Under the pieces are notes generated by a model that ran no database searches, was not told the origin of the DNA, and worked only from the letters and a program-made list of their open reading frames with translations. The translations under genes were made by a program, and so were the position numbers. Shown here one piece after another: positions 1 to 64,000 of a DNA stretch of 64,000 nucleotides. Position 1 is the stretch's first letter. The number at the start of each line of letters is the position of its first letter. The stretch comes from Gammaproteobacteria bacterium (GTDB taxonomy: Bacteria > Pseudomonadota > Gammaproteobacteria > Arenicellales > Poriferihabitantaceae), in NCBI GenBank assembly GCA_024644945.1, contig JAHEGU010000002.1, positions 62,001-126,000 of the forward strand. Direction: 5' to 3'.

Positions 1-1272
1 ATCGAAACTATGATGGCACCGTTTGAGCATATGATCCGAAACGCGGTGAGCCATGGAATTGAGAACGCTGATGAACGGACGCAAAGCGGAAAGAGTCAGA
101 TTGGCCGAATTTCCATTTCAATGTCTCAACAGGGAAGTGAACTGGTGATCGAGTTTTCCGACGATGGGTGTGGGCTAGACACTGAAAAACTTTCAGCGCG
201 TGCAGTGGAGCTTGGCCTGGTTAATAGTCGGAGCAATGTGTCAGTGGTCGAGTTCTTACAGGTTATTACGCAACCTGGATACAGCACCTCTGATAGTTTA
301 AGTATGGAATCGGGACGCGGGGTTGGTATGGATGTTGTGTACCAGGCCGTAAGGGATCTAGGTGGTTCCATGACCTTGTCAAATCAACCTGGCAATGGGG
401 TTACGTTTCAATTTAGGCTGCCGGTATCGCTCGCAGTAACGCAAGCGCTTTTGGTTCGAGTGGCCAACTGGAGCTTCGCGATTCGGTCGAGATCAATTGA
501 GCGATTAATGAGAGTGCCTGTAACAGAAGTCCTCGAGCAGGAAGCACAGCGCATGATTGTGGTTGACGACTTGAAGATGCCTCTACTCAGCATTCGAGAG
601 CGGCTTGGTGAGCCTCCGTATCCGGGTAAGCAAAATTATGTCTCAGTTGTACTTGTGCGGCTGGCAGATCGACTCGCTGCATTTGAAGTAGATCAGTTTG
701 AGGATTCGGTTAATATTGTCAGCAAGTCACCCGGAAGACAACTTGATTCGATACCGGAAATTGCAGGAGTGACTGTGCTTGGTGACTCTAGTATTGTCCT
801 GATTTTAGATCCGGAATCGTTTGTAGATCGAATTGCGCCGCTCGAGGATACGAGTAACCAACTTGATAAGGATATAACGCGCACGCTCGGTCTAAGAAGG
901 GTGCTAGTGGTGGACGATTCATTGGTGGTACGAAAAGTTATGCAGCGGGACCTTGAAGCCGACGGGCTTGAAGTAGAGACTGCGACTGACGGTTTCAATG
1001 CCCTGGAGATTCTTGAAAACTCCAGGTTTGATATTGCCTTGATAGATATAGAAATGCCTCGCATGAACGGTTATGAACTACTAGAAAAACTGCGGCAGAA
1101 TAGTCGGTTTGGTGACCTTCCAGTTATTATTATTACGTCGCGCTCAGGAAGCCAACATAAAAAGCGAGCGGTGGAACTGGGAGCTGAGGGCTATATAACC
1201 AAGCCTTATGATATCAGTGCATTAGACCAACTAATGCGTCAGATTGTGGATAACAAACGTAAAGTTCACTAA
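1..1272 (+). CDS. C-terminal part of a ChpA/PilL-like hybrid CheA histidine kinase (HATPase, CheW-like and receiver domains); 5' end lies outside the window
   Basis: Frame open from base 1 (IETMMAPFEHMIRNAVSHGIE = H/N box); GRGVGMDVV G-box; C-terminal receiver VLVVDDSLVVRKVM...DIALIDIEMPRMNGYELL...ITKPYD. Confidence 0.85.
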   Translation: METMMAPFEHMIRNAVSHGIENADERTQSGKSQIGRISISMSQQGSELVIEFSDDGCGLDTEKLSARAVELGLVNSRSNVSVVEFLQVITQPGYSTSDSLSMESGRGVGMDVVYQAVRDLGGSMTLSNQPGNGVTFQFRLPVSLAVTQALLVRVANWSFAIRSRSIERLMRVPVTEVLEQEAQRMIVVDDLKMPLLSIRERLGEPPYPGKQNYVSVVLVRLADRLAAFEVDQFEDSVNIVSKSPGRQLDSIPEIAGVTVLGDSSIVLILDPESFVDRIAPLEDTSNQLDKDITRTLGLRRVLVVDDSLVVRKVMQRDLEADGLEVETATDGFNALEILENSRFDIALIDIEMPRMNGYELLEKLRQNSRFGDLPVIIITSRSGSQHKKRAVELGAEGYITKPYDISALDQLMRQIVDNKRKVH

Positions 1273-1715
1273 TGCAGGCGCTTACTATTGCTGGGCAGGA
1301 TTTTAAAGCTCTGTTACCGGTCAATATGGTTGCGCAGATAATCGGTCGCTCCACTGTCACACCAGCTTCTTATGGTGAGTTCAAGTCTTTAGCAGGAAGC
1401 TTTCGTTGGAGGGAGTATGGTGTGCCGCTCCTGCGCACTTCAGAGCTCATGGGTAAAAGTTCAACAGCGGACGAAGACTATGAGCGAATAGTAGTATTGT
1501 GGCCAATGAAATCAGCGAGCAGTCGTTCCTTCATTGGATTGACGAGTCTGGCACCCCCCAGGGTGGTTGAGATAACTGATCAGCCTTCCTCAGAAATGAT
1601 CACAGAAATGCCCTATGCTCTAGGTTGTTTACGGCTAGACAATGAACTTGTGGTAATTCCCGACATTGATCAGGTATCCCGGGACTTATTCGAAAACACA
1701 GATGGGCAATACTGA
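1272..1715 (+). CDS. CheW-like domain protein (ChpC/PilI-like)
   Basis: 147 aa, CheW-like pattern (FKALLPVNMVAQIIG...FRWREYGVPLLRTSELMG); overlaps the CheA stop by 1 nt. Confidence 0.7.
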   Translation: MQALTIAGQDFKALLPVNMVAQIIGRSTVTPASYGEFKSLAGSFRWREYGVPLLRTSELMGKSSTADEDYERIVVLWPMKSASSRSFIGLTSLAPPRVVEITDQPSSEMITEMPYALGCLRLDNELVVIPDIDQVSRDLFENTDGQY

Positions 1716-1724
1716 GGCCGATAG

Positions 1725-2549
1725 ATGTTAAAAAATTGTGAGCCCAGTCTTGATGATGTCTGTCAAATGGTGGTTTCGGTTGCTAAAGACTATCCAGGAT
1801 TAAAACTTGGCGGCGCCGAAGTGACCAAGAAGAACGATGGTAGTTACGTTACAAAAGTAGATCAAGATTTGCAGGACGCTCTTGAGGAGCGAATGCTAAA
1901 GCGTTGGCCGAAGTTTGGCTTTATCGGAGAAGAAATGGAGCATTCCGATCAGGTGCTGATATGTAACACTAGCAGCAATGGGTATTGGGTCATTGATCCA
2001 CTGGACGGAACCACTAATTTTTCGTCTGGATTTCTTTGCTTTGGAATTTCTGTTGCACTGGTTATCCAAGGGCAGCCTCAGCTTGCGGTAATTTACGACC
2101 CCGTTCGCGAAGAGTGCTTCAGCGCGGAGGCGGGCAGGGGGGCTTTCTTGAATGGCACGAAAATTACCTGCAATCGCACCCAAAAACTAGGTGAATGTAT
2201 CGCCAACGTAGACTACAAACGCCTGATGGGGGAGCTGGCCAAGCGACTTGTTCATTCCCCACCCTATCGTTCGCAGCGCAATCTTGGCTCTTCAGTGCTT
2301 GAATGGTGCTGGCTTGCAGCAGGCAGAGTCCAATTATATCTCCACGGCGGCCAGAAACTCTGGGATTTTGCCGCAGGCTACCTGATCTTAACTGAGGCCG
2401 GCGGGGCCGCTACAACGCTGTCAGGGGATTTACTCGATTGTGCAAGTCTAAAGAAACGCTCTGTAGTAGCAGCGATTAATCCTGAGTTATTAGGTCAATG
2501 GTCCAGTTGGATAAACATTAATCGCTTCGACTCAGATCCCCCGCTTTAG
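1725..2549 (+). CDS. Inositol monophosphatase family protein
   Basis: Motifs GEE, WVIDPLDGTTNF and LWDFAAGYLILTEAGG typical of IMPase/CysQ-like Mg-phosphatases. Confidence 0.85.
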   Translation: MLKNCEPSLDDVCQMVVSVAKDYPGLKLGGAEVTKKNDGSYVTKVDQDLQDALEERMLKRWPKFGFIGEEMEHSDQVLICNTSSNGYWVIDPLDGTTNFSSGFLCFGISVALVIQGQPQLAVIYDPVREECFSAEAGRGAFLNGTKITCNRTQKLGECIANVDYKRLMGELAKRLVHSPPYRSQRNLGSSVLEWCWLAAGRVQLYLHGGQKLWDFAAGYLILTEAGGAATTLSGDLLDCASLKKRSVVAAINPELLGQWSSWININRFDSDPPL

Positions 2550-2727
2550 CCGCCAATCCTTCAAATAGCCTTCAGGACTCTTATTAAAATTATAAGAAAA
2601 GGCGGCGTGATTCCATTTTGATCTGGGTTTAGAATACCAGCCCTGTTTGCGGTTAAACGACCGGTTTTTATAACTCAGTTGACTGCAAACCATCAACTCA
2701 AACCAGATCTATACGTCACTAAGCCAA

Positions 2728-4728
2728 ATGAGTAAAGTTAGCAGGCGCGACAAAGCCAATGCCATTCGTGCTCTAAGCATGGATGCGGTCCAGAGAGCAA
2801 AAAGTGGTCACCCTGGAGCGCCGATGGGAATGGCTGATTTTGCCGAGGTGTTATGGAGTGATTTTCTAAAACACAATCCAAACCATCCATCCTGGATCGA
2901 TCGGGACAGATTTGTCCTTTCCAATGGGCATGGTTCCATGCTGTTGTATTCGTTATTGCATTTGACCGGGTATGGTCTGGAAATCGAGCAACTTAAAAAC
3001 TTTCGACAACTTCACTCGAAGACGCCAGGACATCCCGAATATGGTGATACTCCCGGTGTCGAAACCACGACCGGGCCGCTCGGTCAGGGAATCTCAAATG
3101 CCGTAGGCATGGCAATTGCCGAGCGTACATTAGCAGCCCAATTCAACCGGCCCGACCACGAAGTCATAAACCACCGCACGTGGGTATTTCTTGGTGATGG
3201 GTGTCTGATGGAAGGGATTTCTCACGAGTGCTGTTCCCTTGCAGGAACCCTTGGCCTTGGTAAGTTGATCGCATTTTATGACGACAATGGCATTTCTATT
3301 GATGGCGAAGTGGAAGGTTGGTTTACTGATAATACGGTAAAGCGATTTGAGGCATACGGCTGGCAAGTCGTGCCTGAAGTGAATGGTCATAATTCTGACT
3401 CTATAACTCATGCTATAAAAGCCGCGCTGGAAGAAACCGATAAACCAACTTTAATCTGCTGCAAGACGGTTATTGGTTATGGTTCCCCCAATAAACAAGG
3501 TAAGGAGTCTTCCCATGGATCGCCCTTGGGGGAGGACGAAGTGGCACTTGTCAGAGAAGAATTGGGATGGGAAAGTGATGCGTTTGTGATACCCCCTGCA
3601 ATTGCTGACGCCTGGAACATGCAGGAACGCGGATCTGCGGCTGAAGCAGATTGGCAGCAAGGCTTTGACCTGTATGAGGCAGCTTATCCTGGGCTCGCAC
3701 AGGAATTGAAGCGAAGGATGGACGGCAATTTGCCGACCGATTGGGCCAGATTATCTGCTAACAAAATAGCGGAGATTAGCAACAAAGCCGAAGACGTTGC
3801 GACTCGCAAGGCTTCGCTGAACGCGTTAAATGCGTTCGGGCCAGATCTGCCAGAACTGATCGGTGGTTCTGCGGATCTAGCCGGATCTAACTATAGTATT
3901 TGGTCTGGTTCTATGGATATAAAAGAAAACCATGGCGGTAACTATATTTATTTCGGGGTCCGTGAGTTCGGCATGTCGGCTATCGTCAATGGAATAGTAT
4001 TGCATGGCGGTTTCAAGACTTACGGAGCCACGTTTCTGATGTTTTCCGATTACGCGCGTAACGCTCTTCGTATGGCTGCGCTGATGCAAATACCTAGCAT
4101 TTTTCTGTTTACCCACGATTCAATTGGTGTTGGAGAAGATGGCCCTACTCACCAGCCGATAGAGCAAACGGCAAGCTTGAGGATGATCCCTGGCATGTCG
4201 GTATGGAGACCATGTGACGGTGTCGAGTCTGCAGTGGCCTGGCAACAGGCATTCGAAGCGCGCAGCGGTCCTGTATCTTTGATATTTTCAAGGCAGAATC
4301 TGAAACATCAACCTCGAACACCGGAGCAAATCGAAGCAATTAGTCGAGGTGGGTATGTGCTGAAAGATTGTGATGGCGAACCAGAAGCAATTGTGATTGC
4401 AACGGGTTCAGAGGTGGAATTGGCAACCGGTGCTGTTAAGATATTGTCACAACATCGTATTCGGGTGGTATCAATGCCTAGCACCGATCGCTTTCTGGAT
4501 CAGGACGAGGCTTATCGCCAGTCGGTTTTGCCTGACAGCGTGACCAACAGGTTACTTGTGGAAGCCGGGGTCACGGATGGTTGGTGGAAATTCATCGGTC
4601 TCAAAGGGCGCGTAATGGGAATCGAAAGGTTCGGAGAGTCTGCACCTGCTGGTGAGGTATTCCGGCACTTTGGATTAACCGAGGAAGGAGTTGCTAAAAC
4701 CCTCCAGGAAATGTTGAAACCGAATTGA
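2728..4728 (+). CDS. tkt: Transketolase
   Basis: 666 aa; [54 protein letters not shown]. Confidence 0.97.
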
Positions 4729-4744
4729 GTTGGTTTTAAGGAAC

Positions 4745-5929
4745 ATGAGTATCGACAAAATGACAGACCAGGCGCTCGCTAATCAGCGGGTGCTGATTCG
4801 ACAAGACCTGAACGTGCCGCTTAAGGATGGAAAGGTTGTGTCAGACAAACGAATTGTTGCGTCGCTGCCGACGATTGAGCAAGCGCTGGACAGGGGCGCA
4901 GCGATACTGTTGATGTCTCATCTGGGTAGACCCACTGAGGGCAAGTATGAGGCTCAGTATTCTCTATATCCAGTTGCCGATAGCTTGAGTAAACTGCTGG
5001 ATCGGCCGGTTAGGTTGGTAACCGACTATTTGCAGCAGGTGCCAGAATGTTCTCCGGGAGAGGTGGTTTTGCTGGAGAACGTGCGATTTAATCAAGGAGA
5101 GAAAAATGATGATGATGATTTAGCCAGAAAATATGCTGCTATGTGCGACATCTATGTGATGGACGCATTTGGCACAGCTCATCGCGCTCAGGCATCAACC
5201 CACGGAGTAGGTAAGTATGCCGATATCGCGTGTGCCGGACCGTTATTGATTGCCGAACTAGACGCCTTGGGACAGGCTTTGAAGTCGCCCTCGCCTCCGA
5301 CGGTCGCAATCGTTGGAGGCGCTAAAGTGTCCACTAAGCTTATTGTGCTCAATGCATTATGCGCCAAAGTAGATCGATTAGTGCCAGGGGGCGGGATTGC
5401 AAACACTTTTATTGCTGCAATGGGCCACTCAGTAGGGAAGTCTCTCTATGAGCCTGAATTGATTCCGCAGGCCAAGGCGTTGATTGAGCAGGCCAGCGAC
5501 CGCGGCTCCAAGATCCCAGTCCCTGTGGACGTTGTCGTAGGTAAAGCATTCGATCCGCAGACGCCGGCTCAGGTGAAACAAGTTGACCAGGTCGATCAAG
5601 ACGACATGATCTTCGATGTAGGTCCTAAGACGTCAGCAGCCTATGCTGAAATCATGAACAAAGCCGGAACCATCGTATGGAACGGACCTGTTGGTGTATT
5701 CGAATTCGAACAGTTCAGCCATGGGACTCGGGCACTTGGTCAGGCAATCGCAGATTCAGATGCATTCTCTATCGCGGGGGGAGGAGACACTCTGGCTGCG
5801 ATAGATCGATTTGGGATAACTGAACACATTTCATATATTTCGACAGGGGGCGGGGCCTTTCTCGAATTCCTCGAGGGCAAGACTCTACCTGCGGTTAGAA
5901 TGCTCGAAATCCGGGCGATGCAGGGGTAA
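4745..5929 (+). CDS. pgk: Phosphoglycerate kinase; ATG at 4745 preferred over the TTG at 4730
   Basis: [59 protein letters not shown]. Confidence 0.97.
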
Positions 5930-5995
5930 CAGATAGGAGTGGTGCTATAATTTTTTAATTGTGCTGACTCTTCACTTTTTTCTAGATTTATAACG

Positions 5996-7060
5996 ATGGC
6001 AATAATTTCTCTTCGTCAGCTTTTGGATCACGCTGCGGAACATAGCTACGGCTGCCCGGCATTCAATGTCAACAACATGGAACAGATGCAAGCGATCATG
6101 CAAGCTGCGGATGAGACCGATTCCCCGGTTATCGTACAAGCTTCCGCAGGAGCTCGCAGCTATGCGGGAGCCCCATTTCTGCGACACTTAATACAGGCGG
6201 CGGTAGAACAGTATCCGCGTACCCCGGTAGTCGTGCATCAGGATCACGGCACTTCTCCTGCGGTTTGCCAGAGATCGATTCAACTAGGGTTCTCATCAGT
6301 AATGATGGATGGCTCGCTGGAGCAGGACGGAAAAACCCCAGCCAGCTATGACTACAATGTAGATGTAACTAGACAAGCGGTTGAAATGTCTCACGCATGC
6401 GGGGTCTCAGTCGAGGGTGAATTGGGCTGCTTAGGTTCACTGGAAACCGGAACTGCTGGCGAAGAAGACGGTATAGGAGCGGAAGGGGTATTGGATCATT
6501 CACAGCTGCTTACGGACCCAGAAGAGGCTGCGGATTTCGTTAGTAAAACTCACGTGGACGCGCTGGCAATTGCTATTGGCACGTCTCACGGCGCTTATAA
6601 GTTTACTCGTCCACCTACCGGAGATATTCTGGCAATAGACAGAGTTAAGGAAATCCATGCACGGATTCCGAGCACCCATCTGGTAATGCATGGCTCGTCA
6701 TCAGTGCCCCAGGATTGGCTGGCAATTATTAACGAGTACGGCGGTGATATGGGGGAAACCTATGGGGTTCCGTTAGAGGAAATCGTCGAGGGAATAAAAC
6801 ATGGGGTGCGTAAAGTAAATATCGATACGGATCTAAGAATGGCGTCTACTGGAGCGATTAGAAAGCATTTGGCACAGAACCCATCCGATTTCGATCCTCG
6901 CAAGTATCTGAAAGCTGCGACCGAGGCAATGAAACAAATATGTATTGAACGTTATAAAGCTTTTGGTACAGAGGGTAATGCCTCAAAAATTAATGCGCTG
7001 AATCTGGAGCAGATGACAGAGCGCTATAGTAGCGGGGAACTCGACCCTAGAATACACTAG
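5996..7060 (+). CDS. fba: Class II fructose-bisphosphate aldolase
   Basis: 354 aa; [63 protein letters not shown]. Confidence 0.95.
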
Positions 7061-7199
7061 TTCAAACACTGGGAATTTCCATATTATCGTAGCTTTTTCG
7101 CGATAAGATATAGTGGTATAGTTGCCCACGAGATCAGGTTTGTTCAGCACCTTGTTTCGTTGATTCGGGTTTCGGTTTGGAGATCCGTTATTAGACAAT

Positions 7200-8357
7200 A
7201 TGTCGCCTATTCGCCAGCATCGAGAAACTGACTGTCGGCTCCCTGCACCGGTTGTCGCTAAGTTATACGGAATAGTCCTGGTAGCGTGTTTCACGCTGGC
7301 GGGTTGTCATCTACCCAGCATCACTTTTAATTCCACCGCAAAGTCGAGCATTGAAACCCAAGCTGTGGTGGCGACCGAGTTTGAATCTTTCCGTGAAACG
7401 GTTTTTTTTGATAGAACGGTTGCAATCGATAAGCCGGAAGTAGTTAGCGATACATCCTCATCAGTAGATTCAGCCGCGTCGGAGGCATTATTTCCCATGG
7501 ATCTGGGATCCATAGTTCGGGATTCTGGCAATATTAATTACTGCAGGCGTATCGATAAAAAACTCAAATCGATAACGTTGCGAAACTGCTTGCTCAAGGA
7601 AGCTTTAGATTCAAGTTTTCGTTCGAAGCAGGGTGAGCCGATCTTTTACGTCCAGTTTGAAGCCAAAGCAGAACAGAATCCGCTGGGCAGGGTATTGGTG
7701 CTGGGCGGGGTCCATGGGGATGAGTTAACCTCTGTAAGTACAGTATATTTATGGATTGCAATGTTAAAGGAATTTCACTCCGGCCTTTTCGACTGGCGAC
7801 TCGTGCCGATAGTAAATCCTGATGGCTTCTTTAAGCTCAAGCCAACGCGGACCAATGCGAACGGCGTTGATTTAAATCGGAATCTTCCCACCTATCAGTG
7901 GAATCAACTTGCGGATCATTATTGGAAACAGCGCGCTGGGGCTGCAAAAAGAAAGTATCCAGGGCCTCTTGCTGCAAGCGAGTCAGAGTCCAAGTGGTTG
8001 ATTAATGAGATCAAGACCTATAAGCCAGATGTAATTGTAACGGTACATGCGCCATATAATCTTGTGGACTACGATGCATCAGACAGGTCCAGCGCACCGC
8101 GACAGTTGGGAATGTTAACTGGAAAATCTCTCGGCACCTATCCTGGCTCCTTGGGTCGTTATGCCGGAGAAGAAAGAAATATACCAGTCATCACTCTTGA
8201 ACTGCCCCACTCAAGTCACATGCCACCTTTATCCGCGACTAATGAGATCTGGTTGGACCTTGTGGGTTGGATGAGGCAGCACATTGATACTCATAACATC
8301 GCCGGCCGATCATTCAACCACTGCAATCGATCACCAAGTGCTTCTGGGTGTATCTGA
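7200..8357 (+). CDS. M14-family zinc carboxypeptidase / murein peptide amidase-like lipoprotein
   Basis: Lipobox FTLAGC; HxxE zinc motif in GGVHGDELTS; NPDGFF...GVDLNRNLP; late ITLELP glutamate. Confidence 0.8.
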   Translation: MSPIRQHRETDCRLPAPVVAKLYGIVLVACFTLAGCHLPSITFNSTAKSSIETQAVVATEFESFRETVFFDRTVAIDKPEVVSDTSSSVDSAASEALFPMDLGSIVRDSGNINYCRRIDKKLKSITLRNCLLKEALDSSFRSKQGEPIFYVQFEAKAEQNPLGRVLVLGGVHGDELTSVSTVYLWIAMLKEFHSGLFDWRLVPIVNPDGFFKLKPTRTNANGVDLNRNLPTYQWNQLADHYWKQRAGAAKRKYPGPLAASESESKWLINEIKTYKPDVIVTVHAPYNLVDYDASDRSSAPRQLGMLTGKSLGTYPGSLGRYAGEERNIPVITLELPHSSHMPPLSATNEIWLDLVGWMRQHIDTHNIAGRSFNHCNRSPSASGCI

Positions 8358-8380
8358 ACGCTTAACGGAAAGATAATAGT

Positions 8381-8407
8381 AAAAAACCTCCGCTAAGTGC
8401 GGGCGGC
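8381..8407 (-). terminator. Predicted intrinsic terminator downstream of the L,D-transpeptidase gene
   Basis: Minus strand CCGCCCGC-ACTTA-GCGGAGG-TTTTTT: stem (one bulge, one G-T) followed by T tract, just after the stop at 8444. Confidence 0.65.
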
Positions 8408-8443
8408 CGAATGTTTAACGTGCGAATTCTTCAGGCTTATTAT

Positions 8444-9601
8444 TTATCCTTCGTAGATAATCTGCCATTTGCCAGCTTTTCTTAACCAATACTGGCGCTT
8501 CTGTGTAACGCTGTGGTGGTTATTGCTGCGGTACTCTTGATCAAACGAAACTACCATCATGTTTGCGTTGCCAGGGTAACTGTAAATGCTTACATTATTC
8601 AGATCAACTTCAATAAAACGCTTTGATTTGTTAACCTGATACTTGCGCGCGGCAAAAGTATCGTAGTTTTCTAACTGGCTGGGCGAATAGTGAGATAGAA
8701 ACTTATCGGTATCCATACTTTCCCAATCCTTCTGCCATTGTTCAAGTAGAGTATGTGCAGGTTGTGATAAAACAGCTTTCTGATCGGGTTTTATCCAGTT
8801 GAAACCACTGGAAATGATGACCGGGGTGCTGCCATCAACCGAAATAAATTGCTGAATATCAAGAAACCCATCATTACTCAATGACAGACAGCCATCACTT
8901 GCCAAGGGTACGCGGTTATAGTTTTCCGGTTCTGTGCCATGGATCCAGATTCCATAACCAGTTCGATTTAGTTTTTTATCGTATTCGTTCGGATAATTGA
9001 TAGGGAAGGCCCCAGGCCCATAACGCTCAGGAAGTTCTTCGCCTCGCAGATAGGTGGTGACGAAATACACGCCTTCAGGAGTGCGCAAATCCCCTTCTTT
9101 ATTTTTCCCCATGCCTTCTTTTCCGATGGTCATGAAGTAATCTTTAATCAGGAGGTAAGAGGTCCCGGTATTCTCGAACACGTATAGCCGAGATTGACTT
9201 GCATCTGCAGCTAAAATATAACGTTCGGAAGGGGCTGAGGCGATCAAATTTGCGGGTACCAGGCCACGGGCGGCTGGTGAATTTCCAGTTTGAGTTTGCC
9301 AGCGGTAGTAAAGCTCATCGCGCAGGCCAGCGAGCTGAAGCTGATCATCAGCGTAACGCTCTACAAGATCCATGGAACCCGCGCGGGCCGCCAGTAAATC
9401 TCCCATCACCAGGTACCCAAGCTTGCTATTTGGATACTTGTCTACCAGGTCTTCCAATGACTTTAAAGAATATCTGAAGTCGGCATTTTTCAGATTATCT
9501 ACCGAGGTGATGACTTCTCTTTCATAGCGGGATTCCGCCACGGCATGTCCACTAGTCGTGACGGCAATGACGAGAGAGCTGATGATTCTGGATAATTTCA
9601 T
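8444..9601 (-). CDS. L,D-transpeptidase (YkuD) with C-terminal Cds6/NTF2-like domain
   Basis: N-terminal signal sequence; YkuD motif GIWIHGTEPENYNRVPLASDGCLSLSN; C-terminal WQKDWESMDTDKFLSHYSP...GKWQIIYEG. Confidence 0.88.
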   Translation of the reverse strand: MKLSRIISSLVIAVTTSGHAVAESRYEREVITSVDNLKNADFRYSLKSLEDLVDKYPNSKLGYLVMGDLLAARAGSMDLVERYADDQLQLAGLRDELYYRWQTQTGNSPAARGLVPANLIASAPSERYILAADASQSRLYVFENTGTSYLLIKDYFMTIGKEGMGKNKEGDLRTPEGVYFVTTYLRGEELPERYGPGAFPINYPNEYDKKLNRTGYGIWIHGTEPENYNRVPLASDGCLSLSNDGFLDIQQFISVDGSTPVIISSGFNWIKPDQKAVLSQPAHTLLEQWQKDWESMDTDKFLSHYSPSQLENYDTFAARKYQVNKSKRFIEVDLNNVSIYSYPGNANMMVVSFDQEYRSNNHHSVTQKRQYWLRKAGKWQIIYEG

Positions 9602-9660
9602 AATCTCTTGAGTGTTTTAGATTACAGGTACTTACGTGATCAAATTTATCCAAGTTGTTA

Positions 9661-10881
9661 TTATATCAGTTCTTTGGTGATCAGCCACCTGTTCCCCTCT
9701 TTGTTAAATTCTAGGGTTTTTCGAATAGTGTCTTCGAATCTCTCTGATTTGTAGTACTGACTGAAGTCAACGGTTGCGCTTTTGCCTTCTATGGAAATAC
9801 TGTATTTACTTGGTTTTACAATGATAAATTCACGCCATCTGAGGCGTCCATAGCGTTGTTTCTTCCATTCCTCCAAGGTTAGATTGTCACGCGGTTTAAA
9901 GCGCTCAGAATAATGAGAAAGATACCGATCCACGTCTCGATCCGACCAGGCTTCAGCCCAGCTCTTTATGTGATTGATCAGTGCTTGTTTTTGTGCCGCT
10001 ATATCCTCTGCAACCTGTTTGGCCTCGACTGTGGGCGTGACAGCGGCAATAACCGCAGGCTCAGGTATCGCTTCAGCCGCTTTTTCAACCTTTTCAGGAT
10101 CAGGAGCCTTGACGGTGGTGGGCGCTGACTCAACCACCACGGCTTGTACTTGTTGTAGCGCCGATTCAGGTTCAGGCTCGGGCCCAGACTTAGTCTCCGA
10201 CTCGGGCTTAGATTCGACAGAATCTGCTGCTGAGGTCTTTTTGGTTCTGTCTGCCGCTTCATTTGTCGGCTGGTCGTCTTCAGAGGACGAATTTTGTCCC
10301 AGGGATTCGGTAATATAGTTCTGAACCGAAGCAACCAGGATTGGCGGATTCTGAGATGATCCGGATGTTGAAGAATCAAGTTTTTCAAGGGACGCTAGTT
10401 CTAATGGTTCCAATGGCGTATCGGAATTAAGTGCTTTTCTATAGGCGACACTTGCGAGCTGCGCATATATTGCAGTGAGGTTTCTGTAAGCCGTCGCGAT
10501 TGACGGATTAGACTGCATTGCCTGTTCAAGTGTGGTGATTGCAGCTTTGTAGTCACCGGTGCGAGCGTAATGAATTGCCAGGTTGTTGAATGGCTCCAGC
10601 ATTTCAGGATGAGAGAGGGTAAGGCCTTTGTAAATTTCTACGGCTTCCCGATTGCTGCCATTTTTTTCCGCTATGACCGCCCGGGCGAATAATAATGCTG
10701 GATCTTCAGGAGCGTCACGAAGCAGAGTTTCAGTCTGCCTCATTGCATCGGATAAGCGATCCTGTTCGATTAGCGCGTATATTTCATCAGTTTCATCGGC
10801 AAAGCCAACGAGGGGTAACACCATAAATACGCTGATAACTAGAACTGATTTCACGCCGCAGCACATAGACAAGAAACGCAT
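9661..10881 (-). CDS. Exported TPR-repeat protein with acidic/Pro linker and C-terminal Cds6/NTF2-like domain
   Basis: TPR pattern (ALLFARAVIAEKNGSNREAVEIYKGL...PFNNLAIHYARTGDYKAAITTLEQAM); C-terminus WAEAWSDRDVDRYLSHYSERF...GNRWLITKELI resembles its neighbour's C-terminus. Confidence 0.75.
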   Translation of the reverse strand: MRFLSMCCGVKSVLVISVFMVLPLVGFADETDEIYALIEQDRLSDAMRQTETLLRDAPEDPALLFARAVIAEKNGSNREAVEIYKGLTLSHPEMLEPFNNLAIHYARTGDYKAAITTLEQAMQSNPSIATAYRNLTAIYAQLASVAYRKALNSDTPLEPLELASLEKLDSSTSGSSQNPPILVASVQNYITESLGQNSSSEDDQPTNEAADRTKKTSAADSVESKPESETKSGPEPEPESALQQVQAVVVESAPTTVKAPDPEKVEKAAEAIPEPAVIAAVTPTVEAKQVAEDIAAQKQALINHIKSWAEAWSDRDVDRYLSHYSERFKPRDNLTLEEWKKQRYGRLRWREFIIVKPSKYSISIEGKSATVDFSQYYKSERFEDTIRKTLEFNKEGNRWLITKELI

Positions 10882-10911
10882 TGTCAGATTAGATAAGAAA
10901 TCTGTGTCAAT

Positions 10912-12066
10912 CTACATACCATCTGCAAGGGATTGTTCCCACTGTAATTGACGGTTCTTTTTTGAATCGCGATATTCCAGGATATCCGTGACCATAAGCC
11001 AGGCACCGATATATTTGGGCGCTCGTATTTCGGTCCAGTCCCCCTGCTCGTTGACAACAGATACACGCTCTCCGCGTTTATACTGACCTAGTGGCGGTGA
11101 TGATTCATTATCGGTTGAAGGTCTGGGCCGGACTCTCACGGCGTCTGCGTTTATTACTCCTACTTCACCATCTATAGTGATGAACTTGCTGTAAATCCAG
11201 GTTCGCAGACCATCCGGGAGACTAAACCTTGCCCAGCCGCCATCCTGACCAATAACATCGATCGGAGTGCCAGCAGGAAGTTCGAGTAGAGCAACACCGC
11301 CCGGCTTGTGGTAAGCAGTAGTAGTCTGGTTAATAGTTTTCCAGTATCGTTCGCTTGGTTCAGATCCAGACTGCAGTTGCTCGCTGCTCTGATCGCTGGA
11401 GGTCGAGAGCGAAGCAGTTTCCAGTTTTTCTTCAGTGTCTGCTTGATTTGCGCTTGATACACCAGCGGAGCCCTCAGTCAACGTCTTGGAGGTAGTGACT
11501 ATCGCCTCCTTGCCTCCGTTTAATTCAGTCTGTATCACTCCAAGTATACGTTTGGCCTCGGGGTGGTCTTGTTCTGCTGCGAGTGAAATCCATTTTTCCG
11601 CGATTTTTATATCTGAGACCCGCTCCTCGCCGATGTAGTAAGCAAGTCCCAAATTGAACTGCGCACCGCTATCGCCCTTCTGTGCAGATTGTTCCCATAA
11701 TTTCAGCGCCTGATCTTTATTTTGCTCTACGCCAGTGCCTTCCCAATAGGCGACTCCAAGATTGAACATCGCGGTTGCATGGCCTTGGGAAGCAGCTTTT
11801 TCAAACCAGGAGAAGGCTGCTGCTGGAGATGAGTCACTGGCTTCCTGTCGCAGATGCATGACGCCAAGCGCATACTGGGCATTAACATCGCCGTTGTCGG
11901 CAAGTTTGATCCAAGCGACTTCTGCTTCAGAGAAATTCTGGCTCTGATATGCGCTGAAAGCTTCTTCATATCGGGCTGATTGAGCATTTGCCTGACCTAG
12001 AAAGGACAGGCAGACAGCAATTCCGGTTAATAATTTGACAAGAAGGCGGAATAGGGTTTTTGGCAT
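10912..12066 (-). CDS. Exported Sel1-like repeat protein with C-terminal SH3 domains
   Basis: Sel1 repeats (GDVNAQYALGVMHLRQ, GHATAMFNLGVAYWEGTGVEQNKDQAL, GDSGAQFNLGLAYYIGE); SH3-like VINADAVRVRPRPSTDNESSPPLGQYKRGERVSVVNEQGDWTEI. Confidence 0.8.
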   Translation of the reverse strand: MPKTLFRLLVKLLTGIAVCLSFLGQANAQSARYEEAFSAYQSQNFSEAEVAWIKLADNGDVNAQYALGVMHLRQEASDSSPAAAFSWFEKAASQGHATAMFNLGVAYWEGTGVEQNKDQALKLWEQSAQKGDSGAQFNLGLAYYIGEERVSDIKIAEKWISLAAEQDHPEAKRILGVIQTELNGGKEAIVTTSKTLTEGSAGVSSANQADTEEKLETASLSTSSDQSSEQLQSGSEPSERYWKTINQTTTAYHKPGGVALLELPAGTPIDVIGQDGGWARFSLPDGLRTWIYSKFITIDGEVGVINADAVRVRPRPSTDNESSPPLGQYKRGERVSVVNEQGDWTEIRAPKYIGAWLMVTDILEYRDSKKNRQLQWEQSLADGM

Positions 12067-12229
12067 TTTGCTGGAACTAAAAATTTTAACAGCATTGGTT
12101 CATGGATCTTTGTGCGGGCTGAGAAGCGGCTTTAAGTCAGGTGAATACACCACGCTCCACATGCCGTTTGAAGTTACCTCGAAACAACGCGGTATTATAC
12201 TGATTCTAGTTTGTTTTTTGGAATTTCAA

Positions 12230-12850
12230 TTACACAATAACTGGCGCCAACTCAAGGTAGCCATCGTATATAAGTTTGAGCGCGACATAGAAAATAATAG
12301 CCAGGCCCAAATAACCAATCCAGCGATATTTTTGCAGGATATTGGCAATCCAGTTAGCAAAAAACATCATAAATAGAATAGAAATAGCCAGACCTATAAC
12401 CAGCAATCCGCTGTGTCCATCGGCGACACCGGCAACTGCAATGACATTGTCGAGTGACATCGATAAATCGGCCACGATGATCTGAAAAATCGCAGATAAC
12501 AATGGTGGGTTTTCATGTTCTGAGATCTCTTGGGACTCCGAGGCTTCAGATATGTCAACGGCTTCGCGCAGTTCCTGCCAAAGCTTCCAGCATACCCACA
12601 GCAAGAGCATACCGCCTGCCAAGGCCAGCCCCTTGATCGCGAGCAATTGCACCGTGAGCAAAGCGAAAGCCACTCTAAGAAAAACAGCGGCCCCAACCCC
12701 GTAAAGTATGACTTTTCGGCGGTATTCAGGTGAGAATCGAGACGCTACCAGACCGATCACGATGGCATTGTCACCAGCTAAAACCAGGTCGACAAACAGG
12801 ATTTGCAGAAGCTTGGAAGCTTGATCTAGGAATTCCATAAAAGGGTCCAT
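12230..12850 (-). CDS. TerC/YjbE-family integral membrane protein
   Basis: FVDLVLAGDNAIVIGLVASRF and ADLSMSLDNVIAVAGVA are typical TerC family motifs. Confidence 0.9.
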   Translation of the reverse strand: MDPFMEFLDQASKLLQILFVDLVLAGDNAIVIGLVASRFSPEYRRKVILYGVGAAVFLRVAFALLTVQLLAIKGLALAGGMLLLWVCWKLWQELREAVDISEASESQEISEHENPPLLSAIFQIIVADLSMSLDNVIAVAGVADGHSGLLVIGLAISILFMMFFANWIANILQKYRWIGYLGLAIIFYVALKLIYDGYLELAPVIV

Positions 12851-12960
12851 AAAAACAGGCGCTTGTTGTAACGGCTTGTACGCTGGAATTCAACCCTGGG
12901 GCAATTTCTTGAACTTTTTTCAAGCATGTACATTGAATTGCCAAACTGCTAAAAGCCCGT

Positions 12961-14142
12961 ATGCTAAGAAAAAACCTCTTGTTATTAGCGACCTGTCAAG
13001 GATTGATGCTGTCGTCAACGTCATTGACGATGGCTACTTCAGCCTTGGTAGGGGTCAGCCTGGCGCCCAGCGCCTCGTTAGCGACTTTACCGCTGGGGTT
13101 AACGTATCTCAGCATGATGCTCACTATGATTCCCGGTTCCTTGCTGATGAAGCGCTATGGCAGGCGGGTCGGATTTACGCTTGGTGGTTTTGCTGGAATT
13201 ATTGGCGGCACCATCTCGGCGATAGCAATCTATAACAACAGTTTCAGTCTGTTCTGTCTGGGTTCAAGTTTGTTTGGTGTTGCAAATGGCTTCGCCCAGT
13301 TTTATCGGTTTGCGGCCACTGAAGTTGCTGAGCCCACTTACAAGAGTCGGGCGATTTCGTGGGTGCTCGCAGGTGGGTTGGTAGCTGCCTTTATTGGCCC
13401 AAACGTTGCAAAGGTCACCAGGGAAATGATTCCTGGCGCAACGTTTGCGGCCTCTTACGCGTGCATCGCCGTATTCTGTTTGTGCGTGATATTGGTGCAA
13501 ATATTCTTGCGAATTCCGATTCCATCTGATGACGAAGTTTCAGGGCGCCGGCGTCCTCTGGTATTTGTGTTGACACGACCAGTGTTTATGGTCGCCGCGC
13601 TGTGTGCAATGATTGCTTATGGCACTATGAATTTGTTGATGACAGCCACGCCTTTGGCGATGGATATGCGCAGTCTCCCGTTCAGCGACACAGCGGTTGT
13701 TATACAGTGGCATATCGTCGGTATGTTCGCGCCGTCGTTCTACACTGGGCATCTGATCCACCGTTTCGGCGTTTTGAGAGTCATGTTTGTCGGAGCGTTG
13801 CTACTTCTTGGGTGTGCGCTGGTCAGTTTGTTCGGTCAATCCTACAACCATTTTTTTTCAGGTCTGGTGTTGCTTGGCGTAGGATGGAACTTTCTATTCG
13901 TTGGGGCGACAACATTGTTAACCGAAGTTTATCTGCCTGCGGAAAAGGGAGCAGTCCAGGGTATTAACGATTTTATGGTGTTTTCGGCTACAGCGTTTAC
14001 TGCGCTTACTTCGGGATATTTTCACCACGCTCTCGGATGGGAAAAACTGAATCTTTTTACAATCCCGATGGTTTGCTTCGCCGCAATAAGCATCCTTATT
14101 CTGGGAATGAACGCCCGATTAAGAAATATCCAATCGGCCTGA
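12961..14142 (+). CDS. MFS transporter
   Basis: 393 aa, about 12 hydrophobic segments; MKRYGRRVGFTLGG loop motif. Confidence 0.85.
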   Translation: MLRKNLLLLATCQGLMLSSTSLTMATSALVGVSLAPSASLATLPLGLTYLSMMLTMIPGSLLMKRYGRRVGFTLGGFAGIIGGTISAIAIYNNSFSLFCLGSSLFGVANGFAQFYRFAATEVAEPTYKSRAISWVLAGGLVAAFIGPNVAKVTREMIPGATFAASYACIAVFCLCVILVQIFLRIPIPSDDEVSGRRRPLVFVLTRPVFMVAALCAMIAYGTMNLLMTATPLAMDMRSLPFSDTAVVIQWHIVGMFAPSFYTGHLIHRFGVLRVMFVGALLLLGCALVSLFGQSYNHFFSGLVLLGVGWNFLFVGATTLLTEVYLPAEKGAVQGINDFMVFSATAFTALTSGYFHHALGWEKLNLFTIPMVCFAAISILILGMNARLRNIQSA

Positions 14143-14159
14143 CCGCGCTTTGTTCGGCA

Positions 14160-14627
14160 TCATTGCACCCTGATCAGCAGGGTGCCAGAGGCGAGATCAT
14201 GCCATGTTAGCCTCTTCTGGTTTGTTAGTGCCCATAGAAAACCCAAACCGAGCGATGACCATGAAATCATCGCGACAAAAAACCGAACTAAGGCCTGCGA
14301 CCAAGTTGAATTTGCCCCAGCCGGGGAGTTACTGCGACGATCAATAAGACGAATTTTCCACGCTCGCATACCAATCGTTTGCCCTCCATGTGTCCAGAAC
14401 CAGCCAAAGAAGAGGAATGCCACGGCAAATAAATAGATTAACCGAATACCCTGGCTAACCCACTGCGGCCACTGATCATCAGGCAGCAATGGCACGGGTT
14501 GCCAAGCGACAAAAATCAGGCATATCAACATCAGTCCGTCGTAAAGAATAGCGGCGAGTCGACGCCAAAGCGGTGCGGCAACTAATTTGAATTCAGTTGC
14601 GGGGGACTTTTCGTTATTGGATTGCAT
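14160..14627 (-). CDS. RDD-family membrane protein
   Basis: PLWRRLAAILYDGLMLICL, GGQTIGMRAWKIRLIDRRSNSP, RLTWHDLASGTLLI. Confidence 0.85.
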   Translation of the reverse strand: MQSNNEKSPATEFKLVAAPLWRRLAAILYDGLMLICLIFVAWQPVPLLPDDQWPQWVSQGIRLIYLFAVAFLFFGWFWTHGGQTIGMRAWKIRLIDRRSNSPAGANSTWSQALVRFFVAMISWSSLGLGFLWALTNQKRLTWHDLASGTLLIRVQ

Positions 14628-14669
14628 TTAGCGACCTAAGTCATTGTTTTGTATCTTTACGCGCAGAAG

Positions 14670-14863
14670 TTATGCACATTGGTGTTCTTATAAAGATCGG
14701 ATTCGCCGATTTTTTAAAGATAAAGTTCAAATTTAAATAGTCAAGATAACTTATTGAATGTAATATATAAAAAATAATTTTCTTATGGCTAGCACAAGTT
14801 AGTAGGTAGACCGAATCGTACCCTGTCTACGGCTGCACAGAGTTATCCACAGAGTTATCCACA
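14670..14863. promoter_or_regulatory. Candidate DnaA-binding region: TTATGCACA (14670-14678), AT-rich tract, then tandem TTATCCACA boxes (14843-14851, 14855-14863)
   Basis: Read directly in the divergent intergenic region between the RDD gene and the FAD oxidoreductase gene. Confidence 0.5.
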
Positions 14864-14973
14864 TTTTGGCTTCAGAGGTGACGTGACAAATATATGGAGG
14901 CCATAAGACTAAATCGGAGTGTAATCGAACTCGCTGCTGTTAAGCGCAATAAACAGGGGGAAGATATGGAGAT

Positions 14974-16353
14974 ATGGGTGTGGCTTTGAGTAGAATCCGA
15001 TGTGCGCCGAAATTGCCTACTATGATTTTTTCCAGCGAATCCCCTGTTACATTCAATGACGAGCTCGCCAATGAGACCGATGTGGTGGTAATCGGGGGTG
15101 GGATTATCGGTGTATCAACTGCTTGGTTTCTAACAAAAGCCGGTGTCAGAGTAACGATTTGCGAAAAAGGAAGGATTGCGGGCGAACAATCGAGCCGCAA
15201 TTGGGGCTGGGTCAGGCAGCAGGGCAGGGATGAAGCTGAGCTGCCGATCATGATCGAAAGCAATCGGATCTGGCAGACTCTTTCTGAAGAGATAGGATCA
15301 GATACAGGATTTCGGCAATACGGGGTGATGTATGTTGCAGAGTCAGAACAGAAAATGGCCGAATTTAGAGACTGGATCGAGCTCGCAAATCGCTATGACC
15401 TGAAATCGGTCCTCCTGACTAAGCGGGAGATTCAGGACCAAGTGCAAGGATTCGAAGGAGCATGGGAGGGAGGGGTGATTACTCCAAGCGATGGTCGGGC
15501 AGAGCCTTTTATTGCAGTACCGACCCTAACAAGAGATTGTCAGAGAAGGGGCGCGTTGATCAAAGAAAATTGCGCTGTCCGCGGTATCTCAACCCAAGCT
15601 GGACAGATCGCGGGCGTGATTACTGAGCACGGTGAGATCCAATGCCGGGCAGTGGTTTGTGCCGCCGGCGCCTGGTCATCTATGTTCACCGGTCATGTGG
15701 GATTATCTTTTCCGCAATTGACGGTGAAGTCAACGGTAGCCAGAACCGCGAGGGTGCCAGAGGGGTTTCTAGGAAACGCGGCCTGTGAAGACTTTGCATT
15801 GAGGCGCCGCCAGGATGGCGGTTATACCTTGGCCCCCTCCGGTATTCACGAGCATTTCATCAATCTCGACAGTTTTCGGTTTTTTAGGGTGTTCCTGCCT
15901 AACTTGATTGAATCCTGGAGTGAGACCGCGCTCAGACTAGGTGGTGATGCGCCAGGGGGGTGGAATGCGATCAGAAACTGGAGCGATGACGAGTTCTCAC
16001 CGTTTGAAGCAAATAGAGTATTGAATCCGATACCAGCGGAATCCACCTTGGTCGAATTGCGCGAACGTCTTGCGCGTCGTCTACCTGCTCTGGGCAGTAT
16101 TGAATTTGTCGAAACCTGGGCCGGAATGATTGATACCACACCGGACGTGGTACCAGTAATGGACCAGATCTCATCAATACCAGGATTCTTCTTGGCGAGC
16201 GGATTCAGCGGTCACGGGTTTGGAATTGGCCCCGCCGCAGGGCGTGTGATGGCGGACCTGGTGCAAGGCAATTCTCCGGGCCACGACCTAACTCGTTTTA
16301 GATTTAGCCGATTTAGTGACGGAAGTAAGCTCGACCGTGGGCCGTCGCTGTAG
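14974..16353 (+). CDS. FAD-dependent oxidoreductase (DAO/glycine oxidase-like)
   Basis: VVVIGGGIIGVSTAWFLTKAGVRVTICEKGRIAGEQSSRNWGWVRQQGRD; C-terminal FLASGFSGHGFGIGPAAGRVMADLV. Confidence 0.88.
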   Translation: MGVALSRIRCAPKLPTMIFSSESPVTFNDELANETDVVVIGGGIIGVSTAWFLTKAGVRVTICEKGRIAGEQSSRNWGWVRQQGRDEAELPIMIESNRIWQTLSEEIGSDTGFRQYGVMYVAESEQKMAEFRDWIELANRYDLKSVLLTKREIQDQVQGFEGAWEGGVITPSDGRAEPFIAVPTLTRDCQRRGALIKENCAVRGISTQAGQIAGVITEHGEIQCRAVVCAAGAWSSMFTGHVGLSFPQLTVKSTVARTARVPEGFLGNAACEDFALRRRQDGGYTLAPSGIHEHFINLDSFRFFRVFLPNLIESWSETALRLGGDAPGGWNAIRNWSDDEFSPFEANRVLNPIPAESTLVELRERLARRLPALGSIEFVETWAGMIDTTPDVVPVMDQISSIPGFFLASGFSGHGFGIGPAAGRVMADLVQGNSPGHDLTRFRFSRFSDGSKLDRGPSL

Positions 16354-16594
16354 AACGCAGCTATTTGTCTTGCTCTGGGCCAGATAACACGACGGCGCAG
16401 ATTAACAGCTTTATCTTCAATATAGACAATTCTCCTAACAATATCGCCACATTGCTACAAGGCTTCTATGCCGATGTTCAACACCCGTTTTAATCATTGC
16501 GCCGATGACCTCGCAATACTTTCGGTGGTTCCACGTTTCTTCCGGCATTCGAAACTTGAAAACTATAGCCGGTTAGCTATGCGATGATTGACCT

Positions 16595-18397
16595 ATGACT
16601 AACGAAGCCTTAGAAGACCGAAAAAAATCCAGCTCAGTTAAACCATTGCGGGCGCTGCTGCCGTTTATTCAACCCTATTGGCGCACGCTGCTGGCGGCTC
16701 TTGGGGCACTGTCGGTAGCGGCAGCGGCGATGCTAACGCTGCCAGTGGCTGTGCGCTTCGTCATCGATCGTGGCCTAGCGGCCGAGGATGCCGCGACCAT
16801 CGATCGATATTTCGTCTACCTGCTGCTGGTGGCGGGCGTGTTTGGTCTTTTCGCCGCGCTTCGTTTTTACCTGATAACGTGGCTGGGCGAGCGCGTGGTA
16901 GCGGATATTCGGAGCGCGGTTTATCGCCATATTGTCCGACTAGACCCGGCATTTTTCGAGATCACACGGACCGGCGAGGTGCTGTCGCGTCTCACTACGG
17001 ACACCACGCTAATTCAGTCAATTGCCGGGGTAAATCTTTCCATTACGCTGCGCTCTATTCTGACGCTGACCGGCTCACTGGTCATGTTAGCGGTGACCAG
17101 TCCGGCGCTGATGGGCTTGATCCTGGTACTCGTGCCACTGGTGATCATACCGATCATCCTGATTGCACGGCGTGTGCGCAGGCTGTCCAGGGAGACCCAG
17201 GACCGGATCGCCGATACAAGTGGTTTGGCAGGCGAAACATTAAACGCGATCCAGACGGTCCAGGCTTATACCCTTGAGAATTTTCAGACCGAGCAATTTG
17301 ATCGTACTGTTGAATCGACATTTTTTACCGCGGTGCGCCGGATTCAGGTTCGAGCGATGCTAACCGCAGTGGCTGTACTTTTTATCTTCGGCGCTATTAC
17401 CTTGGTGCTGTGGATCGGCGCTCACGATGTCCTTGCCGGCGAAATGACGAGTGGCCAGCTCGGTCAATTCCTGCTTTATGCCATGTTTGTTGCCAGTTCA
17501 GCGGCCTCCCTGAGCGAAATGTGGGGTGAGATGCAGCGTGCGGCGGGAGCAATGGAACGATTAGTGGAGTTGATGACCGCCAAACCAAATATCATCGCAC
17601 CGCAGAATCCGGTTGCAATGCCTGTGCCGGGAAAGGGTGAAATCGATATGGATAATGTAAGTTTCAGTTATCCGTCGAGGCCTGGGACTCTAGCCATCGA
17701 TCAGTTCTCGCTTAAGGTCAAACCCGGTGAGACCATTGCATTTGTCGGCCCTTCAGGGGCTGGTAAGAGTACGCTCTTTCAGCTGCTTCTGCGTTTTTAT
17801 GACCCCTGCGCCGGCCATATCAAGATCGATGGAACTAATCTGGTCGAAGCGGATCCGCGGGATGTGCGTGCCGGTATCGGCCTGGTCCCCCAGGACACCG
17901 TAATCTTCAGCGCCTCGGCCAAGGAAAACATTGCATTTGGCAGGCCGGGCGCCAGTTCAGATGAAATCAGGGCGGCAGCGCGCGCGGCGGCGGCGGATCA
18001 GTTCATCGAAGCATTGCCGGAAGGCTACGATACGTTTCTGGGTGAGCGAGGAACGCGGCTGTCTGGCGGGCAACGTCAGCGAATCGCAATCGCTCGCGCA
18101 ATTCTCAAGGACCCCCCAATCCTGCTCCTGGATGAAGCAACCAGTTCGCTGGACGCGGAGAGCGAGCGGTTAGTACAGGAAGCCCTTGAACACCTGATGG
18201 CGAAACGCACGACCATTATCATCGCACATCGCCTGGCCACGGTGCTGAAGGCCGATCGAATCGTTGTACTGGATCACGGACGTATGATCAATACCGGGAG
18301 TCATCGAGAATTGCTGCAACGAGATCCGCTTTACGCCCGCCTGGCAGAGCTCCAGTTTGGCGAAGCAATTGATACCGGACGAGCGTTGGCACACTAA
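16595..18397 (+). CDS. ABC exporter (fused permease and ATPase, MsbA/BmrA-like)
   Basis: Walker A GPSGAGKST, signature LSGGQRQRIAIARA, Walker B ILLLDEATSSLDAES, H-loop IIAHRL; N-terminal TM domain. Confidence 0.93.
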   Translation: MTNEALEDRKKSSSVKPLRALLPFIQPYWRTLLAALGALSVAAAAMLTLPVAVRFVIDRGLAAEDAATIDRYFVYLLLVAGVFGLFAALRFYLITWLGERVVADIRSAVYRHIVRLDPAFFEITRTGEVLSRLTTDTTLIQSIAGVNLSITLRSILTLTGSLVMLAVTSPALMGLILVLVPLVIIPIILIARRVRRLSRETQDRIADTSGLAGETLNAIQTVQAYTLENFQTEQFDRTVESTFFTAVRRIQVRAMLTAVAVLFIFGAITLVLWIGAHDVLAGEMTSGQLGQFLLYAMFVASSAASLSEMWGEMQRAAGAMERLVELMTAKPNIIAPQNPVAMPVPGKGEIDMDNVSFSYPSRPGTLAIDQFSLKVKPGETIAFVGPSGAGKSTLFQLLLRFYDPCAGHIKIDGTNLVEADPRDVRAGIGLVPQDTVIFSASAKENIAFGRPGASSDEIRAAARAAAADQFIEALPEGYDTFLGERGTRLSGGQRQRIAIARAILKDPPILLLDEATSSLDAESERLVQEALEHLMAKRTTIIIAHRLATVLKADRIVVLDHGRMINTGSHRELLQRDPLYARLAELQFGEAIDTGRALAH

Positions 18398-18586
18398 GAC
18401 TAAGGCGCCTGGGATGATAAAAGTCTCGCCTCTCGGAATCGATTATTCCTTTCATAGATAAAACACGAATTTCATAAGTTTGTCTAAAAGAAAGAATTTG
18501 TCTAAGAATAGTAACGGTCTCCATCGCTTATCTGACCAAACGTCCATATGCGTTAGACTCAAGTAAAATTTATACGAGCAGGAATA

Positions 18587-20617
18587 ATGAAAAATCACCA
18601 CATAGTCATCAATCTGAAGCTCACATCACACGGGGCTGGAAGACTATTCTTGATTATCTTTCTCGTTGCTTTCGGCATGGCTGTGACCGGTTGCAGGTCA
18701 ACCGGGCAGATAAACGCCCAGGATACGCTGGCTGAGAAGAACCGTGACCGGCTGCGCAGTATCTGCAATGCGTGGTACTACAATAGTGACGCGCCAGCCG
18801 TGACGGAGAAGATAGAAAAGTCCAATCAAACTTTTCACTGGACCCAATCTTGCGAGATCGCAACCGGTTCGTTCAATAGTTTGCTGGGCAAGCAGGAACT
18901 GGGAGCCGATACTGGAGATTGCTGGAGTAGAGACGCACAAGATGAATTTACCAATGAATCTGATCAGTGCGAGTACAAGAGATACTTAAAGACAGCACTT
19001 GATGTGGGCGAATCAACTGAAGTGTCAGAGCAAATAACCCCTCCAGATATGGATCACCTGTGCGGTCTCATCAGAAGTCATGATTCCAAAGAGGAAGGTG
19101 ACCCTGAATCTATCAGATATATAAAACAGTTTACGAAGACCCAGGATTTGATCTGTTATTTTGCAGTGATGGATCGGGACAATGATCGGGTTCCTGATTT
19201 TATGGTGAGCGATCATGGACGCTTCACCCAAAATGATACGGACGTAGATAACGACGGTGTTCGAAACGTGCGGGACAGTAACCCCGTTAACGCCGACGCA
19301 AAAGCGCGACACGCTTGCGGGAAAGGTGGATTTCCCGAACATCTCAAGCTTTCGACCTGCGACATCGAAGGCGACGAAGCCTGTGCGTTGCAGCAGGCTC
19401 TTTTCCAAGATTTTGATATCGTGACGACCAATCGCGAGTTTGCTGATGACGATCCGCGAATAGTCGCCAGCCTGCGGGTAATCTATGACGTAATGAACCT
19501 GGTTTTCAAACAGGGCATGGAAAAACTCGTTGAAGATGTTGAAGCCGTGAACAATGATTGCCCTGAGTTGCCTACACTGCCATCGTTCAAAACTGTTTCA
19601 TTTGAACACTGCCCCCACGATACGCTTCGCGTGGGAGACGGAGAGCAGGAATGCCTGATAGACGCCTCCACCACCGGCGCCGAAGCAATCAGTCAAAATG
19701 GTACTTTTGTCGTGGTTCCCTTGGGAGCAAATTATGAAAGCTTGTTCAAGCTCGGTATATTTGTGCATGAACTGGGACATCTTTTTTCATTCGCTCTCGA
19801 CTATGACGAAGGTAAGTACGATCATTTGGTAAGAAGAAATTACTGGGAGTCAACAGGTCTTAGAGATGCGCTCAAACCGCTGGGATGGTCGATTGACCTA
19901 AAAAAAGAGGCCGACAGACCAAATAATGAATACCGGGCGAGAACCGTATTGAACGTGCAGGATCACATAGTGTTCGATGAAAGCAGCTACAAATGGAATG
20001 GTTCACCGGTAACGGAGCTGGTCAGCATGATCGAATGTGGCGTCGAAACAAAGAAAGGTTGCAGCGAAGAGGACCAGGAAAATCGACCCGGTTATCTGGC
20101 ATATATCGCGAGGTTTCAAAAAAATAATGATGGGTTGTTCACCTGGTACGGGGCTGGCGACCCTTGGGAATGGATTTCAGAGGCGTCGCTGGCTTATGTA
20201 TATCGAAGCCTGTCTGAACATATTGCCACCAAAGACGACAAAGTTGTGAGTGAGAATACCAGGGTTCTTTTACGGGCGCGTGTACTCGAATTCTGGTCGG
20301 GAAACGACAACTACTTTGAGAATATGTCAGATTTTTTATTCGGCGAATTCAAGAAAATCTTTCCGATATCCCCAGAGCAACTTGATGAACTGGTTTGCCG
20401 ATACATCGTAAACAGCGACGATGTGCTGTTTGGCGGCAAATTGACGCGAACACCGGAATCGTTCGATGCAGCAGGTGTTTATATCGGTTATTCCAAGCTG
20501 ACGGAAGTTCTCGAACCAAAAGTACTTAAAATGAAGCTTGATGAACAATGGAAATCGACTTGTGACGAATTCAAGAATCTGCAGCAGGCGATAGTAAAAT
20601 ATGAGACCGAATCCTAG
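18587..20617 (+). CDS. Putative lipoprotein zinc metallopeptidase with Asp-rich TSP3-like calcium-binding repeats; function unknown
   Basis: Lipobox MAVTGC; MDRDNDRVPDF and NDTDVDNDGVRNVRDSNPVNADA; HExxH in LGIFVHELGHLFSFALDYDEG; no full-length family recognised. Confidence 0.6.
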   Translation: MKNHHIVINLKLTSHGAGRLFLIIFLVAFGMAVTGCRSTGQINAQDTLAEKNRDRLRSICNAWYYNSDAPAVTEKIEKSNQTFHWTQSCEIATGSFNSLLGKQELGADTGDCWSRDAQDEFTNESDQCEYKRYLKTALDVGESTEVSEQITPPDMDHLCGLIRSHDSKEEGDPESIRYIKQFTKTQDLICYFAVMDRDNDRVPDFMVSDHGRFTQNDTDVDNDGVRNVRDSNPVNADAKARHACGKGGFPEHLKLSTCDIEGDEACALQQALFQDFDIVTTNREFADDDPRIVASLRVIYDVMNLVFKQGMEKLVEDVEAVNNDCPELPTLPSFKTVSFEHCPHDTLRVGDGEQECLIDASTTGAEAISQNGTFVVVPLGANYESLFKLGIFVHELGHLFSFALDYDEGKYDHLVRRNYWESTGLRDALKPLGWSIDLKKEADRPNNEYRARTVLNVQDHIVFDESSYKWNGSPVTELVSMIECGVETKKGCSEEDQENRPGYLAYIARFQKNNDGLFTWYGAGDPWEWISEASLAYVYRSLSEHIATKDDKVVSENTRVLLRARVLEFWSGNDNYFENMSDFLFGEFKKIFPISPEQLDELVCRYIVNSDDVLFGGKLTRTPESFDAAGVYIGYSKLTEVLEPKVLKMKLDEQWKSTCDEFKNLQQAIVKYETES

Positions 20618-20767
20618 GAATTACTGGGAAAACACTGCACAGGTCCCGCTCGGCAGGGCCAGGGTGTTGCTTATGTTGGACATTCAAAGAATTGCCTAAT
20701 AGATTAATGGTTGCCACGGCTTGGAATCGGCAATGCCTGCTTGCGGAGTTGCGATACTGTATCGCTT

Positions 20768-22465
20768 CTACAGCAATGCCGAAGTTAAAAGTATTCCTGC
20801 AAGCATAATCGCAACCCATAACACCATTCCGCCACTAGGCCAGGTTCGCGCCAGAATTCCGTGTGGTCCATGGTGTCGATATAGTCGTTTTATAAACCTC
20901 GCAGCATGCTGATGAATGGTATCTTCAATTCGAGTGCGGGCGTCGGAGGTTTTGATGGTGAATTCTCTGGCAACAATGTAAAGGAACCGTCGGTAAAACC
21001 AATCAAAATCAAGGCTGATAGTTAGCGTACGCTTCATCAATGGCAGCATCACGAAGAAAGCAAAGCCCGCAAATAACAGCAACTGAAACTGTGTCACTAA
21101 GTGTGAGGCGGTGTAAGGCTGATATTCTACAGGATAGGGCAGCAGTCGATACAATGGGCCCGGAAACAGGCCAATAGCAATACAGAGAAATGAAAATCCC
21201 CACATGCTGAACCGCATGTTGCGAGGAGGGTCCGGTGGGCGTTGTCCCGAGTCTTTCTGGAAGAAAACGAACCACGGAAATTTAATTCCCGCATGCAGAA
21301 ATACGCCTGCAGATGCCGCAATTAATAAAAACCAGACCAACACCATCCCTTGTGATGCTGCTGCAGCCGTCTCCAAAGACTTTGTCACAAACCCTGAAGT
21401 GAACGGAAACGCGGATATCGCCAGGGCGCCGATTATTCCATTGATTGCGGTTTGTGGCATGCTTTGAAATAAACCGCCCAGGTCAGTACACTTCCTCTTG
21501 CCCGTCATCATAAGCACGCTTCCTGCCGACATCAGCAACAGTGCTTTATATATGATATGTGCAAACGCATGAGCAGCTGCGCCATTTAGGGCGAGCTCAG
21601 TACCGATACCAATTGCGCAAACCATGAAGCCAACTTGATTGACGATGCTGTATGCCAGAATCCTGCGCATATCGTTTTCAAGCAACGCATAGATAATTCC
21701 ATAAAACACCATATACAACCCGATATAGATCAGTATCGTGGCACCCGGAAAACCGACCAGCAAAGCATATACCGCTGTTTTGGTGGTGAAGGCGGAGAGA
21801 AACACCATGCCGCTCGGACTGGCTTCGGGATATGCGTCGGCGATCCAGGCAGATAGTGGCGGCGCCCCCGCATTCACCAGAAAGCCAGCCAGGACCAAAA
21901 TGCTTGCAATGTTATCTGGCTGCATGGCACTGAATTCTGTGGACCCTGTGGTATGCACATGGAGAATGATGCCCGCCATCAGAACCATGCCGCCGAGCAG
22001 GTGAATTATCAAGTAACGAAAGCTAGCCCGATAGGCAGACTGGCTGCCCTCGGCCCAGAGTACCATGGTTGATCCAATGGCCATCATTTCCCAGAAAATA
22101 AATAGAGAAATCAGGTCGCCGCAGAACGTCACACCGATCGCAGACCCGGCGTATACGTATGCAGCAACAAGCTCAAGTATCTTTACTTGGCCCATGGCAT
22201 AAATACCGCCCGCAAAGGCCATAATGCAGAAGATGGTAGCGAACAAACGACCCGTCGGTGTTGAGTTAACCGGACTCAACTGATAATCGAGAAAACTTAT
22301 TACGGCAGTATTGTCGTTAGGTATCCACCAAACCAAGGCCAATGTCACCACTGGAAGCAGGACGATGAGTGCTTGCAGAATCTTACCTTTTAAAAAGGGC
22401 AGGGCCATTGCGCCAAGCACCAGTATTAGCCCGGGTGGAAAATTGAATTCCATTATTGGATGCAA
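20768..22465 (-). CDS. Mrp/MnhD-like proton-conducting transporter subunit
   Basis: 565 aa proton-antiporter family protein (FWEMMAIGSTMVLW, LGGMVLMAG, GAPPLSAWIADAYPEASPSGMVFLSAFTTKTAVYALL). Confidence 0.85.
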   Translation of the reverse strand: MHPIMEFNFPPGLILVLGAMALPFLKGKILQALIVLLPVVTLALVWWIPNDNTAVISFLDYQLSPVNSTPTGRLFATIFCIMAFAGGIYAMGQVKILELVAAYVYAGSAIGVTFCGDLISLFIFWEMMAIGSTMVLWAEGSQSAYRASFRYLIIHLLGGMVLMAGIILHVHTTGSTEFSAMQPDNIASILVLAGFLVNAGAPPLSAWIADAYPEASPSGMVFLSAFTTKTAVYALLVGFPGATILIYIGLYMVFYGIIYALLENDMRRILAYSIVNQVGFMVCAIGIGTELALNGAAAHAFAHIIYKALLLMSAGSVLMMTGKRKCTDLGGLFQSMPQTAINGIIGALAISAFPFTSGFVTKSLETAAAASQGMVLVWFLLIAASAGVFLHAGIKFPWFVFFQKDSGQRPPDPPRNMRFSMWGFSFLCIAIGLFPGPLYRLLPYPVEYQPYTASHLVTQFQLLLFAGFAFFVMLPLMKRTLTISLDFDWFYRRFLYIVAREFTIKTSDARTRIEDTIHQHAARFIKRLYRHHGPHGILARTWPSGGMVLWVAIMLAGILLTSALL

Positions 22466-22531
22466 TCCGTGTTGACAATCAAGGATTGCCGGTAACTCTT
22501 AAACAGTCGACGGCGTTTAGTCATCGTAAAA

Positions 22532-22798
22532 CTATTCATCATAATACGAATCCTTTCGCTTGAGGAAGATCCCAAGAATTTTTGCCGTTACCACCATGGC
22601 GGCGCAGGATAGAAACCCATACCATGCGGTAAAACCGACAGAGGCATCAATTAAAATGCCCTGATCTTGAAAATTTGGATGGTGGTGCAAAAAAAACTCC
22701 GGTACCAGTGCAATAACAAGGATGAATACCTGGATCACCCAGAGTTTAGGCAGACTTGTGGACCGATAGAGCCAGTGTTTATCTTGATCGTTGATCAT
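22532..22798 (-). CDS. Small membrane protein (about 2 TM) inside the Mrp operon
   Basis: 88 aa, two hydrophobic stretches; overlaps the upstream MnhD-like ORF by 4 nt. Confidence 0.65.
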   Translation of the reverse strand: MINDQDKHWLYRSTSLPKLWVIQVFILVIALVPEFFLHHHPNFQDQGILIDASVGFTAWYGFLSCAAMVVTAKILGIFLKRKDSYYDE

Positions 22799-24252
22799 GT
22801 GGAAATCTGCTGGATGAGTTCAAATGGTCTCCCAGGAAAAAAGAAGAGTAAAAGAGTCAAGCCTGCAGTCATACAAAGTGCGGTAACAACCGGCCACGGC
22901 GCTTCTCCATATTTGAGGATTGCTTCAGAAGATTCACGCTTGAACCAGGCCGCGTATATGATGGGTATAAAATAGCAAGCGTTGAGGAGCGTGGACGCGA
23001 CAATTACCGTAACCGCAGCTAATTGCTGCACCTGGAATGCACCCATTAACAGGTACCATTTTGATATAAAACCCGCAGTTGGGGGTATGCCAATCATTGA
23101 CAAGGCGCCAATAGAAAACGCTGTCATGGTGTAGGGCATGCGACGCCCGATTCCATCCAACTGGCTGACCTCCGTTTTCTTGGAACTTGTATAAATTGAG
23201 CCGGCAGCGAAAAACAACGTAATCTTGCCAAATGCATGAGCCATGATGTGCAATGCGGCGCCGGTGATTGAAAGGGGAGCAAGAAGGACTGCGCCCAGTA
23301 CCACATAAGCTAGTTGGCTGATGGTTGAATATGCCAGCCTTTTCTTCAAGTTATCTTGTCTCAATGCGATAAGTGATGCTGCAATAAGTGTAAAGCAGGC
23401 GATCCACATCAGCCAGTCTGCACCGGGAGCCTGGTTGATCAGGTCAAGGCCAAATACATATACCATTACTTTCACTATACTGAAAACCCCCGCCTTAACA
23501 ACTGCAACGGCATGCAACAAAGCACTGACCGGGGTAGGCGCGACCATGGCAGCGGGTAACCATCTGTGGATCGGCATCAACGCGGCTTTTCCGATTCCAA
23601 ATAGATAGAGCAGTGCCAACAGAGTAATTGCTCCGCCTTCAATATGTCCTGTTAGTATTCCGCCAGGTATGAAATTAGTAGTGCCGGCCAATGTCCAGGT
23701 CCAGATGATCGCAGGCAGCAGTAGACCAATTGACGTGAATAAAAGTATCCCGAGATATGTGCGCCCCCCCAGCATTGCCATTTTATTGCCTTTATGAGCC
23801 ACCAGAGGAAAGGTAGACAGAGTCAATACTTCATAAAAAACAAAAAGAGTTACCAGATTGCCAGAAAATGCGACTCCCATTGCAGCCGCAATGGCGACTG
23901 CGAAAAAGATGTAGAAACGCGTTTGATGTGATTCTTCATTGCCGCGCATGTAGCCTATAGAGTAAAGCGAATTAATTGGCCATAGAATCGCGGCAACCGT
24001 GGCAAACACCATGCCTAAAGGTTCAATTTTAAACCGCAGTTCAACGCCCGGTAACATTTCCAGCAGAATCAGCTCAGGTCTGGCACCCGCCATCACAAGC
24101 GATAGAAGTTGCAGAACAACAAATAACAATGTCATCGAAACTACCAGGGTGAAGCCTTCCCGAAGATTGGGATTGCGTCGACAGATGGAGACGCCGATAA
24201 CTCCACAGAGCGGTAACGCCAGCGCAAGAAAAATAAGCATTTCGCTGGTCAC
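22795..24252 (-). CDS. Mrp/MnhD-like subunit (second copy)
   Basis: 485 aa; FYEVLTLSTFPLVAHKG, HRWLPAAMVAPTPVSALLHAVAVVKAGVFSIVKV. Confidence 0.88.
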   Translation of the reverse strand: MTSEMLIFLALALPLCGVIGVSICRRNPNLREGFTLVVSMTLLFVVLQLLSLVMAGARPELILLEMLPGVELRFKIEPLGMVFATVAAILWPINSLYSIGYMRGNEESHQTRFYIFFAVAIAAAMGVAFSGNLVTLFVFYEVLTLSTFPLVAHKGNKMAMLGGRTYLGILLFTSIGLLLPAIIWTWTLAGTTNFIPGGILTGHIEGGAITLLALLYLFGIGKAALMPIHRWLPAAMVAPTPVSALLHAVAVVKAGVFSIVKVMVYVFGLDLINQAPGADWLMWIACFTLIAASLIALRQDNLKKRLAYSTISQLAYVVLGAVLLAPLSITGAALHIMAHAFGKITLFFAAGSIYTSSKKTEVSQLDGIGRRMPYTMTAFSIGALSMIGIPPTAGFISKWYLLMGAFQVQQLAAVTVIVASTLLNACYFIPIIYAAWFKRESSEAILKYGEAPWPVVTALCMTAGLTLLLFFFPGRPFELIQQIST

Positions 24253-24254
24253 TT

Positions 24255-25736
24255 CTATGGTGCTCCGAAAAGCGTAGTTGCCGCTGAGGAGGTGAATCCA
24301 ACAGTAAAGCTGGCGTCAATTCCAAAATAAAAGTTGGCGAGCACCAGTATCCATGTTGGCACTAGCAATGAAGCTGGAGCTTCTTTTACCGTTTTGGCTT
24401 GATCAGGCCTCTGGTGCAGATAAGCTGCCTCCACCACTCGCCACACGTAGATCACTGCAATTAGAGATCCTAATAGAACAATGACAGCAACTGGCCACCA
24501 GCCTTGTTCCAGCGCAGCCAGAATCAAATACCACTTAGAAATAAATCCTACTGTCAACGGGACACCAATTATGCTCAATCCGCCAGCAACAAACGCGCCC
24601 ATGGTCCAGGGCATTTGCCGGCCAATTCCATCCATGTTATCGATCAGTGTGTTACCGAGGCGATAGCATACTGCGCCCATTGACAGGAACAATGCTCCCT
24701 TCATTAACGCATGGTTAAACAGGTGCAGTAATGCGGCAGTTAATCCTGTAGTGCTTACAAGGCCGATTCCCACCAGCATGTAGCCGATTTGCGCCACGGA
24801 TGAATACGCCAGCATCCTTTTAATATCGCGCTGAAACAGGGCTACAATAGATGTGAACAGCACTGCTATTAATCCAGCGGGAATAAACAACCAGTGGATA
24901 TTCATGGCCGAAAATGAAAATTCAGGGCCAAAGATGGTAAATAGATAACGCACCATGACATAAACCGCGACTTTGGTCGCGGTGGCGGCAATAAATGCGG
25001 AAACGACAGATGGCGCGAAAGCGTAAGCATTGGGCAGCCAGAGGTGGAGCGGAAACATCGCCAGTTTCAGTCCAATCCCAACAATTAAAAATCCGAATCC
25101 TGCCTGTAGCGCGCGAGACTCTCCAATATTACCAATTCGATCAGACAAATCAGCCATGTTCAATGTGCCCGTCAACATGTATAAAATTCCTACGCCGATA
25201 AGAATGAACGTGGCGCCAATAGTCCCCATGATCAGATACTGGAAGGACGCGGTAAGTGCGCGTCTGTCTCGACCAAGACTGATCAGCGTGTAAGTGGAGA
25301 GGGAAGATATCTCTAACAGAACAAATAGATTGAACGCGTCTCCTGTAATTGTGATGCCGAGAAGTCCGGCAAGACATAACAGCATGCAGGTAAAAAAAAG
25401 TGGTTGTTGCTCTGGATCAACTTCATTTTGAATGCTGTTCCAACTGTACGGAAACATCACTGCAGCGATGCCTGACACAATCAGCAGTACCAGTGCGTTA
25501 AGCTGGTCGACACGATACTCGATGCCCCACGGTGGGGCCCAGCCTCCAAATGCGTAATGAATTTGTCCACCGTCTACAACCTGGTATGCCAGTTGCAGTG
25601 CAATCAACAGACAGAGCCAGCTAACTAAAGTCGATAGTATCCAACCCAATCGTCGGTAACGGCCCAAGAGAAAACAAAGCGGTGCTGCCAGCAAAGGCAC
25701 CACCACCTGCAGCGCCGGCAGGTGGTGTGAGATCAT
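24255..25736 (-). CDS. mnhD: Mrp/MnhD subunit (first copy)
   Basis: 493 aa; FVLLEISSLSTYTLISLG, FPLHLWLPNAYAFAPSVVSAFIAATATKVAVYVMVRY, FNHALMKGALFLSMG. Confidence 0.88.
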   Translation of the reverse strand: MISHHLPALQVVVPLLAAPLCFLLGRYRRLGWILSTLVSWLCLLIALQLAYQVVDGGQIHYAFGGWAPPWGIEYRVDQLNALVLLIVSGIAAVMFPYSWNSIQNEVDPEQQPLFFTCMLLCLAGLLGITITGDAFNLFVLLEISSLSTYTLISLGRDRRALTASFQYLIMGTIGATFILIGVGILYMLTGTLNMADLSDRIGNIGESRALQAGFGFLIVGIGLKLAMFPLHLWLPNAYAFAPSVVSAFIAATATKVAVYVMVRYLFTIFGPEFSFSAMNIHWLFIPAGLIAVLFTSIVALFQRDIKRMLAYSSVAQIGYMLVGIGLVSTTGLTAALLHLFNHALMKGALFLSMGAVCYRLGNTLIDNMDGIGRQMPWTMGAFVAGGLSIIGVPLTVGFISKWYLILAALEQGWWPVAVIVLLGSLIAVIYVWRVVEAAYLHQRPDQAKTVKEAPASLLVPTWILVLANFYFGIDASFTVGFTSSAATTLFGAP

Positions 25737-26098
25737 TCTGACTCATCCTCCTGCTGGCTGATGGCCAGAATTTCTTCTTCCTCAACCGAGTGATAGGCTT
25801 CCTTGATACGAATGATCAATGACAGGCCCAAAGCAGTAGTGGCGACGCCTACGACAATGGCGGTCAGTATCAGGACGTGAGGTAGGGGATTTGAGTATAA
25901 CTCTGTATTCACAGTGACGATCGGCGCGGTGCCGCCGATGACCTTTCCCATGCTGATATACATGATGAACACCGATGTCTGGAATATATTCAGGCCGACG
26001 ATTTTCTTTACCAGATTGCCACTGGCGATTACTGTGTAGAAGCCCGCCATCATTAGAATGATGACTATCCAGTAATTGAACAGGCTGAAAGCAATCAT
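25733..26098 (-). CDS. mnhC: Mrp/MnhC subunit (NuoK-like)
   Basis: GLNIFQTSVFIMYISMG...NPLPHVLILTAIVVGVATTALGLSLIIRIKE. Confidence 0.88.
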   Translation of the reverse strand: MIAFSLFNYWIVIILMMAGFYTVIASGNLVKKIVGLNIFQTSVFIMYISMGKVIGGTAPIVTVNTELYSNPLPHVLILTAIVVGVATTALGLSLIIRIKEAYHSVEEEEILAISQQEDESE

Positions 26099-27063
26099 AC
26101 AGGATGCTTTATTGTTCTGCCGGCGAAAGCAAAAAATATTGCGATCATGACTGCGGCAACGGTTATTCCGACGCCAAGTTCAATGACTAATATCCCGAGG
26201 TGTTGTCCTAGTAACGGATCTTGGGAAAGGACGTTGTAGTCCAGATAATTTCCGCCGCGTAGCATTGAAATTACACCAGTGCCGGCATATATCAAAACGC
26301 CCAATGCTGAGAGTCTCAACACAACTTTCGGCGGAGTTAAAAACATGGCGTCATCGAGCCCGAAATTTAAGGTATAAAGTATGATTGCGGCTGCAAAAAT
26401 GACCCCTGCCTGAAAGCCTCCTCCTGGCCCATAGTCGCCGTGGAATTGAACATAAAGGGCAAATAAGATGATGAAAGGTATCAACAGAATTGCCATCACC
26501 TGGAGAACCGGACGGGGACGACTTGTCGTTCTGTTTTCTGGCGGCGCCGGAGGTTGTTTTTTTTGTGGTCTGATCCCGATCAACGATAATACGCCCATCA
26601 GTGCCGTGAACACGACGATCACTTCTCCCATGGTGTCATATCCGCGATAACTAGCCAGAACTGAAGTGACCATATTGGGAATTCCGATTTCCTTCGGAGA
26701 CTCGCTTACATAGCGATCGGCCACGTGGTGATGCACTGGATCTTCAGGGTTGCCAAAACCAGGCATATCAAATGTGCCCCAGATCAATCCTGCTCCCGTC
26801 ATGGTAACCACTACCAGTGGCAGCAGCGGGTGACGGCGAGAAGGTTTTTCATGACGCCCGGTTGTAACCAAAGTTGCCAACATTAAAACTGTGGAGATGC
26901 CGGCGCCTACCGCGGCTTCTGTAAAGGCTACATCTACTGCGTCTAGAACTACAAAAATCATTGCGCTCAACAAACTATATATACCAAACAGCATTACTAC
27001 TGTGAACAGCCTGCGAAACCTGACTACCGCAATTGCAGTCACGGTCAGCATGGTAAGTAACAC
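26095..27063 (-). CDS. mnhB: Mrp/MnhB subunit fused to an N-terminal DUF4040/MbhD-like region
   Basis: FTEAAVGAGISTVLMLATL (MbhD/DUF4040-like) then FHGDYGPGGGFQAGVIFAAAIILYTLNFG (MnhB). Confidence 0.85.
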   Translation of the reverse strand: MLLTMLTVTAIAVVRFRRLFTVVMLFGIYSLLSAMIFVVLDAVDVAFTEAAVGAGISTVLMLATLVTTGRHEKPSRRHPLLPLVVVTMTGAGLIWGTFDMPGFGNPEDPVHHHVADRYVSESPKEIGIPNMVTSVLASYRGYDTMGEVIVVFTALMGVLSLIGIRPQKKQPPAPPENRTTSRPRPVLQVMAILLIPFIILFALYVQFHGDYGPGGGFQAGVIFAAAIILYTLNFGLDDAMFLTPPKVVLRLSALGVLIYAGTGVISMLRGGNYLDYNVLSQDPLLGQHLGILVIELGVGITVAAVMIAIFFAFAGRTIKHPV

Positions 27064-27080
27064 GACGTTTATGAACAGTT

Positions 27081-27407
27081 CTATGACCGCCCCCCACCAC
27101 TGTGTTTATTTCCATGTGTCATTGCTCTTAATCCGGCTCGATAGGCTGCCCTCACCAGAGCATGGCTCGAGGTGGGACTGGTAATCCATAAAAGTGTCAG
27201 CACAATCAGAAGTTTAATGGTGACCAAACTCCAGCCGGCCTGAAAAACCAATCCAAATATGAAACATGCCGCACACAATGTATCGGTAATGCTCGCCGCA
27301 TGAACCCTTGAGTAAAAGTCAGGGAAAGTCATCAAACCCCATGCACCTGTGATTCCAAGTACAGACCCTGCCAGTAAAAAAATCCAGGTCAATAAATCAG
27401 GGACCAT
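27081..27407 (-). CDS. mnhG: Mrp/MnhG subunit
   Basis: LLAGSVLGITGAWGLMTFPDFYSRVHAASITDTLCAACFIFGL. Confidence 0.88.
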   Translation of the reverse strand: MVPDLLTWIFLLAGSVLGITGAWGLMTFPDFYSRVHAASITDTLCAACFIFGLVFQAGWSLVTIKLLIVLTLLWITSPTSSHALVRAAYRAGLRAMTHGNKHSGGGRS

Positions 27408-27409
27408 TG

Positions 27410-27688
27410 TTATCGCTCCTCCACCTCGTCATATTCCTCTATACGCTCGATAAATTTGAGGACCGCAATGACGCCAATAAAATTTATTAAAGCATAGAAG
27501 ATAGAAAGATCAAGGAAATCCGGCCTTTCAGTGAGAAAACCGTACACCGCTATAAATAAAACTGTTTTAGTGCCAAACATATTTATTGCTAGAACCCGAT
27601 CGTAGATCTTTGGGCCTGATAAGGCTCGGATAAGTGCAACAAACATTACAACCAGTAAGGCTACGGCGGCGATACCGAGGCTCATCAT
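27410..27688 (-). CDS. mnhF: Mrp/MnhF subunit
   Basis: RALSGPKIYDRVLAINMFGTKTVLFIAVYGFLTERPDFLDLSIFYALINFIGVIAVLKF. Confidence 0.9.
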   Translation of the reverse strand: MMSLGIAAVALLVVMFVALIRALSGPKIYDRVLAINMFGTKTVLFIAVYGFLTERPDFLDLSIFYALINFIGVIAVLKFIERIEEYDEVEER

Positions 27689-28164
27689 TTCACCTGCTCC
27701 AGTTTGGAGACGCGTTGGTCCATTTCTCCATCCTGCAACTCCACGACCGCTTCTTCGACGATCGCATGCACCAAAACCCCATCGTCTTTAAAGTCAAAGG
27801 ATACTGTTCCCGGTGTGAGGGTAATGGAATTTGCATATATGGTCTTTCCGAGTTTGGATTTTTGCGACATCGGAAGACGTTTAACGGTTGGACTGATCGG
27901 ATAATCCTTTGGAAACCAGATATTTTTAACCACTGCAATATTTGCTTTGTATACTTCTACTAAAAGCCAGCGCAGATAGGCAGGAAAGCGTAGAATCAGA
28001 GACCAATCCGAGAACAATCGATACTGGCGCCTGATTCTCCAGGAAATATACAGGGACAATAAGGTCGATACCAATCCCAGAAGCAACAGAAGAGTGTTGC
28101 TCCAAAATCCGGATAAAAGCAGCCAGAAGCAGCTTAACCCAATGCCAAGCTGAATTAGGTACAT
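27685..28164 (-). CDS. mnhE: Mrp/MnhE subunit
   Basis: YLRWLLVEVYKANIAVVKNIW...KTIYANSITLTPGTVSFDFKDDGVLVHAI. Confidence 0.9.
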   Translation of the reverse strand: MYLIQLGIGLSCFWLLLSGFWSNTLLLLLGLVSTLLSLYISWRIRRQYRLFSDWSLILRFPAYLRWLLVEVYKANIAVVKNIWFPKDYPISPTVKRLPMSQKSKLGKTIYANSITLTPGTVSFDFKDDGVLVHAIVEEAVVELQDGEMDQRVSKLEQVK

Positions 28165-28381
28165 CTCCTCAATGTGGTGCTGTAGTTAAATTTATGTTTG
28201 GTATATTGTATACCAGAAGTATAGGAAACTTGGTAGTCCAATGTTACCAACTGCGATCGGATCAATAAAAGCCAATAAATCCCCGGTGTCTTCGAATTAG
28301 CGCTGACAGCATTATTAATTCAATGAAAAAATTAAATATAGTCGGGATTAAACTTTTCATTCAAAAAATGTCTATCCTTTG

Positions 28382-29335
28382 ATGGCAAGAAGATTAAGTC
28401 AGTTCCTGGTTCTGTTAGTAGGATTTTCATGGTGGCCGATGTCTTGCTGGGCTGCCACTGGAGAAAACGACCTGAGTGAAACTATGCGACGAAACTACAT
28501 CGAGTTTGTCGCGGCTGAGGCAGATGAGAGCAATCCTTTGCCATTTTTGCTTGAGTCGGTTAACGACGCCAGTAATTCATGGGCAAGTATTCGATACTTT
28601 CTTGATTCTGTTTCATTGGATACCTTTATCGCGCGACTTAAACAACCCCGTGAGTGGTGTGAATTCATTCCTCTGCATCTTAATATTAAGGCTTGTAGCT
28701 ATCAGGAATTAGGAGACAGAAGTATTTTAAGCTTTTATGTCGGGATCAAGGGTTATGTAACTCCGGACAATGCGCATCTTCTGAAATTAGACTTTCAGTC
28801 AAAAACGAAGGGAGATGTGTTCGTTGTAAATTTATTTGCTAAGGATGGTCCGCTCGACAGTTCTGATATCGATTTTGATATCAGAGCGATCAGCGTTGAG
28901 GACCAAAACCGACAGGGAATATACCTTGAGTTTGACTTGTCGAGTGTGCCCGGTTTGGCATCAAGTTTGGCCCGTCTTTACCTCGCTACGGTTGCCCGCA
29001 ATAAGATCGGGTTCTCTATAGAAGGAAAGACCTGGTCTGGAAAACCTAAGTTCGTGGGCGGACAACGTGGGGCAACTGAACGTAATCTTGTGCGCTATCT
29101 GCTCTCGATCGAAACATATTTCGCCACCCTGGGCATGCCCGCTGAGAAACAATTTAAACAGCGTGTCGAGCACTGGTATGATTCCACCGATAGGTTTCGA
29201 GAGCAGTTGTATGAACTGGAGAAGGAAGATTACATCTCAAACAAATATCGAGAACGGCAAAATCAGGAAATCCTGCAACAGGCCATATTCAATAAAGTAG
29301 AACCTGTCTATGTTCCAGAAGACCGCTTAAAATAG
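28382..29335 (+). CDS. Conserved-looking exported protein of unknown function
   Basis: 317 aa long open frame with N-terminal signal peptide (FLVLLVGFSWWPMSCWAATG); no family recognised; TTG at 28379 is an alternative start. Confidence 0.6.
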   Translation: MARRLSQFLVLLVGFSWWPMSCWAATGENDLSETMRRNYIEFVAAEADESNPLPFLLESVNDASNSWASIRYFLDSVSLDTFIARLKQPREWCEFIPLHLNIKACSYQELGDRSILSFYVGIKGYVTPDNAHLLKLDFQSKTKGDVFVVNLFAKDGPLDSSDIDFDIRAISVEDQNRQGIYLEFDLSSVPGLASSLARLYLATVARNKIGFSIEGKTWSGKPKFVGGQRGATERNLVRYLLSIETYFATLGMPAEKQFKQRVEHWYDSTDRFREQLYELEKEDYISNKYRERQNQEILQQAIFNKVEPVYVPEDRLK

Positions 29336-29364
29336 ACGTTAGGGGCAGAGATATCAGGATATTT

Positions 29365-30375
29365 TTAGTTTATTTGAGCAGCCAGTTCATACAAACAATC
29401 CCCCCTCTGGGTGATTGCAGGCACTCGTTTGCAGATCACGGTTGCCTGTATATCGAAATAGACCGCGTGCGGCGCCTCCATGGGTGTGTCGGGGTGGTGG
29501 ATCCATCCGGCTAATTGCCCTTCAGTTACTTCGGCGCCTATTTCTACTGTGGCTTCGAATAGACCGTTGTATCGGCTATACACATAGTAGTCCTGCGAAG
29601 GTACTTCAAGAAACCGTGTCTCTTGCATCGGGCGTTTTAGTCTTAACGAGTCTTCAGATACAGCCCCAAGGTGACCCAGATAGGCGCTCAAACCTTTTTC
29701 CAGTTGTTTTAATGCGCCAGTATCGACGGTACCAGCGCCAGCGATTTCCGCGGTTATGGCTATCGTCTTTTGTCTCTCTGCAGCAGACGAAGAATAGGAG
29801 CCGTCTGGAGAAGCAGGGAAAAGTATCGCATGGCTAAAACCGAATGATGACAAGATCGCGAGATTTCGTTGCTGTTGCTCGGGATCACTATGTCGAGTCA
29901 TCAACAGTGTCGGCTGATATATCAATGAGCTGCCGCCGGAATGAATATCCAGCAAAAAATCTGCTCTGGTAAGTAACCTAGACTCGATATAGTGCGCAAT
30001 CATTTCTGTCGGTGTCCCAACAGGGTTGCCGGGGAAACTTCGGTTTAAGTTACCTTGATCAAGAGGTGAGGTGCGAAGCCCGGCTTTAGCAGCTGGGTAG
30101 TTAGCCATTGGCAAGATGATCAATTGGCCGGTGAGGCTGGATTCATTGGTGTTGCGGGCGAGATTGTTAAGAGCGATCTGGCCCTCATATTCATCGCCAT
30201 GATTGCCCGCCATTAATAGCACAACGGGCCCGTTCCCATTCTTAATCGATATCACCGGGATGGGAATCCATCCGTATGCAGACCGATGAACCGAGTGCGG
30301 CAGCCTCAGATAGCCGTGATGTTTGCCGTCAAGATCGAAATCGACTTCGCTAGTGAGCTGGGATTTTCCTTGCAT
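29365..30375 (-). CDS. Succinylglutamate desuccinylase/aspartoacylase family hydrolase, DoeB-like (N-acetyl-diaminobutyrate deacetylase candidate)
   Basis: VVLLMAGNHGDEYEGQIAL zinc motif; LDQGNLNRSFPG; DFLLDIHSGGSSL. Confidence 0.75.
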   Translation of the reverse strand: MQGKSQLTSEVDFDLDGKHHGYLRLPHSVHRSAYGWIPIPVISIKNGNGPVVLLMAGNHGDEYEGQIALNNLARNTNESSLTGQLIILPMANYPAAKAGLRTSPLDQGNLNRSFPGNPVGTPTEMIAHYIESRLLTRADFLLDIHSGGSSLIYQPTLLMTRHSDPEQQQRNLAILSSFGFSHAILFPASPDGSYSSSAAERQKTIAITAEIAGAGTVDTGALKQLEKGLSAYLGHLGAVSEDSLRLKRPMQETRFLEVPSQDYYVYSRYNGLFEATVEIGAEVTEGQLAGWIHHPDTPMEAPHAVYFDIQATVICKRVPAITQRGDCLYELAAQIN

Positions 30376-30472
30376 TGCGGTTTAAAGTGAGAAGGAGACG
30401 ATATAATAACCTTTTAAAAAATATCCCGTGTTACTGATCTGCCTAAAGTGATCCGTTGTTAAATTTTGTCGG

Positions 30473-32719
30473 GTGAATCCCATGCCTATTGCAATTAAAT
30501 CCAGGTCTTTTCCACTTAACCAGTACACACCCTACTGGGCTGAGTGTTTCGGCGTAGCGCCAATGCTGCCGATGTCTCGTGATGAAATGGATAAGCTTGG
30601 CTGGGACAGTTGTGATGTGATTGTCGTTACCGGCGATGCATATGTGGACCATCCCAGTTTCGGGATGGCAATTATTGGTCGCTTGCTTGAAGCCCAGGGA
30701 TTTAGAGTTGGCATTATCAGCCAGCCGGAGTGGGATAGCGCAGCACCGTTTAAGGTGCTCGGTAGACCCAATCTGTTTTTTGGCGTCACTGCCGGGAATA
30801 TGGATTCGATGATTAATCGTTATACCGCAGACCGAAAAATCAGATCGGATGACGCATACACCGCTAATGATATCGGTGGTAAACGACCGGATCGAAGTTC
30901 GCTGGTATATGCCCAGCGTTGTCGCGAGGCGTATCCCGACGCATCAATTATTCTGGGTGGAATCGAGGCATCTCTGCGCAGGGTGTCGCACTATGATTAC
31001 TGGCAGGACAAGGTCCGACGTTCAATTCTTGCCGATGCTAAAGCAGATTTGCTGGTATATGGCAATGGCGAGCGCGCAATTGTAGAGATTGCTCATCGAC
31101 TAGGGAGCGGTGAGGAAATACAACAGATACAGGACGTGCGCGGGACAGCATTTATGTTGAAAGATATTCCCGGAGACTGGCAAGTAATTGATTCAAGCAA
31201 TGTGGATAAACCGGGCCGGATGGAGCGACAGGTCAATCCTTATGAATTTTCGGATCGGGGCAAGAGCGACCGGATGGACACCAAATCACCAGCGAAGGAA
31301 TCCGGTATTAAAGTCCAACTTGAACCTAAACAGCAGCGCGTTCAGAGACTGCTTGAAGCCCGATTGAAAACGGTAATCCGCTTACCCTCATTTGAGGTGG
31401 TTTCACGTGATCCAGTAATGTACGCACATGCCAGTAGAGTATTGCACCTGGAGACCAATCCCGGTAACGCTCGTGCGCTGGTACAAAACCAAGGTGGACG
31501 TAAAATATGGTTGAATCCTCCGCCACTTCCCCTAAGCACGGAGGAGATGGATTATGTCTTTGGTTTGGAATACGCCCGAATTCCACACCCAAGTTACGAC
31601 GGTGCTCGGATTCCCGCTTATGAAATGATTCGTTTTTCGGTCAATATTATGCGGGGCTGTTTTGGTGGCTGTACGTTTTGTTCAATAACCGAGCATGAAG
31701 GTCGTATTATCCAGAGTCGATCTGAGGATTCAATTATTCAGGAACTTGAGGATATTCGTGACAAGGTACCTGGGTTTACTGGCGTTATATCGGATCTTGG
31801 TGGGCCTACCGCCAATATGTATCGGATTGCATGTAAATCGCGAGAGATAGAATCTGCATGTCGCCGACCTTCATGTGTTTATCCGGGCATCTGTGAAAAC
31901 CTCGATACCGATCACTCGCCTCTAATCAAGTTGTATCGACGTGCGAGGGAAGTAAGAGGAATCAAAAAGGTGTTGATAGGCAGTGGTTTGCGTTATGACC
32001 TGGCCGTGGAGTCTCCAGAGTATGTGAAAGAGCTGGTGACCCATCATGTTGGGGGTTATCTAAAAATTGCGCCGGAGCACACGGAAGATGGCCCGCTCGA
32101 AAAAATGATGAAGCCAGGTATGGGAAGTTACGATCGCTTTAAAAAAATGTTTGATCACTATTCACGAGAAGCAGGGAAGAAACAGTATTTGATTCCTTAC
32201 TTCATTGCGGCTCACCCGGGAACTACGGATGAAGATATGATGAATCTTGCCGTTTGGCTCAAAGCCAATGGATTTCGAGCAGATCAGGTGCAAAATTTTT
32301 ATCCCTCGCCGATGGCCACCGCAACAGCGATGTATCATAGCGGGCGAAATCCGCTGAAGAGAGTTTCGCGAAACGGTGTTAACATTCCCGTCGCTAAAGG
32401 GAGCAAGCAACGTAGATTGCATAAGGCTTTCCTGCGATACCATGATCCTGACAACTGGCCTATACTTCGTGCCGCGCTTAAAAAAATGGGTCGCAAAGAT
32501 CTAATTGGCAACAGTAAACACCATCTTATTCCATTGTGGCAACCGGCGAGCGAATCGGGTTATCGGAGTCCAAGACGCAAAAACAGTAATGATGGCGTAT
32601 CCTCAAGATCAGACAAAAACCATGTAAAAAGTGGCCGCCGTGGTGAAACTAGAAGTCCAGCCCGGCGACGAAGTATCCTGACACAGCATACGGGATTGCC
32701 ACCAAGAAAATCGTATTAA
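30473..32719 (+). CDS. YgiQ-family radical SAM protein
   Basis: [18 protein letters not shown] (CxxxCxxC); [55 protein letters not shown]. Confidence 0.93.
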
Positions 32720-32781
32720 ACTGATGCAGTGATCCAACGTATTGACTAAAATCGGCTTCGATTTAACTTCACCGATTACTG

Positions 32782-33258
32782 ATGATTCTTCCGCTGTTCT
32801 GCTTTAGATCTCTGATGGACGAGGATGTATTAACCTGTGTCCTTGGCGAATGCCCTGCCTCCCGAATAGTGATCGCGCCAGCGACGTTCGCGGGTTAACG
32901 GAAGACACGTTTGCCCCATGAAACCTATCCAATGCTAGTGCCTCAAGCAGATAGTATTGTCGAAGGTGTGCTGCTGCACGGACTAAACAAAAAGGATTTG
33001 GATAGAATTGTGCTCTTCGAAGGGGAAGAGTATGAACTTTCACCCTGTCAGGTAACATTATCCGATAAAACTTGTGCTGAAGCGCTATTTTTTAATGAGA
33101 GTATTATGCCGCTAGCCGAGACTGACGTGTGGGACTATAGGCTGTGGGCCGAACAACACAAGGACTATATGCTTCGCCAGTCGAGTGTTTATGTGTCTTT
33201 ATGTGGAAAAATCAGTGCCGCCGAGGCTGACGTGCACTGGCAGACTTATGTTGAGTAA
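32782..33258 (+). pseudogene. AIG2-like gamma-glutamylcyclotransferase family gene interrupted by an in-frame TAA at 32896-32898
   Basis: Same-frame translation MILPLFCFRSLMDEDVLTCVLGECPASRIVIAPATFAG*RKTRLPHETYPMLVPQADSIVEGVLLHGL...; homologous-looking sequence continues in frame on both sides of the stop. Confidence 0.65.
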
Positions 33259-33275
33259 CGAATTGAGAATTCTTC

Positions 33276-34637
33276 ATGGTGTCTTCTAAGCATCTTGCTG
33301 GATTTTGTTCCAGATTAAAGTTTGAAGATATTCCACGGCACGTGGTGGAGCGAACCCTTGAGTTGATGTTGGATTGGGCCGGATCGTGCTTGGCTGGATC
33401 AAATTCCCGGCAGGCCCTGATCATGAGAGGCTTCGCTGATGAAATGGGCCCCGGAGAGGGCGCCAGCACTATCCTTGGTAGTGAGAAAAATACTTCCCCG
33501 TTTTTTGCTGCGTTGGTAAATGCGGCAGCGTCTCATGTTGTGGAGCAAGATGATTTGCATAACAGCTCAGTGTTTCACCCCGCTACGGTGGTGTTTCCGC
33601 CCGCCATAGCGGTCGCAGAGCACGAGAGCGCCGGAGGGCGAGATTTGATTGCGGCTTCAGTTGCGGGCTACGAGGCGGGAATTCGTATTGGTGAATTTCT
33701 TGGGCGCAGTCACTATCGGATTTTCCACACCACTGCTACCGCCGGGACTCTCGCAGCGGCGATGGCATCGTCGAATATACTGCGACTCGACGCCCAAGAA
33801 ACATTGCATGCTCTTGGTTCTGCAGGTACCCAGGCGGCTGGCCTTTGGGAGTTTCTGCGTGATGCCGCGGACTCAAAACAGTTGCATACCGCTAAGGCTT
33901 CCGCCGATGGCTTGCTTTCTGCTTACACTGCACGATCAGGCCTGTCCGGCGCGAGTCGGATTCTCGAGGGAGAGCAGGGCTTAGGTGCAGGCCTAATGGC
34001 AGAGAGCAGCCCTGATACCCTGATACAAGGGCTCGGTGACAGGTGGGCTCTACTGGAAACCTCTTTCAAATACCATGCCTCTTGCCGACACACTCATCCT
34101 GCGGCAGACGCGATGCTAAAAATCATGGATGCCCATAATCCAGATTTAAATGCGATTGAAGCTGTGCAGGTACATGTTTATCAGGCTGCATATGATGTAC
34201 TAGGTGCAGTCAATCGACCAACTACGGTTCACCAGTCGAAATTTTCTATGGGATTTGTACTTGCATTGATTGCTCGAGAGCGCAGAGCAGGTGTCAGCGA
34301 GTTCAGTGATACTGCTCTGTCTGACCCCGATCTACTCTCGCTGCACGATAAAGTCAGCATGATAGTCGATCCGGAAATCGAGGCGGTTTACCCAAAAAAA
34401 TGGTGTGCCAGAGTGGAGGTCGCTATGAACACGGGTGAACGATTCAGTCAGTTTGTGGACACACCCCTGGGAGATCCCGAAAATACTCTCAGCAGGGAGC
34501 AGCTTGAGGAAAAAGCCTACCGGCTTGTTGAGCATTTTAGTGTATGCACTCAGTATGAGATGGAGGGACTGATTGATCGCATATGGAATCTGCCTTCGGT
34601 TGACCAGATAAATGGGATTTTCCGGATTAACCGGTAA
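33276..34637 (+). CDS. MmgE/PrpD family protein
   Basis: 453 aa; LDWAGSCLAGS, HVVEQDDLHNSSVFHPATVVFP, FKYHASCRHTHPAADAML. Confidence 0.88.
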   Translation: MVSSKHLAGFCSRLKFEDIPRHVVERTLELMLDWAGSCLAGSNSRQALIMRGFADEMGPGEGASTILGSEKNTSPFFAALVNAAASHVVEQDDLHNSSVFHPATVVFPPAIAVAEHESAGGRDLIAASVAGYEAGIRIGEFLGRSHYRIFHTTATAGTLAAAMASSNILRLDAQETLHALGSAGTQAAGLWEFLRDAADSKQLHTAKASADGLLSAYTARSGLSGASRILEGEQGLGAGLMAESSPDTLIQGLGDRWALLETSFKYHASCRHTHPAADAMLKIMDAHNPDLNAIEAVQVHVYQAAYDVLGAVNRPTTVHQSKFSMGFVLALIARERRAGVSEFSDTALSDPDLLSLHDKVSMIVDPEIEAVYPKKWCARVEVAMNTGERFSQFVDTPLGDPENTLSREQLEEKAYRLVEHFSVCTQYEMEGLIDRIWNLPSVDQINGIFRINR

Positions 34638-34697
34638 GGCTAAGGTTCTAATAATTTTTCCTTTGCAATACAGAATCAATCTTTGAAGGCAAACCGG

Positions 34698-36785
34698 TTA
34701 CTCCTCAACTATATTGGATGCAGGCGCTTCAGCCTGTTTGAAAGCCGTTTTGTGGCCACGCGAGGCTCGAAATCTTCTCACCAATTTTCTGAATCGATTC
34801 AGCTCCTCTTTCCCTGGATCACCGACTATTGCGTAGCGCAGTGCAATATATTCCTGAGTAATTAGCAGCACTTCCCTCTGCAGCCCGGGCAGGCGCGCGG
34901 ATACTCGATGTGCAAAATCCAGGGGGCCTTCATTGTTGCGTCTCGTCAATCCGCGCCGTTTCAGTTTGCCGCAGAAACCAAGATAAATTCGGTCAAGTGG
35001 ATCCGGGTGCACCTGATCTCGCCTGAACAGAATAAAGCTGAACAGGGATAGCAAACCAAGCGCGCTTATAAAAGCGCCAATCGACACTAACTTAGCATCA
35101 AGCTGTCCAAGGCCCATAGAACGCAACAACTGCCGCTGGCGTGACCCGTCAAACGCAACGAACCATCTATTCCATTTTGCCTTGATGGCATCTTTCAACC
35201 ATACCAGCTCGATACCGAGTCGACGTAACCCCTGAAAATCGCGGGCAGAAAATAACACGACGCGGTCGGCGTTGAGGCTGGTGTCGAAGTCTATCGGATA
35301 CTCGATTCTCTCGGGCGCAATGACGGCAGTTGGATCAACTCTTGTCCATCCAGCTTCTGAATCCCAGATTTCTGTCCAGGCGTGCGCATCAGATTGGCGA
35401 ACAACGATCTGATTGCTTCTCGGATTATATTCGCCGCCAAGATAACCCACCACGATTCTTGCCGGAATGCCGGCGCTGCGCATGATGGTGGCAAAGCTAC
35501 TGGCATAATGACCACAAAAACCGCGCCGGCTTTCGAAAAGGAATTCATCGACCGGCGCATTACTTTCAAGTAACGGTGGTTGTAATGTGTAGCTAAATTC
35601 GTTCTGGTTAAAATGTTTAAGCATGCGCCGCGCTATATCCCTTGGAGACTTTGCGTCGCGAGTAATTTCCTCAATCAAGCCGTCCAACCTCGGTGTGAAA
35701 ACCGTTCCCCCTAAATTCAAAGACTGCCATCTGGCGATATCAGATAATGGCTCTTTTATTGAGGTGTTATTTGACACAATTTCATATCTGAAAGGGCGTT
35801 CAATTGGCCGAGATAGGTAAAGGTGGTGGTCTGCGTCTAACTGAGCATCACCAGGGATCGAAATTGGATAATCAAGTGAATACAGCCAGTTTTGATTGGT
35901 GGGCTCGAGTTCAATTTCGTAACGATAAATCTGGTTCTGTAAATCAGCAACTGTCGGGCTGGCACGAAGGAATGGCGCAAACCTGCCGCGAGTCCATTGT
36001 CTGCCATCCGTTACCCACAATACTCCACCACGCCAGTAGCGTTCGGATGGTGGAGGAATCTGCTGGCCAAGAAAAGTTGCGGTAAAGGCAACTTCTCTGG
36101 ATTGAATCAGATTGCTGATAGTTCCCATATTTAACTTGTCACTTAGACCAGTTACTGCGGTATCCGCATCGGTTTCAAAAAGAAAAACTGACCCGGATAG
36201 CCTTGGGAACAGATAAAAGAGTATGAAAACAAATGGCACAGCCTGGATCAGCATTTTCCCGATCAGCTTGAGGTCTGAAAACGAATATCGACCTGGGTCC
36301 GCGTGTTCAATTTGTGCCATTAACCAGGTAAGCGCTACGACCAGTCCCAGCAAAGGAACCGCCCAGGAGATTCCGTCGGCATATAAAAAGTGTGTGATGA
36401 TCACAAAATATCCCAGTAGCAGAACGATCCGAATATCTCGCACAGTGTTGATCTCTACGCATTTCAACCCCACCAACACGAGCAGGAATGCCACTCCTGG
36501 ATCTCTACCGATAGGTGCCCCATACAACCAAGCTGAAACCGAAAAGCCAACTATTGCAAACAGGTAAATGATCCAACGATTTCTGGGGAGCCCGTTTCTG
36601 CGCGTTGCTAACATTCTCCACAATGCAAGCGCAAGAAAGATGGCAATAACTTCAAAACGCAGATGGTTAATATGTGGAAGAACGGCTAGGATCAGAAAAC
36701 CAATGGCGAGCATCAGCAATCTCGTTCCACTCGGCATATTTTCGACATACGATGGTTCGGTCTTTGCTCGCAATCGCTTAATCAC
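34698..36785 (-). CDS. Transglutaminase-like membrane protein (TgpA/DUF3488 type)
   Basis: N-terminal TM segments; FLFESRRGFCGHYASSFATIMRSAGIPARIVVGYLGGEYNP...DAHAWTEIW. Confidence 0.9.
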   Translation of the reverse strand: MIKRLRAKTEPSYVENMPSGTRLLMLAIGFLILAVLPHINHLRFEVIAIFLALALWRMLATRRNGLPRNRWIIYLFAIVGFSVSAWLYGAPIGRDPGVAFLLVLVGLKCVEINTVRDIRIVLLLGYFVIITHFLYADGISWAVPLLGLVVALTWLMAQIEHADPGRYSFSDLKLIGKMLIQAVPFVFILFYLFPRLSGSVFLFETDADTAVTGLSDKLNMGTISNLIQSREVAFTATFLGQQIPPPSERYWRGGVLWVTDGRQWTRGRFAPFLRASPTVADLQNQIYRYEIELEPTNQNWLYSLDYPISIPGDAQLDADHHLYLSRPIERPFRYEIVSNNTSIKEPLSDIARWQSLNLGGTVFTPRLDGLIEEITRDAKSPRDIARRMLKHFNQNEFSYTLQPPLLESNAPVDEFLFESRRGFCGHYASSFATIMRSAGIPARIVVGYLGGEYNPRSNQIVVRQSDAHAWTEIWDSEAGWTRVDPTAVIAPERIEYPIDFDTSLNADRVVLFSARDFQGLRRLGIELVWLKDAIKAKWNRWFVAFDGSRQRQLLRSMGLGQLDAKLVSIGAFISALGLLSLFSFILFRRDQVHPDPLDRIYLGFCGKLKRRGLTRRNNEGPLDFAHRVSARLPGLQREVLLITQEYIALRYAIVGDPGKEELNRFRKLVRRFRASRGHKTAFKQAEAPASNIVEE

Positions 36786-36798
36786 AATCTAGACCGCG

Positions 36799-37794
36799 CT
36801 AGGAATAGTTGAACAAAGCAAGCGTTTTGAGGCATCGGTGTCTATGTGATTCACCGGCAGCAGGTTCGATTCTACAACCTGGTATCTCAAGTCCATAGTC
36901 GATGTCCAATCTGTCCAAGTCGAGCACTGCCCTTGAAAGATGAGACAGTTTTTGCTCCTGGTCTTCTCCTTCGGTTTCCTGCCATCGAAGCCAGACTTGT
37001 TCACCTTTTGTGGCGCTGAAATTTTTAAGCCACCATCCTTTTCCTCGTGCCACGACTTTCCAGTCTACATGCATCACACTATCCCCCGACTGATAGGCTT
37101 TATGACCCGCGAAGTCGTCGTTTCCAGTTTCCACCGCGTTGAAGTTATCCACTTCACTGGACCAGTAATCCAGGCCACTGCCCACTTCAGCTGGTTTTGG
37201 ATAAACCAAGCAATTGTGATCGGCCTCAACGTAAGCCCAGGCGCGGAACAATCCAAGCGGAAATCTTGTTTCAAGCACAACCCGATCGACCGGAAGAATT
37301 CCTCTTTTTCTGGTGGGTTTGGAAACAGTTAATGTGGCTTCGGATTCTGGATCGAGATCCACACGCGCGGCATCGGGCAACTGATGCCCATCAACGTAAG
37401 CGCCAATTCCTGCCCGAGGTGCATTGTATGTATTGTGCAGCCGAAAAGGATATCTTGCGTCGGCTCCACAAAAAACCGCTTCCGCATTGCTTGTAGTGAG
37501 TTCAATACCAACCAGGTTTTTCCATGTCTGGAACAGTGCGGCCATCCCTAATCCGGTGAGAAGGAAAGTCAGCAAGAAGCCAGGATTGCTGCCATAGTTG
37601 TTCGAGCCAAATAACATTGCAAAAAGCATAGCCCCATACAAAATTCCAAAGCGAGTGGGTAGAATATAAACTTGGCGGGGGTTAACTCGAATTACGCCTG
37701 ACGGATCCGGTGCAGTAGTGCGGACCAGACTTTGAAACCATCGCCACAAACGATCGCTGGGCGGTATGTTTCTTAGTTTAGGGAATGCTAACAT
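36799..37794 (-). CDS. DUF58 domain protein
   Basis: ETRFPLGLFRAWAYVEAD, LVYPKP, YQSGDSVMHVDWKVVARGKGWWLKNF. Confidence 0.88.
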   Translation of the reverse strand: MLAFPKLRNIPPSDRLWRWFQSLVRTTAPDPSGVIRVNPRQVYILPTRFGILYGAMLFAMLFGSNNYGSNPGFLLTFLLTGLGMAALFQTWKNLVGIELTTSNAEAVFCGADARYPFRLHNTYNAPRAGIGAYVDGHQLPDAARVDLDPESEATLTVSKPTRKRGILPVDRVVLETRFPLGLFRAWAYVEADHNCLVYPKPAEVGSGLDYWSSEVDNFNAVETGNDDFAGHKAYQSGDSVMHVDWKVVARGKGWWLKNFSATKGEQVWLRWQETEGEDQEQKLSHLSRAVLDLDRLDIDYGLEIPGCRIEPAAGESHRHRCLKTLALFNYS

Positions 37795-38689
37795 TTTCCA
37801 GAATCAAGCTTTCTAGTTTGGTGCTCGGTTCTCTTGCCGACAGGTGGTGGACGCTATAAGGAATAATAGTCTGCAGATCTTCAGGCAGCACATGATTTCG
37901 TCCGTGCACGACCGCCCAGGCCTTGGTCGCCTCAAGTAATGACATACCTGCCCGAGGTGAATATCCGCTTCGAAAGGCAGGATCGTGGCGCGTGTAGGCG
38001 ATAATTGCTTGGAGATAATCAAGAAGTTTATTGGAGACCGTAACCTGGGCTACGCTGGTTTGCGCCAGTGCCAGTGACTCGCTGCTGAATACCGGTCGCA
38101 AAGAGCTCAGTTTTTGCCTGGGATCAGGATTCTTCAGCATATTCCGTTCAGCTTCCCGATCCGGATAGCCTAAGCTGATCCCTAGCATAAATCGATCAAG
38201 CTGGGAATCGGGCAATGAGAATGTGCCAGTCTGTTCTGTTGGATTGCGGGTCGCGATAACAAAAAACGGGCGGGGCAGGGGGCGGGTTTTTCGGTCAATG
38301 GTGACTTGCCGTTCTTCCATAGCCTCTAACAGTGCGCTCTGGCATTTTGGCGTTGCGCGATTGATCTCGTCAGCCAATACCAACTGTGTAAAAATCGGAC
38401 CCGGGTGGAAGGTAAAGGCGGCCGTTTCCTGATCAAATATTGTGACACCTGTAATATCTGCAGGCAGCAGGTCACTGGTAAACTGAATGCGCTTAAAATT
38501 GAGGCCGAATAGACGGGCGAGCACGTTGGCCAAAGTTGTTTTGCCAACACCTGGTTTATCGGTGATCAGCAGGTGTCCGTTGGCGAGTAGGGTGGATATG
38601 GCGAGTCGAATGACGCGATCCTTTCCTAGTATGACTTGACTAGCTTGCGCGATGAGCGCGTCGATGGCCGATTGAATTTCGTTGTTCAA
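37778..38689 (-). CDS. MoxR-family AAA+ ATPase
   Basis: DKPGVGKTTLANVLARLFG, RIQFTSDLLPADITG, LADEINRATPKCQSALLEAMEERQVTID, ATRNPTEQTGTFSLPDSQLDRF. Confidence 0.95.
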   Translation of the reverse strand: MNNEIQSAIDALIAQASQVILGKDRVIRLAISTLLANGHLLITDKPGVGKTTLANVLARLFGLNFKRIQFTSDLLPADITGVTIFDQETAAFTFHPGPIFTQLVLADEINRATPKCQSALLEAMEERQVTIDRKTRPLPRPFFVIATRNPTEQTGTFSLPDSQLDRFMLGISLGYPDREAERNMLKNPDPRQKLSSLRPVFSSESLALAQTSVAQVTVSNKLLDYLQAIIAYTRHDPAFRSGYSPRAGMSLLEATKAWAVVHGRNHVLPEDLQTIIPYSVHHLSAREPSTKLESLILENVSIP

Positions 38690-38798
38690 TTTGTTATGTC
38701 CAGAATATTCTCAAAATTATTGGCACAGACTTTGGCTGGTCGCAATGACCGGCTCGGAATCTGATTTTATGTAAAAACTCTTCCCTTAGGATAATCGC

Positions 38799-40007
38799 AT
38801 GAAGTTTTCTAGTTTAACCGAACGTATTGCTGGAGACAGCGTGGATGCATGGGATGTGCATTATCGCGGTATGGGCCGCCTGGAGGCAGGGGAGGATATC
38901 ATCCTGCTCAGCGTCGGGCAGGAGTCAGGAGAAGTGACGCCGGCGCCGATTGTTGACGCGGCGATCAAAAGTCTGCGTGAGGGAAGACACCACTATACAT
39001 CGGTTGAGGGTACCGATCGGCTGCGCGCTGCCATTGCAGCAAAACATCAATCATTGACTGGACAGAAGGTCGGTGCAGGTAATTGTGCGGTGTTCAATGG
39101 TGCTCAGAATGCATTATTCTCGGTCGCACAGTGTTTGCTGGAATCCGGTGACCAAGTGATTTTATCCGAGCCATATTACACGACCTATCCGGCGACGGTA
39201 ACCGCATCGGGGGCGGAGCTGATCAGTGTGCCGTCGCGGGCTGAAGACCGATTTCAGATTGATCCGGATGAGATCGCTAGACGTGTCACCCCTCAGACCC
39301 GTGCGATATTGCTTAATTCTCCAAATAATCCCACCGGCGCTGTATACACACGCCAGCAGTTTGAGGCTGTTGTGGATTTGTGCCTAAAAAACCAAATCTG
39401 GTTGATCAGCGATGAGGTATATCAGGAAATCCTGCCTGAAAAAGATCGTTTCAGCCCTGCATCGCTGAATCGGGCAGCGGAAATTTGTATTACGATCTCA
39501 AGTCTATCCAAGTCCCACCGTATGACTGGATGGAGGCTGGGCTGGGTGGTGGGACCGACATCACTGATCCAGCACCTCAGTAATTTGTTAATGTGTATGG
39601 CATATGGTATGCCCACTTTTATCCAAGATGCCGCCGCCGCGGCGCTAGAAAGCGATCATGAAACAGCTGCAATCGTCAGGAGTAGCCTGGGTAGTCGCCG
39701 GCGTGCGTTAGTCAATGCGCTTCAAGATATTGATGGTATTGATCTTTTCAGTGCAGAGGGGGGAATGTTTGTGGTATTCGATATTCGCAAGTTGCCTATC
39801 TCAAGTCAGGATTTTGCCAGTAAGTTATTGGATCGATACGATGTGGCGGTGCTTCCCTGTGATGGATTTGGTCCAAGCGGCACCGGATTGCTGAGAGTCA
39901 GCCTGTGCGTCCCAGAACAGCAATTGGTCGTTGCGGCAGGACGGATTGTCGAATACGTGGAATCGATCCTGGCAGGGCCTGATAAAAATACAGTAGATGC
40001 TGAATAG
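38799..40007 (+). CDS. PLP-dependent class I/II aminotransferase
   Basis: LNSPNNPTGAVY, SDEVYQEIL, SSLSKSHRMTGWRLGW (PLP lysine). Confidence 0.92.
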   Translation: MKFSSLTERIAGDSVDAWDVHYRGMGRLEAGEDIILLSVGQESGEVTPAPIVDAAIKSLREGRHHYTSVEGTDRLRAAIAAKHQSLTGQKVGAGNCAVFNGAQNALFSVAQCLLESGDQVILSEPYYTTYPATVTASGAELISVPSRAEDRFQIDPDEIARRVTPQTRAILLNSPNNPTGAVYTRQQFEAVVDLCLKNQIWLISDEVYQEILPEKDRFSPASLNRAAEICITISSLSKSHRMTGWRLGWVVGPTSLIQHLSNLLMCMAYGMPTFIQDAAAAALESDHETAAIVRSSLGSRRRALVNALQDIDGIDLFSAEGGMFVVFDIRKLPISSQDFASKLLDRYDVAVLPCDGFGPSGTGLLRVSLCVPEQQLVVAAGRIVEYVESILAGPDKNTVDAE

Positions 40008-40085
40008 AACCGCTCGGCGCACTTATCGGACGTCTGACGTCTGGCGTCGCAACAAAGACAACACATATATCGTAGAACAGAAAAT

Positions 40086-42515
40086 ATGAAAACACATGCT
40101 CAGGTGGTGGTAATCGGTGGTGGGCTAGTCGGCTGCAGCATCCTTTATCACCTCACCAAACTGGGATGGTCCGATGTGGTGTTGCTGGAACGTAACGAGC
40201 TGACATCGGGTTCGACTTGGCATGCTGCGGCCAATACCCACGGTCTGCACGATAACAATAATATTTCAAGACTGCAGTACTACACTATGAAGGTGTACCA
40301 GGAGTTAGAGGCAGAAACCGGGCAATCCTGCGGATTACACCATCCCGGATCAATCTATCTGGCCTGCACTAATGACCGTGTGCATCAACTGCGTATTCAG
40401 GCCGCGAAGGCCCATGCATTTGACGCAGATTTTTACGAGATTTCTCTGCAGGAGGCAAAGGAGCTGCATCCACTGCTTAATCTGGATAATGTAAAGTGTG
40501 CGATGTTCGAACCAATGGCGGGCCATGTAGATCCTTCTGGTGTCACCCATGCCTATGCCAACGGTGCACGCAGGAACGGTGCTGAGATACATCGATTTAC
40601 CCCTGTAATTGAGACCACTCCCCGACTTGACGGGACCTGGAATGTGGTCACAGAAAAAGGCACGGTGCACGCGGAGCATGTTGTAAATGCCGCGGGCCTA
40701 TGGGGCAGGGAAGTGGGTCGTCTGGCTGGCCTAGAGCTTCCACTTATGACGATGGAGCACCAGTATTTCGTTACCGAGGAAATCCCGGAGATTGCAGCGC
40801 TTGACCGGGAGCTGCCCGCGGTGGCGGACCGAGACATGGAGTACTACCTGCGGCAGGAAGGTAAAGGCCTGCTGGTAGGTGCATATGAAAAAGACGGGCG
40901 ATTCTGGGCCGAGGATGGCACGCCGCTGGATTTCGGGCATGATCTTCTCCCAGAAGATCTCGACCGAATAACTGACAACGTCATGCGGGCCTGTGACCGA
41001 ATTCCTGCGCTGGCCGAAGCCGGCGTTAAGCAGGTAATAAATGGCCCCATGATCTGGTCACCGGACTCATCGGCCCTTCTCGGTCCCGCACGGGGACTGA
41101 AGAATTACTGGTGCTGCAATGGCATCATTCCAGGGTTTAGCCAGAGTGCCGGGCTTGGCCTGACCCTGGCACAGTGGATTGTAGAGGGTGAGCCGGAGCT
41201 GGATATGTTCCCGTGGGATGTGACACGCTTCGGCGACTGGGCGACCAAGGATTATGCTAAAGCCCGAGCCCTGGATACTTACAGTACTCGCTTCAGTATT
41301 CACTTTCCTAATGAAGAACGGGAAGCTGGCCGACCTCTCGGTAAACGTCCTGTGTACGATATGCAGCGGGAGATGGGGGCAGTGTTTGGTTTCTCATTTG
41401 GATATGAGCATCCGCATTGGTATGCGCCTGAAGGAGTTCTCCAGGAGGATGAGTTTACGTTTGAACGTCCACGTTGGTTCGATGTCATGGGGCAGGAGGC
41501 AGAGACACTGCGCACCTCTGTTGGTGTGGTTGATACGTCGAACTTCGCTAAGTACTTAATTTCAGGTCCTAATGCAAGGCAGTGGTTGGACAAGATAATC
41601 GCTAACTATGTTCCGAAAGAAAATGGACGTACCTGTCTGACACCATTACTCGGTTTACGCGGGGGACTGGCGGGAGATTTTACCGTCGCCCGCCTTGAGG
41701 ACGATAAACTGTTCATGATCGGGTCAGGTATCGCTGAGGACTACCACTGCAGGTTATTCGATCAATATTTACCCGCCGAAGGAGTAAGCTTTGAATCGCG
41801 GACCCAGGCCATGTGCGGCTTTAATGTTGCGGGTCCCAATGCGCGTAAGCTGATGGAGAGCATGACCGCTATGTCCTGGGGAAATGACGACCTTCGATTT
41901 ATGCGTAATCGTGTCATTAATTTCGACGGCTATGAGGTGATCGTTATCCGGGTATCGTTTACTGGTGATCTCGGTTACGAGATGTATGTAGCTGAAGAAA
42001 ATCAGCTACGCCTTTACCAATCCATTTTTGAGCATGGCAAGGATCTGGGTATCCGACCTGTGGGATCGCGTGCCCTTGGCTCCATGCGCATTGAAAAAGG
42101 CTATGGCAGCTGGAGTCGCGAGTATTCGCCCGAGTGGTATCCCACCGAGTCGAGAATGGATTTTCTGGTCAAAACAGACAAGCCGGTATTCCATGGCCGA
42201 GAAGCCTATATGAAGATAAAGGATCAGCCTCCGCGTCAACTAATGTGCAATTTTCAAATTGATACCAAACCAGGTAAGGACGGTGCGGATGCGTGGGGCG
42301 GAGAAGCCATATTCCGCAATGGCAAATACGTGGGTCGTATCACGTCCGGATCCTACAGTTTTACGTTTAATACCTCTGTTGCGATTGGCTACGTGGATGC
42401 TGATCAGGCAAACCCGGGAGAGGATTTTGAAGTCGCTGTACTAGGTATCCCTACTAAGGCCAGGTTGCTCGAAAAGCCATTGTTCGATCCGAATGGAGAA
42501 AAACTTAGAGCCTAA
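40086..42515 (+). CDS. FAD-dependent dehydrogenase with C-terminal GcvT domain (dimethylglycine/sarcosine dehydrogenase-like)
   Basis: VVVIGGGLVGCSILYHLTKLGWSDVVLLERNELTSGSTWHAA; C-terminal GcvT-like region (VVDTSNFAKYLISGP...FTGDLGYEMYV...GSRALGSMRIEKGYGSW). Confidence 0.9.
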   Translation: MKTHAQVVVIGGGLVGCSILYHLTKLGWSDVVLLERNELTSGSTWHAAANTHGLHDNNNISRLQYYTMKVYQELEAETGQSCGLHHPGSIYLACTNDRVHQLRIQAAKAHAFDADFYEISLQEAKELHPLLNLDNVKCAMFEPMAGHVDPSGVTHAYANGARRNGAEIHRFTPVIETTPRLDGTWNVVTEKGTVHAEHVVNAAGLWGREVGRLAGLELPLMTMEHQYFVTEEIPEIAALDRELPAVADRDMEYYLRQEGKGLLVGAYEKDGRFWAEDGTPLDFGHDLLPEDLDRITDNVMRACDRIPALAEAGVKQVINGPMIWSPDSSALLGPARGLKNYWCCNGIIPGFSQSAGLGLTLAQWIVEGEPELDMFPWDVTRFGDWATKDYAKARALDTYSTRFSIHFPNEEREAGRPLGKRPVYDMQREMGAVFGFSFGYEHPHWYAPEGVLQEDEFTFERPRWFDVMGQEAETLRTSVGVVDTSNFAKYLISGPNARQWLDKIIANYVPKENGRTCLTPLLGLRGGLAGDFTVARLEDDKLFMIGSGIAEDYHCRLFDQYLPAEGVSFESRTQAMCGFNVAGPNARKLMESMTAMSWGNDDLRFMRNRVINFDGYEVIVIRVSFTGDLGYEMYVAEENQLRLYQSIFEHGKDLGIRPVGSRALGSMRIEKGYGSWSREYSPEWYPTESRMDFLVKTDKPVFHGREAYMKIKDQPPRQLMCNFQIDTKPGKDGADAWGGEAIFRNGKYVGRITSGSYSFTFNTSVAIGYVDADQANPGEDFEVAVLGIPTKARLLEKPLFDPNGEKLRA

Positions 42516-42554
42516 AAAGTGTGGCGTGATTTGGGGTCGCTAATACATCGAGTT

Positions 42555-42583
42555 AAAAAAGGAGGTTCCGTTTATTCGGAGCC
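42555..42583 (-). terminator. Predicted intrinsic terminator downstream of the CXXCH lipoprotein gene
   Basis: Minus strand GGCTCCG-AATAAA-CGGAACC-TCC-TTTTTT; 7-bp stem with one G-T pair. Confidence 0.5.
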
Positions 42584-42695
42584 CCGTTAGGGGCAAGCAG
42601 AGTAAATCCATCGCAAACACTGGCCAATTCTAAGGCCAACTCTGAGGTTTAGTCGCGTGAACTAAAGTAATCCCGATTTATTTGCACACTTAATC

Positions 42696-43148
42696 CTATC
42701 GTTTGATATGGCAGCCCTGGCATTGCCCCACGAGACGCCCTGCAGGGTAGTAATCAGGCGGGTCCGCCTGCGCAGCGCTGCGTGCCATTGAAAGCTTGTC
42801 GCGAAAATTTTCCATGTGTTGGTCTATGAGAGGGTGGTTAGATTCTTTCCCACCTGTATTGAGAGACCGGGAAATGATTTCTATATTTGAAAGTTCAGCA
42901 TTGACCTCTTCTTTCTTGTTCGCTGATTGGTATTCTGTGTCAGAAAGTAATCTATCTAACTTGCCGATGCTGATCGCCATTTTCTGCATAGACGTCCTTA
43001 CCTCCTGACTTTCCAGATAAACGAAATCAGGCGGGTATGTGGCTTTGCGAATTTCGGCGCACCCTCCTAGCACTGCCGAAGCAAGTAGCACTGCGATCAA
43101 ACTCAGAGGCGCATATGGGGCCTTTTTTGCAGATTTGGACTTAATCAA
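42696..43148 (-). CDS. Small lipoprotein with C-terminal CXXCH heme-binding motif (cytochrome c-like)
   Basis: Lipobox AVLGGC; C-terminal GRLVGQCQGCHIKR. Confidence 0.65.
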   Translation of the reverse strand: MIKSKSAKKAPYAPLSLIAVLLASAVLGGCAEIRKATYPPDFVYLESQEVRTSMQKMAISIGKLDRLLSDTEYQSANKKEEVNAELSNIEIISRSLNTGGKESNHPLIDQHMENFRDKLSMARSAAQADPPDYYPAGRLVGQCQGCHIKR

Positions 43149-43579
43149 GTTATGCTTTCTAAATGTGCGTGTGTACCATTCTACGCTATCAACTCACAGC
43201 TGAATTAGGTTGATTTCGATCAAGTCAGTACACAGATGTTGGTCTATAAAATCGTTTAAATTTTTACGGGCACAAATTATTTAGTTGCTTCGAGAATAGT
43301 GAAATAAAACCAAATTATCGACTAATAATTAAATGCAATCAATGTCGTAAGACCACATGTTTCTAACAGGCTGAACAAAACTCTAGAATTAGCCAGTTAT
43401 CAAATTGGGTGATGGTCAGAGCGAGCAAGCGGGAAGCTTTTTACGGCACCGCGTGTCGTCAGCCTGATGAAGGCTGGAAAGTGCAGAGTTAAAGTCGAAG
43501 TATTTCTTATACTTGAACCTAAATGACTGCTTATGCAATGTCGGCTGAACTAATCTGGCTGCGCACCTACTGACTTGAG

Positions 43580-46213
43580 CTAGTCTGGTGCGATGGATTT
43601 TTCTCGGCGCCTGCGCTGCACCCAAAATATCAATCCTAACAACAGCGTGGCCGGGATATAGAATACCTCCTTCGGCACACGATCTTTCTCGCTTCGGATT
43701 ACGCCCACCTCTACCGGTTGGTCACCATAATAATCGAACGACTTTCCAATTGACTCGAAAAATGGGGTGCCCGGAAAAGGTTCCTCAATCAGGGCCCTGT
43801 CATTTTCCATAACTATATTAAGACCCGCAGTCTGCAACCGATCCGGGGCTTTTGCTTCATCACCGACCGGAACAAGTATAGTGGTACTGGTGATATCTCC
43901 GCTGTCAAAATCCGGCCCCTTGACCGTCATGGTGATAACACTGCCAGGCGCCGCGTCGCCTACGACCTCATAGATCATCGAAGGGGAAAGATCGTCGAAG
44001 GGCGGATCGACCCGATCGAGCCAGAATCCGGGTCGGAAGAGGGTAAATGCCACTAATAATAACGCGACGGACTCCCATATCCGATTGCGTATAACCAGCC
44101 AGCCCTGAGTGGCGGAGGCAAATAGCATCATCGCAATGACAGCCACCACAAACACGAAAATAGCCTTAGCTGGAGATACATCGATCAGCAGAAGTTCCGT
44201 GTTAAATATAAACAGAAAGGGCAGCAGCGCGGTTCGAATGTCATAAGCGAATCCTTGCAGGCCTGTTCTAATCGGGTCACCGCCCGAGATCGCTGCCGCC
44301 GCGAATGCTGCAAGGCCTACAGGGGGCGTGTCGTCAGCCAGTATGCCAAAGTAGAACACGAAGAGGTGAACAGCGATCAAAGGTACGATCAGACCGTTGG
44401 CAGCCCCAAGGGTTATAATCACCGGGGCCATCAGCGAGGACACCACGATGTAGTTTGCCGTAGTGGGCAGACCCATACCGAGAATTAGACTCATCACGGC
44501 AACCAGGATAAGCATCAGAATCAGGCTGCCTCCGGACAGAAATTCGACGAATTCCCCGACGACCTGATGGGCTCCTGTAAGGGAAATTGTGCCTACGATG
44601 ATTCCTGCTGCACCAGTGGCCACACCAATACCGATCATGTTCCGTGAGCCGGAAATCATGCCATCCACCCATTCTCCAACACCGCGCCTGAAGGCTGTGC
44701 CCAGATGACCGCTGCCGCGAAAAATCGCTTTAATCGGGTGCTGCGTAAGCGCGACTGTAATCATGGCAATGGTGGCCCAGAAGGCGGAAAGTCCCGGTGA
44801 GAGTCTTTCTACGATGATGCACCAGATCAAGATAACAATTGGCAGAATGTAGTAAAGCCCTGTAATGGCGGTGGCACCGGCCCTCGGCAATTCGGTTATT
44901 GGAGCATCGGGCGAATCGACAGTCAGATCAGGATGACGTGACGCAAGCCACAGCAGTATCAGGTAAAAGACCGAACAGCCAATCACCACGATGGTGAATG
45001 CCATATCAGGAGCGGCTGTTTTGATCCACCCCATTCCGTAATAGACGATCAGTCCGAGTATCGCGATACCGATAAACCCACCAAGAAACCCGATAATCTT
45101 GGTAGCAAATGTAAGTGTAGAGGGGGGCTTCTTTAGCCCTTTAAGATCCATTTTCATGGCCTCAAGATGCACGATATATACCAATGCAATATAGGACACC
45201 AGTGCAGGCACCAGGGCATGTTTGATGATATCGGTATAAGCAATACCGGTAAACTCAGAAATGAGGAAGGCGGCAGCGCCCATCACGGGCGGGGTGAGCT
45301 GGCCATTGGTAGAGGACGCGACCTCTACCGCTCCTGCTTTCTCCGGGGAAAAACCGGTACGTTTCATCAACGGAATCGTAAACGTGCCGGTTGTCACGGT
45401 ATTGGCAATCGACGATCCGGAATAAAGTCCGCTCAGCGCCGAAGCCACTACTGCAGCCTTTGCAGGGCCGCCGCGAAAGTGGCCGAGGAGGGCAAAAGCA
45501 ATCTTGATAAAGAAATTTCCCGCACCGGCCTTTTCCAGGATCGATCCAAATAGCACAAACAGAAAGATCAGAGATGCCGAGACACCCAGGGCGACGCCGA
45601 AAACGCCTTCGCTTTGCATCCAGTAGTGCCACATGGCCTTGCCATAAGAGGCGCCCTTCCAGCGGATGGCATCGGGCAGGTTATCCGAGTGACCGAAAAA
45701 CACATAAAGTACAAATACAGAAGCAACGATTACCAGCGGTAAACCGAGGGCGCGATAGACGGTTATCCCCAATACCAGCATACCGATTGTGGATATAACC
45801 AGATCACCACCAGTTGGCAATCCCGCGCGAACTGCTATTTCGTTGCGCAACACCACGATATATAGACACGACATAATTCCAAGGGCCGCCAGAAGCCAGT
45901 CGTACCAGGGAATCGTGTCGCGAGGACTCGATTTGAAAAGCGGGAAAGCCATCGCGGCGAGAAACAGGGCAAACGCAAGGTGAATCAGGCGGGCATTGGA
46001 GTTGGTCACCACCAGACTGATGCCGGTCATATCAGTCAGTGTAAACGGCAGATTGGAAGCGATATAGAGCTGAAACAATGCCCAGATAAATGCCACTCCT
46101 GGTATCAGGTTGCGCATTAACCCTTGTGGATTTCGCGCACCGGTATCAACCGATGCGACAAGATCGTCCGCGGTTACGCCAGTCTTGGCGCTAGTTTCTG
46201 AATTGCCTGCCAT
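43580..46213 (-). CDS. TRAP transporter fused permease (4TM/12TM), TAXI-type partner
   Basis: 877 aa; PAKAAVVASALSGLYSGSSIANTVTTGTFTIPLMKRTGFSPEKAGAVEVASSTNGQLTPPVMGAAAFL; LGMGLPTTANYIV. Confidence 0.93.
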   Translation of the reverse strand: MAGNSETSAKTGVTADDLVASVDTGARNPQGLMRNLIPGVAFIWALFQLYIASNLPFTLTDMTGISLVVTNSNARLIHLAFALFLAAMAFPLFKSSPRDTIPWYDWLLAALGIMSCLYIVVLRNEIAVRAGLPTGGDLVISTIGMLVLGITVYRALGLPLVIVASVFVLYVFFGHSDNLPDAIRWKGASYGKAMWHYWMQSEGVFGVALGVSASLIFLFVLFGSILEKAGAGNFFIKIAFALLGHFRGGPAKAAVVASALSGLYSGSSIANTVTTGTFTIPLMKRTGFSPEKAGAVEVASSTNGQLTPPVMGAAAFLISEFTGIAYTDIIKHALVPALVSYIALVYIVHLEAMKMDLKGLKKPPSTLTFATKIIGFLGGFIGIAILGLIVYYGMGWIKTAAPDMAFTIVVIGCSVFYLILLWLASRHPDLTVDSPDAPITELPRAGATAITGLYYILPIVILIWCIIVERLSPGLSAFWATIAMITVALTQHPIKAIFRGSGHLGTAFRRGVGEWVDGMISGSRNMIGIGVATGAAGIIVGTISLTGAHQVVGEFVEFLSGGSLILMLILVAVMSLILGMGLPTTANYIVVSSLMAPVIITLGAANGLIVPLIAVHLFVFYFGILADDTPPVGLAAFAAAAISGGDPIRTGLQGFAYDIRTALLPFLFIFNTELLLIDVSPAKAIFVFVVAVIAMMLFASATQGWLVIRNRIWESVALLLVAFTLFRPGFWLDRVDPPFDDLSPSMIYEVVGDAAPGSVITMTVKGPDFDSGDITSTTILVPVGDEAKAPDRLQTAGLNIVMENDRALIEEPFPGTPFFESIGKSFDYYGDQPVEVGVIRSEKDRVPKEVFYIPATLLLGLIFWVQRRRREKSIAPD

Positions 46214-46343
46214 AGTATTTTTTCCTTCGTGTTTTATTTAATAGAAGTTCAAAAAATTGGAAACCGACCAGTGTCAGACTACCCAGGCGAAGTTTTATCG
46301 ACCGCGAAGGTGCTTGGAATACATAAAGAAGGTCGTTGGGCCC

Positions 46344-46372
46344 AAAAAAAAGGGCGGCCTCTCGCCGCCCTT
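46344..46372 (-). terminator. Strong intrinsic terminator between the TAXI binding-protein gene and the permease gene
   Basis: Minus strand GGGCGGC-GAGAG-GCCGCCC followed by TTTTTTTT; perfect 7-bp GC stem right after the stop at 46385. Confidence 0.88.
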
Positions 46373-46384
46373 ATTGTGGGCTGT

Positions 46385-47359
46385 TTACATCCAGCCGCGT
46401 TCTTTGTAGTACTTTATTGCGCCATCATGCAGCGGCGCCGAGATGGCATCTGTGATCATCTCCTCTTCGGTAAGGTTTGCAAACGCCGGATGAAGTTTTT
46501 TAAACTGATCAAAATTATCGAATACGGCCTTTACAACTACGTACACTGCGTCTTCCGATACATCGGCGCTGGTGACAAATGTCGCGCCAACACCAAAGGT
46601 CTGTATATCGGCATCATTGTTATACATTCCGGCGGGGATCACGGCTTTACGATAATAGGGATTATCCGTAACCAGTTTGTCGATTTCAGGACCCTCCACG
46701 CTCACAAGATGCGCTGCGCAGGTTGCCAGAGATTCCTGGGTGAGTGCGGATGGATGCCCCACGAGCCAGAAATAGGCGTCGATCTTGCCGTCACACACAG
46801 CTTGTCCGGTTTCCGCTGATTTCATCTCTGCCGCCAGTTTAAGGTCGCTGCGCTGCCAGCCCAGAGCTGTCTCGATAACTTCCCAGGTGCCACGGGTGCC
46901 GGAACCAGCGTTGCCTATGTTGAGGCGTTTGCCTTTGGCGTCGGTGAGTGTGTTGATACCCGAATCGTCGCTGGCAATGACCGTGACCGGTTCAGGGTGT
47001 ACGGAAAACACCGCGCGCAGGTTTTCGAACGGCCCTTGATCCGCAAATTCCGAGGTGCCGTTATAAGCGTGATACTGCCAGTCAGACTGTGCGACGCCAA
47101 ATTCAAGTTCGCCTGCACGTATGGTATTGATATTGTAAATTGAGCCACCGGTCGATTCGGCCGAACAGCGAATTCCGTGTTCTTTGCGGTCTTTATTTAC
47201 CAGCCGGCAAATGGCGCCGCCGGTAGGATAATAAACACCGGTGACGCCGCCGGTACCTATGGAAATGAATTGCTGATCTTGTGCTTGGACGGCTCCGGCG
47301 GCCATACCTGCTAGCGCGATGTTGGCGGCAATTACGCAACCGAGAAGTGATTTTTTCAT
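46385..47359 (-). CDS. TAXI-family TRAP transporter substrate-binding protein
   Basis: Signal peptide; ISIGTGGVTGVYYPTGGAICRLVN; ELEFGVAQSDW; RLNIGNAGSGTRGTWE. Confidence 0.93.
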   Translation of the reverse strand: MKKSLLGCVIAANIALAGMAAGAVQAQDQQFISIGTGGVTGVYYPTGGAICRLVNKDRKEHGIRCSAESTGGSIYNINTIRAGELEFGVAQSDWQYHAYNGTSEFADQGPFENLRAVFSVHPEPVTVIASDDSGINTLTDAKGKRLNIGNAGSGTRGTWEVIETALGWQRSDLKLAAEMKSAETGQAVCDGKIDAYFWLVGHPSALTQESLATCAAHLVSVEGPEIDKLVTDNPYYRKAVIPAGMYNNDADIQTFGVGATFVTSADVSEDAVYVVVKAVFDNFDQFKKLHPAFANLTEEEMITDAISAPLHDGAIKYYKERGWM

Positions 47360-47661
47360 AGTGTAAACTCTTTGTTGTGGTGTATTAAAAATGACTCACG
47401 GCAAAATCTAGGATAAGTCATCAACATAACTAAAACAAATCACGCTGCAGAGTTCTTGAACAAGATTAATCTGACTCTCGCAGCGCTTCATTTTTTGTTT
47501 GTAATAGCTAGTAGATAACAAACTACTGTGAAATGTCAAAGAGATTGGAGAGGTAGAATATATAGTTTAGCAATTTCAAACAGTTTTACTAGTTATATCA
47601 ATAGGATATTAGCAAAAATGCGTCGCGCTATCGTTGCAGTGTTATTGAACCTGCAAGACTT

Positions 47662-48651
47662 TCAGGTCTGCAGAACGACTTTGGGTGCCGCACATTTACC
47701 CTCTAGCAGATCACGAAAAGCCGCTGCGCCTTCCGCGAGAGGTCGTTGCTCCAACCAGCTCAGTCCTCCCAACGCTCCGCTGTACAGCTTGTCTAGGGTG
47801 ACACGCATGTCGACCGGTGAGTAGGTGTAACAACCAATAAAGGTGATTTCCTGTAATGTCAGGCGTCTGATGTCCATTCCCCCTTTATTGTCCATGAGCC
47901 CGATGTGGACGATCACGCCACCTGGTTTTACTGAATTTACCGCCATAGTTCGCGTCGACTCCCCCCCAACGGCGTCAAGAATTATGTCGAAATCCGATTC
48001 CCTTGGCGGTTTTGAAATCGGGTCAAAAGCTTCGAGCGAAGTATGCTGGCGCACCGTGTTGAGACGCAGCTCATTGGTCTCAGCGATCTTCAGGTTCTCA
48101 ACTCCTTTATCCTTAAGAATTAGCGCAGTTAGCAGCCCTACAGATCCTGCACCAACGACCAGAGCCCGGCATTCGCTAATGGGTCGGTGTAGCGTTCGTT
48201 CTCCGAGCAATACCGCATGTAAAGCAGTTGCGCCGGGTTCGGTCAGTGCGGCTTGAGCGCTATTCATATCTTCCGGTACTGGAATCAGGTTTCTTTCTGG
48301 AATCGCAATACGCTCGGCAAAAGCGCCAGCGCGATACATGCCAATCAGATCCCGCTGCGCGCAAAGGTTTTGCCGGCCATCTAGACATTCGTTACATTCA
48401 CCACAGGTGATCAATGGATTGAGTACGACTTTGCGACCGGGCTCCGATCCTTCAACTACCGTACCCACCGCTTCGTGGCCCAGTATCAGTGGTGGCACCC
48501 GTCGGGAGTCGTGTCCGAGGTAAGCATGCATGTCGGACCCGCAAATTCCAACAGATTCAATTGCAACCAGAGCGTCATCGGGTTCAGATACGGGTGCGGG
48601 CTCTTCCCGATAAGTCATTTCCTTATTCGCGGTATATACGAGTGCCTTCAT
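47662..48651 (-). CDS. Zinc-dependent medium-chain alcohol dehydrogenase, HpsP-like candidate
   Basis: GICGSDMHAYLG, LGHEAVGTVVEG, CGECNECLDGRQNLC, VVGAGSVGLLTALIL. Confidence 0.8.
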   Translation of the reverse strand: MKALVYTANKEMTYREEPAPVSEPDDALVAIESVGICGSDMHAYLGHDSRRVPPLILGHEAVGTVVEGSEPGRKVVLNPLITCGECNECLDGRQNLCAQRDLIGMYRAGAFAERIAIPERNLIPVPEDMNSAQAALTEPGATALHAVLLGERTLHRPISECRALVVGAGSVGLLTALILKDKGVENLKIAETNELRLNTVRQHTSLEAFDPISKPPRESDFDIILDAVGGESTRTMAVNSVKPGGVIVHIGLMDNKGGMDIRRLTLQEITFIGCYTYSPVDMRVTLDKLYSGALGGLSWLEQRPLAEGAAAFRDLLEGKCAAPKVVLQT

Positions 48652-48728
48652 AGGGTTATTCCAAATCTTGGGTTTCTGGATCCGTTCACCAGTACAGATG
48701 AGCTGTCGCAGGAGAACGTCGAGTTAGG

Positions 48729-49502
48729 TTATTTAGCGGTAAATCCACCGTCTACGTAGAGCGTTTGCCCGGTAATAAAAGACGATGCCGGTGAAGCAAA
48801 CAAAACCGTAGCGCCGAATAAGTCGTCAAGTTCACCATTGCGTCCAATAGTGGTCTGATTTGCCGCCCAGTCACGGGTATCTGAATTGGAAAATACAGGC
48901 CCGGTGAGTTCGGTCGGAAAAAATCCCGGTGCAATGGCGTTACAGGTGATGCCGAATTTTGACCAGGCTTCTGACATCGCTCGAGTGAGCTGGCAGATTC
49001 CTGCTTTGGACGCTCCGTAGGGCAATCCGTTGGGAAATGCGCGAGCAGATTGCAGCGAGGCGATGTTGATAATTCGACCGTAACCTCGAGCGCGCATACC
49101 CTCGAGGAAACATCTGGAGAAGAAGAATGGTGTCGCCAGGTTTATATTCAGGGTTTTATCCCAGCTCTCAAGAGATACCTGATCCGTCGGCTGGCGCAGA
49201 TTAATTCCCGCTGCATTGATTAAGCCGTCAACTGTACCAAAAGCTTCAGTGCATGCAGTCGCGACCTGTTCCAGATTTCCTCGATCCTGCAGATCCGCGA
49301 CAACGTAGCCGCACTGGCTCAATTTTTCAATTTCAATGCACGCTGATTCAAGTTCTTGTTTGCGGCGTGCGACCAGCACCACATTAGCGCCGGCTTCTGC
49401 AAGGAATCCAGCCATAGCCCGCCCGATTCCGGAACTTGCGCCTGTGACCACAAATGTCCTGTCGGCTAAACCGAACTTCTGTTCCAGTAACTTAGCTTTC
49501 AT
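48729..49502 (-). CDS. SDR-family oxidoreductase, HpsO-like candidate
   Basis: FVVTGASSGIGRAMAGFLAEAGANVVLVAR; INAAGIN; YGASKAGICQLTRAMS; FITGQTLYVDGGFTAK. Confidence 0.85.
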   Translation of the reverse strand: MKAKLLEQKFGLADRTFVVTGASSGIGRAMAGFLAEAGANVVLVARRKQELESACIEIEKLSQCGYVVADLQDRGNLEQVATACTEAFGTVDGLINAAGINLRQPTDQVSLESWDKTLNINLATPFFFSRCFLEGMRARGYGRIINIASLQSARAFPNGLPYGASKAGICQLTRAMSEAWSKFGITCNAIAPGFFPTELTGPVFSNSDTRDWAANQTTIGRNGELDDLFGATVLFASPASSFITGQTLYVDGGFTAK

Positions 49503-49520
49503 ACGCGCTGGTTGGCCTGA

Positions 49521-50822
<1,302 letters not shown>

Positions 50823-51264
50823 TCACTCATCACCTCAGGCAAACACATAGATTTTAATTCCTCCTCTGGTTTGGTTTGGTTTGTATCAGGGGGATCCTTA
50901 ACGAACCTTCCTGTGCAGATTTGGTAATGGTCCAAACGCGTCCAAACCGGATAAGGAGTATGGTACGTGCGAATACCGAATAGCAATAAAAATATCCAGA
51001 CCAGGAAGTTTCAAATTAAGCATAAAATGAGACCCCTGGTTCCATTTTGTCAGAAAGCCTGAGCCCCTGCAATTTGTAGAGATGCGGATGGTGTTAAGGC
51101 CAAGAATGAAATCTTGGTCCATTTGCCTCCGCTTTAGGGCATCTGGCGCCTGATGCGCGTTCTGCTTGGGGCTGGACCTGCAAATCCGAGAATAATTATG
51201 GCTTCGGCGCTGACACCCTGATTTTTTCAGGATGACGGTGGTAAGGGTGAGGATGATCGCGATA

Positions 51265-52875
51265 TCAGGCCCAATCCTGTTTGACCATGTCAGCACATTT
51301 TTCTCCGATCATGATAGTCGGCGCATTGGTATTGCCTGATACGATATTTGGCATGATCGATGCATCGGCTATTCGCAGTCCTTCGATTCCGTGGACCCGA
51401 AGACGGGTATCGACCACGGCCTGGGGATCGCTGTCTGGTCCCATTTTGCAGGTGCAGGCGGGATGATAGATAGTCGTAGCGGTGTTGCGCGCGTGTTCAA
51501 GCAATTGCTCATCCGTCTGTATATGTTCACCGGGATCATGCTCTCCGGTGATCAGTGGTTTTAACGCTGGCATACCGGCAATCCGGCGTGACACCTTCAT
51601 ACCGTCTATTGCAATCTGGCAATCCAGGTCCGTGCTGAGGTAATTTGGCTGAATGGATGGGTATTCATATGGGTCCGCTGAATTGATATTGACTTCCCCT
51701 TTGCTCGACGGGCGCAACTGGCAGACCGAAGAAGTGAATGCGGAAAAATCGTGCGTGCCTTCTCCCGGGCTATCGGAGCTAAGTGGCTGATAGTGGAATT
51801 GGATATCTGGTCGTTCAACGCCATCCCGGGAGCGCGTGAAGATTGCCACCTGACTCGCTGCCATAGCCATCGGCCCGGTGCGAAACGCCATGTATTCCAG
51901 TCCGATCAGCATTTTTCGCAGTGGATTACTGATCTCATCATTCAATGTCGGCTGACGGCATTTGTATACTGCTCGGATTTGCAGATGATCCTGAAGGTTC
52001 TTACCGACCCCAGGCAAATCCACTACGCTGTCGAGGCCCAATTTTTGGATTAAGCTACCCGGTCCAATGCCAGATATCTGAAGAATTTGCGGTGAGCCAA
52101 TAGCGCCAGTACTGAGTATAGTTTCCCGGGAAGACACCGCATGCTGAATCTGTCGTTTGTGAAGGTACTCCACTCCTGTGACTCGGTTCCTTTCCAGAAG
52201 TAGTCTTGACACCTGCGCGGAGGTGATAATTGTCAAGTTTGGGCGCGATCGAGCAGGTTTCAAATAACCGGTCGCGGTGCTGCAACGCCAGCCTTTACGC
52301 GCAGTAAGCTGGAAGTATCCAACCCCTTCCTGGGTAGGGCCGTTGACATCATCATTTGGTGGAATTCCAGATTCAATAGCGGCCTGAATAAATGCGTCCG
52401 TAATTTTTCTACGCAGGCGAATATTAGATACGGATAAAGGGCCTCCCGAACCATGATAATCATCGGCGCCGCGCTCTTGATCTTCGGAACGTTTAAAGTA
52501 GGGCAGCACATCCTCAAAGCTCCAACCGGGATTTCCTGCCGCATCCCAAAGGTCGTAATCTTCAGGCTGGCCTCTCACATATAAAAGTCCGTTAAGAGAG
52601 CTTGATCCTCCCAGAACCTTTCCGCGGGGCCACTTGAGCTGGCGGCCGTTTAAGCCGGGGTCAGGATCAGTGATATAACACCAGTCAACCGCCGGGTTGT
52701 GCATGGTCTTGAAGTATCCGACCGGTATGTGAATCCAAGGATTCCAGTCTTTGGCACCCGCTTCCAATAACAAAACTCTGACCTCAGGATCCTCGCTCAA
52801 CCGGTTTGCGATAACACATCCCGCGGAACCTGCTCCGACAACGATATAGTCATAGCTTTCTTTTTCTTCAATCAT
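51265..52875 (-). CDS. GMC-family FAD oxidoreductase (choline dehydrogenase-like)
   Basis: [79 protein letters not shown]-type C-terminus. Confidence 0.93.
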
Positions 52876-52994
52876 ACCAGGGTCAATTCGGATTCAATTG
52901 ATAGAGGAATAACCACGCTACATTTGAAATCGGGGCTTTACAGTCCCCGTCCCGTTGCGGTTTTCGGCTAAGGGAAAAGAGTTTCTGCGAATGC

Positions 52995-53705
52995 TTAATC
53001 GAGGTTTATCAGACTCTTAAGGCTCTTTTTACGCTTCTTTTCCTTGGCATCGAAATCTTCTAGACAGCTGCCTTGAACAACCATTGCGCACTCGAGGTAA
53101 TCGACAATCTCAACCACGGCGGCGCGGATCGCTTTGCCTGCGGGGGTTTTTTTATACTTGCCTAAGTCCCCTGAGAATTTGCCTCGGGACAAGCCTAAAT
53201 TGAATCCGAAGCCGCCGCTTCTCGCTTCAACAGTTCTGTTGTAGGCGATTTCCCCTGAGTTAGTATCGACTACCCGCAGGTCGAGCGCCATATATGCCTT
53301 ATTGTTCTTACCCCCGATCCTGACCCCTGAAATGGTAAATCCTCCACCGGTGCCTTCTGTGTTTTCCTCGTATGCTGTCACCGTGCCCAGCACAAGGTAC
53401 TGCGCACCAGTCAGTTCACCGATTTTAGAGCGGGTGCCCTTGGATATTCGCCCGGATGCCGACAAATCCTGCTCATCTAGAACCGTATAGAGCTTGTCTC
53501 GCTCAACTACGCTAAAACTGCCGTTGTTCGCTAGTTCATTAGTAACCATACTGGCCAGATCTCTTCCAACCCCTCCATACCACCAGTATGCGCCAGAAGT
53601 ATTGCTGAAATCCGCCACTCCAAGCCTGGGTTCAGAAGCCAGGGTGTGACTGGTAGCGAAACCGGTGAAAATTACGACCAGTAACGCAATTCTAAGTGTT
53701 TTCAT
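52995..53705 (-). CDS. CsgG-family-like exported protein; start ATG 53705 preferred over the upstream start at 53798
   Basis: MKTLRIALLVVIFTGFATSHTLASE signal peptide; GVADFSNTSG...LASMVTNELANNGSFSVVERDKLYTVLDEQ; GAQYLVLGTVTAYEE. Confidence 0.75.
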   Translation of the reverse strand: MKTLRIALLVVIFTGFATSHTLASEPRLGVADFSNTSGAYWWYGGVGRDLASMVTNELANNGSFSVVERDKLYTVLDEQDLSASGRISKGTRSKIGELTGAQYLVLGTVTAYEENTEGTGGGFTISGVRIGGKNNKAYMALDLRVVDTNSGEIAYNRTVEARSGGFGFNLGLSRGKFSGDLGKYKKTPAGKAIRAAVVEIVDYLECAMVVQGSCLEDFDAKEKKRKKSLKSLINLD

Positions 53706-53883
53706 CGAATAACCCTCGCCTTTGGAATGATAACTTTCTATTTTTGTATAGGTGCAATTATAGTGGACAGTCGGGCTGTCGTCCTGTGAACTATTCACTT
53801 TTCGGCTGTAAACCTGTCGCTAGTGCGTATTGATATATCTACTCCAATGCTTATATATACCCCAGTGATCTAGTGGATTCGGC

Positions 53884-54216
53884 ATGCAAACAGACCTAAG
53901 TATCAGCAACGACGCTGTTGCGCGTATTAACCAGCTTCTAGCCTCAAAGGAAAATCCGGGACTTATGCTCAGGATATATATCCAGGGCGGTGGTTGCTCG
54001 GGCTTCCAGTACGGTTTCCAGTTTGATGACACCGCGCAGGAAGATGACATTGCTATCGAGCAATCCGGCATCAAGGTCGTCGTCGATATGCTTAGCTTGC
54101 AGTATCTGGGTGGCGCAGAGATCGATTTCAAGGACGACATCATGGGCAGCCGGTTTCTGGTCAATAATCCAAATGCCTCCGCCACCTGCGGGTGCGGCTC
54201 TTCGTTCTCTATTTAG
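53884..54216 (+). CDS. erpA: Iron-sulfur cluster insertion protein (A-type carrier)
   Basis: 110 aa; LRIYIQGGGCSGFQYGFQFDD, GSRFLVNNPNASATCGCGSSFSI (conserved C...CGC cysteines). Confidence 0.92.
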   Translation: MQTDLSISNDAVARINQLLASKENPGLMLRIYIQGGGCSGFQYGFQFDDTAQEDDIAIEQSGIKVVVDMLSLQYLGGAEIDFKDDIMGSRFLVNNPNASATCGCGSSFSI

Positions 54217-54400
54217 TCTCCTGGTTTTTCTCACACGTCCTGAGCGGTAATCCTAGTTGAGGCCGCTGATATAACAAGTGTGTTGCAGCGCAAAATATTA
54301 TTGCATCACCTGAGTAAGGCGCAGGCGCTCCTCGACTCGCCTTTATTCAGACTCTGAATTTAAGCGATATAAAATTCCCACAAAAAAAATGTTGGAAAAC

Positions 54401-54429
54401 CTTGTGCATCAGGAACCCAGACCCCACTT
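54401..54429 (+). promoter_or_regulatory. Weak candidate sigma-32 promoter upstream of grpE
   Basis: CTTGtgc (54401-54407), 14-nt spacer, CCCCAcTT (54422-54429); compare CTTGAAA-N13-15-CCCCATNT. Confidence 0.4.
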
Positions 54430-54462
54430 ACCCCGGCATAGAGCAGCCAATAATCATCGACA

Positions 54463-55161
54463 ATGACAACCAAGCAGATAGACCCTGAATTTAGTGAAGA
54501 TCCAGAACATGCGAGGGCCGTCGAGGACGAGACATTGTCCGACAATACTGTGGTCTCAAAAGGGGCTCAGGAGGATGAGTCTGCCCGTGGTAAAGACCAG
54601 AAAACAGAAGGCCAAGCAATTGATCAGATGGATGAGGATAGCGGCTCTTCATTCGGTGAGGACCGGGACGACATCGCTAACCTGTCTGCGACGGAACTGG
54701 CTGATGCACTGATGGCCGCCAGGAGCCAAATCAATGAGATGAAAGATGGCTTTTTAAGGGCCAAGGCTGAGATGGAGAACATTCGCCGCCGGTCGCAGAA
54801 TGAGGTTGTTTCCGCGCGAAAATACGCTATTGAGGGGTTTGCTCAAGAGTTGCTGAATGTGTTTGACAGCCTGGATCAGGCGGCTCAAGTGGAATTGCAC
54901 GAGGGCGCGGGAGAAGCCGTCGAGAAAATGAAGGAAGGCTTGGGGCTGACATTGAAACAGATGGAATCTGTAATGAATAAGTTTGCGGTGACAGAGGTGG
55001 AAGCAGGGCCGGGTGTAAAGTTCAACCCTGAGCAGCATCAGGCGATCAGCATGGTTGCCTCGGATCAGGTGGAATCTAATCACATTATCGATGTGATGCA
55101 AAAAGGTTTTATTTTAAAGGATCGATTGCTCAGGCCGGCGATGGTTGTAGTGGCGAGCTAA
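54463..55161 (+). CDS. grpE: GrpE nucleotide exchange factor
   Basis: DGFLRAKAEMENIRRRSQNEVVSARKYAIEGFAQELLNVFDSLDQA; VMQKGFILKDRLLRPAMVVVAS. Confidence 0.95.
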   Translation: MTTKQIDPEFSEDPEHARAVEDETLSDNTVVSKGAQEDESARGKDQKTEGQAIDQMDEDSGSSFGEDRDDIANLSATELADALMAARSQINEMKDGFLRAKAEMENIRRRSQNEVVSARKYAIEGFAQELLNVFDSLDQAAQVELHEGAGEAVEKMKEGLGLTLKQMESVMNKFAVTEVEAGPGVKFNPEQHQAISMVASDQVESNHIIDVMQKGFILKDRLLRPAMVVVAS

Positions 55162-55213
55162 GGCAGTTGGTGGGTTCAAAGAACAGCAGCGGACTAATTT
55201 AGGTATATATAAC

Positions 55214-55242
55214 CTTGTAATATCAAGGGTTAATCCACATAT
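55214..55242 (+). promoter_or_regulatory. Candidate sigma-32 heat-shock promoter upstream of dnaK
   Basis: CTTGTAA (55214-55220; 6/7), 14-nt spacer, CCACATAT (55235-55242; one mismatch to CCCCATNT); 51 bp before the dnaK ATG. Confidence 0.6.
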
Positions 55243-55293
55243 TTGACCGCAGTTAAGACAATTTATACAGAATCTAGAAGAGGATTATAGATA

Positions 55294-57234
55294 ATGGCTA
55301 AGATCATTGGTATTGATTTGGGTACGACTAACTCGTGCGTAGCGGTAATGGAGGGCGATAAGCCTAAGGTCATCGAAAATAGTGAAGGGGATCGCACGAC
55401 ACCTTCAATTGTCGCCTTTACCAAGGATGACGAAGTGCTGGTTGGGCAGTCGGCAAAGCGGCAATCCGTAACCAATCCTGAAAATACGGTTTTCGCTGTT
55501 AAGCGATTGATCGGACGGCAGTTTGATGAAGATGTGGTGCAGCGTGATATCGATATCATGCCTTACAAAATCATCAAGGCGAAAAACGGTGATGCCTGGG
55601 TCGAAGCGGGTGGAAAGCAAATGGCGGCTCCAGAGATTTCGGCACGTATTCTTCAAAAGATGAAGCAAACCGCGGAAGACTATCTTGGAGAGAAGGTCAA
55701 AGAAGCGGTTATTACTGTGCCTGCTTATTTTAACGATTCCCAACGTCAAGCCACTAAGGATGCTGGGAAGATCGCCGGCCTTGATGTTAAGAGAATAATC
55801 AATGAGCCTACCGCAGCCGCACTTGCATACGGCATGGATAAGGCCAAAGGCGATCGCAAGATCGTTGTATATGACCTGGGTGGCGGCACTTTCGATGTAT
55901 CGGTAATTGAAATTGCTGAAATAGAGGGTGAGCATCAATTCGAAGTTTTGTCTACTAATGGTGATACCTTTCTCGGTGGTGAGGATTTTGATAGACGCTT
56001 GATCGATTACCTGGCAGACGGATTTAAGAAGGATCAGGGTATGGACCTTAGGGGCGATCCGCTCGCTATGCAGCGTTTAAAAGAGGGCGCCGAGAAAGCC
56101 AAAATTGAACTTTCTTCCAGCACCCAAACTGAAGTCAACCTGCCCTATATCACCGCGGATGCAAGTGGGCCGAAACACCTTAACCTGAAGTTAAGCCGTG
56201 CAAAGCTTGAGTCCCTGGTAGACGATTTGATGCAAAGCACGCTTGAGCCATGCAAGATTGCTCTTAAGGATGCCGGACTCTCGGCATCGGAAATAGATGA
56301 TGTAATTATGGTCGGTGGGCAGACGCGTATGCCCAAGGTGCAGGAACTAGTGAAGAACTTCTTTGGCAAGGAGCCGCGAAAGGATGTCAATCCAGACGAG
56401 GCAGTGGCAATGGGCGCCGCCATTCAAGGTGGTGTGCTTGGTGGTGATGTAACTGATGTGCTTTTGCTTGACGTGACGCCCCTATCCCTCGGTATCGAGA
56501 CCTATGGTGAGGTCATGACCAAGCTGATCGAAAAGAACACCACGATTCCAACCAAAGCAACGCAGGTTTTTTCAACTGCAGCAGATAATCAAAATGCGGT
56601 AACGGTGCACGTACTGCAGGGTGAGCGTGAAATGGCTGGCGGCAATAAGTCGCTGGGGCGCTTTGATCTGACAGAAATTCCTCCTGCGCCTCGCGGCGTG
56701 CCGCAAATAGAAGTTACCCTGGATATTGACGCCAACGGCATCCTCAACGTATCTGCTAAAGACAAGGCGACAGGCAAGGAGAATAAGATTGTGATCAAGT
56801 CCAGTTCGGGTTTGTCAGATGATGAAGTTGATAGAATGGTCAGGGACGCCGAGGAGCATGCTGACGAAGATCGCAAAGCCCGTGAGCTTGTAGATGCCCG
56901 GAACCAGGGGGAAGCCATGATCCATGGCGTCCAAAAATCAATGGAAGAACTGGGAGACAAGCTTGATTCGGGGGAGAAGTCGAATATTGAGTCTGCGATT
57001 TCCGAACTCGAAGAAGCGCTCAAGGGCGAGGACAAAGAGTCGATCACCAGTAAGACAGAAGCATTAACTCAGGCGAGTCATAAAATGGCCGAGCAACTGT
57101 ATTCCCAGGGAGCAGACGATGCAGGCACCGCAGACGCAGGCGAAGAATCGTCTGGCAGAGGGCAAACCCAAAGTTCGGATGATGTGGTTGATGCAGAGTT
57201 TGAAGAAGTTGACGATAGCGACAAAAAAGCGTGA
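55294..57234 (+). CDS. dnaK: Molecular chaperone DnaK (Hsp70)
   Basis: [48 protein letters not shown]-terminal [17 protein letters not shown]. Confidence 0.99.
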
Positions 57235-57274
57235 TTTATATTTAGTCTGATCAAAGTTTAGGTAAGTCTGTTGG

Positions 57275-57297
57275 GGCGGGATCAGGTTGGTCCCGCC
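57275..57297 (+). terminator. dnaK-dnaJ intergenic hairpin (possible attenuator)
   Basis: GGCGGGATC-AGGTT-GGTCCCGCC: 9-bp stem with one G-T pair; no strong T tract. Confidence 0.45.
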
Positions 57298-57316
57298 TTC
57301 GTGCGTTTAGGATAAT

Positions 57317-58444
57317 ATGTCAAAAAGAGATTATTACGAGGTCCTTGGGGTAGATCGCAGTGCTGGCGCTGATGATCTGAAAAAAGCCTATAGACGGTTG
57401 GCCATGAAGTACCACCCAGATCGAAATCAAGGAGACGATAGTGCCGAAGTTAAATTCAAGGAAGCTAAGGAGGCCTATGATGTATTGTCCGACTCGCAGA
57501 AAAAAGCAGCATACGACCAGTTTGGCCACGCAGGTGTGGATCAATCAGCCGGCATGGGCGGCGGCGGGTTCAGTGGCGGCGTAGGCGATATTTTCGGGGA
57601 CATTTTCGGCGACATTTTTGGCGGCGGAGGTGGTGGTAGCCGGCGTCAAAGTCGTGGTGCAGATCTGCGCTATAACCTTGAGTTGAGTCTCGAAGAGGCG
57701 GTTCAAGGAGTGGATAAAAAGATCCGCGTACCGAGGATGTCAGATTGCGCCACCTGCAAAGGCAGCGGCGCGCGACCCGGATCTGAACCCAAGAGCTGCG
57801 GAACCTGTAACGGGCAAGGACAGGTGCGAATGCAGCAGGGATTTTTCTCCGTGCAACAAACCTGTCCACAGTGCCGCGGTCGCGGTAGTGTCATCTCCGA
57901 TCCGTGCTCATCCTGCAATGGACAAGGCATGGTCAGAGACGAAAAGACATTGTCAGTAAAAATACCTGCCGGCGTAGATGAAGGTGATCAGGTGCGACTC
58001 AGCGGGGAAGGCGAGAGCGGTGGGCCAAGTACCCGCCCCGGAGATCTCTATGTGCAGGTGCGGATAAAACAGCACGATTTATTTGAAAGGGATGGTGACA
58101 ATCTGTACTGTGAAGTGCCCGTTAGTTTCAGCACCATGACCTTGGGTGGCAGTATTGAAGTACCTACATTATCAGGCAGGGCGTCTATTAAAATTCCACC
58201 GGAAACCCAATCTGAGAAAGTGTTCCGGTTGCGCGGCAAAGGCGTACGCAATGTGCGAAATGGCAACTTGGGTGACCTTTACTCCAAGGTCGTGGTAGAA
58301 ACCCCGATTAACCTCACTCGCAGGCAAAAGGAGTTAATCAAAGAGCTCGAGGATACGCTCAGTGAAGGTGGGGATCGACATTCTCCGCGAAGCGGCACAT
58401 GGACATCAAAAATAAAGGCTTTCTTTGATGATCTCGTAACCTGA
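57317..58444 (+). CDS. dnaJ: Chaperone DnaJ (Hsp40)
   Basis: J domain with HPD ([11 protein letters not shown]), G/F region with GDIF repeats, four CxxCxGxG-type zinc repeats. Confidence 0.99.
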
Positions 58445-58497
58445 TGTTTATCTCTGGGCTCGTTATAATCAGCGACTTTTAAAATCAGGGGAAACGA

Positions 58498-59034
58498 GTG
58501 GACGTCGAAAAGACCAGTTTGCCTGGTGTAGTAGTGATTAACCCCACAGTGCATGGAGACGAAAGGGGTTTTTTTATGGAAACATTCCATCAGGAAGATT
58601 TTGCACAGGCCGGACTTCCAGATCACTTCGTTCAGGACAACCATTCACGATCTGCAAAGGGGGTTCTGCGTGGCTTGCACTTCCAATACCCCCAATGGCA
58701 GGGAAAGCTGGTGCGCGCGATCATGGGAGAGATATTTGACGTCGCGGTGGATGTTCGAATTGACTCTCCCAGTCTCGGCGAATGGTTTGGTGTAAATCTC
58801 AGTGCGGAGAATAAAAAGCAAATTTATGTACCTCCGGGCTATGCCCACGGTTTTTGTGTGCTCAGTGATATGGCCGAAGTCGTTTATAAATGCACAACAC
58901 TTTATAAACCCAAAGATGAAATAGGGATTCGCTGGGATGATCCTGAAATTGGCATAGAGTGGCCGGTTGAAAATCCTGTAGTGTCGGAGAAGGATCGTCA
59001 CGCCGGGCTATTGTCTGAGCTTAATGTTCGATGA
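58498..59034 (+). CDS. rfbC: dTDP-4-dehydrorhamnose 3,5-epimerase (GTG start)
   Basis: DERGFFMETFHQEDFAQAG, FVQDNHSRSAKGVLRGLHFQYP, YVPPGYAHGFCVLSD. Confidence 0.95.
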   Translation: MDVEKTSLPGVVVINPTVHGDERGFFMETFHQEDFAQAGLPDHFVQDNHSRSAKGVLRGLHFQYPQWQGKLVRAIMGEIFDVAVDVRIDSPSLGEWFGVNLSAENKKQIYVPPGYAHGFCVLSDMAEVVYKCTTLYKPKDEIGIRWDDPEIGIEWPVENPVVSEKDRHAGLLSELNVR

Positions 59035-59903
59035 GTAATCCTCGTAAAGTGTTGATTTTCGGCAAACATGGCCAGGTCGGCGGTCAGCTGGTAAATCAAT
59101 TGGCGCAAAGAGAGGAATACGCAGTAGTTGCCACCGATATCGAGGATGTAGATCTGACCGATGATACGGCAACCCGGACACTCGTAATTGAGCAGCGGCC
59201 TGATTGGGTCATCAATACTTCGGCGCATACTGCCGTGGACCGCGCTGAAACTGAACGGGAGCTTGCGCATCAATTAAATGCAGTTGCCCCTCGCGTAATT
59301 GCCGAAGCTTGTTCGGAAATTGGTGCCGCCATGATTCATTACTCAACAGATTATGTGTTTGATGGCAGTGCGTCGGTGCCCTATGTGGAGACGGACCAAC
59401 CAAATCCCCAAAGCGTCTACGGTATTACCAAGTTGGAAGGGGAACGCGCGGTGCTGTCTGCGCTTGATCATTCGCTAATATTCAGAACCGCATGGGTCTA
59501 TTCAAAGGATGGTAAGAACTTTGTCAATACGATGCTGCGCCTGGCTGGCGAACGGAGTGAAATAAAAGTTGTTTGTGATCAGTATGGTAGTCCCACCCTG
59601 GCTGACGATCTCGCTGCAATGACAATCGGTGCTCTGGGCCGAGTCGTTGTTGATACAGATTTTTCTGCATATGGGATCTATCATGCTACCGGGCAGGGAG
59701 TTGTGAGCTGGGCCGGATTTAGCGGTGAGATTATGCGGTTATCAGGAAACAGCCAGGTAAAGGTCCATCCAATACCTTCTTCAGATTATCCCACCCCAGC
59801 GCCCAGACCCGCTTACTCAGTACTTTCAAACCATAAGCTGAAACAGCAGTTTGGACTGGAGTTGCCACATTGGCAGGATGCTCTTGGCCGCTGTCTTGGG
59901 TAA
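59031..59903 (+). CDS. rfbD: dTDP-4-dehydrorhamnose reductase
   Basis: VLIFGKHGQVGGQLVNQLA, NTSAHTAVDRAE, HYSTDYVFDG, PQSVYGITKLEGERAV. Confidence 0.95.
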   Translation: MSNPRKVLIFGKHGQVGGQLVNQLAQREEYAVVATDIEDVDLTDDTATRTLVIEQRPDWVINTSAHTAVDRAETERELAHQLNAVAPRVIAEACSEIGAAMIHYSTDYVFDGSASVPYVETDQPNPQSVYGITKLEGERAVLSALDHSLIFRTAWVYSKDGKNFVNTMLRLAGERSEIKVVCDQYGSPTLADDLAAMTIGALGRVVVDTDFSAYGIYHATGQGVVSWAGFSGEIMRLSGNSQVKVHPIPSSDYPTPAPRPAYSVLSNHKLKQQFGLELPHWQDALGRCLG

Positions 59904-61818
59904 ATCTGAAGAAGCTGCCGTCGAGGCTCTCGGAGAGAAAGGGCCGTTTCACACCAGGCTGGATGGGTTTACGCCGCGAACGGGACAGCAACAGATGGCC
60001 GCATCGGTGGCGGATACACTTGCACTGGGTGGAACCCTGGTTGTGGAGTCAGGAACAGGCACAGGAAAAACCTTTGCCTACCTGGTGCCGATCTTGCTAG
60101 GTGGCGATCGCACTATTATTTCAACTGGCACGCGCCATCTTCAGGATCAGATATTTCATCGTGATCTTCCTGCTGTCGCAGAAATTCTTGATCGCCAGGT
60201 GAATGCCGTAATGTTAAAAGGGCGATCCAACTACCTGTGTCGTTACCGCTTACGTTATAACAGCGGGCAGACCGAGCTGGTCGGCAAATCATCCGATCTG
60301 TCATTTAATATTATTGAAAGGTGGGCTTCCAGCACCAGAACAGGTGATATTGCGGAAGTGAGTGAAATCAGTGATCAGGCGCCGGTCTGGAAGGAAGTAA
60401 CTTCAACTGTGGATAACTGCCTCGGAGGGAAGTGCCCGGAATTCAAGAAATGTTTTGTGACCAAAGCGAGACAGAGCGCAATGGATGCGGATGTGGTGGT
60501 AGTGAATCACCACCTGTTTTTCTCTGACCTTACGCTCAAGGATGACGGCTTTGGAGAATTGTTGCCAAACTATGATGCAGTGGTATTCGACGAAGCTCAC
60601 ACACTTTGTGATGTTGCTTCTAATTTTTTTGGATTTTCGATATCGAGTTTTCAAATACGTGATCTTTGTGCCGATATATCGAAAGTTGAGAAAGAAGAAA
60701 AGAGTGGCACGGATTTCAATGCCGTAATTCCACCACTGGAGCAATCGGTAGATCGGCTGCTGGTCGAGTTAGCCAGCTGTGCGGATCTCTCAGTCGATGT
60801 GTCCGCGGTTGATACACCAGGTTTTCGCAGTGCTCTTGAAACGTTGCAAATTCGTATAGGCCTATTATTGGAGCAGCTCGAAGTTGCGTCGATTGCGGGA
60901 GAAGGGTTGGATCGGTGTTACCAGCGCGCATTACAAATGCAAGAGCGACTGGATCTTTGGATTGAAGGTAGGGACCACAATCTTGTGCGCTGGCTAGGTG
61001 TTGGGCAGCGCTCTTTTCGCCTCCAGGCCACTCCACTTCGAATAAGGAACCGATTTATTGAAATTATGCAGCGCGCAAAATCGTGGATATTTACTTCAGC
61101 GACGCTTGCGATAGGTGACGATTTTACTGCGTTTAGCAGTCAACTTGGGCTAGAGGAGGGACAGCATGCCAGATGGCAGAGCCCGTATGATTTTACCCAA
61201 AATGCACTGCTTTATCTGCCGACAGATATGCCAGAACCTCGTGAATATGCATACCCGGACCGTCTTGTGGAGGTCATCCTCGAAGTGACCGGTGCCAGTC
61301 AGGGAAGAGCATTTTGTCTATTTACCAGCCATGCGATGATGAACAGGGTCGCGCGAATACTCAAAAAACAGTGTCGTTGGCCTCTGATGATCCAAGGTGA
61401 AGCGCCAAGAAGTGAACTAATGGATCGTTTCCAGCGAACCGCAAACAGTGTATTGCTTGGAACTTCCAGTTTCTGGGAAGGGGTTGATATTAAAGGGGAC
61501 GCGCTGTCCTGTGTGATTATTGATAAATTGCCGTTCGCGCCTCCAGGAGATCCTGTATTAAAGAGTCGTCTGCAAGTCTGTGAAGAAGAAGGCGGTAATC
61601 CGTTTATGGAAATTCAGGTTCCTGCTGCGGCGATCTCTCTTAAGCAGGGTGCGGGCAGATTGATACGATCTGAAACTGATAAAGGTGTGCTGGTATTGTG
61701 TGATCCGAGATTAGTGACAAAACGATACGGAGAACTGTTCCTGAAAAGTCTGCCGCCAATGCCGGTTACCCGGCAAGTTAATGATGTTCAGAACTTTTTT
61801 AAAAACTCACAATATTGA
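59878..61818 (+). CDS. DinG/YoaA-family ATP-dependent helicase; ATG 59878 or 59851, either overlapping the rfbD 3' end
   Basis: RTGQQQMAASVADTLALGGTLVVESGTGTGKTFAYLVP (Walker A); four-Cys Fe-S-like NCLGGKCPEFKKCF; VFDEAHTL (DEAH); C-terminal GAGRLIRSETDKGVLVLCDPR. Confidence 0.9.
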   Translation: MLLAAVLGKSEEAAVEALGEKGPFHTRLDGFTPRTGQQQMAASVADTLALGGTLVVESGTGTGKTFAYLVPILLGGDRTIISTGTRHLQDQIFHRDLPAVAEILDRQVNAVMLKGRSNYLCRYRLRYNSGQTELVGKSSDLSFNIIERWASSTRTGDIAEVSEISDQAPVWKEVTSTVDNCLGGKCPEFKKCFVTKARQSAMDADVVVVNHHLFFSDLTLKDDGFGELLPNYDAVVFDEAHTLCDVASNFFGFSISSFQIRDLCADISKVEKEEKSGTDFNAVIPPLEQSVDRLLVELASCADLSVDVSAVDTPGFRSALETLQIRIGLLLEQLEVASIAGEGLDRCYQRALQMQERLDLWIEGRDHNLVRWLGVGQRSFRLQATPLRIRNRFIEIMQRAKSWIFTSATLAIGDDFTAFSSQLGLEEGQHARWQSPYDFTQNALLYLPTDMPEPREYAYPDRLVEVILEVTGASQGRAFCLFTSHAMMNRVARILKKQCRWPLMIQGEAPRSELMDRFQRTANSVLLGTSSFWEGVDIKGDALSCVIIDKLPFAPPGDPVLKSRLQVCEEEGGNPFMEIQVPAAAISLKQGAGRLIRSETDKGVLVLCDPRLVTKRYGELFLKSLPPMPVTRQVNDVQNFFKNSQY

Positions 61819-61821
61819 GGC

Positions 61822-62538
61822 ATGAAAATTCTCGGCATCGATACTGCAACCGAATGCTGCTCCGTAGCGATTGCACCGGGTGATGGCCACGAGATTGATG
61901 AAATACAGCACATTACCCCCAGTGGGCACTCCAGGATGGTGCCGGGTATGGTCGGAGAACTGCTTAGCAAGCATCAGTTGAGTCTTACTGATCTGGATGC
62001 GCTGTCAGTGGATATTGGTCCCGGGTCATTCACTGGGCTTCGAATTGGTATCGGAGTTGTGCAAGGTCTTGCTTATGCGGCAGGTATCCGTACTGTCGGA
62101 GTAAGCTCATTGCATGCATTGGCGGGACATTGTCCAGACGGATTAAGCGTTTCCGCTATCGATGCCAGAATGAAGCAGGTGTATTGGGGGGTATTCGAAA
62201 AGCGGGGAGCGGAACCGAGAAAATTAGCCGGGCCTTTTGTGACGGCACCAGAACAGATTGAAAACATGTTCTCTGAGGTAGTCGAGGCAGAATATTTGAC
62301 GCGATTGAATCGTGAAGATTCGATATTTGCTGTTGGCAATGGCTGGGATCACTATTCTTGTCAGCTTCCCAGCTCAGTCGGCACACACACAGTCAGCGTA
62401 ATCGAAAAAAGTTACCCTCTCGCGTCGCAAATTGTCCAGCTGGCTTTACGGGCCGATCAGGCTGCGTTTCATTCGCCTCTCGAACTGGCTGCGGCCTATG
62501 TCAGAAATAAGGTTGCAAATCGTCCTGGAGAAGGCTAG
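61822..62538 (+). CDS. tsaB: tRNA threonylcarbamoyladenosine biosynthesis protein TsaB
   Basis: MKILGIDTATECCSVAI; DIGPGSFTGLRIGIGVVQGLAYA. Confidence 0.93.
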   Translation: MKILGIDTATECCSVAIAPGDGHEIDEIQHITPSGHSRMVPGMVGELLSKHQLSLTDLDALSVDIGPGSFTGLRIGIGVVQGLAYAAGIRTVGVSSLHALAGHCPDGLSVSAIDARMKQVYWGVFEKRGAEPRKLAGPFVTAPEQIENMFSEVVEAEYLTRLNREDSIFAVGNGWDHYSCQLPSSVGTHTVSVIEKSYPLASQIVQLALRADQAAFHSPLELAAAYVRNKVANRPGEG

Positions 62539-63002
62539 CAAAGTACCTGAAACCGCTGGACTGATACCTTTTCTCCATCGATAAAAACTTCCGCTTTCCA
62601 TTCCCCAATAAACTCTTCCATGCCGAATGACGGATCGAACATCTGACCCACTATAGCACCGGTTGGACCATGTAACTGCAGCCATGCCCATATTTTGGTT
62701 ATCGGTAACCCTTGAAAGTTAAAGCGGGTCAGTTCGCGTTGGTCGTCCAGTGGATCAAGCCATCGAACTTTCAGTTCATGACTCTCCTGTTTTAATCCAG
62801 CTACTGTGACCACAACAAATATCCGGTCTGAGCAGTCAAACTGAGTCATGGGTTGGTCGAGAGGCTGGCCTTCTTTTTCCTGGTTGGTCAGAAAAATATT
62901 ATACCCAACACTCTGTTGTGCTAGCGATGCGCATGAAAAAAGCAGCATGGAAACCCATGCTGCTTTCAGAAAAAAAAATCTTATTATTTGCCGTTTGGTC
63001 AG
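62535..63002 (-). CDS. Exported protein of unknown function; probable non-ATG start upstream of the track's ATG at 62948
   Basis: In-frame N-terminal extension LTKRQIIRFFFLKAAWVSMLLFSCASLAQQ forms a full signal peptide, starting at CTG (63002-63000) with GGAG 6 nt upstream. Confidence 0.5.
   Translation of the reverse strand: MTKRQIIRFFFLKAAWVSMLLFSCASLAQQSVGYNIFLTNQEKEGQPLDQPMTQFDCSDRIFVVVTVAGLKQESHELKVRWLDPLDDQRELTRFNFQGLPITKIWAWLQLHGPTGAIVGQMFDPSFGMEEFIGEWKAEVFIDGEKVSVQRFQVLC
62936..62964 (-). terminator. Intrinsic terminator-like hairpin for the upstream lipoprotein gene, embedded in the 5' end of the next ORF
   Basis: Minus strand AGCAGCATGG-GTTT-CCATGCTGCT-TTTTT; perfect 10-bp stem with T tract. 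Confidence 0.7.
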
Positions 63003-63014
63003 AACAGACTCCGT

Positions 63015-63629
63015 TCAGGTGCTGCAACGATCGAAGTTACCCATCTCGAGAAACGTCGTTGCGCTGACATCTATTGGAGTTCCGTTAAATTCGGCACCTG
63101 ACGCAGTAACTTTGACGTTATAGCTGGCAATACTGCCAGAAGTCTGCGCCGCGAACTCCGGCAAAGTTAAGTCGAGATCGACCAGAACGACTTGAAATGA
63201 CGCAGTGGAAGTCCCATTGGGCAACGTCATGGTCTGCAGGTAAACCCTATCCTGCAAACGAGGTGCAAAGGAATTTGCAGGGATGAAAGATACCCTGTAA
63301 CGATCAAAGGACACGCCTTCAGGGAAAAACTCGATCGGAGTCAATCCCGATGAATCCATGAGGTCTCGAGAGTTAATTGTCAGGGTGCCGAAAGTGGTGG
63401 TCAGCCCAGGCTCGAGCACTACTTCAGCATCTGGGTCATCGGGTACTTCGCAGATATCCTGGATGGCATCCACACTGGGGCTATCATTCACTATTAAAGA
63501 CGTCAGCAGCAATAAATCCCCTTGAGTCGTCTGCACTCCCAGTCCATCACCGCTGGAAGTCGTGCCGCCTTTACTGCTACAGCCCCCCAGTAGGAATAGA
63601 GCGACAAGCAACGGTGTTAATTTTTTCAT
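63015..63629 (-). CDS. Lipoprotein of unknown function; start ATG 63629 preferred over 63644
   Basis: MKKLTPLLVALFLLGGCSSKGG lipobox; GGGGGAG ribosome-binding site just upstream of 63629. Confidence 0.6.
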   Translation of the reverse strand: MKKLTPLLVALFLLGGCSSKGGTTSSGDGLGVQTTQGDLLLLTSLIVNDSPSVDAIQDICEVPDDPDAEVVLEPGLTTTFGTLTINSRDLMDSSGLTPIEFFPEGVSFDRYRVSFIPANSFAPRLQDRVYLQTMTLPNGTSTASFQVVLVDLDLTLPEFAAQTSGSIASYNVKVTASGAEFNGTPIDVSATTFLEMGNFDRCST

Positions 63630-63732
63630 GGAATTCTCCCCCAAATGCTTTAAAAATTATCGTGTTAAAGAGTTTATTACTACTTCTTTATTAAGTTGAA
63701 AGATAACTGGAATAAGCGCTGAGGTCAATCGC

Positions 63733-64000
63733 TCAGGCCAATATTATCGAGGTCACAAATCGAGTCCCGAAATAAGCCAGAATAAGCACTGCAAAGGCAA
63801 CCAGGGTCCATTTTGCCGCAATTCTGCCTCTCCAGCCATATATTTTATGTCCTGCGAGGAGCGCCGAAAACCCCAACCAGGCAATAAATGACAATAATAT
63901 GTGATGGTTGAACTCCAAAGATTTCCCATACACTTGCCATGAAGAAATCATTCCGGTTACAAGATTAATGGTCAGGAGAATAACACCAAGAAGGGTAAGC
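63733..64000 (-). CDS. C-terminus of a CcsA/YpjD-like cytochrome c assembly membrane protein, truncated by the window edge
   Basis: Frame open to the edge (LTLLGVILLTINLVTGMISSWQVYGKSLEFNHHILLSFIAWLGFSALLAGHKIYGWRGRIAAKWTLVAFAVLILAYFGTRFV). Confidence 0.8.
   Translation of the reverse strand, partial: LTLLGVILLTINLVTGMISSWQVYGKSLEFNHHILLSFIAWLGFSALLAGHKIYGWRGRIAAKWTLVAFAVLILAYFGTRFVTSIILA

What the first reader, a model, noticed from the sequence alone, without database searches (positions are those of the whole stretch)
14628..14973. Divergent AT-rich intergenic region with a tandem pair of perfect DnaA boxes plus a third
TTATCCACA occurs at 14843-14851 and again at 14855-14863 (12-bp period, same strand); TTATGCACA (fits TTATNCACA) lies at 14670-14678, with a strongly AT-rich tract (about 14710-14790) between. 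A perfect 9-mer is expected about 0.5 times per 64 kb on both strands under uniform composition, so a tandem pair is unlikely by chance. Candidates: replication origin, DnaA-titration/reactivation locus (datA/DARS-like), or DnaA-regulated divergent promoters. The neighbours (RDD, FAD oxidoreductase) are not classical oriC neighbours.
Basis: partly seen in the sequence, partly recalled or inferred. Interest (0 to 1): 0.6.

Follow-up and report, generated by a model that had tools for sequence, protein, structure and literature searches.

The report
datA-like DnaA control site
This short non-coding stretch is probably not a replication origin but a conserved docking site where the replication-starting protein DnaA and the DNA-bending protein IHF would meet, built much like E. 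coli's datA "off switch"; a sister site beside the gene priA carries the core of E. coli's DARS "on switch", and sites of this design recur in gamma- and betaproteobacteria far from E. coli.

Summary
The boxes are real and exact: TTATGCACA 14670-14678, TTATCCACA 14843-14851 and 14855-14863, around an 81-bp tract with 84% AT. The locus is not oriC: no GC-skew change and no dnaA, mnmG or rpmH nearby. It is conserved with its spacing in all 5 genomes of the genus and beside the same RDD gene in 20 of the genomes examined. An unreported IHF-type site, TAACTTATTGAAT (14747-14759), lies 96 bp before the tandem pair. In RDD-linked loci an IHF match sits at this spot in 11/14 (0.21 expected by shuffling). 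E. coli datA has the same order, orientation and IHF-to-box distance (97 bp).

The genome holds one other such cluster, upstream of priA. It adds an inverted box at exactly +26 (the 12/14-bp geometry of the E. coli DARS core) and a Fis-type site at exactly -66. In a class-wide search using the DARS core alone, nearly all hits also had the distal box, IHF and Fis sites at these offsets.

Best reading: a datA-type (DnaA-inactivating) site paired with a DARS-type (DnaA-reactivating) site at priA. Architecture and conservation are shown; biochemical function is inferred. New variant of a known kind.

The parts
14670..14863 (+). whole datA-like element: distal DnaA box - IHF-type site - tandem DnaA boxes (194 bp)
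   Evidence: conserved spacing in relatives
14670..14678 (+). distal DnaA box TTATGCACA, 173 bp before the tandem pair
   Evidence: -170 to -173 in the genus
14747..14759 (+). IHF-type site TAACTTATTGAAT (1 mismatch to YAANNNNYTGATW), start 96 bp before the pair
14760..14790 (.). A/T tract next to the IHF-type site, part of the 84% AT stretch 14710-14790
14831..14839 (+). weak box-like GGCTGCACA in 12-bp phase before the pair; not conserved in relatives
   Evidence: sequence
14843..14851 (+). first DnaA box of the tandem pair, TTATCCACA
14855..14863 (+). second DnaA box of the tandem pair, TTATCCACA, 12-bp period
14160..14627 (-). RDD-family membrane protein gene, the conserved neighbour of the element
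14974..16353 (+). FAD-dependent oxidoreductase (DAO) gene; neighbour within the genus only

Best explanation
The element is a datA-type DnaA control site. Three head-to-tail DnaA boxes flank an IHF site in fixed orientation and spacing. IHF would bend the DNA sharply so that DnaA on the distal box meets DnaA on the tandem pair. [quoted passage not shown] Its partner in the same genome, upstream of priA, carries the DARS core (two head-to-tail boxes plus an inverted box) with Fis and IHF sites and would do the opposite, promoting ADP release and DnaA reactivation. Shown here: boxes, IHF-type site, spacing, conservation, two-class split, presence of ihfA, fis, hda and dnaA genes. Inferred: protein binding, looping, ATP hydrolysis, cell-cycle role.
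For: Same box order and orientation as E. coli datA: box - IHF (TAAnnnnTTGATW on the box strand) - box. IHF-to-box distance 96 bp here, 97 bp in datA; box-to-box 173 vs 162 bp (datA read). IHF match at -94 to -100 in 11/14 RDD-linked loci vs 0.21 expected by dinucleotide shuffles (P about 2e-19, ignoring kinship), 0/14 in the opposite orientation. The inverted box and Fis-type site that mark DARS-type elements are absent here (5 and 4 mismatches) but present at priA: inverted box in 4/20 RDD-linked vs 26/28 priA-linked loci, p 2.5e-7; Fis 3/20 vs 24/28, p 1.1e-6. IHF-alpha over its curated cut-off, Hda and Fis genes are in the genome. Literature: minimal datA = DnaA boxes 7, 2, 3 in one direction plus one IBS; spacing matters (PMC5742627, PMC4585315).
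Against: No binding or activity data. In datA the tandem pair (box 7 + box 2) lies on the other side of the IHF site; here it is on the box-3 side. The IHF site of this genome has 1 mismatch, and in 8 of 20 RDD-linked loci the best match has 2-3. In two other families of the order (G027, G035) the RDD-linked element has a perfect inverted box and Fis site, and G028/G038 have an inverted box, so the datA-like form could be a DARS-type site that lost box I. Distance to oriC cannot be measured in this 152-contig assembly.
Confidence: 0.6

Rival explanations
1. A DARS-type (DnaA-reactivating) site, either degenerate or working without inverted box I.
For: It shares the backbone with the DARS-type priA element, and the RDD-linked locus is DARS-type with inverted box and Fis site in G027 and G035. 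G010 and G017 have an inverted box displaced to +28 (sequences).
Against: Inverted box I is a defining part of the DARS core (PMC5742627, PMC8682772). It is absent in 16 of 20 RDD-linked loci, and the Fis site in 17 of 20, while distal box and IHF site are kept.
Confidence: 0.15
2. A passive DnaA sink: a titration locus with no catalytic effect on the bound nucleotide.
For: High-affinity boxes, one locus per genome, not at oriC.
Against: Titration needs neither a fixed IHF site nor fixed spacing, and both are conserved.
Confidence: 0.12
3. A DnaA- and IHF-regulated divergent promoter for RDD and/or the downstream gene.
For: It lies in a divergent intergenic region; the distal box is 43 bp from the RDD start; RDD is the conserved neighbour.
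Against: The same geometry occurs next to many unrelated genes in other lineages; the downstream gene changes between genera; promoter matches are few and weak (3 found, 1.2 expected).
Confidence: 0.1
4. The chromosomal replication origin oriC or a second origin.
For: Perfect DnaA boxes beside an 84% AT tract.
Against: Cumulative skew rises steadily through the locus over 158 kb; oriC-type neighbours are absent; in G024 the skew minimum is at dnaA/mnmG; same-spacing elements in three other chromosomes lie 0.70-0.78 of a half-chromosome from dnaA.
Confidence: 0.03

Closest known systems
datA (E. coli DDAH site, glyVXY-queG region)
   Same: Head-to-tail DnaA boxes on both sides of one IHF site in the same orientation; IHF-to-box 96 vs 97 bp; a 12-bp tandem pair is present; no inverted box at the DARS position and no good Fis match at -66.
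   Different: The tandem pair is on the opposite side of the IHF site; box-to-box 173 vs 162 bp; neighbour is an RDD gene, not tRNA-Gly genes; no counterparts of datA boxes 1, 4, 5 recognised.
DARS1/DARS2 (E. coli DnaA-reactivating sequences)
   Same: The priA-linked sister element has the core box geometry I-II-III (offsets 14 and 12 bp, box I inverted) and IHF and Fis sites.
   Different: The finding itself lacks inverted box I and Fis. In E. coli DARS2 the IHF pair fitting the published IBS1-2 (L194 3229-3257, 3 bp apart) lies on the box-I side of the core with FBS2-3 beyond it; in the priA-type element IHF and Fis lie on the box-III side at datA-like distance. Published DARS2 conservation concerns E. 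coli relatives at a similar genomic position (PMC4245941, PMC8682772); DARS-like sequences are also cited for V. cholerae (PMC6090056).
DnaA-box clusters of Bacillus subtilis and Streptomyces
   Same: Non-oriC clusters of DnaA boxes that restrain initiation, as cited in PMC10950094.
   Different: From background knowledge, those are not described as depending on an IHF bend at fixed spacing.

Membership tests
datA / DDAH element | Head-to-tail high-affinity DnaA boxes on both sides of one IHF site | tested here: met
   14670 | IHF-type 14747-14759 | 14843, 14855, all +
datA / DDAH element | IHF-to-box spacing as in datA (97 bp) | tested here: met
   96 bp here; 94-99 in most relatives
datA / DDAH element | Additional low-affinity head-to-tail box (box 7) adjacent to box 2 | tested here: not met
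   No box 12 bp before the distal box in the RDD-linked loci; the tandem box is on the other side instead. I place datA box 7 at L195:3733 because 3733-3915 is exactly the published 183 bp (inference).
datA / DDAH element | IHF-dependent DnaA-ATP hydrolysis and effect on initiation | not testable with these tools
   needs biochemistry
DARS | Core of three boxes with box I inverted, offsets 14 and 12 bp | tested here: not met
   5 mismatches at +26 in the finding; the priA-linked sister meets it with 1 mismatch
DARS2 | Fis site(s) required together with IHF | tested here: not met
   4 mismatches at -66 in the finding; 0 at priA
oriC | GC-skew switch at the locus | tested here: not met
oriC | Classical neighbours (dnaA, dnaN, rpmH, mnmG) | tested here: not met
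   neighbours RDD, FAD oxidoreductase, MFS, TerC; dnaA on C73, mnmG on C100
DnaA-regulated promoter | DnaA-dependent transcripts starting in the region | not testable with these tools
   only weak consensus matches

The most novel reading that the evidence does not exclude
datA and DARS, studied mainly in E. coli and close relatives, are two forms of one widespread module of Gamma- and Betaproteobacteria (distal DnaA box - IHF at about -97 - tandem boxes), switched between 'inactivate' and 'reactivate' by gain or loss of an inverted box at +26 and a Fis site at -66. Many genomes would carry one of each; in the window's order they sit at the RDD gene and at priA.
Probability: 0.35. Interest if true: 0.8.

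Novelty: new variant of a known kind. Interest (0 to 1): 0.62.

Why it matters
How bacteria outside the E. coli group reset DnaA between rounds of replication is largely open, and DARS2 has been described as conserved in gammaproteobacteria related to E. coli. A DNA signature with near base-pair-exact spacing lets one find candidate on/off sites in many genomes, including betaproteobacteria, and test them directly. Finding both types in one genome with a shared backbone suggests how two opposite activities could have arisen from one element, and the link to priA puts a candidate initiation-control site beside a replication-restart gene.

Tried and rejected
oriC: rejected by skew and neighbours. 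Fis site in the finding itself: scanned, absent. Box-7-like site next to the distal box: scanned, absent. I first took a perfect IHF match on the mutH side of E. coli DARS2 for the published IBS; the pair fitting IBS1-2 lies on the box-I side instead. A strict class-wide pattern with perfect IHF consensus found only 5 of 276 genomes, too strict to measure prevalence. Rfam and tRNA scans of the window: nothing. Literature searches for DnaA boxes upstream of priA, DARS-like and datA-like elements gave no earlier report of these elements, but the library lacks most subscription papers, including Fujimitsu 2009.

Full report
OBSERVATION. The gap 14628-14973 lies between an RDD gene (PF06271) and a DAO-type oxidoreductase (PF01266). 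The AT-rich tract is real (84% AT). The window lies in a 3.79-Mb, 152-contig genome. From contig-length matches of relatives (G022:C103 with JAPYNK010000191.1, titled Arenicellales; G013:C303 with JAALKB010000052.1, titled Gammaproteobacteria) it is probably an uncultured gammaproteobacterium near the Arenicellales (inference). In this genome the tandem pair has one exact copy, here, and one copy with 2 mismatches, on contig C34 upstream of priA, with no match to the reversed control. The listed TTATNCACA sites (100 of 104) form a triple only at these two loci.

NOT AN ORIGIN. dnaA is on contig C73 and mnmG on C100. Cumulative GC skew climbs through the locus across the 158-kb contig without a turn, and falls on both sides of the priA element on C34. 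In an order-level relative (G024) one 251-kb contig holds the priA-linked element (22 kb), dnaA (118 kb) and mnmG (127 kb), and the skew minimum is at about 125 kb. Elements of the same spacing in three chromosomes held as one large contig lie 0.70-0.78 of a half-chromosome from dnaA. The true oriC of the window's genome was not located.

CONSERVATION. The pair (up to 3 mismatches) occurs in 36 of 40 relatives. In all five genomes of the genus there are two loci: A, beside RDD (the finding), and B, beside priA. Across the order I could assign 20 RDD-linked and 28 priA-linked elements; 14 genomes have both. The FAD oxidoreductase is a neighbour only within the genus, RDD far more widely. The neighbours differ widely; PriA is the commonest (18). 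Some non-proteobacterial hits lie beside dnaA and are probably true origins.

ANATOMY. Aligning 55 of these loci on the tandem pair showed position-specific conservation between the boxes, which resolved into an IHF-type site (YAANNNNYTGATW, box strand) near -98 and a Fis-type site (GNNYANWWWNTRNNC) at -66. In 96 proteobacterial loci an inverted DnaA box lies at exactly +26 in 54 and elsewhere in the 40 bp scanned only once. A Fis-type site with at most 1 mismatch accompanies it (37/54, against 5/27 without the inverted box, p 4e-5). The IHF site is common in both classes at -95 to -100. Relatedness is not corrected for in these tests. As a partly independent check, 21 matches found class-wide with the core alone (two tandem boxes plus inverted box; 19 of 276 genomes, 0 in the reversed control) almost all proved to have the distal box at -176 to -191, IHF at -95 to -100 and Fis at -65 to -67, none of which was in the search pattern.

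COMPARISON WITH E. COLI. Reading K-12 directly: datA has box 2 (L195:3745), IHF TAACCTATTGATA and box 3 (3907), all in one direction; the IHF site starts 97 bp before box 3. DARS1 has boxes at 3108(+), 3122(-), 3134(-) of L196: offsets 14 and 12 with one box inverted. The priA-linked element has precisely this geometry (pair 12 bp apart, inverted box 14 bp further). The finding does not (5 mismatches at +26, 4 at the Fis position) but has the datA backbone. Published work defines minimal datA as boxes 7, 2, 3 in one direction plus one IBS, with spacing important, and DARS by an inverted box I plus, for DARS2, IHF and Fis (PMC5742627, PMC4585315, PMC4245941, PMC8682772).

STATISTICS FOR THE FINDING'S OWN FAMILY. 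In 14 RDD-linked loci the IHF motif with at most 1 mismatch lies at -94 to -100 in 11, against 0.21 expected from dinucleotide shuffles of each interior, and in none in the opposite orientation. In the wider set of 20 it is 12 within -93 to -101. The inverted box (4/20 vs 26/28) and the Fis site (3/20 vs 24/28) separate RDD-linked from priA-linked elements (p 2.5e-7 and 1.1e-6).

PARTNER PROTEINS. The genome encodes DnaA, IHF-alpha above a cut-off that among the 14 controls only one genome passes, Hda and a Fis homologue (48% identity, 102-aa frame). G005, in which no Fis homologue was found, also lacks the Fis site in its priA-linked element (3 mismatches): one case, suggestive only.

MECHANISM AND LIMITS. 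The simplest reading is that A works like datA and B like DARS. Shown: sites, spacing, conservation, two classes. Inferred: binding, looping, hydrolysis, reactivation, timing. The main doubt is that in G027 and G035 the RDD-linked element is DARS-type with inverted box and Fis site (G028 and G038 keep the inverted box), so A could be a DARS-type site that lost box I; and the tandem pair is on the opposite side of IHF compared with datA. It therefore fails strict membership of datA (box 7 position) and of DARS (box I), and is filed as a new variant that most likely works like datA.

Noticed in passing
L035:10060-10274 (G000:C34), upstream of priA: Second element of this genome: box TTATACACA at -180, perfect Fis consensus at -66, tandem boxes, inverted box at +26 (DARS-core geometry); its IHF match is weak (2 mismatches) in this species but perfect in G004.
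   Followed up: yes
L194:3571-3583 and 3593 (E. coli DARS2, mutH side): A perfect match to YAANNNNYTGATW (read on the - strand) lies exactly 97 bp from DARS2 box III, on the side opposite to the pair that fits the published IBS1-2, with a TTTTCCACA box beyond; possibly a relic of the same backbone, possibly chance.
   Followed up: partly
L242 (G250:C209:4937-5351), L128, L051: Duplicated elements: two DARS-type elements 380 bp apart in G250; two copies 0.8 kb apart upstream of priA in Herminiimonas fonticola; two copies 1.7 kb apart in a MAG labelled Alphaproteobacteria.
   Followed up: no
G005 (L049): No Fis homologue found in this genome and no Fis site in its priA-linked element, although relatives have both.
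   Followed up: partly
window 12230-12850 and L194:4421-5134: A TerC-family gene (PF03741) lies 2 kb from the finding; E. coli ygdQ beside mutH and DARS2 is annotated as PF03741 too. Probably coincidence.
   Followed up: no
L034:9008 (G000:C73): A single TTATCCACA on the - strand about 210 bp upstream of dnaA, plus a TTTTCCACA in the dnaA-dnaN gap; possible dnaA autoregulation or part of a degenerate oriC, which was not located in this genome.
   Followed up: no
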